Source: an uncultured archaeon
GTDB taxonomy: Archaea > Hadarchaeota > Hadarchaeia > Hadarchaeales > WYZ-LMO6
Assembly (NCBI GenBank): GCA_938074535.1
Contig: CALJER010000007.1
Location: forward strand, 1-37,726
Direction of reading: 5' to 3'
DNA: 37,726 nt
Shown here: positions 1 through 37,726 of the stretch, one piece after another
Layout: each line of letters begins with the position of its first letter
Position numbering within the stretch: position 1 is the stretch's first letter
Position numbers and translations under genes: made by a program
The notes under the pieces: model-generated
Told to the model about the DNA's origin: nothing
Databases searched by the model: none
The model's input: the letters and a program-made list of their open reading frames with translations, nothing else

Positions 1-1
1 G

Positions 2-448
2 ATCCTCAGGGGGGCAGGGGTGAGGGCGGGGCTGGTGAACGTGGGGGGAGAGGCAAGGGGCTTCGGCAAAAGCTGGACGGTAGGGGTGCAGCACCCCAGG
101 AAGGAGGAGGTGATGCTGGTGCTGGAGCTGGAGAACTTCTCCATCGCCACCTCCGGGGACTACAGGAGGTTCTTCTTCCTGGGCTCCAGGAGGGTCCACC
201 ACATCCTCGATCCCAGGAAGGGAGAGCCGGCGGTGGAGTGCATGAGCGTCACGGTGATAGCGGAGAACTGCGTGGACGCCGATGCCCTGAGCACGACCCT
301 CTTCGTGCTTGGACCGGAAGGAGGGAAGGAGCTGGCCGACCTCCTCTCCCGCTCCGGCAAGACCGTGAAGGCCATGCTGGTGGGCTCGGACGGGAAGATC
401 CTGTACTCGGACTCCTGGGACCTCCCCAGGACGGAGGAGCTACCCTGA
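2..448 (+). CDS. apbE: ApbE-like FAD:protein FMN transferase, C-terminal part (5' end truncated by the window edge)
   Basis: Frame is open from the window edge (ILRGAGVRAGLVNVGGE...); ApbE C-terminal motifs 'SGDYRRFFFLGSRRVHHILDPRKGEP' and 'DADALSTTLFVLGPEGG'. Sits next to rnf genes, whose products are ApbE substrates. Confidence 0.88.
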   Translation: MLRGAGVRAGLVNVGGEARGFGKSWTVGVQHPRKEEVMLVLELENFSIATSGDYRRFFFLGSRRVHHILDPRKGEPAVECMSVTVIAENCVDADALSTTLFVLGPEGGKELADLLSRSGKTVKAMLVGSDGKILYSDSWDLPRTEELP

Positions 449-1261
449 GGCGGGTGCGGGCGGGGAAGGAATCGGGGAGGGGGGGACCACGCCAAGCTTA
501 AGCACCTTGCGTGGGCACTTCTCCACGCAGGTCCCGCAGGCGTTGCAAAGGATGGGGTCGATGACGGGGAGGGGTTCGAGCTTTATGGCCTGAACGGGGC
601 AGGACTTTTCGCAGATCCTGCACTTGATGCACCCGCTGGCGCAGGAGGCGTTCACCTCCTTTCCGGAAGAGGGGGAGTTGCAGAGGAGGAGGACCTTGGT
701 GTCCTCCGGGAGGAGCTTGATCACACCCCTGGGACAGGCCTGCTCGCACAGCCCGCAGCCCGTGCACCTCCGCTCGTCCACCGCAGGCAGCCTTCCCTCC
801 ATCCTCAGGGCCCCGAAGGGGCAGGCCCTCACGCAGTCCCCCACCCCCAGGCACCCGTAGGGGCAGGCAAGGGGTCCTCCGGCCAGGTCGGAGAGGGCGG
901 AGCAGGTTCTCTCCCCGGAGGCGTCGAAGAGGATCTTGGACTCACCCGTGCACCTCACGCGGGGCAGCCTTCTTTTCTCCTCTTCCTTCACCTCTATCCC
1001 CAGGATCTTCCCTATCTCCCTCTTCTCCTCCGGACCAGCCAGCCTGCACTTGCTCAGGAGGGAGGGATCCTTCACCAGCTCCTCCGCCAGCGCATCGCAC
1101 CCGCCCTTGAGCCCGCAGGCCCCGCAGGAGGCCCCTGGAAGCTTCTCCCTGATCTTCTCAATCCTTTCGTCCACCTGAACGGCCATCTTCCTGGCCGCCA
1201 CCACCAGCATGACGGCAAAGGCGACCCCCATTATCCCCAGGACCCCCATCTCCTCTATCAT
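440..1261 (-). CDS. rnfB: Rnf electron transport complex subunit B (polyferredoxin)
   Basis: N-terminal TM, then 'GASCGACGLKGGC' and several CxxCxxCxxxCP ferredoxin motifs; last gene of the rnf operon. Confidence 0.93.
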   Translation of the reverse strand: MIEEMGVLGIMGVAFAVMLVVAARKMAVQVDERIEKIREKLPGASCGACGLKGGCDALAEELVKDPSLLSKCRLAGPEEKREIGKILGIEVKEEEKRRLPRVRCTGESKILFDASGERTCSALSDLAGGPLACPYGCLGVGDCVRACPFGALRMEGRLPAVDERRCTGCGLCEQACPRGVIKLLPEDTKVLLLCNSPSSGKEVNASCASGCIKCRICEKSCPVQAIKLEPLPVIDPILCNACGTCVEKCPRKVLKLGVVPPSPIPSPPAPASG

Positions 1262-1843
1262 CTACTCCACCATCCCGCTGAAACCCTGGAAGGCCAGGGC
1301 CAGGAGGGCAGCGGTGAGGAAGGCCAGGGGAAGACCGCGGAAGGAGGAGGGAGCATCGGAGATCTCCAGTCTCTCCCTCATCCCCGACATCATCAGGATG
1401 GCCAGGCTGTAGCCCAGACCCGTGGCGAAGCCGTTTACCACGGCGGCCGGGAAGGAGTACCTCTCCACGTCCACGTTGATCAGGGTCACACCCAGGATGG
1501 CGCAGTTCACGGTGATGAGGGGGAGGTAGATTCCGAAGGCCCTGTAGAGGGGGGGAGAGAGCTTCCTGATGGTGATCTCGACCAGCTGGACGAAGGAGGC
1601 TATCACCAGGATGAAGGCCACGATCCTCATGTACTCTATGTGGAAGGGCACAAGGAAGTACCTGTGGACGAGCCAGGTGATGAGGGAGGAGCAGGTGGCC
1701 ACGAAGGTGACGGCCATCCCCATCATCACCGCAGTCTTCACCCTGGTGGAGATGCCGAAGAAGGAACAGAGGCCCAGGAACTTCGTCAGAACGATGTTGT
1801 TGATGAAGATGGCCGCTATCACTATCCCGAGGAGGTTCTCCAT
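1262..1843 (-). CDS. rnfA: Rnf complex subunit A (membrane protein)
   Basis: 'NIVLTKFLGLCSFFGISTRVKTAVMMGMAVTFV' and 'LITVNCAILGV' are typical of RnfA/NqrE. Confidence 0.94.
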   Translation of the reverse strand: MENLLGIVIAAIFINNIVLTKFLGLCSFFGISTRVKTAVMMGMAVTFVATCSSLITWLVHRYFLVPFHIEYMRIVAFILVIASFVQLVEITIRKLSPPLYRAFGIYLPLITVNCAILGVTLINVDVERYSFPAAVVNGFATGLGYSLAILMMSGMRERLEISDAPSSFRGLPLAFLTAALLALAFQGFSGMVE

Positions 1844-1844
1844 C

Positions 1845-2438
1845 TCATATCACCCTCGCCTTCTTCAGCAAGGCGAGCAGGATGCCCATCACCAAGAAGG
1901 CTCCCGGGGGCAGGATCATGCCCGTGGCCGGGGAGGAAAGGAGGCCTGGGACCACCTGGTGCCCGAAGACCAAGACCTTGCCCGTCCCGAAGAACTCCCT
2001 CAGGAAGGAAATGACGAGGATGGAGAGGGAGAAGCCCACGCTCATCCCCAGGGTGTCCAGCAGGGTCTCGGGAACAGGGCGCTTGGAGGCGAAAGCCTCC
2101 GCCCTTCCCAGCACGATGCAGTTCACGGTGATGAGGGGAAGGAAGATCCCCAGCTGCTCGTAGAGGGAGGGCGAGTAGCCATGGATCAGCATCTCCACGA
2201 TGGTCACGAAGCTGGCTATGATCACGATGAAGGTGGGGATCCTCACGTCCCTGGGGATGAACCTCTTGAGGAGGGAAATGAGGAGATTGGAGAGAACGAT
2301 TACGAAGGTGAAGGCGACGGACATGCCCAGTGCGTTCTCCACCCTCGTGGTGATGGCGAGGACGGGACACAGACCCAGGACGAGCCCCAGCACCGGATTC
2401 CGCTTCAGGATACCCTTCGTGAACTCCTGGACCTTCAT
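1845..2438 (-). CDS. rnfE: Rnf complex subunit E (membrane protein)
   Basis: 'FTKGILKRNPVLGLVLGLCPVLAITTRVENALGM' and 'LPLITVNCIVLGRAEAFASK' are typical of RnfE/NqrD. Confidence 0.95.
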   Translation of the reverse strand: MKVQEFTKGILKRNPVLGLVLGLCPVLAITTRVENALGMSVAFTFVIVLSNLLISLLKRFIPRDVRIPTFIVIIASFVTIVEMLIHGYSPSLYEQLGIFLPLITVNCIVLGRAEAFASKRPVPETLLDTLGMSVGFSLSILVISFLREFFGTGKVLVFGHQVVPGLLSSPATGMILPPGAFLVMGILLALLKKARVI

Positions 2439-2442
2439 CCCC

Positions 2443-2952
2443 TCACCCCCTCAGGTTCTCCAGACCCTTCCTCACGGCCCTCACCGCCGCCCTGGAGCTT
2501 ATGGTGGCTCCCGTCACCGCCTCTATTTCCCCCCCGTCCTTCTTAAGGGCTATCTCCTCCAGCCTCTTCCCCCCGAACTGGGCCAGAAAGCCCTCCTCCG
2601 TTATCTTGGATCCCAGACCTGGGGTCTCGCCGTGGGAAACCACCCTGACCCCTACCACGGTTCCCTCCGGAGAGACCCCCACCACCACCTCCATCCTCCC
2701 CCCGAAGCCCCTCTCCTCCACCACCACGGCATACCCCACCACCTCCCCGTTCTCCATGCAGACGTAGCGACCGTTCTCCTCGCTGAACTGGGCACCGGGG
2801 AAGATCTCTGAGAGGGTGCGGTAGAGCTCCGCCCTCTCCGCCTCCTCTATTCTCTCCTTCGTGGCACCGTGGATGAGGCCCAGGAGGGCTCCCCAGACCA
2901 CGCAGGTGATCACCAGCACCGCCACCGGCTTCACTTCTTTCTTACCCACCAT
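2443..2952 (-). CDS. rnfG: Rnf complex subunit G (FMN-binding domain)
   Basis: N-terminal TM; 'VVSHGETPGLGSKITEEGFLAQF'; flavinylation motif 'VTGATISS'. Confidence 0.93.
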   Translation of the reverse strand: MVGKKEVKPVAVLVITCVVWGALLGLIHGATKERIEEAERAELYRTLSEIFPGAQFSEENGRYVCMENGEVVGYAVVVEERGFGGRMEVVVGVSPEGTVVGVRVVSHGETPGLGSKITEEGFLAQFGGKRLEEIALKKDGGEIEAVTGATISSRAAVRAVRKGLENLRG

Positions 2953-3872
2953 TTCTTTCCCACCGTCCCGTACACCCTGGGCCTGGTGTACCTGTCTATG
3001 AGGGGAGTGAAGGCGTTCATGATCAGGATGGAGTAGGTGACTCCCTCGGGCATCCCCCCGTACATCCTTATCACCACCACCAGGAGCCCCGCCCCTAGAC
3101 CGAAGATCACCCTTCCCTTGCCCGTGAGGGGAGTGGTGACGTAGTCGGTGGCCATGAAGAAGGCACCCAAGAAAAGGCCTCCGGCCAGCATGTGGAAGAG
3201 GGGATCCTCACCCAGCAGGAACATGAGCAGGCCCACCGTGCCTATGTAGGAGAGGGGGGTCTTCCAGTCGATGTACCTGAAGGCTATCAGCAGGATCCCA
3301 CCCAGCAGAATGGCCAGGGCGGAGGTCTCCCCTATGCACCCAGCCACGTTTCCCAGGAAGAGAGCGGAAAGGGAGGTATCCCCCCCTCCGGCCTTCCAGG
3401 TGCCCAGAGGGGTGGCCGTGCTCACCCCCTCGAAGGGGGAGACCCAGGTGGTCATGAGGGCGGGCCAGCTCAGGGAGAGGAAGGCCCTTCCCACCAGGGC
3501 AGGGTTGAAGAGGTTCTGGCCCAGACCACCGAAGGCGCACTTGCCCACGAGAATGGCGAAGGAAGAACCCACCACAGGCATCCACAGGGGAACGGTGGGG
3601 GGGAGACAGAGGGCCAGGAGCAGGCCCGTGATCACCGCACTGCCGTCCATGGTGAACTTCTTGCCCATGGCCCTGTACCCCAGGAACTCCGAAATCAGGG
3701 CGGAGGCCACGGAGACCAGGATCACCCAGAGGGCATGGAGACCGAAGAGGTAGACGCCGCAGGCTGAGGCCGGCAGGAGGGCCACCACCACCGTGAACAT
3801 GATCAGCCTCACCGAAACCCTGTCCTTGAGATGGGGGCTTGGCGAAACCCTCAGCCTGGTGCCCGGTATCAT
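2931..3872 (-). CDS. rnfD: Rnf complex subunit D (membrane flavoprotein)
   Basis: 'GYRAMGKKFTMDGSAVITGLLLALCLPPTVPLW', 'GGLGQNLFNPALVGRAFL', flavinylation-like 'STATPLG'. Start set at ATG 3872 (MIPGTRLRV), overlapping the rnfC stop as ATGA; the ORF-track extension to 3962 lies within rnfC. Confidence 0.92.
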   Translation of the reverse strand: MIPGTRLRVSPSPHLKDRVSVRLIMFTVVVALLPASACGVYLFGLHALWVILVSVASALISEFLGYRAMGKKFTMDGSAVITGLLLALCLPPTVPLWMPVVGSSFAILVGKCAFGGLGQNLFNPALVGRAFLSLSWPALMTTWVSPFEGVSTATPLGTWKAGGGDTSLSALFLGNVAGCIGETSALAILLGGILLIAFRYIDWKTPLSYIGTVGLLMFLLGEDPLFHMLAGGLFLGAFFMATDYVTTPLTGKGRVIFGLGAGLLVVVIRMYGGMPEGVTYSILIMNAFTPLIDRYTRPRVYGTVGKKWWVRKK

Positions 3873-5152
3873 TTCTTCAGCCTCCTGATCCCCTTCTTCC
3901 CCTCCCTTATCACATGCACGATGGGAATCTTGGAGGGGCAGACATAGGCGCAGCACCCGCACTCGTCGCAGCTGGTGAGGTTGTACTGCAGGCAGGCCTC
4001 GAAGTCCTTCTTCCTCACCAGCCTCACGAGATGAGTGGGCATCAGGCCCATGGGACAGGCGTCAACGCACCTCCCGCACCTGATGCAGGGGCCCTCCTCC
4101 TCTTCCCCGACCTCCCTTTCCTCCATCAAAAGCACGCAGCCCGTGGTCTTCACCACGGGCACCTCCTCGTGGACGGCGAACCCCATCATGGGTCCTCCCG
4201 CCACCACCTTCCCCACTTTCCCCGCCGCCCCCCCGCACTGCTGCAGGAGATAGGTGAAGGGGGTCCCCACCCTCACCCTCAGGTTCTTGGGCTCCGCCAC
4301 TGCCCCCGTCACGGTGACTACCCTTTCCACCAGCGGAATACCCAGCTTCACGGCGTCGTGGACGGCCTTCGAGGTGGCCACGTTCTGGACCACCGCTCCC
4401 ACGTCCAGAGGCAGGCCTCCCGCGGGCACCTCCCTCCCCAAAACGGCCTTCAGGAGGTGTCTCTCGTCCCCCTGGGGGTACTTGGTACGCAGCTTCACCA
4501 CCTCCCCCCAGCCCTCGCTCAGCTTTTGCATGTGCTCTATGGCGTCTGGTTTGTTGTCCTCGATGGCTATGAGGACCCTCGTCACCCCCAGGATCCTCGC
4601 CATGATCTTGGCCCCTTCTACCACCTTCTCCCCCTCCTCCAGCATCAGGCGGTGGTCGGCGGTGATGTAGGGCTCGCACTCCACCCCGTTGATCAGCAGA
4701 GTGTCCACCTTCTTGGGGGGATTGAGCTTGACGTGGGTGGGGAAGCCAGCTCCTCCCATCCCCACTATCCCGGCCTCCCTCACCCTCTGCAACAGCTCCT
4801 CCTTAGACGCCTTCTCCGGATCGAGGGGAGGCATCCTCACCCACTCGTCCCTCCCGTCGGACTCTATCACCACCGAAAGGACCCTGTCGCCTGTGGGCAG
4901 CCTGCGGGGGGAGAGCTCTGCCACCGTGCCTGAAACCGAGGCGTGAACGGGGGCGGAAACGGGGGCGTTCGAGTCCCCTATCTTCTGCCCCGTCTTCACC
5001 TGGGCCCCCTTCTCCACCAGGGGATCGCACGGGGCTCCCAGGTGCTGTCTGAGGGGAATCACCACACGAGGTGGAAGGGGTGGGACCTCTATCCTCTTGA
5101 AACCCGTGAGCTTCAGGCCGCTCGGATGAACTCCTCCCCTGAACCCTGACAT
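3869..5152 (-). CDS. rnfC: Rnf complex subunit C (NADH/ferredoxin-interacting Fe-S subunit)
   Basis: 'FRGGVHPSGLKLTG', 'GVECEPYITADHRLM', two C-terminal 4Fe-4S motifs (CIRCGRCVDACP, CDECGCCAYVCP). Start chosen at ATG 5152 (MSGFRGG), not the ORF-track extension to 5491. Confidence 0.93.
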   Translation of the reverse strand: MSGFRGGVHPSGLKLTGFKRIEVPPLPPRVVIPLRQHLGAPCDPLVEKGAQVKTGQKIGDSNAPVSAPVHASVSGTVAELSPRRLPTGDRVLSVVIESDGRDEWVRMPPLDPEKASKEELLQRVREAGIVGMGGAGFPTHVKLNPPKKVDTLLINGVECEPYITADHRLMLEEGEKVVEGAKIMARILGVTRVLIAIEDNKPDAIEHMQKLSEGWGEVVKLRTKYPQGDERHLLKAVLGREVPAGGLPLDVGAVVQNVATSKAVHDAVKLGIPLVERVVTVTGAVAEPKNLRVRVGTPFTYLLQQCGGAAGKVGKVVAGGPMMGFAVHEEVPVVKTTGCVLLMEEREVGEEEEGPCIRCGRCVDACPMGLMPTHLVRLVRKKDFEACLQYNLTSCDECGCCAYVCPSKIPIVHVIREGKKGIRRLKK

Positions 5153-5176
5153 GGAACAAGAAAACTTCGAGCTCAC

Positions 5177-5193
5177 TATAAAAAGACTTTCGT
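5177..5193 (-). promoter_or_regulatory. Predicted BRE/TATA promoter of the rnf operon
   Basis: Minus strand reads CGAAAGTCTTTTTATAG, centred about 29 nt upstream of the rnfC ATG; suggests a leaderless or near-leaderless mRNA. Confidence 0.55.
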
Positions 5194-5303
5194 ACCGCTC
5201 CGCACCCCCGTATCTTTTGGAAGCCGGGGGACCAGGCTCCAGCATGTAAGCACCTCCTCCCCCGCGATTAACAAAATGTAAAAAAGGAGAACTCCACCTC
5301 CCA

Positions 5304-5777
5304 GTGATGAGGGAGCCGGAGAAGCGCCTGCTGCTGGAGCTCCTCAAGGACAGCTCCCTTCCCGTGAGCAAGCTGGCGAAGAGGGTGGGAATCTCCCGCC
5401 AGACGGCCTCGAAGAAGATCGAGGAGCTGAAGAAAAAGGGGGTCTCCTTCACCGTAAGGGTGGACCCCTCCAGGCTGGGTCTGGAGACCAAGGCCTACGT
5501 TTTCATCAACGAGGACCCGCAGGAAGAAGTGAGGAGGAGGAACGAGCAGGTTATCTTGGGAATACCCCACGTGAGCGAGTTCCACAGGGTCTTCGGGAGG
5601 TACAGCGCCGTGATGGTGGTGATGGTGAGGAACCCCGAAGAGCTCAGGGAGGTGGTCGAGAGGATTCATGAGCTCAAAGGGGTAAGGGAGACGGAGACCT
5701 TCATCGTGCACAGCACCGTGAAGAACGATCCCGACGCCCCCCTCGTCCACCTTCTGGAGGAGGAAGCCGGTGGGTAG
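5304..5777 (+). CDS. Lrp/AsnC-family transcriptional regulator
   Basis: N-terminal wHTH 'LLLELLKDSSLPVSKLAKRVGISRQTASKKIEELKKKGV' plus a RAM-like C-terminal domain. ATG at 5307 is an alternative start. Confidence 0.88.
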   Translation: MMREPEKRLLLELLKDSSLPVSKLAKRVGISRQTASKKIEELKKKGVSFTVRVDPSRLGLETKAYVFINEDPQEEVRRRNEQVILGIPHVSEFHRVFGRYSAVMVVMVRNPEELREVVERIHELKGVRETETFIVHSTVKNDPDAPLVHLLEEEAGG

Positions 5778-7023
5778 GGACGAGAAGACCATTCACGACC
5801 CCATCCACGGCAGCCTGCGGCTGGAGGGTCCCTCCCTGGACCTGCTGGAGGCCCCGGAGGTGCAGAGGCTCAGGGGCATCAGGCAGCTGGGGATGGCCTA
5901 CCTGGTTTTCCCCGGCGGCAACCACTCCAGGTTCGAGCATTCCCTGGGGGTCCTCCACCTGGTCAGGAAGTTCGGTGCGATGAGGGGCCTGGAGAGGGAG
6001 GAGCTCCTCCTCCTGAGCGCCGCCGCCCTCCTGCACGATGTGGGGCATCCCCCCTTCTCCCACACGCTGGAAGCCCTGATGCTGAAGCACCTGGGGAAGG
6101 ACCACGTGCAGGTGGGCTGCGAGCTGGTGAGGGGGGAGGCCTCTCTGCAGGGAGAGGAAAGGAAACCCCTGGGGATGGAGGGAATACGGGAGAAGCTTGA
6201 GAGATGGGGGATAGACCCAGAGGAGGTGGCCTCCCTGATGAGGGGAAGGCACCGCAGGAGGTACCTGGCAGAGCTGCTGGCCAGCGAGGTGGACTTGGAC
6301 CAGATGGATTTCCTGCTGAGGGACGCCCACTTCACTGGGGTGGCGCTGGGGATGATAGACGTGGAAAGGCTCCTCAACACGCTGGTCATCAGGGGCAACC
6401 GCCTCATGATCCTGAACAAGGGGATGGAGGCCGTGGAGGGCATGCTGACCGCCAGGTCACTGATGTACTCCTCCGTCTACTTCCATCCTACCGTCAGGGC
6501 GGCGGAGCTCATGCTGGCCAACGCTGTGGAGTGGTCCATTGCGAGGGGCAAGTCCCCCATGGAGCTCTACGCCAGGACGGACGGGGAGCTGCTGGAGGAG
6601 CTGAGGAGGATGGGGGGGTACGGCGAGGAGATGGTGCTGAGGCTGAAGTACCGTCAGCTCCTGAAACCGGCCTACGAGGAGCCAAGGAAGAGGCTGGGGG
6701 ACAGGGAAAGGAAGCACCTCCTCAGGAGGTTCGGGGGCTGGGACTCCCTCCTGGGGCTTCAGGACGAAATAGCCGAAAAGGCTGGGGTGCCGCGCGGCTA
6801 CGTCCTCCTGGATGTGCCCCTGGTGGACCTCTTCCTCTCGGAGCCGAGAATGGGCAAGGTGGAAATCCCCGTCCTCATGGAGAAGGGGAGGAGGAGGCTT
6901 TCCGAGATCTCCCCCATAGCCAGGGCCCTCAGGGAGGGTGCCACCCCCAGGTACCTGATGAGGGTGCTCACCCTTCCGCGCTTCGCGGAGAGGGTGAAGA
7001 AAGCCGCCTCGAGGGTGCTCTGA
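5770..7023 (+). CDS. HD superfamily phosphohydrolase (dGTPase-like)
   Basis: 'IHDPIHGSLRLEG...EVQRLRGIRQLGMAYLVFPGGNHSRFEHSLGVLHL', 'LLHDVGHPPFSH'; GTG start overlapping the lrp stop. Confidence 0.92.
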   Translation: MGRDEKTIHDPIHGSLRLEGPSLDLLEAPEVQRLRGIRQLGMAYLVFPGGNHSRFEHSLGVLHLVRKFGAMRGLEREELLLLSAAALLHDVGHPPFSHTLEALMLKHLGKDHVQVGCELVRGEASLQGEERKPLGMEGIREKLERWGIDPEEVASLMRGRHRRRYLAELLASEVDLDQMDFLLRDAHFTGVALGMIDVERLLNTLVIRGNRLMILNKGMEAVEGMLTARSLMYSSVYFHPTVRAAELMLANAVEWSIARGKSPMELYARTDGELLEELRRMGGYGEEMVLRLKYRQLLKPAYEEPRKRLGDRERKHLLRRFGGWDSLLGLQDEIAEKAGVPRGYVLLDVPLVDLFLSEPRMGKVEIPVLMEKGRRRLSEISPIARALREGATPRYLMRVLTLPRFAERVKKAASRVL

Positions 7024-7025
7024 CC

Positions 7026-7601
7026 TCAGCTGAGGCTCATCTTCCCCAGCTGGGTAAGGCTCAAACGCTCATCCAGGTAACCGAGGGTCTGGAGCCTCCT
7101 CACCTCGCTCTTCACCACAGCCAGGGGCACGCCTGAACTGGCCGAGGCTTGGTCCAGCGAAGGCGAGGAGGCGAGGGCTCTCAGAACCGCCCTGCCCACC
7201 TCCCCCACCAGGATGTCCTGGGCCAGCCTCTCCCTCAGGGCCCAGCTTAGCTCAGGCTGAGACTGGAGGATTTTGGTGAGGAGTTCTGGACTGGGGGCCA
7301 ACCCATATTTCTTCTGGAGTTTATCCAGGCTCACCTTCGCTCCCGCCACGGCGCTCCTGAGGGCCTCCAGGTCCCTCACCAGCGAAGAGACCTTCCCTAT
7401 TTCCATCCTCTCGTGCTCCGGTCTCTTCAGGATCTCCTCCCTCAGCCGGAGGTTCTCCTGCGTGAGCTTCCTGAGCTCCCCCTCCAGCCTGTTCAACCTC
7501 ACGGCGAGCCTCCTTCCCTCCAGAACCTTCCACCCAGGCAGGAAAATCCAACCCAGCACCACTGCCACCACGGCCAACAGCAGGTACTCCAGCTGGGTCA
7601 C
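7026..7601 (-). CDS. Hypothetical membrane-anchored coiled-coil protein with C-terminal winged-helix-like region
   Basis: N-terminal TM 'LEYLLLAVVAVVLGWIFLPGW', coiled coil 'LNRLEGELRKLTQENLRLREEILK', C-terminal 'SGVPLAVVKSEVRRLQTLGYLDERL'. Confidence 0.7.
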   Translation of the reverse strand: MTQLEYLLLAVVAVVLGWIFLPGWKVLEGRRLAVRLNRLEGELRKLTQENLRLREEILKRPEHERMEIGKVSSLVRDLEALRSAVAGAKVSLDKLQKKYGLAPSPELLTKILQSQPELSWALRERLAQDILVGEVGRAVLRALASSPSLDQASASSGVPLAVVKSEVRRLQTLGYLDERLSLTQLGKMSLS

Positions 7602-7691
7602 GTGCTTCCCTTCCTACCTCTCCTCGCTTGCTTAAATCACCTTCCCACTTCCCCTCCGGCTTAAATATCTTCCCCAAGAGATTCCTATGGT

Positions 7692-7769
7692 GCGGCAGTG
7701 GTCTAGCCTGGTCTAGGACACAGGCTTGCCGAGCCTGTAGCGCGGGTTCGAATCCCGCCTGCCGCACCA
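7692..7769 (+). tRNA. tRNA-Gly (GCC), CCA encoded
   Basis: Acceptor GCGGCAG/CTGCCGC, anticodon stem-loop CAGGC-TTGCCGA-GCCTG, T arm GCGGG-TTCGAAT-CCCGC, discriminator A plus CCA; upstream TATA-like CTTAAATATC. Confidence 0.97.
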
Positions 7770-8290
7770 GCTCGATACGGTTCAATTTCCTTCGGGGCCC
7801 CAGATTCGACCAGGGCCCTCTTGACCACATCGGGAACCAGCTCGATGAGCTTCCACACCACCCGGCCACGAGCTCCCCCTCCTTCCTCCTGAGCTCCTCC
7901 GCCCTTGGCCCCCTCCGCCAGGGAAAGGAGGGCCGAGCACCTCGGGCAGTGGTTGAGCCCCCCTGGACGGTGGAGTCGCACCGGGGGGCAGAAGGTGGGT
8001 GCGTTCTCGGGGGCCAGGCCGTAGGGTTTGGCCAGGGCCTCGTCCACTTCCCTCCCGGAGAGGTGCACGTATCTGGCTGTGACCTGGCTCTCCCTGCTCC
8101 AGCCGAAGAAGACCAGAAGCTGGTCCCCCGTGAGCCCCCTTCGCCGGGGGGATAGGCGATCGGGTGGGGAGCAGGCTGGGGATGCCCTTCGGCTTCTTCT
8201 AGGAGGAGGCCGGCGGGCTCGGGCTGTGGGGCACGGGAGCTCCATATCTGCAGGTGGCTGTGAACTCCTTTTAAAGCCTGGCGCAAAAAT
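7770..8290 (-). pseudogene. Decayed archaeal tyrosine recombinase/integrase (C-terminal remnant)
   Basis: Minus-strand 'LTGDQLLVFFGWSRESQVTARYVHLSGREVDEALAKPYGL...NHCPRCSALLSLAEG' matches the Y-recombinase C-terminal pattern (GWS...YVHLSGRDVD, then a Zn ribbon). Upstream catalytic homology is scrambled and in another frame ('VHSHLQIWSSRAPQ'). Confidence 0.7.
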
Positions 8291-8396
8291 CGAAGTTCGA
8301 AGCGAACGAATAGCTTTTAACAAGGCACAAAACCCACTCAAGGCCGGTTTCAGAAAGGAGCCTCGTAAGGTGAGATTGAAAGGAACCATGGTGTCT

Positions 8397-9000
8397 TCAG
8401 AGGTGGAATACGGGGACCCAGTGCACAAGGGTTCTGGAGGTCTTCCTTCCAAACTCGCTGAGGGTGACGATAACCGCCCGCTCTGGTTTATATGCTTCCA
8501 GAAAGCTGTGCAACCCTTTCCCAAGCTTCTCCTCCTCCCCCGCCAAAACAAAATCGACTTCGCCTCCGCCCGTGGTCCTCCAGCAATGCAGCTCGAAGTC
8601 ATCGCGCAGACGGGAGAGCTCACCGAAAACAAAATTTTAAGCGATTGCCCCTCCATCCGTTCTCGCCGTGAAGTCAGAAAAATTGTTCACGGCCGCGTTC
8701 CTCAGCCCCGTATCCCAGAAATAGACCTTCGGAGCTTCTCGGTTACAAGATTTCTAGGCCATCCTGCAGCTCACCTTCAGATCGGGGGCAATTGGGGCTA
8801 GCCTGAGGACCGTTGACACGTAAGGCAAGTGCCCTCACAAAGTCTTCAAACTTGGCCTTGCCCTCTATTCTGAAGAACGCAACTATATCCTTCTCCAAAT
8901 AAAGGTCAAAGATATTTCTCAGGACGGCTCTCCTCCTCCCCGCAACCGCGGAAACACGACCTCCCACCTGCTCGGTCACGACCTCGACGAGCAGCCAGGA
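8397..9000 (-). pseudogene. Decayed DUF4143/AAA ATPase (C-terminal half only)
   Basis: Minus-strand pieces: 'RNIFDLYLEKDIVAFFRIEGKAKFEDFVRALALRV', then after a frame change 'PKVYFWDTGLRNAAVNNFSDFTARTDGGAIA*NFVFGELSRLRDDFELHCWRTTGGGEVDFVLAGEEEKLGKGLHSFLEAYKPERAVIVTL'. In-frame TAA at 8637-8639; P-loop domain absent. Confidence 0.82.
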
Positions 9001-9013
9001 GCGAGAAGTAGTC

Positions 9014-9292
9014 CTAACTCATTTCCACGGGGCGGGGGGGCGGCTTCCTGCTCCTACTCACAGGCCAGGGGCGCTCGTTGGTCACCATGTAGAGATAGCG
9101 GTAGACCTCGTAGACGTAGGCTATGAAACGGTTGGTGAACTCGGCTATGCCCCGGTGCCTCCTGCCCAGGATGAGGGCGTGAAACCAGTGAACGATCACC
9201 GCCAGGCAGGCGATGATTCCCCAGGCCCAGGCGATGACGCCGTAGACGAAAGCAAGAGGAATCCTGATCAAAGCCTCCGCTCTCTCCCCCAT
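9014..9292 (-). CDS. DUF4389 domain-containing membrane protein
   Basis: Two TM-like stretches and 'HWFHALILGRRHRGIAEFTNRFIAYVYEVYRYLYMVTNERPW', typical of DUF4389. Confidence 0.78.
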   Translation of the reverse strand: MGERAEALIRIPLAFVYGVIAWAWGIIACLAVIVHWFHALILGRRHRGIAEFTNRFIAYVYEVYRYLYMVTNERPWPVSRSRKPPPRPVEMS

Positions 9293-9296
9293 CCTC

Positions 9297-10727
9297 TCAG
9301 TCCTTTATCCCCGCCAGGTACTTCACCAGTTCCTTCTTGGAGTCGAAGTCGTAGGTCAGGAGGATCAGGATCTCCTCCATGATGGGAGATCCTCCCCCGT
9401 GCACCCCCGCTATGGCCATCACCCCTCCCAGCGAAGAGGCCAGCATGTCGGAGAGCATGCGGAAGCACCGGTGGATGTTCTCCGCCGGAACACCCGCCCT
9501 CCTCATGATGTACTTCTCCAGGTACTTCCCCGTCTCTGGGTTGAGGAAGTCCCCTTCGAAGGGAAGGGTGGCCGGGAGCCCACCCGCGATTTCCGTGAGG
9601 ATCTCCAGCTCCTTGTACACGTTGAGCCCGGCGTGCCTCCTCCCCATGTTCACGTAGATCATGTTGGGCAGGAAGGTACCGGAGGGGTGCTTCTCCCCCG
9701 TGACCGCCGCCGCTATCCCGGCCGCGTAGACCAGCTCCGCCACGCACGCCAGCTCGGCCAGCCTGGAGCGCACGTGGGGCTTGTTGGCAATACCCTGGTA
9801 GTCGGCGGTGAGGGCCACGGATCCCATCACCAGGTCGGTGAGGGCGGGTTTGCAGCCGCAGTAGCTGTGTCTGTGGAAGAGACCGCCGGAAGCATGGGCC
9901 AGCAGGCCTGCAAACTCCCACTCACCGCACATAAACACCCTCTCCTCGGGAACAAACACGTCGTCGAAGATGACGAAGGAGTCCGCCGCGCCGAGCTCCC
10001 CCATGGGGGCCTTCAGGTACTCCCTGGGCCTGGCGTTGGCCACATGGGTGATGAGCTTCACCCCCTCCGTGTCGGCGGGGAGGGAGAAAGCCACCGCCCA
10101 GTCCCCATCCTCCTCACCCATGGCTCTGGTGGGCACGCAGATGATCTCGTCCGCGTTGGCTGCCATGGTGATGTGGTTCTTGGCCCCCCTCACCACGATC
10201 CCGTCCGACCTCCTCTCCACCACCCTCACGTAGAGGTCGGGATCCTTCTGCTGGTGGGGCCTCAGGCTCCTGTCCCCCTTCACGTCCGTCTGGGCCATGG
10301 CGGCCGTGAGGTCCTCCTTCTGGAAGTACTTCAGGTATTCCGTGAACCTTCTGTGGTAATCCGTGCCGTGGGCCTTGTCCGTCTCGTACGTGATCACGGA
10401 GAGGGCGTTGATGGCGTCGCAGCCCATGCACCTCTGGATGCACCCCCCCGTGAGGTGGCAGGCCTTCCTTATCAGTTCCTGCTTCTTCAGGAGGTCCTCA
10501 GCGCTCTGGTTGATGTGGGTGAAGCGGTTGATGGGCCTCCCATCCAGGTGGGACCTCGTGACGAGGAGGTCCTTGAAGCGCGGATCCTCCACCAGGTCAA
10601 AGCTCTTGGAGAGGATGTTCAGGGAGGGCCGGAGAAGGGGATCGTCCCTCTCCACCAGTTTGCCGTCTATGTAAACGTTCTTCTTCATCCGGCGGAGCGC
10701 CGCCAGATACTCCTCCGAGGTCCTCAC
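9297..10727 (-). CDS. abfD: 4-hydroxybutyryl-CoA dehydratase / vinylacetyl-CoA isomerase (HpaB/4-BUDH family)
   Basis: 'RFTHINQSAEDLLKKQELIRK...GGCIQRCMGCDA' (Cys-x3-Cys) and 'HRHSYCGC' (His-x6-Cys) fit the four [4Fe-4S] ligands of the family; full length, GTG start. Confidence 0.9.
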   Translation of the reverse strand: MRTSEEYLAALRRMKKNVYIDGKLVERDDPLLRPSLNILSKSFDLVEDPRFKDLLVTRSHLDGRPINRFTHINQSAEDLLKKQELIRKACHLTGGCIQRCMGCDAINALSVITYETDKAHGTDYHRRFTEYLKYFQKEDLTAAMAQTDVKGDRSLRPHQQKDPDLYVRVVERRSDGIVVRGAKNHITMAANADEIICVPTRAMGEEDGDWAVAFSLPADTEGVKLITHVANARPREYLKAPMGELGAADSFVIFDDVFVPEERVFMCGEWEFAGLLAHASGGLFHRHSYCGCKPALTDLVMGSVALTADYQGIANKPHVRSRLAELACVAELVYAAGIAAAVTGEKHPSGTFLPNMIYVNMGRRHAGLNVYKELEILTEIAGGLPATLPFEGDFLNPETGKYLEKYIMRRAGVPAENIHRCFRMLSDMLASSLGGVMAIAGVHGGGSPIMEEILILLTYDFDSKKELVKYLAGIKD

Positions 10728-10748
10728 GCAGAGACGGTCTCACCGCTC

Positions 10749-10760
10749 CCCTATAAAACT
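10749..10760 (-). promoter_or_regulatory. Predicted TATA promoter of the 4-hydroxybutyryl-CoA dehydratase gene
   Basis: Minus strand AGTTTTATAGGG about 27 nt upstream of the GTG start at 10727. Confidence 0.5.
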
Positions 10761-10781
10761 TGCTGTAGGAGGGGCCTGCCT

Positions 10782-10967
10782 CTAGAGCTGGTTCAGCGCG
10801 AGGACGATCAGGTCGACGAGGCCCAGGATCATCCCCACGGGCACGGCGGCCCTCATCACCGCCACGAACTTGGGGAGATCCCCCTTCAGCCCCAGCCTCC
10901 CCAGCACCGCGAAGATCACCAGCAGGTACAGACCGCTCACCAGCAACAGAACCGTTTCCAGATCCAT
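10782..10967 (-). CDS. Small hypothetical membrane protein (61 aa)
   Basis: Two hydrophobic segments; ATG preceded about 27 nt upstream by a TATA-like TTTTTAAAGG shared with nep1. Confidence 0.55.
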   Translation of the reverse strand: MDLETVLLLVSGLYLLVIFAVLGRLGLKGDLPKFVAVMRAAVPVGMILGLVDLIVLALNQL

Positions 10968-11029
10968 CTTATCCCTTCCCTCTACGGAAACCTTTAAAAA
11001 GCTTTTTCTCCGCGGGAGAAAGCTACCTG

Positions 11030-11710
11030 ATGCTCCACCTGGTGCTGGCCGACTGCGAGCTGGAGAGGGTGCCCCCCGAGATAGCGGACCACCGCGTGGT
11101 GAGGTGGTGGGCCAGGAAGAGGGGGAGGAGGCCCACGGAGCTCCTCTTGGACTCCAGCCTCTTCCACCCCGCCCTGAGGAAGCTGGAGGACGGATACAGG
11201 AGGGGGAGGCCGGACATCGTGCACCGCTGCCTGCTCCTCAGCCTGGACTCCCCCCTCAACAGGGAGGGTCTGCTGAGGGTCTACGTCCACACCAGGAACG
11301 ATGAGGTCATCGAAGTCGACCCTGAAACGAGGCTGCCCAGGTCCTTCCACCGGTTCGCCGGACTGATGGAAGAGCTCTTCCTGAGGGGTGAAACGGAAGG
11401 GGGCAGGATGAGGATGAGGAAGGAAAAGCTGGGTGAGCTCCTGAGAAGAATAGGGGCCCCCAGGACTCTGGTGCTGGATCCCAGGGGGGAGCGCAGGCTC
11501 TGGAGGGAGCTCTACCCACCGGAGGATGAGGTGTGCACGGTGGTGGGGGGCTTCGCGGAGGGCGGGTACCTCTCCGACCTGACCGGACTGCCCGTGGAGA
11601 GGGTGTGCCTGGATCCCGAGCCCCTCCCCTCCAGCACCGTGGTGGCCAGGCTGATCTTCTCCTACGAGGAGAAGAAAGGGATCCAAGAGAGGAGGCTGGG
11701 TAGAAGGTGA
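11030..11710 (+). CDS. nep1: Nep1/Emg1 16S rRNA pseudouridine N1-methyltransferase
   Basis: 'LVLADCELERVPPEI', 'LLDSSLFHPAL', 'RPDIVHRCLLLSLDSPLNREGLLRVYVHTRNDEVIEVDPETRLPRSFHRFAGLMEELF'. Confidence 0.92.
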   Translation: MLHLVLADCELERVPPEIADHRVVRWWARKRGRRPTELLLDSSLFHPALRKLEDGYRRGRPDIVHRCLLLSLDSPLNREGLLRVYVHTRNDEVIEVDPETRLPRSFHRFAGLMEELFLRGETEGGRMRMRKEKLGELLRRIGAPRTLVLDPRGERRLWRELYPPEDEVCTVVGGFAEGGYLSDLTGLPVERVCLDPEPLPSSTVVARLIFSYEEKKGIQERRLGRR

Positions 11711-12054
11711 AGGAGGACCACAGGGCCCTGGCCCTGGAGAGGATAGAAAGGCTGGTGCTGCTGGCGGAGGAGGCCTGGCCGGAGGAGAAGGAACTCTCCA
11801 GGAGGTACCTGGAGCTGGCCTGGAAGCTGAAGCTCCGCCACAGGGTGAGGCTCCCCCCCCACCTGCGCGGCAGGTTCTGCAGGAAATGCAGGAGCCCGCT
11901 GAAGCCTGGGGTCTCCTGCAGGGTGAGGGTGAGGGCAGGGAGGATGGTAAGGGTCTGTCTGGAGTGCGGGCACCTCACGCGTCTCCCCCTGAAAGGCGCA
12001 AAGGGCAATAGGATTAATAAGCGGAGGCGGGAAGACGGAGAAGATGTCCGTTAG
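11707..12054 (+). CDS. rnp4: Ribonuclease P protein component 4 (Rpp21/Rpr2)
   Basis: 'ALERIERLVLLAEEAWPEEKELSRRYLELAWKLKLRHRVRLPPHLRGRFCRKCRSPLKPGVSCRVR...CLECGHLTRLP' with zinc ligands; position upstream of S19e. Confidence 0.93.
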   Translation: MKEDHRALALERIERLVLLAEEAWPEEKELSRRYLELAWKLKLRHRVRLPPHLRGRFCRKCRSPLKPGVSCRVRVRAGRMVRVCLECGHLTRLPLKGAKGNRINKRRREDGEDVR

Positions 12055-12481
12055 GGAAGTCCCCTCTCAGCTGCTCATAGCCAGGACAGCGGAGGAGCTG
12101 AAGAAGCTGGAGGAGCTGAGGCCACCGGAATGGAGCAGGTACGTGAAGACGGGGGTGCACAAGGAGAGACCGCCGGAGCAGAAGGACTGGTGGTACGTGA
12201 GAGCGGCTTCCCTCCTGAGGAGGCTCTACCTGGACGGTCCCGTGGGCGTCTCCAGGCTGCGCGTCTACTACGGGGGAAGGAAGAAAAGGGGTGCCGCACC
12301 CGAGCACTTCAGGAGGGGGGGAGGGAAAATCCTCAGGAGCCTCCTGCAGCAGCTGGAGAGGGCCGGACTGGTGGAGAGGAAGGAGAAGGAGGGGAGGAAG
12401 GTCACCAGAAAGGGGGCCGAGCTGCTGGAAAAACTCTCCGGAGAGCTCAAGGGAGGGATGGGTTCTGGAGGAGGAGGCTGA
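12044..12481 (+). CDS. rps19e: Ribosomal protein S19e
   Basis: '[85 protein letters not shown]'. Confidence 0.97.
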
Positions 12482-12797
12482 GCTGGAGGAAATAAGGAGG
12501 AGAAAAATGCTGGAGCTGCAGGCGCAGCTGCAGGAGCAGAGGAGGAGGGAGGAGATGAGGAGAGAACTGGAGCTTCAGAAGAGGCTCATCCTCCAGCAGA
12601 TTCTCACCCCCGAAGCCAGGAGCAGGCTGGCCAACCTCAAGATGGTGAAACCCGAGTTCGCGGAGAGCCTGGAGCTGGAGCTGATCGCACTCGCTCAGTC
12701 GGGAAGACTGAGGGCCCCCCTCACCGACGACCAGCTCAGGGAACTCCTGAGGAGGCTGCAGGAGAGGAGGAGGGAAACAAGAATAAGGAGGGTCTAG
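12465..12797 (+). CDS. PDCD5-family DNA-binding protein
   Basis: '[25 protein letters not shown]...[50 protein letters not shown]'. Start uncertain: CTG 12465 includes the family-typical acidic N-terminus; the first ATG is 12507. Confidence 0.94.
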
Positions 12798-12953
12798 GTG
12801 AGCAGGAACAAGCCACTGACGCTGAAGAAGAAGCTCCAGAGAGCCGGGAGGAGGACCAGGAGGGCCCCCATCTGGGCGGTGATGAAGACCAGGGGAAGGG
12901 TGAGGGACAGCTTGAAGCGCAGGCGCTGGTACCGATCCAAGATAAGACCTTAG
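12798..12953 (+). CDS. rpl39e: Ribosomal protein L39e (51 aa)
   Basis: Absent from the ORF track. GTG start gives MSRNKPLTLKKKLQRAGRRTRRAPIWAVMKTRGRVRDSLKRRRWYRSKIRP, the typical L39e length and sequence, between PDCD5 and L31e. Confidence 0.95.
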   Translation: MSRNKPLTLKKKLQRAGRRTRRAPIWAVMKTRGRVRDSLKRRRWYRSKIRP

Positions 12954-13214
12954 GTGGTGGCCATGCCCGAGGAGAGAATCTATGTGGTCCCGCTGAGGGA
13001 GGTCCGGGAGAAGGCCAGGTACAAAAGGGCGGCCAAGGCCATGGACCTCATCAGGGAGTTCGTGGAGAGACACATGAAGACGGAGAGGGTCAGGATAGAC
13101 GGAGGGCTGAACAAGAAGGTCTGGGCCAGAGGGGCCAAGAAGCCTCCCTCCAGGGTGAGGATCAGGGCCGTGAAGAAGGAGGACGGCTCGGTGGAGGTCT
13201 TCTCCGCGGAGTAG
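12954..13214 (+). CDS. rpl31e: Ribosomal protein L31e
   Basis: 'ERIYVVPLREVREKARYKRAAKAMDLIREFVERHMKTERVRIDGGLNKKVWARGAKKPPSRVRIRAVKKEDGSVEVF'. ATG at 12963 is the likely start. Confidence 0.97.
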   Translation: MVAMPEERIYVVPLREVREKARYKRAAKAMDLIREFVERHMKTERVRIDGGLNKKVWARGAKKPPSRVRIRAVKKEDGSVEVFSAE

Positions 13215-13220
13215 GGTGGA

Positions 13221-13889
13221 ATGCCCTTCCTGCGCCTCAACTTCGGAAGGATCCCCTATCTTGGACTTTTCTGCCTCGTCACCGACTCCGTGGCTGTTTT
13301 TCCCAAGAACCTGAAGCTGGACGAGGAAGAGCTGGAGGAAAAGCTGGGCGTTCCCGTTCTCAGGGCTGAGGTGATGGGGTCATCCCTCCTAGGGGTCTTC
13401 CTGGCGGGGAACTCCCGCACCATCCTGGCGCCCTCCCTGATGGGGGAGGAAGAGGAGAGAAGCTTCAGGGAGAGGGGAGTGGAGGTTTACAGGGTCCGGG
13501 GCAAATTCACCGCCCTGGGCAACCTTCTCCTGGTGAACGACAGGGGTGGACTGGCCAGCCCGGCCCTCCCGGCCAAAGCGGTGGAGGAGCTGAGCTCCGC
13601 CCTGGGAGTGCCGCTGGAGAGGGGTACGGTGTCGGGACTCAAGACGGTGGGAAGCGCGGGCGTGGTCACCAACAGGGGTGCGCTCCTCCACCCCGATGCC
13701 ACGGAGGAGGAGATCGAGAAGGCGAGGACGGCGCTCGGGGTGCCCGTGTCCACGGGAACGGCCTGCGATGGGGAAAAGTACGTGGGCATATGTGTGGCCG
13801 CCAACTCCAGGGGCTTCCTGGCCGGAGGGCCCACCACGGGAGCCGAGCTGGGGTGGATAGAGAAGGCCCTCCACTCCCCCGAGCGGTGA
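13221..13889 (+). CDS. eif6: Translation initiation factor aIF6
   Basis: 'GVFLAGNSRTILAPSLM', 'ALGNLLLVNDRGGLASPAL', 'TVGSAGVVTNRGALLHPDATEEEIE', 'YVGICVAANSRGFLAGGPTTGAEL'. Confidence 0.97.
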   Translation: MPFLRLNFGRIPYLGLFCLVTDSVAVFPKNLKLDEEELEEKLGVPVLRAEVMGSSLLGVFLAGNSRTILAPSLMGEEEERSFRERGVEVYRVRGKFTALGNLLLVNDRGGLASPALPAKAVEELSSALGVPLERGTVSGLKTVGSAGVVTNRGALLHPDATEEEIEKARTALGVPVSTGTACDGEKYVGICVAANSRGFLAGGPTTGAELGWIEKALHSPER

Positions 13890-13908
13890 TCTGGACTCGG
13901 TCGGGGGA

Positions 13909-13944
13909 GGCGGGGAACCCGCCGGGCATGAAGGCTCCGGCGGG
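13909..13944 (+). promoter_or_regulatory. Two overlapping, mutually exclusive hairpins in the aIF6-pfdA gap
   Basis: GGCGGG-GAA-CCCGCC (13909-13923) and CCCGCCGG-N11-CCGGCGGG (13918-13944) share the CCCGCC arm. Confidence 0.45.
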
Positions 13945-13969
13945 AAGGGGAAACTGATATAGGGGGGCC

Positions 13970-14422
13970 GTGGGAAGGAATAGGATGCCCGAACTCACGG
14001 AAGGAGAGAGGGAGGAGCTGGAGAAATCCCTTCTTGAGCTGAACAGGGGGAGAACCCTCATGGAGGCCATGAGGGAGCAGGTGGCCCTCCTGAATACCAC
14101 CCTCTCGGAGCTCTCCTCCACCATCGAGACCATCAAGAAGCTCAAGGAGCTCCCGGAGGGGACGGAGATCCTCACCCCCATAGGCTCAGGCTCTTTCGTG
14201 AAGGCGAAGCTGATGCCCGTGGACAAAATCCTGACGGGGGTGGGGGCGGAGGTGGTGGTGGAGAGGACCCCCGACGAGGCCCTGAGGTTCCTGGAGGAGA
14301 AGTCCTCGGAGGTGGGGAAGGCCGTCCAGCAGCTCAGGTCCGAGATGGCCAGCCTGGAGCAGAGGCTCGAAGCCCTGCGGCCGGGAATAGAAAAGCTCCT
14401 CTCGAAGACCAGGGAAAAGTGA
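13970..14422 (+). CDS. pfdA: Prefoldin subunit alpha
   Basis: Coiled-coil/beta-hairpin prefoldin alpha pattern 'LPEGTEILTPIGSGSFVKAKLMPVDKILTGVGAEVVVERTPDEALRFLEEK'. ATG 13985 is an alternative start. Confidence 0.95.
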   Translation: MGRNRMPELTEGEREELEKSLLELNRGRTLMEAMREQVALLNTTLSELSSTIETIKKLKELPEGTEILTPIGSGSFVKAKLMPVDKILTGVGAEVVVERTPDEALRFLEEKSSEVGKAVQQLRSEMASLEQRLEALRPGIEKLLSKTREK

Positions 14423-14423
14423 G

Positions 14424-15458
14424 ATGCTCGAGAAACTCAAGGAGAAGCTCCGCAGGGTAAAGGCGAAGCTCACCAGGAAACTCGAAGAGAAGGCTGCCGC
14501 CCCCCCCGAAGAGGAGGAAGAACCCGAAGCAAAGCCCAAAAGACCCTCCAGGGCTTCCCCCAAGCTGGGGGTGAAGAGGGCCCTGAAGAAGGCGGTGGGG
14601 ATCGAGCTCTCCCCTTCCGACCTGGAGGACATCCTCTGGGACCTGCAGGTCTCCCTCCTGGAGAGCGACGTGGCCGTGCCCGTGGCGGACGAGCTCATCA
14701 ACAGGGTGAAGAACAAGCTCACGGGGAGGAAGCTGGGGCTGAGGGAGGACCCCAAGAAGGTGGCCGAAGCCGTGCTGGAGGAGGCCATGAGGGAGATCCT
14801 GGAAGCGGGGGAGAAGGTGGACCTGCTGCAGGTGGTGAAGGCCAAAAATGAGAGGAACGAGCCGGCCGTCCTGGTCTTCTTCGGCATCAACGGGACGGGG
14901 AAGACCACCACCATAGCCAAGCTGGCCAAGTACCTGCAGGAGAGGGGATTGAGGGTGGTGCTGGCGGCCTCCGACACCTTCAGGGCGGGGGGAATAGAGC
15001 AGCTGGAGGTGCACGCCAGGAGGCTGGGGGTGGAGCTGGTGAAGCAAAGACAGGGGGCGGACGCCGCGGCGGTGGCCTACGATGCCATCTCCCACGCAAA
15101 AGCCAGGGGGTTCCAGGTGGTGCTGGTGGACACGGCTGGAAGGATGCAGACCGACAGGGACCTGATGGACGAGATGAGGAAAATCGTGAGGGTGACCAGA
15201 CCGGACCTCAGGATCTTCGTGGGGGATGCCCTGACGGGAAACGACGCGGTGGAGCAGGCCAGGACCTTCAACCAGGAGGTGGGAATAGACGGCTCCATCC
15301 TGTGCAAGATGGACGCGGACGCCCGGGGAGGGGCGGCCCTCTCCATCACCTACGTGACCGGAAAGCCCATCCTCTTCCTGGGCGTGGGACAGGGGTACGA
15401 GGACCTGGTGGAGTTCAAACCGGAGCTAATCCTGAAGCCCCTGCTTGAGGAGGGCTGA
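14424..15458 (+). CDS. ftsY: Signal recognition particle receptor FtsY
   Basis: NG domain: 'FFGINGTGKTTTIAKLAKYLQ', 'AASDTFRAGGIEQLEVHARRLGV', 'VLVDTAGRMQTDRDLMDEMRKI', 'TKMDAD'-like 'CKMDADARGGAALS'. Confidence 0.97.
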   Translation: MLEKLKEKLRRVKAKLTRKLEEKAAAPPEEEEEPEAKPKRPSRASPKLGVKRALKKAVGIELSPSDLEDILWDLQVSLLESDVAVPVADELINRVKNKLTGRKLGLREDPKKVAEAVLEEAMREILEAGEKVDLLQVVKAKNERNEPAVLVFFGINGTGKTTTIAKLAKYLQERGLRVVLAASDTFRAGGIEQLEVHARRLGVELVKQRQGADAAAVAYDAISHAKARGFQVVLVDTAGRMQTDRDLMDEMRKIVRVTRPDLRIFVGDALTGNDAVEQARTFNQEVGIDGSILCKMDADARGGAALSITYVTGKPILFLGVGQGYEDLVEFKPELILKPLLEEG

Positions 15459-15504
15459 GGATTCACCGACCTACTTTTCCCCAGGGAGGGCGAGCCCCCA
15501 CCCT

Positions 15505-16209
15505 CTACGGGTATCCCGCAACCACTTTCCGCCGGGCGACCGGCCAGCGCCGGCCCCCCATCCTTCCCAGGAACCTCATCACGAAGTCCAGCAGGGACAA
15601 AAGCAGCGCACAGAAGGAGAAGAGCAAAAGGGCGAAGAGAACCCGGGAGACTGCCCTGTAGCCCGTGATCCTGTCCTGAGTTTCCAGCAGGTACCAAAAG
15701 CGTGAGGGGAGAAGCTCCAGGCGGGAGAAACCTCCCCACTCCCGGTAGGGGTCCACGCTCCACCGGTCGACCTCGGAGGAAGGTACCCCTGATCGGGTCA
15801 CCGGGACTCTCGTAGAGGGAGAGGTTCTCTGGCGATTCTAGGATCGTAAGGGTCGCGGCCTCCACGTGCCCCCTCCTCCCGTTCTCCAGCTCCACCACCA
15901 TCCAGCTGTGCAGCCTTCTCCCTCCCGAGGGCTCCCTGTAGCCCAGGGCGAGAAAGGCGTGAAACCCCGCGCCCCCGCAGAGCCACTTCACCAGCGCCGA
16001 GGTCTCCGAGCAGTCGAACACTTTCTCCTCCACATACTCCAGCCTGACCTGCCGGAGGAAGGAGGCCAGACCCGCGAGGTCCCTCTCCGCCGGAAGGGAG
16101 AGGTTCCCGGACACGAAGGCCTTCGCCCGTCTCGATAGTGGAGGGAGAGGACGGAGAAGCTGAAAAAGAGCCACACGGCCAGCACGAAGGCCAGGACCTG
16201 CAGAACCAT
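15505..16209 (-). pseudogene. Transglutaminase-like membrane protein gene with two apparent compensating frameshifts
   Basis: N-terminal TM (MVLQVLAFVLAVWLFFSFSVLSLHYRD) and C-terminal TM (RVLFALLLFSFCALLLSLLDFVMRFLG) share one frame; the transglutaminase-like core (DCSETSALVKWL...LHSWMVVELENGRRGHVEA) is in another. Confidence 0.62.
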
Positions 16210-16210
16210 C

Positions 16211-16441
16211 TTAGGGGCCCTCGCCCGAGGTCCTCCCGGGAAAGAATCTGGGGGTCCTCCCCTCCAGGGAAAGGAGGGAGAGGAAGACGGCGGGGCCCCC
16301 CAGCCTCAGGCCCGCTCCCACCAGGCGCCACCAGCTTACGGAGTCAAAGAAGCCGACCAGGCCGAAGAGCCTGGAATAGAGAGGCAGGCGGGGCAAGGCG
16401 CAGCCCGCTAGAAAGAGGGCCGCGCCCGCCCCGCCCGCCAT
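16211..16441 (-). CDS. Small hypothetical membrane protein (76 aa)
   Basis: MAGGAGAALFLAGCALPRLPLYSRLFGLVGFFDSVSWWRLVGAGLRLGGPAVFLSLLSLEGRTPRFFPGRTSGEGP; fits in the CPBP-to-transglutaminase-like gap, stop 1 nt before the next ATG. Confidence 0.4.
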   Translation of the reverse strand: MAGGAGAALFLAGCALPRLPLYSRLFGLVGFFDSVSWWRLVGAGLRLGGPAVFLSLLSLEGRTPRFFPGRTSGEGP

Positions 16442-16473
16442 CTCCCTGAGGATCCTCCTTCTGCTCCCCGAGG

Positions 16474-17397
16474 CTATCCCTCCTCCAGCTCCTCCAGCCT
16501 GGCCCTGTAGACCTCCCTCAGCCTCCTCCACTCCTCCTCCGAGATCTTCCCCTCCTTCCTGAAGGAATCCAGCCTCTCCATCATCCTCCTTATTCCCTCG
16601 CTGGACCTCGCCCTGCCCCTCTCCGCCCCCTCCGGCGGCCTCTCCGCCCTGCTCGCCCTGCGGGAGAGGAGCAGGAGGAAGGAAAACCAGCCCAGGAGGA
16701 GGAAGAGGGTGTAGAGGATCCCCACAGCACCCTCTCCCCAGAAAAACCTGAGGGAGAGGGTGGCGTTGTTCAGGCCGTGCATGAGGACGGGCCCCACCAG
16801 GTTTCCCGTCCTGGCGTAGGCCGCCCCCATCCAGACGAAGAAGAGGAAGGCCGAACCGAACATGGTGGCGCCCGGAAGGCCGAAATCCAGGTACCAGAGA
16901 TGGGTGACGGAGTGCATGGCCGAGCTCAGGAGGATGGCCCTGAGCGTCCCGGCGGGGAGAAACTCCCTCAGGATGAACCCCCTGAAGACCACCTCCTCCG
17001 CCAGGGCCGCGGGAAGGAAGGAGGCGAGGGCGAAGTAGGCGAAATACCACCCTGGCAGGCTCTCCATCCTGCTGAAGACCTCCTCACCTGGATCCTTCCC
17101 CACCAGCCTCGCCACCGCCTCTCCGTAGATGCCCAGAAGGAAGAGGAAGAACAGGGAAAGGGCGAAGAGCCAGGCGAGGCCTGGGAGGAGGCCCTCCCTT
17201 CTAATCCCCACCGAGGACCAGAACCTATCCCTCCTGGCGAAATGGAAAACCGTGAGGAGGGGGAGGAGATAGCCCGCCCAGTCTCCCACCACGGAGAGGG
17301 GGAGGCTCATCCTTCCCAGCAGCCTGGCGACCAGCATTCCCGCGAAGCAGGAGAACCATACCGCCAGCACCGCCTCAGGACGTCTGACCCTTCCCAC
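16474..17397 (-). CDS. CPBP family intramembrane metalloprotease (Abi/CAAX-type) with C-terminal helical tail
   Basis: 'EEVVFRGFILREFL', 'HSVTHLWYLDFG', 'GPVLMHGLNNATLSL'; multiple TM; C-terminal SHOCT-like 'RLDSFRKEGKISEEEWRRLREVYRARL'. Confidence 0.87.
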   Translation of the reverse strand: MGRVRRPEAVLAVWFSCFAGMLVARLLGRMSLPLSVVGDWAGYLLPLLTVFHFARRDRFWSSVGIRREGLLPGLAWLFALSLFFLFLLGIYGEAVARLVGKDPGEEVFSRMESLPGWYFAYFALASFLPAALAEEVVFRGFILREFLPAGTLRAILLSSAMHSVTHLWYLDFGLPGATMFGSAFLFFVWMGAAYARTGNLVGPVLMHGLNNATLSLRFFWGEGAVGILYTLFLLLGWFSFLLLLSRRASRAERPPEGAERGRARSSEGIRRMMERLDSFRKEGKISEEEWRRLREVYRARLEELEEG

Positions 17398-18760
17398 GCA
17401 GCTCCTCCAGCTTTTCCCTCAGGAGCCCCACCGCTTCCCTGGGGTTCGCCCTCCCGCCGCTTGCCCTCACCACCCTGCCCGTGAGGAAGTTCAGGGCTTC
17501 CTCCCTACCCGCGAGGTAGTCCCTCACGGCCTCCCGGTTCTCCTCCATCACCCTCTCCACCAGCTCCTCCAGCTCCCCCCTCCCCAGCGGGAGAAGACCC
17601 ATCCTGAGGAGGATCTCCTCAGGGTCCGCCGGCTCCCTCGCCAGCTCCCTGAGGACGAGCTCCCCCTGCTCCGGGGAGATCCTCCCCCCCTCCACCATCT
17701 TGAGGAGGGAGAGGAGCTGCTCGGCGGAGAACCCCACCTCCCCCGCCCTGAGGCCCATGTAGTTCAGGACCTTCTTCAGCTTGGTCCTGAACCAGTCGGC
17801 CGCGAAGAGGGGGTTCACTTCCCGCGCCACCCTCTCGAAGAGGTCGGCCAGCTCCCTCTCGCCGGTGATGACCCTGGCGGAGGCCGGAGGGAGCCCGTAC
17901 TTCTCCACCAGCCTCCTTTCCCTGAGATGGGGGGGCTCCACCATCCTTCCCCTCACCTCTTCCACCCACTCCTCCTCCAGCAGGACGGGGGGGAGGTCGG
18001 GGTCAGGGATGTACCTGTAGTCCTCCTCCAGCTCCTTCGTGCGCATGGGCACGGTAATCATCTGGCTCTCCAGGTAGGCCCTCGTCTCCCTGCTCACCCT
18101 CTCCCCCCTCCTGAGCCTCTCCGCCTGGCGCTGGAGCTCGAACTTCAGGGCCCTGTAGGTCCCCTTCACCGAGTTGATGTTCTTCACCTCCACCCTGCCG
18201 CCCCCCTCCAGCGAGACGTTGACGTCCACCCTCATCGCGCCGCCGGCCTCCGGCCTCACCTTTCCCGTGTACTCCAGCACCCTGATGAGGGAGCGCAGGA
18301 AGCGCCTGGCCTCCTCCGGGGAGCGGAGGTCGGGCTCCGTCACGATCTCCACCAGGGGAATGCCCGAGCGGTTGAAGTCCACGGATCCCGAAACGGGATC
18401 GTACTGCCCCGGATCCTCCTCCAGGTGCACTTCCCTTATCCTCACCCCCTCCAGGCTCCCCTCCAGGGCCAGGGGCAGGCTGGTGCGCTGGTATCCGCTG
18501 GGCAGGTCGGGGTAGTCGTAGTGCTTCCTCTGGATGTAGAGGGGCTTGCCCGTCTGGACCCTGCAGCCCAGCATGAGGGAGATCTCCACCGCCGCCTCCA
18601 CCGCCGCCCGGTTGGGCCTCATGGGCTTGGCCCCGGGCATGCCCGTGCAGATGGGGCACACGTTGGTGTTGGGGGGAACCTCAGCGTAGTTGGTGGGGCA
18701 GTCGCAGTACAGCTTCCTCTCCGTCCTCAGCTGCAGATGCACCTCGAAGCCTATCTTCAC
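17375..18760 (-). CDS. gatB: Glu/Asp-tRNA amidotransferase subunit B
   Basis: 'IGFEVHLQLRTERKLYCDCPTNYAEVPPNTNVCPICTGMPGAKP', 'RKHYDYPDLPSGYQ', 'DFNRSGIPLVEIVTEPD'. GTG start 18760 fits just after the gatA stop; the longer ORF to 19642 is spurious. Confidence 0.95.
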   Translation of the reverse strand: MKIGFEVHLQLRTERKLYCDCPTNYAEVPPNTNVCPICTGMPGAKPMRPNRAAVEAAVEISLMLGCRVQTGKPLYIQRKHYDYPDLPSGYQRTSLPLALEGSLEGVRIREVHLEEDPGQYDPVSGSVDFNRSGIPLVEIVTEPDLRSPEEARRFLRSLIRVLEYTGKVRPEAGGAMRVDVNVSLEGGGRVEVKNINSVKGTYRALKFELQRQAERLRRGERVSRETRAYLESQMITVPMRTKELEEDYRYIPDPDLPPVLLEEEWVEEVRGRMVEPPHLRERRLVEKYGLPPASARVITGERELADLFERVAREVNPLFAADWFRTKLKKVLNYMGLRAGEVGFSAEQLLSLLKMVEGGRISPEQGELVLRELAREPADPEEILLRMGLLPLGRGELEELVERVMEENREAVRDYLAGREEALNFLTGRVVRASGGRANPREAVGLLREKLEELRGKGQTS

Positions 18761-18762
18761 CT

Positions 18763-20118
18763 CTATGCTCCCGCCTCCAGCGCCCTCATCACCCTCAGGA
18801 TCTTCTCCTCCCCCAGGGGAGGGCCCTGAACCTGGATTCCCACCGGGATCCCTCCCACCTCGCCCGCCTTCACCACCCCGGCGCAGATGCCGGCCAGGTT
18901 GGCGGGAACGGTGAGGTAGTCGTAGGCGTACATCTCCAGGGGGGAGAGCTTCTGCCCCAGCCTGTGGGGGAGCTTGGGCACCGTGGGGCCCACCAGCACC
19001 TCCACCCTCCTGAAGGCCGAGGAGAACTCCTTCCTTATCAGCGTTCTGAGCTGGAGGGCCCTCTGGTAGTACTTCCCTCGGTATTCCTTTCTGCTTATGT
19101 AGCTCCCCATGGCTATCCTTCTGAGCACCTCCTCCCCGCACACCTCCTCGATGCGCTTCCCGTACTTCCTCCCGTCGTACCTCCTGGTGGCGGAGAAGAA
19201 CTCCACCGAGACGATCAGGTAGTAGGCGGAGAGGGCATGCTCCAGGTGGGGGATGGACACCTCCTCCACCTCCGCCCCCAGCTCCCTCAGCCTCTCCACC
19301 TTTCTCTCCACCACCTCGTTGATGCGTGGATCCGTGAGGAAGGAGAACTGGGGGCAGACCCCTATCCTCATCCCCCCCACATCCCCCTCCAGTTCGTACG
19401 ACACCCTCTCCACCTCCAGCATCATCCCCTCCCCGGGGTTCTTTCCGGCGATGCACTCCATGAGGAGGGAGAGGCCGTGGACATCGGGGGCGAGGGGACC
19501 TATCTGGTCGAGGCTCATCCCCAGGTCGATGAGACCATGCCTGGGGACCAAACCGTAGGTGGGCTTCAGCCCGGCCACCCCGCAGTGGCTGGCGGGGTTC
19601 CTTATGGATCCCCCCGTGTCCGTGCCCAGCGCCAGATCGCAAAGCCCAGCCGCCACCGCCGCCGCGCTCCCGCTGCTGGACCCCCCCGGGATGTAGCCAG
19701 GGGCGGAGGGGTTGCCGGTGGGGCCGAAGGCGCTGCTCTCCCCGCTCGAGCCGCAGGCGAACTCGTCCATGTTGGTCATCCCCACCACCACCCCCCCCTC
19801 CCTCCTGATCCTGGTGATGACCTCCGCATCGTAGGTGGAGACATAGTCCTCCAGCGTCCTGGAGGCGCAGGTGGCCCTCAGCCCCAGGACGTTGATGTTG
19901 GACTTGACCGCCACCACCAGCCCCGAGAGCCTTCCCCCCTCCCCCCTCCCGATCCTCCTGTCCACCTCCTCCGCCTCCTCCCTTGCCCTCGGGTTCAGCT
20001 GGAGGAAGGCGTTGAGCTCCCGGTTCATCTTCTCGATGCGCTCCAGAAACCTCTCCAGGTTCTCCACCGCGGAGAGCTCCCCACTCCTCAGGGCCTGCAG
20101 CTTCCCTAACGTGCCCAT
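18763..20118 (-). CDS. gatA: Glu/Asp-tRNA amidotransferase subunit A
   Basis: Amidase signature: 'VAVKSNINVLG', 'YVSTYDAEVITRIRREGGVVVGMTNMDEFACGSSGESSAFGPTGNP', 'GGSSSGSAAAVAAGLCDLALGTDTGGSIRNPASHCGVAGLKPTYG'. Confidence 0.97.
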   Translation of the reverse strand: MGTLGKLQALRSGELSAVENLERFLERIEKMNRELNAFLQLNPRAREEAEEVDRRIGRGEGGRLSGLVVAVKSNINVLGLRATCASRTLEDYVSTYDAEVITRIRREGGVVVGMTNMDEFACGSSGESSAFGPTGNPSAPGYIPGGSSSGSAAAVAAGLCDLALGTDTGGSIRNPASHCGVAGLKPTYGLVPRHGLIDLGMSLDQIGPLAPDVHGLSLLMECIAGKNPGEGMMLEVERVSYELEGDVGGMRIGVCPQFSFLTDPRINEVVERKVERLRELGAEVEEVSIPHLEHALSAYYLIVSVEFFSATRRYDGRKYGKRIEEVCGEEVLRRIAMGSYISRKEYRGKYYQRALQLRTLIRKEFSSAFRRVEVLVGPTVPKLPHRLGQKLSPLEMYAYDYLTVPANLAGICAGVVKAGEVGGIPVGIQVQGPPLGEEKILRVMRALEAGA

Positions 20119-20375
20119 CCGGCGGCCTCCGACCTCAGGTTGCCCTCCTCGTCCCTGGAAGGGGCCAGGGAGAGGAGCCTCTTCCTGAAGGCTGCTCTCT
20201 CCCCCTCCGAAGAGGGCTTTCCGTCCTCCCTGAGGGCCCTGGGAAACTCCGGGAGGTAGTAGGTCTCCTCCTCCGCGGGAAGGGCCTCCAGGCTCCTGGA
20301 GAGGGCCTGCAGGATCTCCTCCGCCCCCCTCTCCACTTCCCTCCTCCAGTCTTCTCCCCTGGCTCTCACGCGCAA
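20106..20375 (-). CDS. gatC: Glu/Asp-tRNA amidotransferase subunit C (archaeal type)
   Basis: Position upstream of gatA with a 13-bp overlap; 'WRREVERGAEEILQALSRSLEAL' and C-terminal 'RKRLLSLAPSRDEEGNLRSE'; TTG start. Confidence 0.78.
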   Translation of the reverse strand: MRVRARGEDWRREVERGAEEILQALSRSLEALPAEEETYYLPEFPRALREDGKPSSEGERAAFRKRLLSLAPSRDEEGNLRSEAAGWAR

Positions 20376-20647
20376 AGCTCTACCGGCAACAAATTAAGCC
20401 CTTCTCCATCCTGTCTTGGTCGCTGGGAAGCTCGAGCGACTTGTTTCCTCGCGCGCCGAAGAGTTCGAGCGTTTGGTCCAAGAAGCTGACCTTGCCGTAG
20501 GCTCGTCCCGAGGAGCCCCAAAACGGGGCATGACCCTTAAAATCTCGTCGCGCCCACCCGCGGCGAGTCGGTTCCGAGCGGTTCTGCAGCACGTGGGGGC
20601 CTTCCCTCTCACCCCGTACACCGGGGAGATCCAGCGGGAGACCAAAG

Positions 20648-21154
20648 TTAGGGTTTGGGAAAAACCCAGAAATCGCAGTGCTCGTCCCCCTGGGAAACGC
20701 ACCTCACCTCTTCCACCTTGAACTTCATCCCCACGAACACCTCCGTTACCCCGGCTATGAAGCCGGCGAGGTAGTGGCAGGCCTTCATCCCCGTCTTCAG
20801 CCTCTTGGAGATGAAGGTGCCTCCCCTGAACCTGAAGATCCTCCTGTCCCCCTCCTTGAAGAACTCGATCTCCCCCGCCCCCGTGCACTCGAAGAAGGCG
20901 TTCGAGTACCTCACCTTCTCCTTTATATTCTTCCCCTCCAGGCGGAACTCCTCCATCATCCACTTCCCGGCCTTCCTCCCGCAGCCCTCCCCTATCTCGT
21001 AGAGGAGGGAATAGGGAAGGCCCGTCCTTATGTCCCTGGGTATCACCTCTTCCGTCTTCCTTCCCATGTGGAGCATGCAGCAGAACCACATCTCAAAGGC
21101 CTTCCTCCAGTTCTCCGTCAGGTACTTCTTCATCTCTTCCTTCTCCGCTTCCAT
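20648..21154 (-). CDS. V4R (4-vinyl reductase) domain protein
   Basis: C-terminal 'GVTEVFVGMKFKVEEVRCVSQGDEHCDFWVFPKP' matches the V4R pattern (C...GxxxCxF). Confidence 0.82.
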   Translation of the reverse strand: MEAEKEEMKKYLTENWRKAFEMWFCCMLHMGRKTEEVIPRDIRTGLPYSLLYEIGEGCGRKAGKWMMEEFRLEGKNIKEKVRYSNAFFECTGAGEIEFFKEGDRRIFRFRGGTFISKRLKTGMKACHYLAGFIAGVTEVFVGMKFKVEEVRCVSQGDEHCDFWVFPKP

Positions 21155-21227
21155 CCTTTCCCCCTCTTCTTCCCCCCTATAATAGCCTCTCGCCCCGGCT
21201 CAACTCTAAAAGTCCCCTCCTCCACCT

Positions 21228-22268
21228 ATGGGGAGGATGAAAAGACCCGCCGAGTTCTGGAAGCCCGAGGGAGAGGGAGTAAGGTGCCTGCTCTGTCCCA
21301 GGCTCTGTCTGATCCCGGAGGGGAAGACGGGCTTCTGCAGGGCAAGGAAAAACGAGGGGGGAAGGCTCTACACCCTCATCTACGGAGCCGTGACCGCCGC
21401 CAACCCCGATCCCATCGAGAAGAAGCCCCTGCACCACTTCTGGCCGGGCTCCCTGGTCTTCTCCCTCTCCAGCGTGGGGTGCAACTTCAAGTGCGACTTC
21501 TGCCAGAACTGGGAGCTCTCCCAGTGCAGGCCAGGAGAGGTCTACGCCAGGGAGCTTCCTCCGGAGGAGGCGGTGGAGGGGGCGAAGGAAACGGGATGTT
21601 CCGGCATAGCCTTCACCTACAACGAACCCTCCATCTGGTGGGAGTACTGCTACGAGGTCTCCAGGGAGGCGAAGAAGGAGGACCTGTACACGGTGATGGT
21701 GACCAACGGCTACCTCAACCTCCCCGCCTGGGAGAAGCTCTCCCCCTACCTGGATGCGGCCAACGTGGACGTGAAGGCCTTCACCGACAGGTTCTACCGC
21801 AGGTTCCCCGGCGTTCCGAGCCTGAAGCCCGTGCTGGAGAGCTGCGAGTGGCTGGCGAGGAGGGGAAAACACCTGGAAATCACCTATCTCCTCATCCCAG
21901 GGGAGAACGACGATCCGGGAGAGATAAGGGAGTTCTGCAGGTGGGTGAGGGAAAAACTCTCCCCCGACATCCCCGTCCACTTCAGCAGGTTCTTCCCCCA
22001 CTACCGGCTGCAGGACAAACCTCCCACCCCCCTTGCCGCGCTGGAGAAGGCCAGGGGGATAGCCGGGGAGGAGGGAATAGAGTTCGTTTACCTTGGGAAC
22101 GTGTCCCTGCGCGGGGCGGAAGACACCCGCTGTCCCTCGTGCGGGGAGCTGCTGGTGAGGAGGGAGGGCTTCACCGTCCTGGAATACAGGCTGAAGGAGG
22201 GGAGGTGCCAGAAATGCGGGAGGAAGATAAGGATGGTGGGAGAGTTCAGGAAAGGGGGAAGGTGGTGA
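21228..22268 (+). CDS. amrS: AmmeMemoRadiSam-type radical SAM enzyme (AmrS-like)
   Basis: 'CLLCPRLCLIPEGKTGFCRARKNEGG', radical SAM 'CNFKCDFCQNWELSQ', 'GIAFTYNEPSIWWEY', C-terminal zinc ribbon CPSC...CQKC. Confidence 0.92.
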   Translation: MGRMKRPAEFWKPEGEGVRCLLCPRLCLIPEGKTGFCRARKNEGGRLYTLIYGAVTAANPDPIEKKPLHHFWPGSLVFSLSSVGCNFKCDFCQNWELSQCRPGEVYARELPPEEAVEGAKETGCSGIAFTYNEPSIWWEYCYEVSREAKKEDLYTVMVTNGYLNLPAWEKLSPYLDAANVDVKAFTDRFYRRFPGVPSLKPVLESCEWLARRGKHLEITYLLIPGENDDPGEIREFCRWVREKLSPDIPVHFSRFFPHYRLQDKPPTPLAALEKARGIAGEEGIEFVYLGNVSLRGAEDTRCPSCGELLVRREGFTVLEYRLKEGRCQKCGRKIRMVGEFRKGGRW

Positions 22269-22272
22269 GAGT

Positions 22273-23328
22273 CTGGAAACCTACGACGTAGGAAGCCTGC
22301 CCCCTCCCGGGGAGGAGGGTAAGCTGGAGGAGGGAAGGAGGAAATATGCCAGGGGAGAGGGTGGACCGGAGGCGGAGTGCTTCGAGAGGACGGTGCTCTC
22401 CTCCTTCCTGGACAAACTCAGATGCGGGCTCACCCTTCCCAACTACCCCCAGTTCTCCGACATGGTCAGGAGCTTCCTGGAGCCCATGCGCGGGGTGAGG
22501 AAGAAGGGGGAGGGCTACGTGCTGGAGGAGGAGCCCTCGGTGAAGCAGGGTGAGGAGGTCCTCCCCGAGCTGAGGGTCCTGCTCGGCCACTCGGACAGGC
22601 TCGCGGAGGGGGGAGAGGTCAGGATGAAGGTGTGCGTGACCGGCCCGTACACGCTGGCCTCCCTCTTCCCCGGATGGGACGAGAGCCTCTTCACCCTCCT
22701 CTCCAGGCCCCTGGCCAAAATGGTGTCGGAGAACCTCTTCAGGACCAGGGGACTCAGGGTGGAGCTCCTCTCCCTGGATGAGCCCGTCTTCGGAGTGGAC
22801 GACCCCAGGCTGGACAGGGGAGGGGAAGGGAGGGAAGCCCTGCTGAAGGCCTGGGAGGAGGTGCTGGGGGCGGCGAGGAGGAGGGGAGCGAAGACCGCGC
22901 TGCACCTGCACAACACCTCCGACGGGCTCTTCTGGGAGCTGGAGAACCTGGACGTGGTGGAGTCCCACGTGGGGGATCTCCTCTACTCCTCCCCCGAAAC
23001 CTCCCGCCTGCTGGAGAGGAGGGACAAGGTTCTGAAGGCCAGCATAGCCAGGACGGACTTCGACAGGCTGGTGGAGGAGAGGGTGGGAGCGGGCGAAAGG
23101 GTGGGGGAGGTCTGGAAGGGGATCAGGGAGGGCCGGATGGAAGCCGAGGAGTACCTGGAGGACGAAAAGGAGATGGGCCTCAGGCTCAGGAAGATCGTGG
23201 AGAGGTTCGGGAGGGAGAGGGTGCCCTACGCCGGACCGGAGTGCGGGCTCAGGGGCTTCCCCACCTACCGGAGCGCCCTGGAGTGCCTGAGGAGGGTGGG
23301 GAGGGCCGTGGCCTCCGGGGGCTCCTAG
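22273..23328 (+). CDS. MetE-like (cobalamin-independent methionine synthase family) protein
   Basis: 'LETYDVGSLPPPGEEG' N-terminus, 'VCVTGPYTLAS', 'LDEPVFG', 'ALHLHNTSDGLFWELENLDVVESH', 'GPECGLRGFPTYRSA'. No ATG/GTG/TTG lies upstream of the conserved N-terminus after the last in-frame stop; CTG at 22273 is preceded by GGTGA. Confidence 0.85.
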   Translation: METYDVGSLPPPGEEGKLEEGRRKYARGEGGPEAECFERTVLSSFLDKLRCGLTLPNYPQFSDMVRSFLEPMRGVRKKGEGYVLEEEPSVKQGEEVLPELRVLLGHSDRLAEGGEVRMKVCVTGPYTLASLFPGWDESLFTLLSRPLAKMVSENLFRTRGLRVELLSLDEPVFGVDDPRLDRGGEGREALLKAWEEVLGAARRRGAKTALHLHNTSDGLFWELENLDVVESHVGDLLYSSPETSRLLERRDKVLKASIARTDFDRLVEERVGAGERVGEVWKGIREGRMEAEEYLEDEKEMGLRLRKIVERFGRERVPYAGPECGLRGFPTYRSALECLRRVGRAVASGGS

Positions 23329-23339
23329 GCCGATGCACC

Positions 23340-24698
23340 TCAGGCCGAAATTTTTCCCACCGCCTCCCTGAGCTTCCGGAGCCCCAGCTCCGCCAGCTCC
23401 CTCGCCCTCTTCTCCGTCCTGGCCTCCGCGAAGCACCTGAAGATGGGCTCCGTGCCGGAAGGCCTGAGGAGCAGCCACCCGTCCTCCATCTGTATCTTCA
23501 GCCCGTCCCTCCGGTCCTGGGGATGGGAGGAGAACTCCTCCACCAACTTCTCCATCACCCTCCCCTTCAGCTCGTTGGGGCAGGAAATCCTCTCCTTCAC
23601 CTGGAAGTAAAGGGGAAGCGTGGCGTCGAACTCCGAGGTCTTCCTCCCGCTCTCCGCCAGGGCCTCCACGAACTTGAGGGAGGTGAAGATGCCCTCCCTG
23701 CACATGGACCAGTCGAAAAACATGACGCCGCCGTTCTCCTCCCCTCCCAGGTCCCCGCCGTTCCTCTTGAACTCGCCCACGATCTCCGGCTCGCCCACCC
23801 TGGTGCGCACCACCTCTCCCCCCAGCTCCCTGGCCACGTCGTCTATCACGGAGCTCGTGGCCACGGGCGTGATGATCCTGGGCTTTTTCCTCCCCCTCAG
23901 GTAGTGCCTGGCCACCAGGGCGAACACCCTGTCCCCCATCAGCACCCTGCCGGTCTCATCGGCCACCACGGAGCGGTCCGCGTCCCCGTCCAGCGCTATC
24001 CCCAGATCCGCCCCGCAGGAGGCCACCGTGCGGGAGAGGAGGGTGAGGTTCTCGGGCAGGGGTTCCAGCTTCCTGGAGGGATAGGTCCCGTCCAGATAGT
24101 CGTTCAGGGAGATCACCTGCATGCCCAGGTCGGAGAGGAGTCCTGGGACCACCAGGGAACCCACGGCGTTCCCGCAGTCCACCACCACCTTCAGCTTCCT
24201 CCCCGGACCCTTCACCCTCCTCAGCACCTCCTCCCTGTAGGGCTCCAGGGCATCGGCCTCCTCCACTCCCCCTATCTCCCTCCACCCCACCTTCCTCAGC
24301 CTTCCCTCCTCCAGCAGCCTCTCTATCTCCCCTTCCCTCTCCCTCGAGAAACCGCTCCCGTCGGCCTCCCAGAACTTCACCCCGTTGTACTCCGGCGGGT
24401 TGTGGGAGGCCGTGATCATCACCCCCGCCGAACACCGGTAGTACCTCAACCCGAAGGAAAACACGGGCGTGGGCACCATCCCCAGCCTCAGGACCCTGCA
24501 TCCCCCGGAGGTCAGGCCGGAGATCACGGCCTGCTCCAGCATCTCCGAAGAGGTTCGGTTGTCCCTTCCCACCGCCACCTCCCCCTGGTTCCCCAGGTGG
24601 GTGGCCAGGGCCAGGCCGAGCCTGTAGACCAGCTCCGGGGTGAGCTCGACGTTGGCCAGCCCCCTCACCCCGAAGGTCCCGAAGAGCTTGGGCATCAC
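23340..24698 (-). CDS. glmM: Phosphohexomutase (phosphoglucosamine/phosphomannomutase family)
   Basis: 'LFGTFGVRGLANVELTPELVYRLGLALATHL', 'TASHNPPEYNGVKFW', 'DGDADRSVVADETG', 'RPSGTEPIFRCFAEA'. Exact substrate not assignable by eye. Confidence 0.9.
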   Translation of the reverse strand: MMPKLFGTFGVRGLANVELTPELVYRLGLALATHLGNQGEVAVGRDNRTSSEMLEQAVISGLTSGGCRVLRLGMVPTPVFSFGLRYYRCSAGVMITASHNPPEYNGVKFWEADGSGFSREREGEIERLLEEGRLRKVGWREIGGVEEADALEPYREEVLRRVKGPGRKLKVVVDCGNAVGSLVVPGLLSDLGMQVISLNDYLDGTYPSRKLEPLPENLTLLSRTVASCGADLGIALDGDADRSVVADETGRVLMGDRVFALVARHYLRGRKKPRIITPVATSSVIDDVARELGGEVVRTRVGEPEIVGEFKRNGGDLGGEENGGVMFFDWSMCREGIFTSLKFVEALAESGRKTSEFDATLPLYFQVKERISCPNELKGRVMEKLVEEFSSHPQDRRDGLKIQMEDGWLLLRPSGTEPIFRCFAEARTEKRARELAELGLRKLREAVGKISA

Positions 24699-24738
24699 TA
24701 AACTCCTCCTGGTGGCTATAAAAGGGGAAAAGCCGTGC

Positions 24739-25401
24739 CTATCCTCCTTCCCTCTTCCCGGACCTGGCCTGCCCCCTCACCGCCTCCACGAACTCCCTCA
24801 TGAGCCTCCCGTCCTTTACCCCGGGCGAGAGCTCTATTCCGCTGGATACGTCGACCCCGTCCGGCCTCACCTCCAGGATGGCCCTCCCCACGTTGCCTGG
24901 ATGAAGCCCTCCCGCCAGGAAAACGGGCTTCCTCAGGTGCTCCCTTATCCTCCTGCTCAGCGACCAGTCGTGCGGCGCTCCCGTTCCCCCTCCCAGCGGG
25001 CCCGCCGTGTCCAGAAGCACGTAGTCCCCCACCTCCTCCGCCTCCCTGGCCCTCCTCCACAGTTCCTCCCCCGGGCTGGGGGGGACCGGAACCGTGACCA
25101 TGAGCTCCCCTCCCTCCCTTCTGCCCAGCTCATGCGGGGGGAAGAAGGGGTTCACCTGCAGGACCTCCGGCCCCAGCCTCCGGTAGACCTCCCACACCTC
25201 CTCGGGCCTCTGGGGCCTGAGCACGGCCACGGTCCTCGCCCTTCCCCTCACCCTCGAGAAGAGCCCCCTGGCCCTCTCGAGGGAGATCCTCCTGGGGGAG
25301 CCGGGGACGAGGATCACGCCCACCAGCTCCACGCCCAGCTCGCAGGCCCTCTCCACATCCTCCTCCCTGGTGAAGCCGCACATCTTTATCAGAACGCCCA
25401 T
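24739..25401 (-). CDS. trpF: Phosphoribosylanthranilate isomerase
   Basis: 'VLIKMCGFTREEDVERACELGVELVGVILVPGSPR', 'VFLAGGLHPGNV', 'PDGVDVSSGIELSPGVKD'. Confidence 0.95.
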   Translation of the reverse strand: MGVLIKMCGFTREEDVERACELGVELVGVILVPGSPRRISLERARGLFSRVRGRARTVAVLRPQRPEEVWEVYRRLGPEVLQVNPFFPPHELGRREGGELMVTVPVPPSPGEELWRRAREAEEVGDYVLLDTAGPLGGGTGAPHDWSLSRRIREHLRKPVFLAGGLHPGNVGRAILEVRPDGVDVSSGIELSPGVKDGRLMREFVEAVRGQARSGKREGG

Positions 25402-25432
25402 CTCACACCCTTTCCCTGCGGGAAAAGAAGGT

Positions 25433-26242
25433 TTACGGAGGGGACCTGGTGGCCTCCTTCAAGGACCTCACGAACTTCGAGATGCTGGGGAGGGTCTGCT
25501 CAGGCTCCTCCAGTCTCTCCGAGTAAATCCTGGCGATGGCGCTTCCCACCACGCACCCGTCCGCTCCCGCTCGGAGGAGGGAAACCACGTGCTCCGGGCG
25601 GGAGATACCGAAGCCGGCCAAAAGGGGAAGGGAGGTGAGCCTCCTCACCCTCCCCATCAGCTCCACCGTCGAGGGCTCCAGCTCCTCCCTGGCACCCGTC
25701 ACCCCCTCTACCCCTATCACGTAGAGGAAGCCCGAGGCCTTCCCCACGATCCTCTCCATCCTCCTCCCGCTCGTGGTGGGGGCCACCTGGAAGATCAGGT
25801 GGAGGCCCTCTCCCCTTGCCGACTCCAGCAGCTCGTCCGCCTCCTCCACGGGGAGGTCGGGCACGATGAGACCCTGGGCACCCGCCCTCCTGACCTCCGC
25901 ACAGAACTTCCCCAGACCCATGGAGAGGATCACGTTGTAGTAGGTGGTGAGGAGGACGGGGAGGTGCAGGCCCTCCTCCCTGAGCCTCCTCAGGGCCTCC
26001 AGACATCCCCTGGGGGTCACGCCTGCCGCCAGCGCCCTCTCGCAGGCGGCTATGAAGGTGGGCCCGTCGGCGATGGGGTCGGAGAAAGGGATCCCCAGCT
26101 CCAGCAGGTCCGCCCCGCCCTCCGCCAGCGTGCGGATGAGCCTGAAGGAGAAGGCCGGGGAGGGATCGCCGAAGTACACGTGCGGCATGAGGGCCCCTTC
26201 CCCCCTCCTCCTGAGCTCCTCCAGCCTTTTCTCAAGCTCCAT
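25433..26242 (-). CDS. trpA: Tryptophan synthase alpha subunit
   Basis: 'ALMPHVYFGDPSPAFSFRLIRTLAEGGADLLELGIPFSDPIADGPTFIAA', 'GLIVPDLPVEEADEL', 'LAGFGISRPEHV'. Confidence 0.96.
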   Translation of the reverse strand: MELEKRLEELRRRGEGALMPHVYFGDPSPAFSFRLIRTLAEGGADLLELGIPFSDPIADGPTFIAACERALAAGVTPRGCLEALRRLREEGLHLPVLLTTYYNVILSMGLGKFCAEVRRAGAQGLIVPDLPVEEADELLESARGEGLHLIFQVAPTTSGRRMERIVGKASGFLYVIGVEGVTGAREELEPSTVELMGRVRRLTSLPLLAGFGISRPEHVVSLLRAGADGCVVGSAIARIYSERLEEPEQTLPSISKFVRSLKEATRSPP

Positions 26243-27401
26243 AGAAGTACCTCATGAGGGTCTCCAAGTCCTTGTCTCCCCTCCCGGAGAAGTTGACCAC
26301 CACCACCTCCCCCCTCGAGAACTCCTCCGGATGGTTCAGCAGGAAGGCCAGGGCGTGGGCGGTCTCGAGGGCGGGGAGGAGGCCCTCGGCCCTGCAGGTG
26401 GTCCTCACGGCCTCGAAGACCTCGCGGTCGAAGGCATGGCAGGCCTTCACGCGTCCGGTCTCGCAGAGGTGGGAGAGCTCCGGTCCCCTACCGGGATAGT
26501 TGAGCCCCGCGGCCCTGGTCTTCGAGGGCTTCACCTGACCGTGCTCGTCCTGGAGGAGCTGCATGAGGGCTCCGTGCAGCACCCCTGGTCTCCCCAGCCT
26601 GAAGGCGGCGGCGCTGTTGTCCGCCTCCAGGCTCTCCCCCCCTCCCTCCACGAAGTAGAGCCTCACCCCCTCGTCCTGCAGGAAAGCCCTGAAGGCCCCC
26701 AGCGCGTTGCTGCCCCCGCTCCCGCAGGCCACGATGGCGTCCGGCAGTCTCCCCTCCCTTTCCAGGATCTGCTGCCTGAGCTCCCTCCCTATCACGCTCT
26801 GGAAGGTGGCCACTATCTCCGGGAAGGGGTGGGGGCCCACCGTGGAGCCCATGAGGTAGTGGGTGGTCCCGGTGCACCTTGCCCACTCCCTCAGGGTGTC
26901 GGAGACAGCGTCCTTCAGCACCCCCGAGCCCGTGCTCACGGGGGTCACCTTCGCCCCCAGGAGGAGCATGCGCTTCACGTTGCTGGCCTGCCTCTCCATG
27001 TCCTTCACCCCCATGAAGATCTCCACCTCCATCCCCACCACGTTGCCCGCCATGGCCGTGGCCAGGCCGTGCTGCCCGGCGGCGGTCTCCGTGATGAGCC
27101 TGGTCTTCCCCATCCGCCTGGCGAGGAGGGCCTGCCCCAGGCAGTTGTTGAGCTTGTGGGAGCCTCCCGTGACCAGGTCCTCCCTCTTCAGGTAGACCCT
27201 GCAGCCCGTGAGCTCGCTCAGCCCCCTCGCGTGGTAGAGGGGGGTGGGACGGCCGGCGTAGTCCCTCAGGAGGAGGCCGAGCTCGCGCTGGAACTCCGGA
27301 GTGGGATAGATCCTCTCGAAGGCCTCCTCCAGCTCCTCCAGCGCGTGCATGAGGACCTCGCTCACGTACTGCCCTCCGAACCTGCCGAACCTCCCCTTCA
27401 T
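26232..27401 (-). CDS. trpB: Tryptophan synthase beta subunit
   Basis: 'FGRFGGQYVSEVLMHALEELE', 'KREDLVTGGSHKLNNCLGQALLARRMGK', 'ETAAGQHGLATA', 'CGSGGSNALGAF'. Confidence 0.97.
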   Translation of the reverse strand: MKGRFGRFGGQYVSEVLMHALEELEEAFERIYPTPEFQRELGLLLRDYAGRPTPLYHARGLSELTGCRVYLKREDLVTGGSHKLNNCLGQALLARRMGKTRLITETAAGQHGLATAMAGNVVGMEVEIFMGVKDMERQASNVKRMLLLGAKVTPVSTGSGVLKDAVSDTLREWARCTGTTHYLMGSTVGPHPFPEIVATFQSVIGRELRQQILEREGRLPDAIVACGSGGSNALGAFRAFLQDEGVRLYFVEGGGESLEADNSAAAFRLGRPGVLHGALMQLLQDEHGQVKPSKTRAAGLNYPGRGPELSHLCETGRVKACHAFDREVFEAVRTTCRAEGLLPALETAHALAFLLNHPEEFSRGEVVVVNFSGRGDKDLETLMRYFYGA

Positions 27402-28165
27402 GCCAGGGCCTCCACCAGCTCCCTCACCTTGCCCCTCACATCCTTTGCCCTCATGAGGGAAGTACCCACCAGAACCGCGTGGGCCCCCGCGCGCAGCATC
27501 CTCCTCACCTCCTCGGGGGTCCCTATTCCGCTCTCGCTCACCACCGTGATGCCGGGGGGGACGAGGGGGGCCAGCCTTTCCGTTCTGGAGAGGTCTACCT
27601 CCAGCGTGTCCAGGTCGCGGTTGTTGATGCCCACCAGCTCCGCACCAGCCGAGAGGGCCTGTTCAAGCTCCTCCTCGTCCGTCACCTCCACCAGGGCTTC
27701 CATTCCCTCCTTCCTCACCAGGGAGAGGAAGAAGGGCAGCTCCTCCCCCAGCACCCTGACGATGAGGAGGAGGGCATCGGCCCCCAGCCCGGCCGCCTCC
27801 TCCACCTGGTAGGGGTCCACCACGAAGTCCTTGCAGAGGAGGGGAACCCCCAGAACGCTGAGCTCCCGCAGGAAAAGCGGGTCCCCGCCGAAGTATTTGC
27901 GCTCCGTTAGCACGGAGAGGGCCACGGCGCCCCCCTCCACCATCTCCCTTCCCACCGCCAGGGGGTCGGCATGCGGGGAGAGCTCCCCCTCGGAGGGGGA
28001 GGCCCGCTTCACCTCCGCTATGAGGGGGACAAGCCTGGCCCTCCTTATGCCCTCCCTCAGGCTCCTCTTCGCACGCGGGGGGGGAAGCCCCTGGAAGGGC
28101 CTCTCGGCCTTCCTCCTCTCCACCTCCCTCCTGACCTCCCCCAGGATCTCCTCCAGCACCCTCAC
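27398..28165 (-). CDS. trpC: Indole-3-glycerol phosphate synthase
   Basis: 'LIAEVKRASPSEGEL', 'SVLTERKYFGGDPLFLRELS', 'LLCKDFVVDPYQVEEAAGLGADALLLIV', 'GINNRDLDTLEVDL', 'VSESGIGTPEEV'. Confidence 0.97.
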   Translation of the reverse strand: MRVLEEILGEVRREVERRKAERPFQGLPPPRAKRSLREGIRRARLVPLIAEVKRASPSEGELSPHADPLAVGREMVEGGAVALSVLTERKYFGGDPLFLRELSVLGVPLLCKDFVVDPYQVEEAAGLGADALLLIVRVLGEELPFFLSLVRKEGMEALVEVTDEEELEQALSAGAELVGINNRDLDTLEVDLSRTERLAPLVPPGITVVSESGIGTPEEVRRMLRAGAHAVLVGTSLMRAKDVRGKVRELVEALA

Positions 28166-29217
28166 TTCCTTCCCTCCAGCTCCTCCATCCTCCCCAGGTC
28201 CCCTCCCGTGGCCCTCACGAAGGCCCTGAGCTTTTCCAGGGCCCTGCCTGAATCCAGGACCTCCGAGCCGAGCTGCAGACCCTCCAGGAGGTCCGAGGCC
28301 TTCCCCCCCACCACCAGAGCGGCCGAGGCGTTCAGGAGGACGATGTCCCTCCTGGGTCCCCCTTCCCCCCCCAAGATCCGCAGGAGGACCCCGGCGTTCT
28401 CCTCCGGCCCACCTCCCTCCAGGTCCCGAGGTCTGGCCCTCTCCAGCCCCACTTCCTCGGGCCTCACCCTGAAGGTCCTCACCTCCCCTTCCTTCAGCTC
28501 CGAGACCTGGGTCTCCCCAAGGGTGGAAAACTCATCCAGACCGTCCAGACCGTGGACCACCATGGCCCGCTCGCATCCCAATTCCCTGAGGACCAGGGCC
28601 AACTTCTCGGTGAGGCCCGGTTCAAAAACCCCCAGGAGCTGGGCCCCGGCCCCGGCAGGGTTGGTGAGGGGTCCGAGCACGTTGAAGACCGTCCTGATGC
28701 CCATTTCCCTCCTCACCTGAGCCAGGTGCCTCATGGCCGGATGGAAGACGGGGGCAAACATGAAGCCCACCCCCGTCCTCTCCAAGCATCTCTCCACCTC
28801 GGGAGGGGGAAGGTCTATGACCGCACCCAGGGCTTCGAGCACGTCGGCGCTCCCCGCCTTGCTGGTGACCGAGCGGTTGCCGTGCTTGGCCACGGGCACG
28901 CCCGCTCCGGCCACCACGAACATCGCGGCGGTGCTTATGTTGAAGGTCTTTATCCTGTCCCCGCCCGTGCCGCAGGTATCCACCAGCCTCCCGCCCACCC
29001 TCGGCCTGACCTTAAGGCAGAACTCCCTCATGGTCCTGGCGAAGGCCGTGAGCTCCCCCACCGTCTCTCCCTTCATCCGCAAAGCGGTGAGGAAGGCCGC
29101 CGCCTGAGCAGGTGCCGCCTCCCCTGACATCAGGCACCGCATGGCTTCCGCCGCCTCCTCCTCCGTTAGGTGCGAAAAGCGCAGGAGCTTCTCCAGGCAC
29201 TTCTGAAGGACGCTCAC
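28162..29217 (-). CDS. trpD: Anthranilate phosphoribosyltransferase
   Basis: 'LVDTCGTGGDRIKTFNISTAAMFVVAGAGVPVAKHGNRSVTSKAGSADVLEALG', 'VFNVLGPLTNPAGAGAQLLGV', 'VVHGLDGLDE'. Confidence 0.97.
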   Translation of the reverse strand: MSVLQKCLEKLLRFSHLTEEEAAEAMRCLMSGEAAPAQAAAFLTALRMKGETVGELTAFARTMREFCLKVRPRVGGRLVDTCGTGGDRIKTFNISTAAMFVVAGAGVPVAKHGNRSVTSKAGSADVLEALGAVIDLPPPEVERCLERTGVGFMFAPVFHPAMRHLAQVRREMGIRTVFNVLGPLTNPAGAGAQLLGVFEPGLTEKLALVLRELGCERAMVVHGLDGLDEFSTLGETQVSELKEGEVRTFRVRPEEVGLERARPRDLEGGGPEENAGVLLRILGGEGGPRRDIVLLNASAALVVGGKASDLLEGLQLGSEVLDSGRALEKLRAFVRATGGDLGRMEELEGRK

Positions 29218-29789
29218 TCCACCATCTCCAGGAAGTTCTGGAGGATCCTCTTACCGTGAAGGGTCAGGATGGACTCAGGATGGAACTGCACCCCGAAGAC
29301 GGGAAGCTCCCGATGCCTGATGCCCATGACCTCCCTGTCCCCATCGTCGGTCTCGCACGTGACCTCCAGCTCCGCGGGCAGGCTTTCCCTCTCCACCGCC
29401 AGGGAATGGTACCTGGTGGCCTCGAAGGGGTTGGGCACCCCCCTGAAGAGCGCGCTCCCGTCGTGCCTTATCGGGGAGGTCTTCCCGTGCACGATCCTCT
29501 TGGCCCTGCCCACCCTTCCCCCGAAGGCGTGGGCGATCACCTGGTGGCCCAGGCAAACCCCAAGGATGGGGACCTCACGGCTGAACCTCCTCACCACCTC
29601 CACGGAGATCCCCGCGTCGGAAGGGGTTCCGGGACCCGGGGAGATCACTATGGCCTCGGGCCTCACCCCTTCCACCTCCCGCAGGGAGGAGCGGTTGGTG
29701 AGCACCACAGGCTCCACTCCCAGCTCGCCCAAATACTGCACCAGGTTGTAGACGAAGGAGTCTATGTTGTCCATCACCAGCACCCTCAT
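29214..29789 (-). CDS. trpG: Anthranilate synthase component II (glutamine amidotransferase)
   Basis: 'MDNIDSFVYNLVQYLGELG', 'ISPGPGTPSDAG', 'PILGVCLGHQVIAHAFGG', 'GVQFHPESILT'. Start at ATG 29789, overlapping the trpE stop by 4 nt. Confidence 0.96.
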   Translation of the reverse strand: MRVLVMDNIDSFVYNLVQYLGELGVEPVVLTNRSSLREVEGVRPEAIVISPGPGTPSDAGISVEVVRRFSREVPILGVCLGHQVIAHAFGGRVGRAKRIVHGKTSPIRHDGSALFRGVPNPFEATRYHSLAVERESLPAELEVTCETDDGDREVMGIRHRELPVFGVQFHPESILTLHGKRILQNFLEMVE

Positions 29790-31183
29790 CTTCCCACCCC
29801 CGCCGCCAGCAGCAGGGCCATGCCCTTGTTCCTGGTCTCCAGATATTCCTTCCATCCCTCCGAATCCGCCACCACCCCCGCTCCCACCTGTACGTAGCCC
29901 TTCCCCCCCTCCACCACCATCGTGCGGATGGCTATGGCCAGGTCCGCCGTTCCCTGCTCCTGGGAAGGGGAGGGGGGCCCGAAAACTCCCACCGCCCCCG
30001 CATAGATTCCCCTCCGCGTGGGCTCCAGCTCCTCTATGATCTCCATCGCCCTCACCTTGGGTGCCCCCGTCACGGTGCCGGCGGGAAAGGTGGCCCGGAA
30101 GGCCTCCAGGGCATCCAGGCCCCGGCGGAGTTTTCCCCTGACGTGGGACACCAGGTGCTGCACGTGGCTGTACTTCTCCACCCTCATGAACTCCGTCACC
30201 TCCACCGACCCGAACTCCGAGACCCTCCCCACGTCGTTCCTCGCCAGGTCCACGAGCATCACGTGCTCGGCCCTTTCCTTCTCGTCCGACTTCAGCTCCT
30301 CCTCCAGCCTCTCGTCCTCTTCTCCCTTCCCCCTCCTCCTGGTGCCAGCGATGGGCCTCACGCTCACCTCCCCTCCCTCCACCTTCACCTGGAGTTCCGG
30401 GCTCGAGCCCATCACCGTGCGGCCGGGGAAGTCCAGCATGAACAGGTAGGGGGAGGGGTTCAGCTCCCTCAGGCGGAAGTAGAAGGCCTCGGGAGGGGGG
30501 GAAGGCGTCAGCTCCATCCTCCTGGAGAGGACCACCTGTATGGCGTCCCCCCGGTGGATGTACCTGCGGGCCTCCTCTACCATCCGCTCGAACTCCCTCC
30601 TGCTCACGTTGGTCCTCACCCTCGTCCCACCGATTTCACCCGCCGGCCCCCTCTCCTCCACCGCCTCCATCTCCCTCAGGATCCTCTCCGCTCCCTCCGC
30701 TTCCTCTCCGGGCAGGAGGTTCACGGCATAGGTCCTCTCCCCCTTCATGCCGTCGAACACCACCACCCTCTCCGGGAGGACGAACTCGAGCTCGGGGTGC
30801 CCCAGATCATCCAGGGTGTGGTCACCCAGCTCCACCTGGGAACGCACGTAGTCGTAGCCCACGTACCCCACCACCGGGCGCAGGTACCTGAGGTCAGGGG
30901 AGGCCCCTGTGAACATCTTCTCCCTCACCAGCTCCAGGGGATCTCCCCCCACCTTCCCTTCCTCCACCAGTTCTCCCCTCCTCCACAGCCTGAACTCCCC
31001 CCCCTTTACCCTCAGGTGCAGGAGGGGGGAGTAACCCACCACCGAGTACCTGGCCAGCTCACCCGGCCCCTCCGCCGACTCCAGCAGGAAGGAGGCCTCC
31101 GACCTCCCCCTTACCCCCAGGTAGAACCTGGCGGGGTCCGGGCACCCCCTCCTCCGCAGGATAAGACCTTCGGTCCTTTTCAT
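29786..31183 (-). CDS. trpE: Anthranilate synthase component I
   Basis: 'FLLESAEG', 'NPSPYLFMLDFPGRTVMGSSPEL', 'RPIAGTRRRG', 'LVDLARNDVGRV', 'FPAGTVTGAPKVRAMEIIEELEPTRRGIYAGAVG'. Confidence 0.97.
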   Translation of the reverse strand: MKRTEGLILRRRGCPDPARFYLGVRGRSEASFLLESAEGPGELARYSVVGYSPLLHLRVKGGEFRLWRRGELVEEGKVGGDPLELVREKMFTGASPDLRYLRPVVGYVGYDYVRSQVELGDHTLDDLGHPELEFVLPERVVVFDGMKGERTYAVNLLPGEEAEGAERILREMEAVEERGPAGEIGGTRVRTNVSRREFERMVEEARRYIHRGDAIQVVLSRRMELTPSPPPEAFYFRLRELNPSPYLFMLDFPGRTVMGSSPELQVKVEGGEVSVRPIAGTRRRGKGEEDERLEEELKSDEKERAEHVMLVDLARNDVGRVSEFGSVEVTEFMRVEKYSHVQHLVSHVRGKLRRGLDALEAFRATFPAGTVTGAPKVRAMEIIEELEPTRRGIYAGAVGVFGPPSPSQEQGTADLAIAIRTMVVEGGKGYVQVGAGVVADSEGWKEYLETRNKGMALLLAAGVGR

Positions 31184-31211
31184 CCCCCTTTTTGGGTAAT
31201 TGTACCTTTTA

Positions 31212-31225
31212 ATACTTTATAGTAT
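31212..31225. promoter_or_regulatory. Palindromic AT-rich promoter element upstream of trpE
   Basis: ATACT-TTAT-AGTAT perfect inverted repeat with a TATA-like core, about 36 nt upstream of the trpE ATG, in an AT-rich patch within a GC-rich genome. Confidence 0.5.
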
Positions 31226-31505
31226 AATTTTGTTCAATAAACTGATTCTACCTTGGGCGTTTACCTGAACGTGTGAGGGGTGGCTCCTCGCCGGCAGCCC
31301 TTTTGCTTCCTGTCCTTTCTCGCCACCATCTTTGAGGGGAAATGCGCCGTCCACTGCTGTCTCGGCAGGCGCGTGGACCTGGATAGCAGAAAGCACTGCA
31401 CCATGCCTGCTCTCCCCTCCCTTCTTTTGCCATGAACAGTCCCACGCCCCGCAGGGACGGGGATGTTTCCCTCCTTAAAAAGGGGCTGCCCACCAACCCC
31501 TCCCG

Positions 31506-31880
31506 ATGGACGAGAAAGGGGCGATGGACATACCCATCAAGCTGGTGATAGCCCTGGCGGTGGGGGCGATCTCCATGGGGGTCCTGACCCAGTTCGTAAA
31601 CATTTCCGAGAGGATGGTGTGGAGGGACATGAGGGTGCTCCTCTCCTACAAGGGAGGGGGATCCCTTCAGGTGAGCGTCTTCGACGCCGAGACGGGCCAG
31701 CCCCTCAACGGCGCCACGGTGGAGGTTAGGTACCCGAACGGCCTCAAGCTCCACACCCTCGGTCCCTCCTCCAGCAGCTACACCTTCCGCCTTCCCACCA
31801 GCGGAACCCCCTACCTCGCCAGGGTGAGGGTCACGCGCCCGGGCTACCTCCCCTGGGAGGGCCAGATAGCGGTGGAGTAG
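31506..31880 (+). CDS. Pilin-like protein: N-terminal TM preceded by EKGAMDIP, then an Ig-like/carboxypeptidase-regulatory-like domain
   Basis: 'MDEKGAMDIPIKLVIALAVGAISMGVLTQFV' then 'LQVSVFDAETGQPLNGATVEVRYPNG...YLARVRVTRPGYLPWEGQIAVE'; TATA-like CCTTAAAAAGG about 29 nt upstream. Confidence 0.72.
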   Translation: MDEKGAMDIPIKLVIALAVGAISMGVLTQFVNISERMVWRDMRVLLSYKGGGSLQVSVFDAETGQPLNGATVEVRYPNGLKLHTLGPSSSSYTFRLPTSGTPYLARVRVTRPGYLPWEGQIAVE

Positions 31881-31884
31881 GGAG

Positions 31885-32268
31885 ATGGAGTCCTTTCCCC
31901 TCGTAATCCTCCTCAGCGTCTTCCTCGCCCTCTCCACCCTCTCCCTGGGACTCAGGGGGATGGAAAGGCTGAGGGAGAGGGAGGGGAGGGAGAGAGCCGT
32001 GATGGGGTTGCAGCTCTTCCTGCAGGAGGTGAAGGCCCTGGCCCTCTCCTCCCCTGGCAGCGAGAGGGAGGTGGAGCTGGAGCTGAGAGGGGGCGAACTC
32101 CTGATCCTGGGGGAGAAGGTGGAGCTTTGGATGGGAGAGGAGAAAATCGGGGAGGGGATCCCCTCGCTACCCCTCCGCCCCTCCCCCCTCTCCCTCAGGG
32201 GAGGCAGCTACCTCCTCAGACTGGAGAAAGGGGGAAAGGTCCTCATCCTGCCCGTTTCCCCCTCTTAA
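31885..32268 (+). CDS. Pseudopilin-like single-TM protein, unknown function
   Basis: N-terminal TM 'FPLVILLSVFLALSTLSLGLRGME' followed by a small, probably beta-rich domain; 4 nt after the previous gene. Confidence 0.68.
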   Translation: MESFPLVILLSVFLALSTLSLGLRGMERLREREGRERAVMGLQLFLQEVKALALSSPGSEREVELELRGGELLILGEKVELWMGEEKIGEGIPSLPLRPSPLSLRGGSYLLRLEKGGKVLILPVSPS

Positions 32269-32292
32269 GGGGGAGGGAGCCAAGCCCCACGG

Positions 32293-32700
32293 ATGGGGAG
32301 CCTTCACCTCTTCCTCTCCTGCAAGACGGCGGCGGCCCTAGCCTCCATGCTCCTGCTCGTCTGCTGCCTCCACCTCCACTCCACCCTCCGCAGGGAAGGG
32401 GAGAGGGAGGAAGAAAGGGAAGCGGCGCGGGGGGTGCTGTCGACGCTGGAGCTGGCGGCCCTCCTCCCCTGCGAGGGAAGGATGGAGATCCGGCTTCCTC
32501 CCACCCGGGGAGACTTCCTCCTGAAAGGCAGGATGGAGGGAGGCAGCCAGGTGGTGGAGGCCTGGGCGCGTGGGGAGCTCCTCCTCTCCTCCATCCTCCC
32601 CCTGCCCGTCGGGAGCGGCTTCTTCCAGGAGCTCCTGAGCACGCCCTCCCGCCTTCTCGTGATCAGGCTGGAGAACCTCCTGCTGCTGGAGAGGGGGTGA
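32293..32700 (+). CDS. Single-TM protein of unknown function in a pilin-like operon
   Basis: N-terminal TM 'TAAALASMLLLVCCLHLHSTL'; codon bias like neighbours (AGG/GAG/CTC). Confidence 0.65.
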   Translation: MGSLHLFLSCKTAAALASMLLLVCCLHLHSTLRREGEREEEREAARGVLSTLELAALLPCEGRMEIRLPPTRGDFLLKGRMEGGSQVVEAWARGELLLSSILPLPVGSGFFQELLSTPSRLLVIRLENLLLLERG

Positions 32701-32704
32701 GGGG

Positions 32705-33025
32705 GTGGAGGATCTCTGCGCCTGGGTGGTGGTGCTCCTCCTCCTCTCTTCCTTCCTTCACTCCCTCTTCGCCTTCAGGGAGAACCTGGTGGGAGGGAAG
32801 CTGGAGGAAGCGGTGGCGGTAACGGAAAGAACCCTCCGCAGGCTCTGCAGGGAGCCGGGCCTCCTCGAGAACCTGAAAGGGACGGAGGAAAGGGTGGGCG
32901 TCTGGAGGGGGGAAAACCTGCTGGAGGGGAGGGAGAAACCCGGGGGAAAGGGCTCCGTGGTGCTGCCCGCGGCCCTCAAGAAAGGCTTCTCCGCCCTGCT
33001 GGTGGGGGTGGAGGCCTGGGAGTGA
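32705..33025 (+). CDS. Single-TM protein of unknown function in a pilin-like operon
   Basis: N-terminal TM 'CAWVVVLLLLSSFLHSLFAF'; GTG start 4 nt after the previous stop. Confidence 0.65.
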   Translation: MEDLCAWVVVLLLLSSFLHSLFAFRENLVGGKLEEAVAVTERTLRRLCREPGLLENLKGTEERVGVWRGENLLEGREKPGGKGSVVLPAALKKGFSALLVGVEAWE

Positions 33026-33486
33026 AAGGGGCGGCTGCCCTGCTGGACTTGATCCTCTTCTCGCTTGCGGTCTCAGCCGCCTGCCTCTCCCTGCACCTCC
33101 TCCCTCCCCCCGCGGAGGAGAGGGCCGCCTCCTCCTTCGGCAACCACCTGGCGCTGGCCCTCCAATCCGTCACCCTCGACTCCCTGGGCCTCGAGGAAGG
33201 CGGGATGAAATACAAAACGGTGCTGGGCGTGCTGGCCGAAGAAGGGGTGCTGGGGAAGGAGGAGGTGGGGGAGAAGCTGAAGGAGGCCCTTCGCGACCTC
33301 TGCGGGGGGAGGTGGTGCTGCGGGCTCAGGGTGGAAGTCCTCCGCCCTTCCGGCAAAACCGTCCTGCTGGAGCTCTCCACGGGGGAGAAAAAGGGGAGGA
33401 GGATGTACTCCGCCTCCCTCCACCGCACCCTTCCCCCTCCGGAGGTGGGGAGGGTGGAGATAAGGCTGGAGCTGTGGTCACGTTGA
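33022..33486 (+). CDS. Single-TM protein of unknown function in a pilin-like operon
   Basis: N-terminal TM 'AALLDLILFSLAVSAACLSLHLL'; 4-nt overlap with the upstream gene. Confidence 0.66.
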   Translation: MKGAAALLDLILFSLAVSAACLSLHLLPPPAEERAASSFGNHLALALQSVTLDSLGLEEGGMKYKTVLGVLAEEGVLGKEEVGEKLKEALRDLCGGRWCCGLRVEVLRPSGKTVLLELSTGEKKGRRMYSASLHRTLPPPEVGRVEIRLELWSR

Positions 33487-35156
33487 GAGGCTTCTTCCCC
33501 CTCACCGCCTCCGGTCTCCTGCTCCTTCTCCTCTCCCTCACGCTCTCCCTCCAAGCGGCCAGGCTGAACCTGGTGCGCTCCTCCTTCTCCCTCCAGGAAG
33601 CCTCCCTGCAGGAGCTCCTGCTGGCGGGGGTGAGCACCAGGAACGACCTGAGGGACCTCTGCAGGCACTCCGCCTACCAGGCTCTTTGGGAGGTTGGAAG
33701 GCGGGCCTCCTCCTATCCCACGGACGAGCAGAGAAGAGAGGCCGTGGAGAACCTGGCCGGGAACCTCTTTTCCAGCCTCCTCCCTTTCCTCCCCTCCCTC
33801 TACTCAGCCGTCGACGAACGCCTCCTCCTCCTTCCTGGGGAGGGAGTCGAATTCCACCTCTCCGCGGTGGAGAACGGCTTCTGCCTCCTGAAGGTAAGGA
33901 TGCCCGGAAGCAAACTCTCGGTGACCTCCCTCGATCTCTCCTCCTCCCTCTCCCTTCCTCTGGAGGAGATGGAGGTCTTCGTGGACTCCAGGTTCTTCCT
34001 CCTGCAGGACAAGATGAACCTCTTCCTCGGGAGGCTGGGGGAGGTGGAAAGGGAGTGGAGGAACGTCCAGTATCTCTCCGCCTGGGCGCAGGCCCTCTCC
34101 CTGGGGAAGGTGGAGCTCTCCCCCTCCCTCGCCGAGAAAAGCCTCCTCGCAGCCTGGTCGGCGCAGGAGCTCAGGACCTTCGGCTCCTTCGACTACTGTT
34201 CCTTCCTCCCCGATCCCCTTCCCTCCCCTCCCCGCGACAGGAAAGGGGTCCTCGACCTCCTGGAGGACCTCAGGGGGGAGACGGAATCCCTGCACGCGGA
34301 GCTGGGGGAGGAAGCGCGAAGGTGGAGGGAGAACCTCCCGCAGGTGCGGGTGCTGGAGGCGCTGGAGAGGGCGAGAAGGAGGCTGGAGGAGGTGGAGGAG
34401 AAATACCGGAGGCTCCGGTCCGCGGTGGAGGGCTCGGGTGATCCTCTCGTGGGGATGCTCTCGCAGGGAAACCCCGAGGAGTCCTGTCCCCCCTTCCTGC
34501 TCAGGCTCCGCTGGAGCCTCTCCGGAGTCCGGCACCTCCTCCTCTCCCTGGAGGAAAGGACCAAGGAAGGGGAGAACTCCCCTTCGCTCGCCACCTCCCT
34601 CGAAGGACTCCTCTCCCTCCCGGAGCGGGAGGACGGGGCCACCATGTACATGGAAAACCAGGGGACCCTCGGCTCCCTCCGCCTTCTGCTGAACGAGGCC
34701 GTGAAGGAGTTCGGCAGGGTGGCTGGACCCTCAGACCTCGAGCTCCCGGATGAGCTCCTTCTCCCCTCCCTTCCTCCGGGAGACCTCTTCCCCCCTCCAC
34801 CGGTGAGGGAGAATCCCGGCCTCTCCGTCCTGAGGGAGCTGCAGGTGAGGGAAGTGAGGTTCCGCCGCGAGGATCCCTCGGGCCTCCTGGGCCTCCCCTC
34901 CGCCACCCCCCTCATCCTCCCCTTCCTGGGGGTGAGGGTATGGTGGGCCCAGTGGAAAACGGAGGTGACGCTCGAGAGGGAACCCGTGGAGGAAATCCTC
35001 GACTACCTTTACCCAACCCTCCTCCTCCCCGGTCTTCCCTCCCGCGTGCCCCTCGCCTACCGCTTCGAGATCCCCAGGAAGAAGTTCGAGACCAGGGTGG
35101 TGGTGTTCAGCCCTAGGCCCTTCTCCGTTTTCTCCCGAGCTCACCCACCTCCCTGA
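33474..35156 (+). CDS. Large (about 560 aa) N-terminally anchored extracellular protein with coiled coil, unknown function
   Basis: N-terminal TM 'LTASGLLLLLLSLTLSLQAARLNLV', coiled coil 'LEALERARRRLEEVEEKYRRLRSAVEG'. GTG 33474 or TTG 33483 start; the ORF-track start at 33312 overlaps the previous gene. Confidence 0.7.
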   Translation: MVTLRGFFPLTASGLLLLLLSLTLSLQAARLNLVRSSFSLQEASLQELLLAGVSTRNDLRDLCRHSAYQALWEVGRRASSYPTDEQRREAVENLAGNLFSSLLPFLPSLYSAVDERLLLLPGEGVEFHLSAVENGFCLLKVRMPGSKLSVTSLDLSSSLSLPLEEMEVFVDSRFFLLQDKMNLFLGRLGEVEREWRNVQYLSAWAQALSLGKVELSPSLAEKSLLAAWSAQELRTFGSFDYCSFLPDPLPSPPRDRKGVLDLLEDLRGETESLHAELGEEARRWRENLPQVRVLEALERARRRLEEVEEKYRRLRSAVEGSGDPLVGMLSQGNPEESCPPFLLRLRWSLSGVRHLLLSLEERTKEGENSPSLATSLEGLLSLPEREDGATMYMENQGTLGSLRLLLNEAVKEFGRVAGPSDLELPDELLLPSLPPGDLFPPPPVRENPGLSVLRELQVREVRFRREDPSGLLGLPSATPLILPFLGVRVWWAQWKTEVTLEREPVEEILDYLYPTLLLPGLPSRVPLAYRFEIPRKKFETRVVVFSPRPFSVFSRAHPPP

Positions 35157-35418
35157 GGAGGAGGTCGAAGCGGGAACGCATCTCCTCCCTCAGGGACTCA
35201 AATTCGGGCTTCAGCCTGAAGAGGAGCTCCCCCGCCAGATGGGAGGGCCTCGCCTCCAGCCCCGACTCCTCGAACTCGGCCCTCAGATGGTCCATGAGAA
35301 GATGGACCTCCTCCCCGAAGACCCCTGCCCCCGCCAGCACCTCGTAGATCTCCTCCCTCGAGAAACCCATCCTGAGCATGGACCTTATGAGGTCCGAGAC
35401 CGACACTCCCTTTCCCAT
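35113..35418 (-). CDS. Small hypothetical helical protein
   Basis: 'SVSDLIRSMLRMGFSREEIYEVLAGAGVFGEEVHLLMDHLRAEFEE' resembles a UBA-like helical repeat; charged C-terminal helix; 44-bp convergent overlap with the previous gene. Confidence 0.65.
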   Translation of the reverse strand: MGKGVSVSDLIRSMLRMGFSREEIYEVLAGAGVFGEEVHLLMDHLRAEFEESGLEARPSHLAGELLFRLKPEFESLREEMRSRFDLLLREVGELGRKRRRA

Positions 35419-35490
35419 CGGGGAGAGTTGAGCGGGAAGGACCCAAAAAGAGGCAAAACCTTTATCCTGACCCCTCCAGAAAGAAAGGGT

Positions 35491-35587
35491 AGCGGGGTAG
35501 GGCAGCGTGGAGTGCCCGCCGGGCTCATAGGAGTTTTCCCGCGGAGAAACCCGGAGGTCGGAGGTTCAAGTCCTCCCCCCGCTACCA
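35491..35587 (+). tRNA. Initiator tRNA-Met (CAT) with a 19-nt intron (35530-35548), CCA encoded
   Basis: Acceptor AGCGGGG/CCCCGCT (A1-U72), anticodon stem CCGGG/CCCGG with G29-G31:C39-C41, anticodon CAT 35526-35528, intron GGAGTTTTCCCGCGGAGAA at 37/38, T arm GGAGG-TTCAAGT-CCTCC; upstream TATA CCTTTATCC. Confidence 0.95.
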
Positions 35588-35588
35588 C

Positions 35589-36716
35589 CTACAGGTATCC
35601 CGCCTTGTGGAGGTATTCCGCCGCCAGCACCGCCCCCCTAGCCGCCCCCAGCTCCGTGTTGTGGGAGAGGACGGTGTACTGGAAGCACCTTTCGAAAGCC
35701 GTGGCCTCCGCCCCCCCCACCACGGCCACCATTCCCCTTTCCCGGAGGGAGTCGAACCTGGGCTGGGGACGGTCCACCTCCTCCACCACCACTATGGGCT
35801 GGGGAGGGGCGCTGGGAAGCCCGAGCCTCTGCGGCTCGCCCCTGAAGCTCCTCCAGCACTCCTTCAGCTCTTCCACGCCGGCCTCCCTGGAAAGGGTGAC
35901 GAACACGGACTCCGTGTGCCCCTCCAGCACGGGCACCCTGTTGCACTTGCAGGCTATCCTGAACCCCGCTGGCTGGATCCTCCCCCCCTCCAGCTTCCCC
36001 AGGAGCCTCACCGTTTCCTTCCTGACCTTCTCCTCCTCCCCCTTGATATAGGGGATCACGTTCCCCTCGAAGGTGAGGGGTGAGTACTCCTCCAGGGGCT
36101 CCGGCAGGGACCCGCCCTGCCTCCTCCTCTGCTCCGCCCACCTGGAGACGGCCTCATAGCCGGCACCCGAGACCGCCTGCATGGAGGTCATGATCACACC
36201 CTCCAGCCCGAAGGCGTCGTAGAGGGGTTTGAGGGAGAGGGCCAGCCCTATGGTGGTGCAGTTGGGCTGCGGCACCACGAAGCCCCTCCACCCCCTCCTG
36301 CGCCTTTGCTCCTCGAGGAGGGGGGCGTGGGACTCGTTCACGGAGGGGAGGTAGGTGAAGCTGTCCTCGAAATAGCGGTAGGCCGAGGCCGTGCTCACGA
36401 CCGGCTTCTCCTCCGCCACCCTTCCCTCCACCTCCAGCGCGACCTCCGAGGGCAGGGCCGAAAAGAAGAAGGAAACCTTCCCCCCGATGTCCTCCAGGCT
36501 CTTCACCTCCATCTCCAGGATCTCACGCCTTGGCTGCTCACGGTAGAACCACCTGGAGCCCTCCCTACCGTAGCCCAGAGCCTCTGCGTAGGTCTTGCCC
36601 GCGGACCTGGCGGAGGCGTAGAGCTCCTCCACCCTGAACCAGGGGTGCTCCTGCAGGCTCAGAACGAACTTCTGCCCCACCTCACCGGTGGCCCCGAGGA
36701 TGGCTACGGACCTCAT
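35589..36716 (-). CDS. asd: Aspartate-semialdehyde dehydrogenase (archaeal type)
   Basis: 'VAILGATGEVGQKFVLSLQEHPWF', 'FVVPQPNCTTIGLALSLKPL', 'MQAVSGAGY', 'RVPVLEGHTESVFV'. Confidence 0.96.
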   Translation of the reverse strand: MRSVAILGATGEVGQKFVLSLQEHPWFRVEELYASARSAGKTYAEALGYGREGSRWFYREQPRREILEMEVKSLEDIGGKVSFFFSALPSEVALEVEGRVAEEKPVVSTASAYRYFEDSFTYLPSVNESHAPLLEEQRRRRGWRGFVVPQPNCTTIGLALSLKPLYDAFGLEGVIMTSMQAVSGAGYEAVSRWAEQRRRQGGSLPEPLEEYSPLTFEGNVIPYIKGEEEKVRKETVRLLGKLEGGRIQPAGFRIACKCNRVPVLEGHTESVFVTLSREAGVEELKECWRSFRGEPQRLGLPSAPPQPIVVVEEVDRPQPRFDSLRERGMVAVVGGAEATAFERCFQYTVLSHNTELGAARGAVLAAEYLHKAGYL

Positions 36717-36765
36717 CCCTTCTCCTCTCCCCCTGCCGGGTTAAACCGTTTTTCAGCCGGCATGC

Positions 36766-37710
36766 TCACTCGAACTCGATGGTGGAGGGGGGCTTCGGAG
36801 TCACGTCGTAGAGGACCCTGCAGACCCCGGGAACCTCGGAGGTGAGCCTGCGGGAGAGCCTCTGCAGGAGATCCCAGGGAAGCCGGAGGGGCTCGGCCTT
36901 CATGGCGTCCTCCGAGGCCACCACCCTCACCACCACGATGCTCCCGTACCTCCTCTCCCCCCTCTCGGAAACCCCCGTGGCCCTGTCGGAGAGGAGGACG
37001 GCGAAGGCCTGGAAACAGGGCTGGTCCGCGGTCTCCTCCTCCACTATCTTCGTGGCCTTCCTCACGAGCTCCATCCTCTCGGGGGTGACCTCCCCAAGCA
37101 CCCTGACCGAGAGACCAGGACCGGGGAAGGGACGGCGCTCGCTCACCTCCGGGGGCAGGCCCAGGAAGCGGGCCACCTCCCTCACCTGTGGCTTGTACAG
37201 CTCCTTGACGGGCTCCAGCACCCTGTACCCGTACCTCTCCATCGGGTCTATCCCCACCTGCTCCAGGACGTTGTGCTGGGTCTTCACCCCTGCCCTGGTC
37301 TCCACCACATCGGCGGCGGTGGTTCCCTGCAGGATCACCTTCACCCCCAGCTCCCTCGCGATCCTGGAGAAGCAGGAGTAGAAGGTCTCCCTGAAGGCCT
37401 TCCTCTTCTCCTCGGGGTCCGTTTTCCCCTTCAGGGCGGAGAAGAACTCGCCGGCCACCTCCCTCCTCTCCAGCCCGACGCCAAGCCCCGCGAGCGTCCT
37501 CTCCACCTTCTCCCCCTCACCCTCCCTCATGAAGCCCGTGTTCAGGAAGACCACCTTCAGCCTCTCCCCCACCGCCCTGTGTCCCAGGACGGCCGTGACC
37601 ATGCTGTCCACGCCCCCCGAGACCGCCGCCAGGGCCCTCTCCCCCCCTATCTCCCTCCTGAGCCAGGAGACCTTTTCCTCCACGAAGGAGGCGGGGTCGA
37701 ACATCACCAC
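36766..37710 (-). CDS. guaAb: GMP synthase subunit B (ATP pyrophosphatase domain, archaeal split form)
   Basis: 'ALAAVSGGVDSMVTAVLGHRAVG', 'VILQGTTAADVVETRAGVKTQHNVLEQVGIDP', 'RPFPGPGLSVRVLGEVTPER', C-terminal 'DVTPKPPSTIEFE'. ATG 37704 is an alternative start. Confidence 0.96.
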   Translation of the reverse strand: MVMFDPASFVEEKVSWLRREIGGERALAAVSGGVDSMVTAVLGHRAVGERLKVVFLNTGFMREGEGEKVERTLAGLGVGLERREVAGEFFSALKGKTDPEEKRKAFRETFYSCFSRIARELGVKVILQGTTAADVVETRAGVKTQHNVLEQVGIDPMERYGYRVLEPVKELYKPQVREVARFLGLPPEVSERRPFPGPGLSVRVLGEVTPERMELVRKATKIVEEETADQPCFQAFAVLLSDRATGVSERGERRYGSIVVVRVVASEDAMKAEPLRLPWDLLQRLSRRLTSEVPGVCRVLYDVTPKPPSTIEFE

Positions 37711-37726
37711 CCTCCTCCCCCCCTTT

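Follow-up and report, generated by a model that had tools for sequence, protein, structure and literature searches.

A Hadarchaeota gene cassette that probably encodes the subunits of an archaeal type IV pilus-like system with separate motor and subunit loci

A published paper (PMC4858521) already describes archaeal type IV pili whose ATPase and TadC genes are at a different locus from the pilin genes, and reports archaeal motors that share pilin sets. Its subclade 4F is marked by an ATPase with a variable Cys-rich N-terminus, TadC, a coiled-coil protein and a hybrid pilin set; the text consulted does not name Hadarchaeota and does not describe the cassette g1-g6 reported here (PMC4858521). 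In haloarchaea, one operon encodes, in this order, a coiled-coil protein, a DUF7311 protein, a secretion ATPase, TadC, an unnamed protein, and DUF7285, DUF7284 and DUF7286 proteins. The ATPase and TadC genes are found between h2 and h3-h6, the haloarchaeal counterparts of g2 and g3-g6, in five of the haloarchaeal-type loci that were read through, and the rest are consistent with this where visible. Haloferax volcanii and Methanosarcina acetivorans, included as named controls, have DUF7284 and DUF7286 as well. A literature search for DUF7284-7286, 7310 or 7311 by name found no paper, and a tblastn search of plasmids with a haloarchaeal DUF7286 protein gave no match.

The window, which is the whole analysed stretch of 37,726 nucleotides, belongs to a Hadarchaeota (Hadesarchaea) assembly that is 93.6% complete and has 53 contigs. 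ORF calls place g1-g6 tightly packed on the + strand from 31506 to 35156, with spacings of 4, 24 and 4 nt and overlaps of 4 and 13 nt, in agreement with the original prediction of six co-oriented genes with 4-24 nt spacers and 4-13 nt overlaps. Each protein has a single predicted N-terminal hydrophobic helix and no second one, also as claimed. The six genes are not the whole unit, which extends to a seventh gene, g7, convergent with g6 and overlapping its 3' end by 44 bp. Comparison with the congeneric genome G001 gives dN/dS values of 0.09-0.32 for g1-g6, which indicate purifying selection, and because of these values and of the same order in other genera g1-g6 are taken as real genes. The features are as follows (a slash marks the putative cleavage point).

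31440..31505, + strand: promoter region of the cassette, with TATA-like AT-rich CCTTAAAAAGG at about 31473-31483 (from the sequence).
31506..31880, + strand: g1, 124 aa, pilin-like, with class III-like signal MDEKG/AMDIPIKLVIALAVG (predicted fold, Foldseek).
31885..32268, + strand: g2, 127 aa, with a single helix, in the position that the DUF7311-type protein has in haloarchaea (profile-profile comparison).
32293..32700, + strand: g3, 135 aa, with a single helix, corresponding to the protein encoded directly after TadC in haloarchaea (profile-profile comparison).
32705..33025, + strand: g4, 106 aa, DUF7285-like single-helix protein without a prepilin-peptidase-like site (profile-profile comparison).
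33022..33486, + strand: g5, 154 aa, DUF7284-like, with signal MKG/AAALLDLILF (profile-profile comparison, Pfam on orthologues).
33474..35156, + strand: g6, 560 aa, DUF7286-like, with signal RG/FFPLT; its start is GTG, and an alternative TTG start at 33483 is possible (profile-profile comparison).
35113..35418, - strand: g7, 101 aa, small soluble helical protein (position beside g6).

The cassette is present in fixed order in 20 of the 27 genomes of the order, with variable flanks, as the synteny expected by the original prediction would have it, and g7 adjoins g6 convergently in every case where the contig extends that far. Pfam and NCBIfam give nothing usable for the window proteins directly, beyond a CarboxypepD_reg match of g1 (1.2e-5) that is under the curated cut-off, and the DUF links emerge only when the proteins of relatives are scanned; the proposed profile check thus identifies the families of g2 and g4-g6, and less well that of g3. 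In these comparisons g2, g4, g5 and g6 correspond one-to-one and in the same order to the DUF7311-, DUF7285-, DUF7284- and DUF7286-type proteins (88-97%), and every off-diagonal cell of the matrix of g2-g6 against h2-h6 is at most 5%. The match of g4 (96.6%) stays at 94% after removal of the first 45 residues and that of g6 (96.9%) at 93% when trimmed; DUF7285 is matched in relatives by a Pfam scan. For g5, the values are 95.7% with haloarchaea and 99% with the methanogen-like f30 cassette, and its orthologues in G011, G014 and G022 are above the Pfam cut-off for PF23955 (DUF7284). The match of g2 (88%, other cells in its row below 2%) is carried by the N-terminal segment and falls to 2.8% once 45 residues are trimmed. 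The weakest of the five counterparts is g3, which reaches 25% with haloarchaea and 64% with f30, the row maximum in both, in a match that vanishes on trimming; no Pfam family was found for its counterpart. Profile-profile comparison found no haloarchaeal counterpart of g7, and a correspondence of g7 to the haloarchaeal gene downstream of DUF7286 found no support (0.2%).

The AlphaFold2 model of g1, which is found only in Hadarchaeota, has a mean pLDDT of 80, with a helix at residues 11-36 followed by seven strands at pLDDT about 90, and Foldseek matches it to FN3 domains and to the Pyrobaculum flagellar-like type IV pilus 8fk7. The protein is thus predicted to be a helix with an FN3/Ig-like beta sandwich, the architecture of archaeal pilins; the classical pilin Glu5 is not evident in it. 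The pilin fold is judged on g1, and of the fold check proposed for the cassette it is this helix with an Ig-like head that bears the expectation out, the other model, g6, having no significant Foldseek match. The g6 model (mean pLDDT 76) has a long N-terminal helix, a beta domain, a coiled-coil middle and a conserved C-terminal beta domain, and in relatives both ends of the protein are conserved and the middle is variable. Against the PDB, the g6 sequence had only nonspecific coiled-coil matches and the g5 sequence had none. The g7 protein has a UBA-like N-terminus and a coiled-coil tail. A minor pilin/pseudopilin or TadE/F/G-like cassette had been suggested, to which the predicted g1 fold and the conservation lend support for the pilin part; no TadE, TadF or TadG family matches were obtained with Pfam or NCBIfam.

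A prepilin-peptidase-like site, scored across the order as a polar residue plus Gly ahead of the helix, is found in g1 (13/15), g2 (11/18), g3 (13/18), g5 (18/19) and g6 (18/19), and in none of 18 g4 proteins. The view that only g1 carries such a site is not upheld, because the window's g5 (MKG/AAALLD) and g6 (LRG/FFPLT) have one too, as do g1, g2, g3, g5 and g6 of relatives. By sequence, then, the cassette appears to encode pilins with a class III signal and an N-terminal helix, as an archaeal type IV pilus-like system has. A prepilin peptidase (A24) is above cut-off in 20 of 27 genomes, both congeners included; a search of the window's own assembly, at its completeness of 93.6% in 53 contigs, did not find one.

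The window itself has no ATPase, platform protein or prepilin peptidase, as was correctly noted before; the first two are encoded elsewhere in the same genome and the peptidase in relatives. An ATPase/TadC operon at G000:C3:70.8-75.4 kb, unlinked to the cassette, encodes a small membrane protein, a helical protein, a coiled-coil protein, a Cys-rich secretion ATPase (T2SSE match 1e-23) and TadC. When this ATPase is queried in four haloarchaeal-type genomes, the top match is the cassette-linked ATPase in 4/4 (E 6e-58 to 2.5e-69), and the next paralogue is far behind (E about 1e-33 to 1e-36). In a tree, C3-type ATPases fall together with the cassette-linked ones and away from the C45 and C24 ATPases of the window's genome; the fork that joins C3-type and haloarchaeal ATPases has support of 86/70, and long branches meet there. 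The C3 ATPase is accordingly, as judged from its sequence, the orthologue of the cassette-linked haloarchaeal ATPase. The TadC gene overlaps the ATPase gene and encodes seven predicted helices; the protein itself is not matched by Pfam T2SSF, but it is the best BLAST match of haloarchaeal platform proteins (2e-7 to 4e-15). The motor operon is conserved, with four Cys in the first 80 residues of the ATPase and a coiled-coil-like gene directly upstream. In this genome, its neighbours include a gene for a transglutaminase-like surface protein. The cassette had been described as having no recognised machinery, which does not hold given this operon and the matches of g2 and g4-g6 to named Pfam families.

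The CCTTAAAAAGG element is roughly 25-30 nt 5' of the g1 start, and most relatives have TTTATAAA and then a conserved CCACCCAAAGCCTCGGCGGG stretch at the corresponding position. In several f3-family relatives a rare 33-nt element stands upstream of g1, of g7 and of the motor operon alike, and a reversed-pattern control gave zero hits; the window's own family lacks this longer element. A first impression that it is specific to g1 and g7 was rejected on a whole-genome search, which finds up to 23 sites per genome ahead of varied, unrelated genes, so that the element is a promoter class and not a dedicated regulon. The co-occurrence of cassette and C3-type ATPase, which was proposed as a check on orphan motor genes, is seen by genome: 19 genomes have both and 4 have neither, while 2 have the cassette alone and 2 the ATPase alone (p = 0.011 by Fisher's test, with G002 counted as cassette-bearing). 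Incomplete genomes confound this co-occurrence (p = 0.15 among those at least 80% complete), which gives weak support.

These observations make it probable that g1-g6 are the subunit half of a split-locus, TadC-dependent archaeal type IV pilus-like system, which is supported directly by the homology and order of the subunits, the ATPase orthology, the promoter element common to the loci of relatives and the predicted fold of g1. From them we infer cleavage, assembly, individual subunit roles and biological purpose, which may be adhesion, secretion or DNA uptake. A single haloarchaeal operon type would have been divided in Hadarchaeota into a motor half at C3 and a subunit half in the window. 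The subunits would be inserted into the membrane via the N-terminal helix, prepilin peptidase would trim a short charged leader from g1, g2, g3, g5 and g6, and the ATPase, acting through TadC, would push them out as a filament or short pseudopilus. The Ig-like-headed g1 is most likely the main or shaft subunit, g2-g5 may be minor subunits, the large coiled-coil g6 may be a tip, adhesin or base organiser, and g7 may be a cytoplasmic accessory or regulator.

It is somewhat unlikely that the ATPase/TadC engine instead powers a short piston or protein exporter, in a pseudopilin-type secretion or envelope-spanning device where g2-g6 would stay together as a fixed complex in the membrane and g1 alone, or nothing, would polymerise. 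The small or odd exodomains of five of the six proteins, the large helical/coiled-coil region of g6 that has no fold match, the missing cleavage site of g4 and the transglutaminase-like gene beside the motor operon would fit such a device, but the pilin-typical architecture predicted for g1 and the class III-like sites on most other subunits in relatives argue for a pilus. It is very improbable that the operon simply brings together small envelope proteins that have a membrane anchor but are otherwise unrelated: single N-terminal helices are common and g1-g6 have no evident mutual sequence similarity, but their order is kept across the Hadarchaeota order and that of g2-g6 also around the haloarchaeal ATPase and TadC.

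The genome has three ATPase/platform pairs, C3, C24 (G000:C24), which adjoins a gene for a 321-aa single-helix protein, and C45, which is PilB3-like, so the cassette could be driven by C24, by C45 or by several motors that share it. Co-occurrence with the cassette is nearly as good for the C24-type ATPase (16/4/3/4) as for the C3-type, G006 carries the cassette but no C3-type ATPase, and PMC4858521 reports archaeal motors with common pilin sets. This reading is nevertheless unlikely, since only the C3-type ATPase is orthologous to the motor that haloarchaea encode together with the homologous subunits, the promoter element of the C3 operon in several f3 genomes is also that of g1 and g7, and the PilB3-like C45 motor would serve the PilA pathway. 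It is likewise doubtful that Hadarchaeota have a distinct phylum-wide filament with g1 and g7 as new parts and both loci co-expressed via the common promoter element; in that reading the element would control further genes for surface proteins and nucleic-acid handling as well, and the system might serve DNA uptake or another function not of haloarchaeal type.

The split-locus pilus-like system is most likely not a new kind of machine, and ties together several families that lack an assigned role: DUF7284, DUF7285, DUF7286, DUF7311 and an unnamed family would become one archaeal pilus-like subunit set, common to Hadarchaeota, haloarchaea and methanogens. The genetically tractable Haloferax volcanii has DUF7284 and DUF7286 proteins, which makes the function of a module from an uncultured phylum directly testable. 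The case illustrates how machines escape notice when subunit and motor loci are apart.

The bacterial Tad/Flp pilus (TadA, TadB/C, TadE, TadF, TadG) also combines an ATPase and a TadC-type platform with a single large protein and small subunits of one helix each, a likeness of layout only. An undescribed appendage, as was suggested for the cassette, does not describe it well, since the same subunits are in the haloarchaeal ATPase-TadC operon and split-locus archaeal pili are described in PMC4858521. Subclade 4F (Makarova, Koonin and Albers 2016, PMC4858521) resembles Hadarchaeota in the Cys-rich ATPase N-terminus and the coiled-coil gene, a likeness that rests on the features given in the available text of that paper. 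The methanogen-like f30 cassette (m2-m3-m4-m5) has the same subunits and order, with a large DUF7286 protein of about 1330-1350 aa nearby or elsewhere, and its motor is at another locus, as is that of the f120 family; unlike Hadarchaeota, it has no g1 or g7. It is flanked by genes that we take, from reading them, to be hisS and a ribosomal protein-like gene. In the haloarchaeal DUF7285 (PF23956)/DUF7284 (PF23955)/DUF7286 (PF23957) operon the motor genes are inside the subunit operon, whereas Hadarchaeota have them at a separate locus, with g1 and g7 in addition, and a g6 of about 510-740 aa in place of a DUF7286-like protein of about 960-1050 aa; the haloarchaeal gene following DUF7286 has no Hadarchaeota counterpart. 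The two systems have in common g2-g6, one-to-one and in order with g3 weak, a linked haloarchaeal ATPase that is the orthologue of the C3 ATPase, its Cys-rich N-terminus and the coiled-coil gene upstream of it.

The cassette, originally proposed to be an archaeal surface appendage or secretion module, consists of six co-oriented genes, and the open reading frames of the window confirm the gene positions and spacings first described:

31506-31880, + strand, g1
31885-32268, + strand, g2 (putative DUF7311-type counterpart)
32293-32700, + strand, g3
32705-33025, + strand, g4 (DUF7285-type)
33022-33486, + strand, g5 (DUF7284-type)
33474-35156, + strand, g6 (DUF7286-type)

The genome, of which the window is contig 7, measures 1.2 Mb and is 93.6% complete. 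Each of the six proteins has a single predicted N-terminal hydrophobic helix, and dN/dS values of 0.09 to 0.32 against the congeneric genome G001 indicate purifying selection on g1-g6. Elsewhere in the window, the translations at 440-5065 (- strand) look like an Rnf electron-transport operon, and an intron-containing tRNA at 35491-35584 (+ strand; Rfam 51 bits), missed by ARAGORN, reads as tRNA-Met with anticodon CAT and an intron after position 37.

The cassette is kept in related archaea. Searches with g6 find it in 20 of the 27 genomes of the order, the same 20 being recovered by a profile search, and in 0 of 34 genomes outside the order; the g6 search does not find it in the congener G002. 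Scanning the database with an alignment of g1 gives 17 loci, all of Hadarchaeota (titled Hadesarchaea, Hadarchaeum or Hodarchaeaceae), and a WYZ-LMO6 contig in the database scan carries g1 and the beginning of g2 before it ends. The g1-g6 order is identical in all loci of sufficient length, and the convergent gene g7 (35113-35418, - strand in the window) follows g6 directly in the neighbourhoods read. The flanks vary: the window's genus has the trp operon there and other lineages have other genes, among them a highly divergent, A+T-rich member (L047). The fixed order, the convergent g7 and the changing flanks together show that the cassette is a seven-gene unit, g1-g7. In G009, g6 is split in two frames (L042:9948-11976), by a frameshift or an assembly error, and two matches to g6, on separate contigs, are present in G016 and likewise in G021.

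The window proteins alone give no useful family match, but 47 relatives scanned one by one match DUF7284 (best 1.6e-7), DUF7285 and, weakly, DUF7311. Searched for across whole genomes, DUF7284 turns up in g5 of several Hadarchaeota, with three of these passing the curated cut-off. It also matches family f30 (archaeal genomes of 2.1-3.1 Mb), in whose phylum DUF7286 is traced in 62 of 247 genomes, and, among named controls, Haloferax volcanii and Methanosarcina acetivorans. From the controls, genome size and protein make-up, we infer that f30 is Methanosarcina-like and that families f119, f124, f130 and f140 are haloarchaea.

The haloarchaeal-type operon has the order coiled-coil protein, h2, secretion ATPase, TadC, h3, h4 (DUF7285), h5 (DUF7284) and h6 (DUF7286); five loci cover h2 through h6, and the others are consistent over the part read. 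When profiles of Hadarchaeal g1-g7 are compared with those of haloarchaeal h2-h7, the matches fall cleanly on the diagonal, with g2-h2 at 88%, g3-h3 at 25%, g4-h4 at 96.6%, g5-h5 at 95.7%, g6-h6 at 96.9% and all off-diagonal cells at or below 5%, while g1 and g7 have no counterpart. The diagonal for g2-g6 against f30 is 50, 64, 96, 99 and 79%. Without the first 45 residues, g4 (94%), g5 (74%) and g6 (93%) still match their haloarchaeal counterparts and g2 and g3 do not, so the assignment of these two rests on the N-terminal region and on gene position.

The N-termini of relatives, which are more informative on signal sites than those of the window, have a polar residue and Gly, mostly Lys-Gly or Arg-Gly, just before the helix in g1 (13/15), g2 (11/18), g3 (13/18), g5 (18/19) and g6 (18/19), and in none of 18 for g4. 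By their pattern, these are putative class III (prepilin-type) sites, and the original restriction of such a site to g1 does not extend to the relatives. The predicted structure of g1 (mean pLDDT 80) consists of a helix (residues 11-36) and a sandwich of seven strands modelled at pLDDT about 90. The top Foldseek matches are FN3 domains, and a match spanning almost the whole protein is to 8fk7, the flagellar-like archaeal type IV pilus of Pyrobaculum (E 3e-3, TM 0.41), which suggests a pilin-like fold. The g6 model (mean pLDDT 76), with long N-terminal helices, a beta domain, a coiled coil and a C-terminal beta domain, has no significant fold match.

As first reported, the window has no ATPase or platform gene. 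Its genome carries three ATPase/platform pairs, on contigs C3, C24 and C45, and the unlinked pair on C3 is the candidate motor:

G000:C3:70805-75378, outside the window, motor operon

This operon is conserved across the order and runs from a small membrane protein through a helical and a coiled-coil protein to an ATPase, Cys-rich at its N-terminus, and TadC. The best match of its ATPase is the cassette-linked ATPase in 4/4 haloarchaeal-type genomes (E 6e-58 to 2.5e-69), the next paralogue there being at about 1e-33 to 1e-36. A maximum-likelihood tree joins Hadarchaeota C3-type ATPases to the cassette-linked ones and to the best-matching f30 and f120 ATPases; the C45 and C24 groups stand separately. 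The best-match pattern is the firmer argument, because the joining fork has support of 86/70 and the tree carries a long-branch warning. Prepilin peptidase is not found in the window's own assembly (93.6% complete); across the order, 20 of the 27 genomes have it, as do both congeners. Next to the motor operon (L055:7443-8765; G000:C3:69443-70765) lies the gene of a transglutaminase-like protein that is membrane-anchored and bears a CARDB-like domain. On C24 (L057:3169-8133), a second, divergent Cys-rich ATPase/platform pair, whose ATPase family is a separate deep clade, accompanies a divergently transcribed 321-aa single-helix protein.

A promoter weight matrix built solely from regions upstream of g1 in relatives, run over both strands of 718 kb, has 25 of its 27 matches above 16 bits at g1 or g7 promoters. 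A whole-genome search for the 33-nt pattern, with up to 3 mismatches, gives 0-23 sites per genome, and the reversed control pattern gives none. In G007, G011, G014, G017 and G021 a site stands 3-4 nt ahead of the first motor-operon gene; in G019, G020, G023 and G025, coordinates place one about 1.1 kb upstream of the C3-type ATPase. Because it also stands before unrelated genes and is missing from the family of the window itself, the element is independent support for coordinated subunit and motor expression in relatives, not proof for the window's species. The element (TTTATAAA..ACCTCCACCCAAAG.CTCGGCGGG), seen at L040:8335, L051:13408 and in whole genomes G006-G026, reaches 23 copies per genome in one Hadarchaeota family; the genes after it read as pilus, motor, nuclease-like, antitoxin-like, Cas2-like and surface-protein genes, and in two genomes about half of the copies lack an evident gene within 160 nt.

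These data support the cassette as the subunit half of an archaeal type IV pilus-like machine whose genes are split between two loci and which is homologous to the haloarchaeal operon. The published papers searched give no function for that operon, and no publication naming these DUF families was found. Adhesion is the default role for archaeal pili, with a pseudopilus for secretion and DNA uptake as possible alternatives.

The pilus-like machine is of a known kind. Archaeal pilins encoded apart from ATPase and TadC are already described (PMC4858521), and the same paper characterises subclade 4F by an ATPase that is Cys-rich at its N-terminus and by a coiled-coil protein, described features in which the C3 operon resembles it. 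Haloarchaeal-type loci hold ATPase and TadC inside the subunit operon, whereas the Hadarchaeota motor is at another locus, as in f30 and f120, where the subunit genes also lie apart from the motor; new here are the split locus, the added g1 and g7 and the new phylum.
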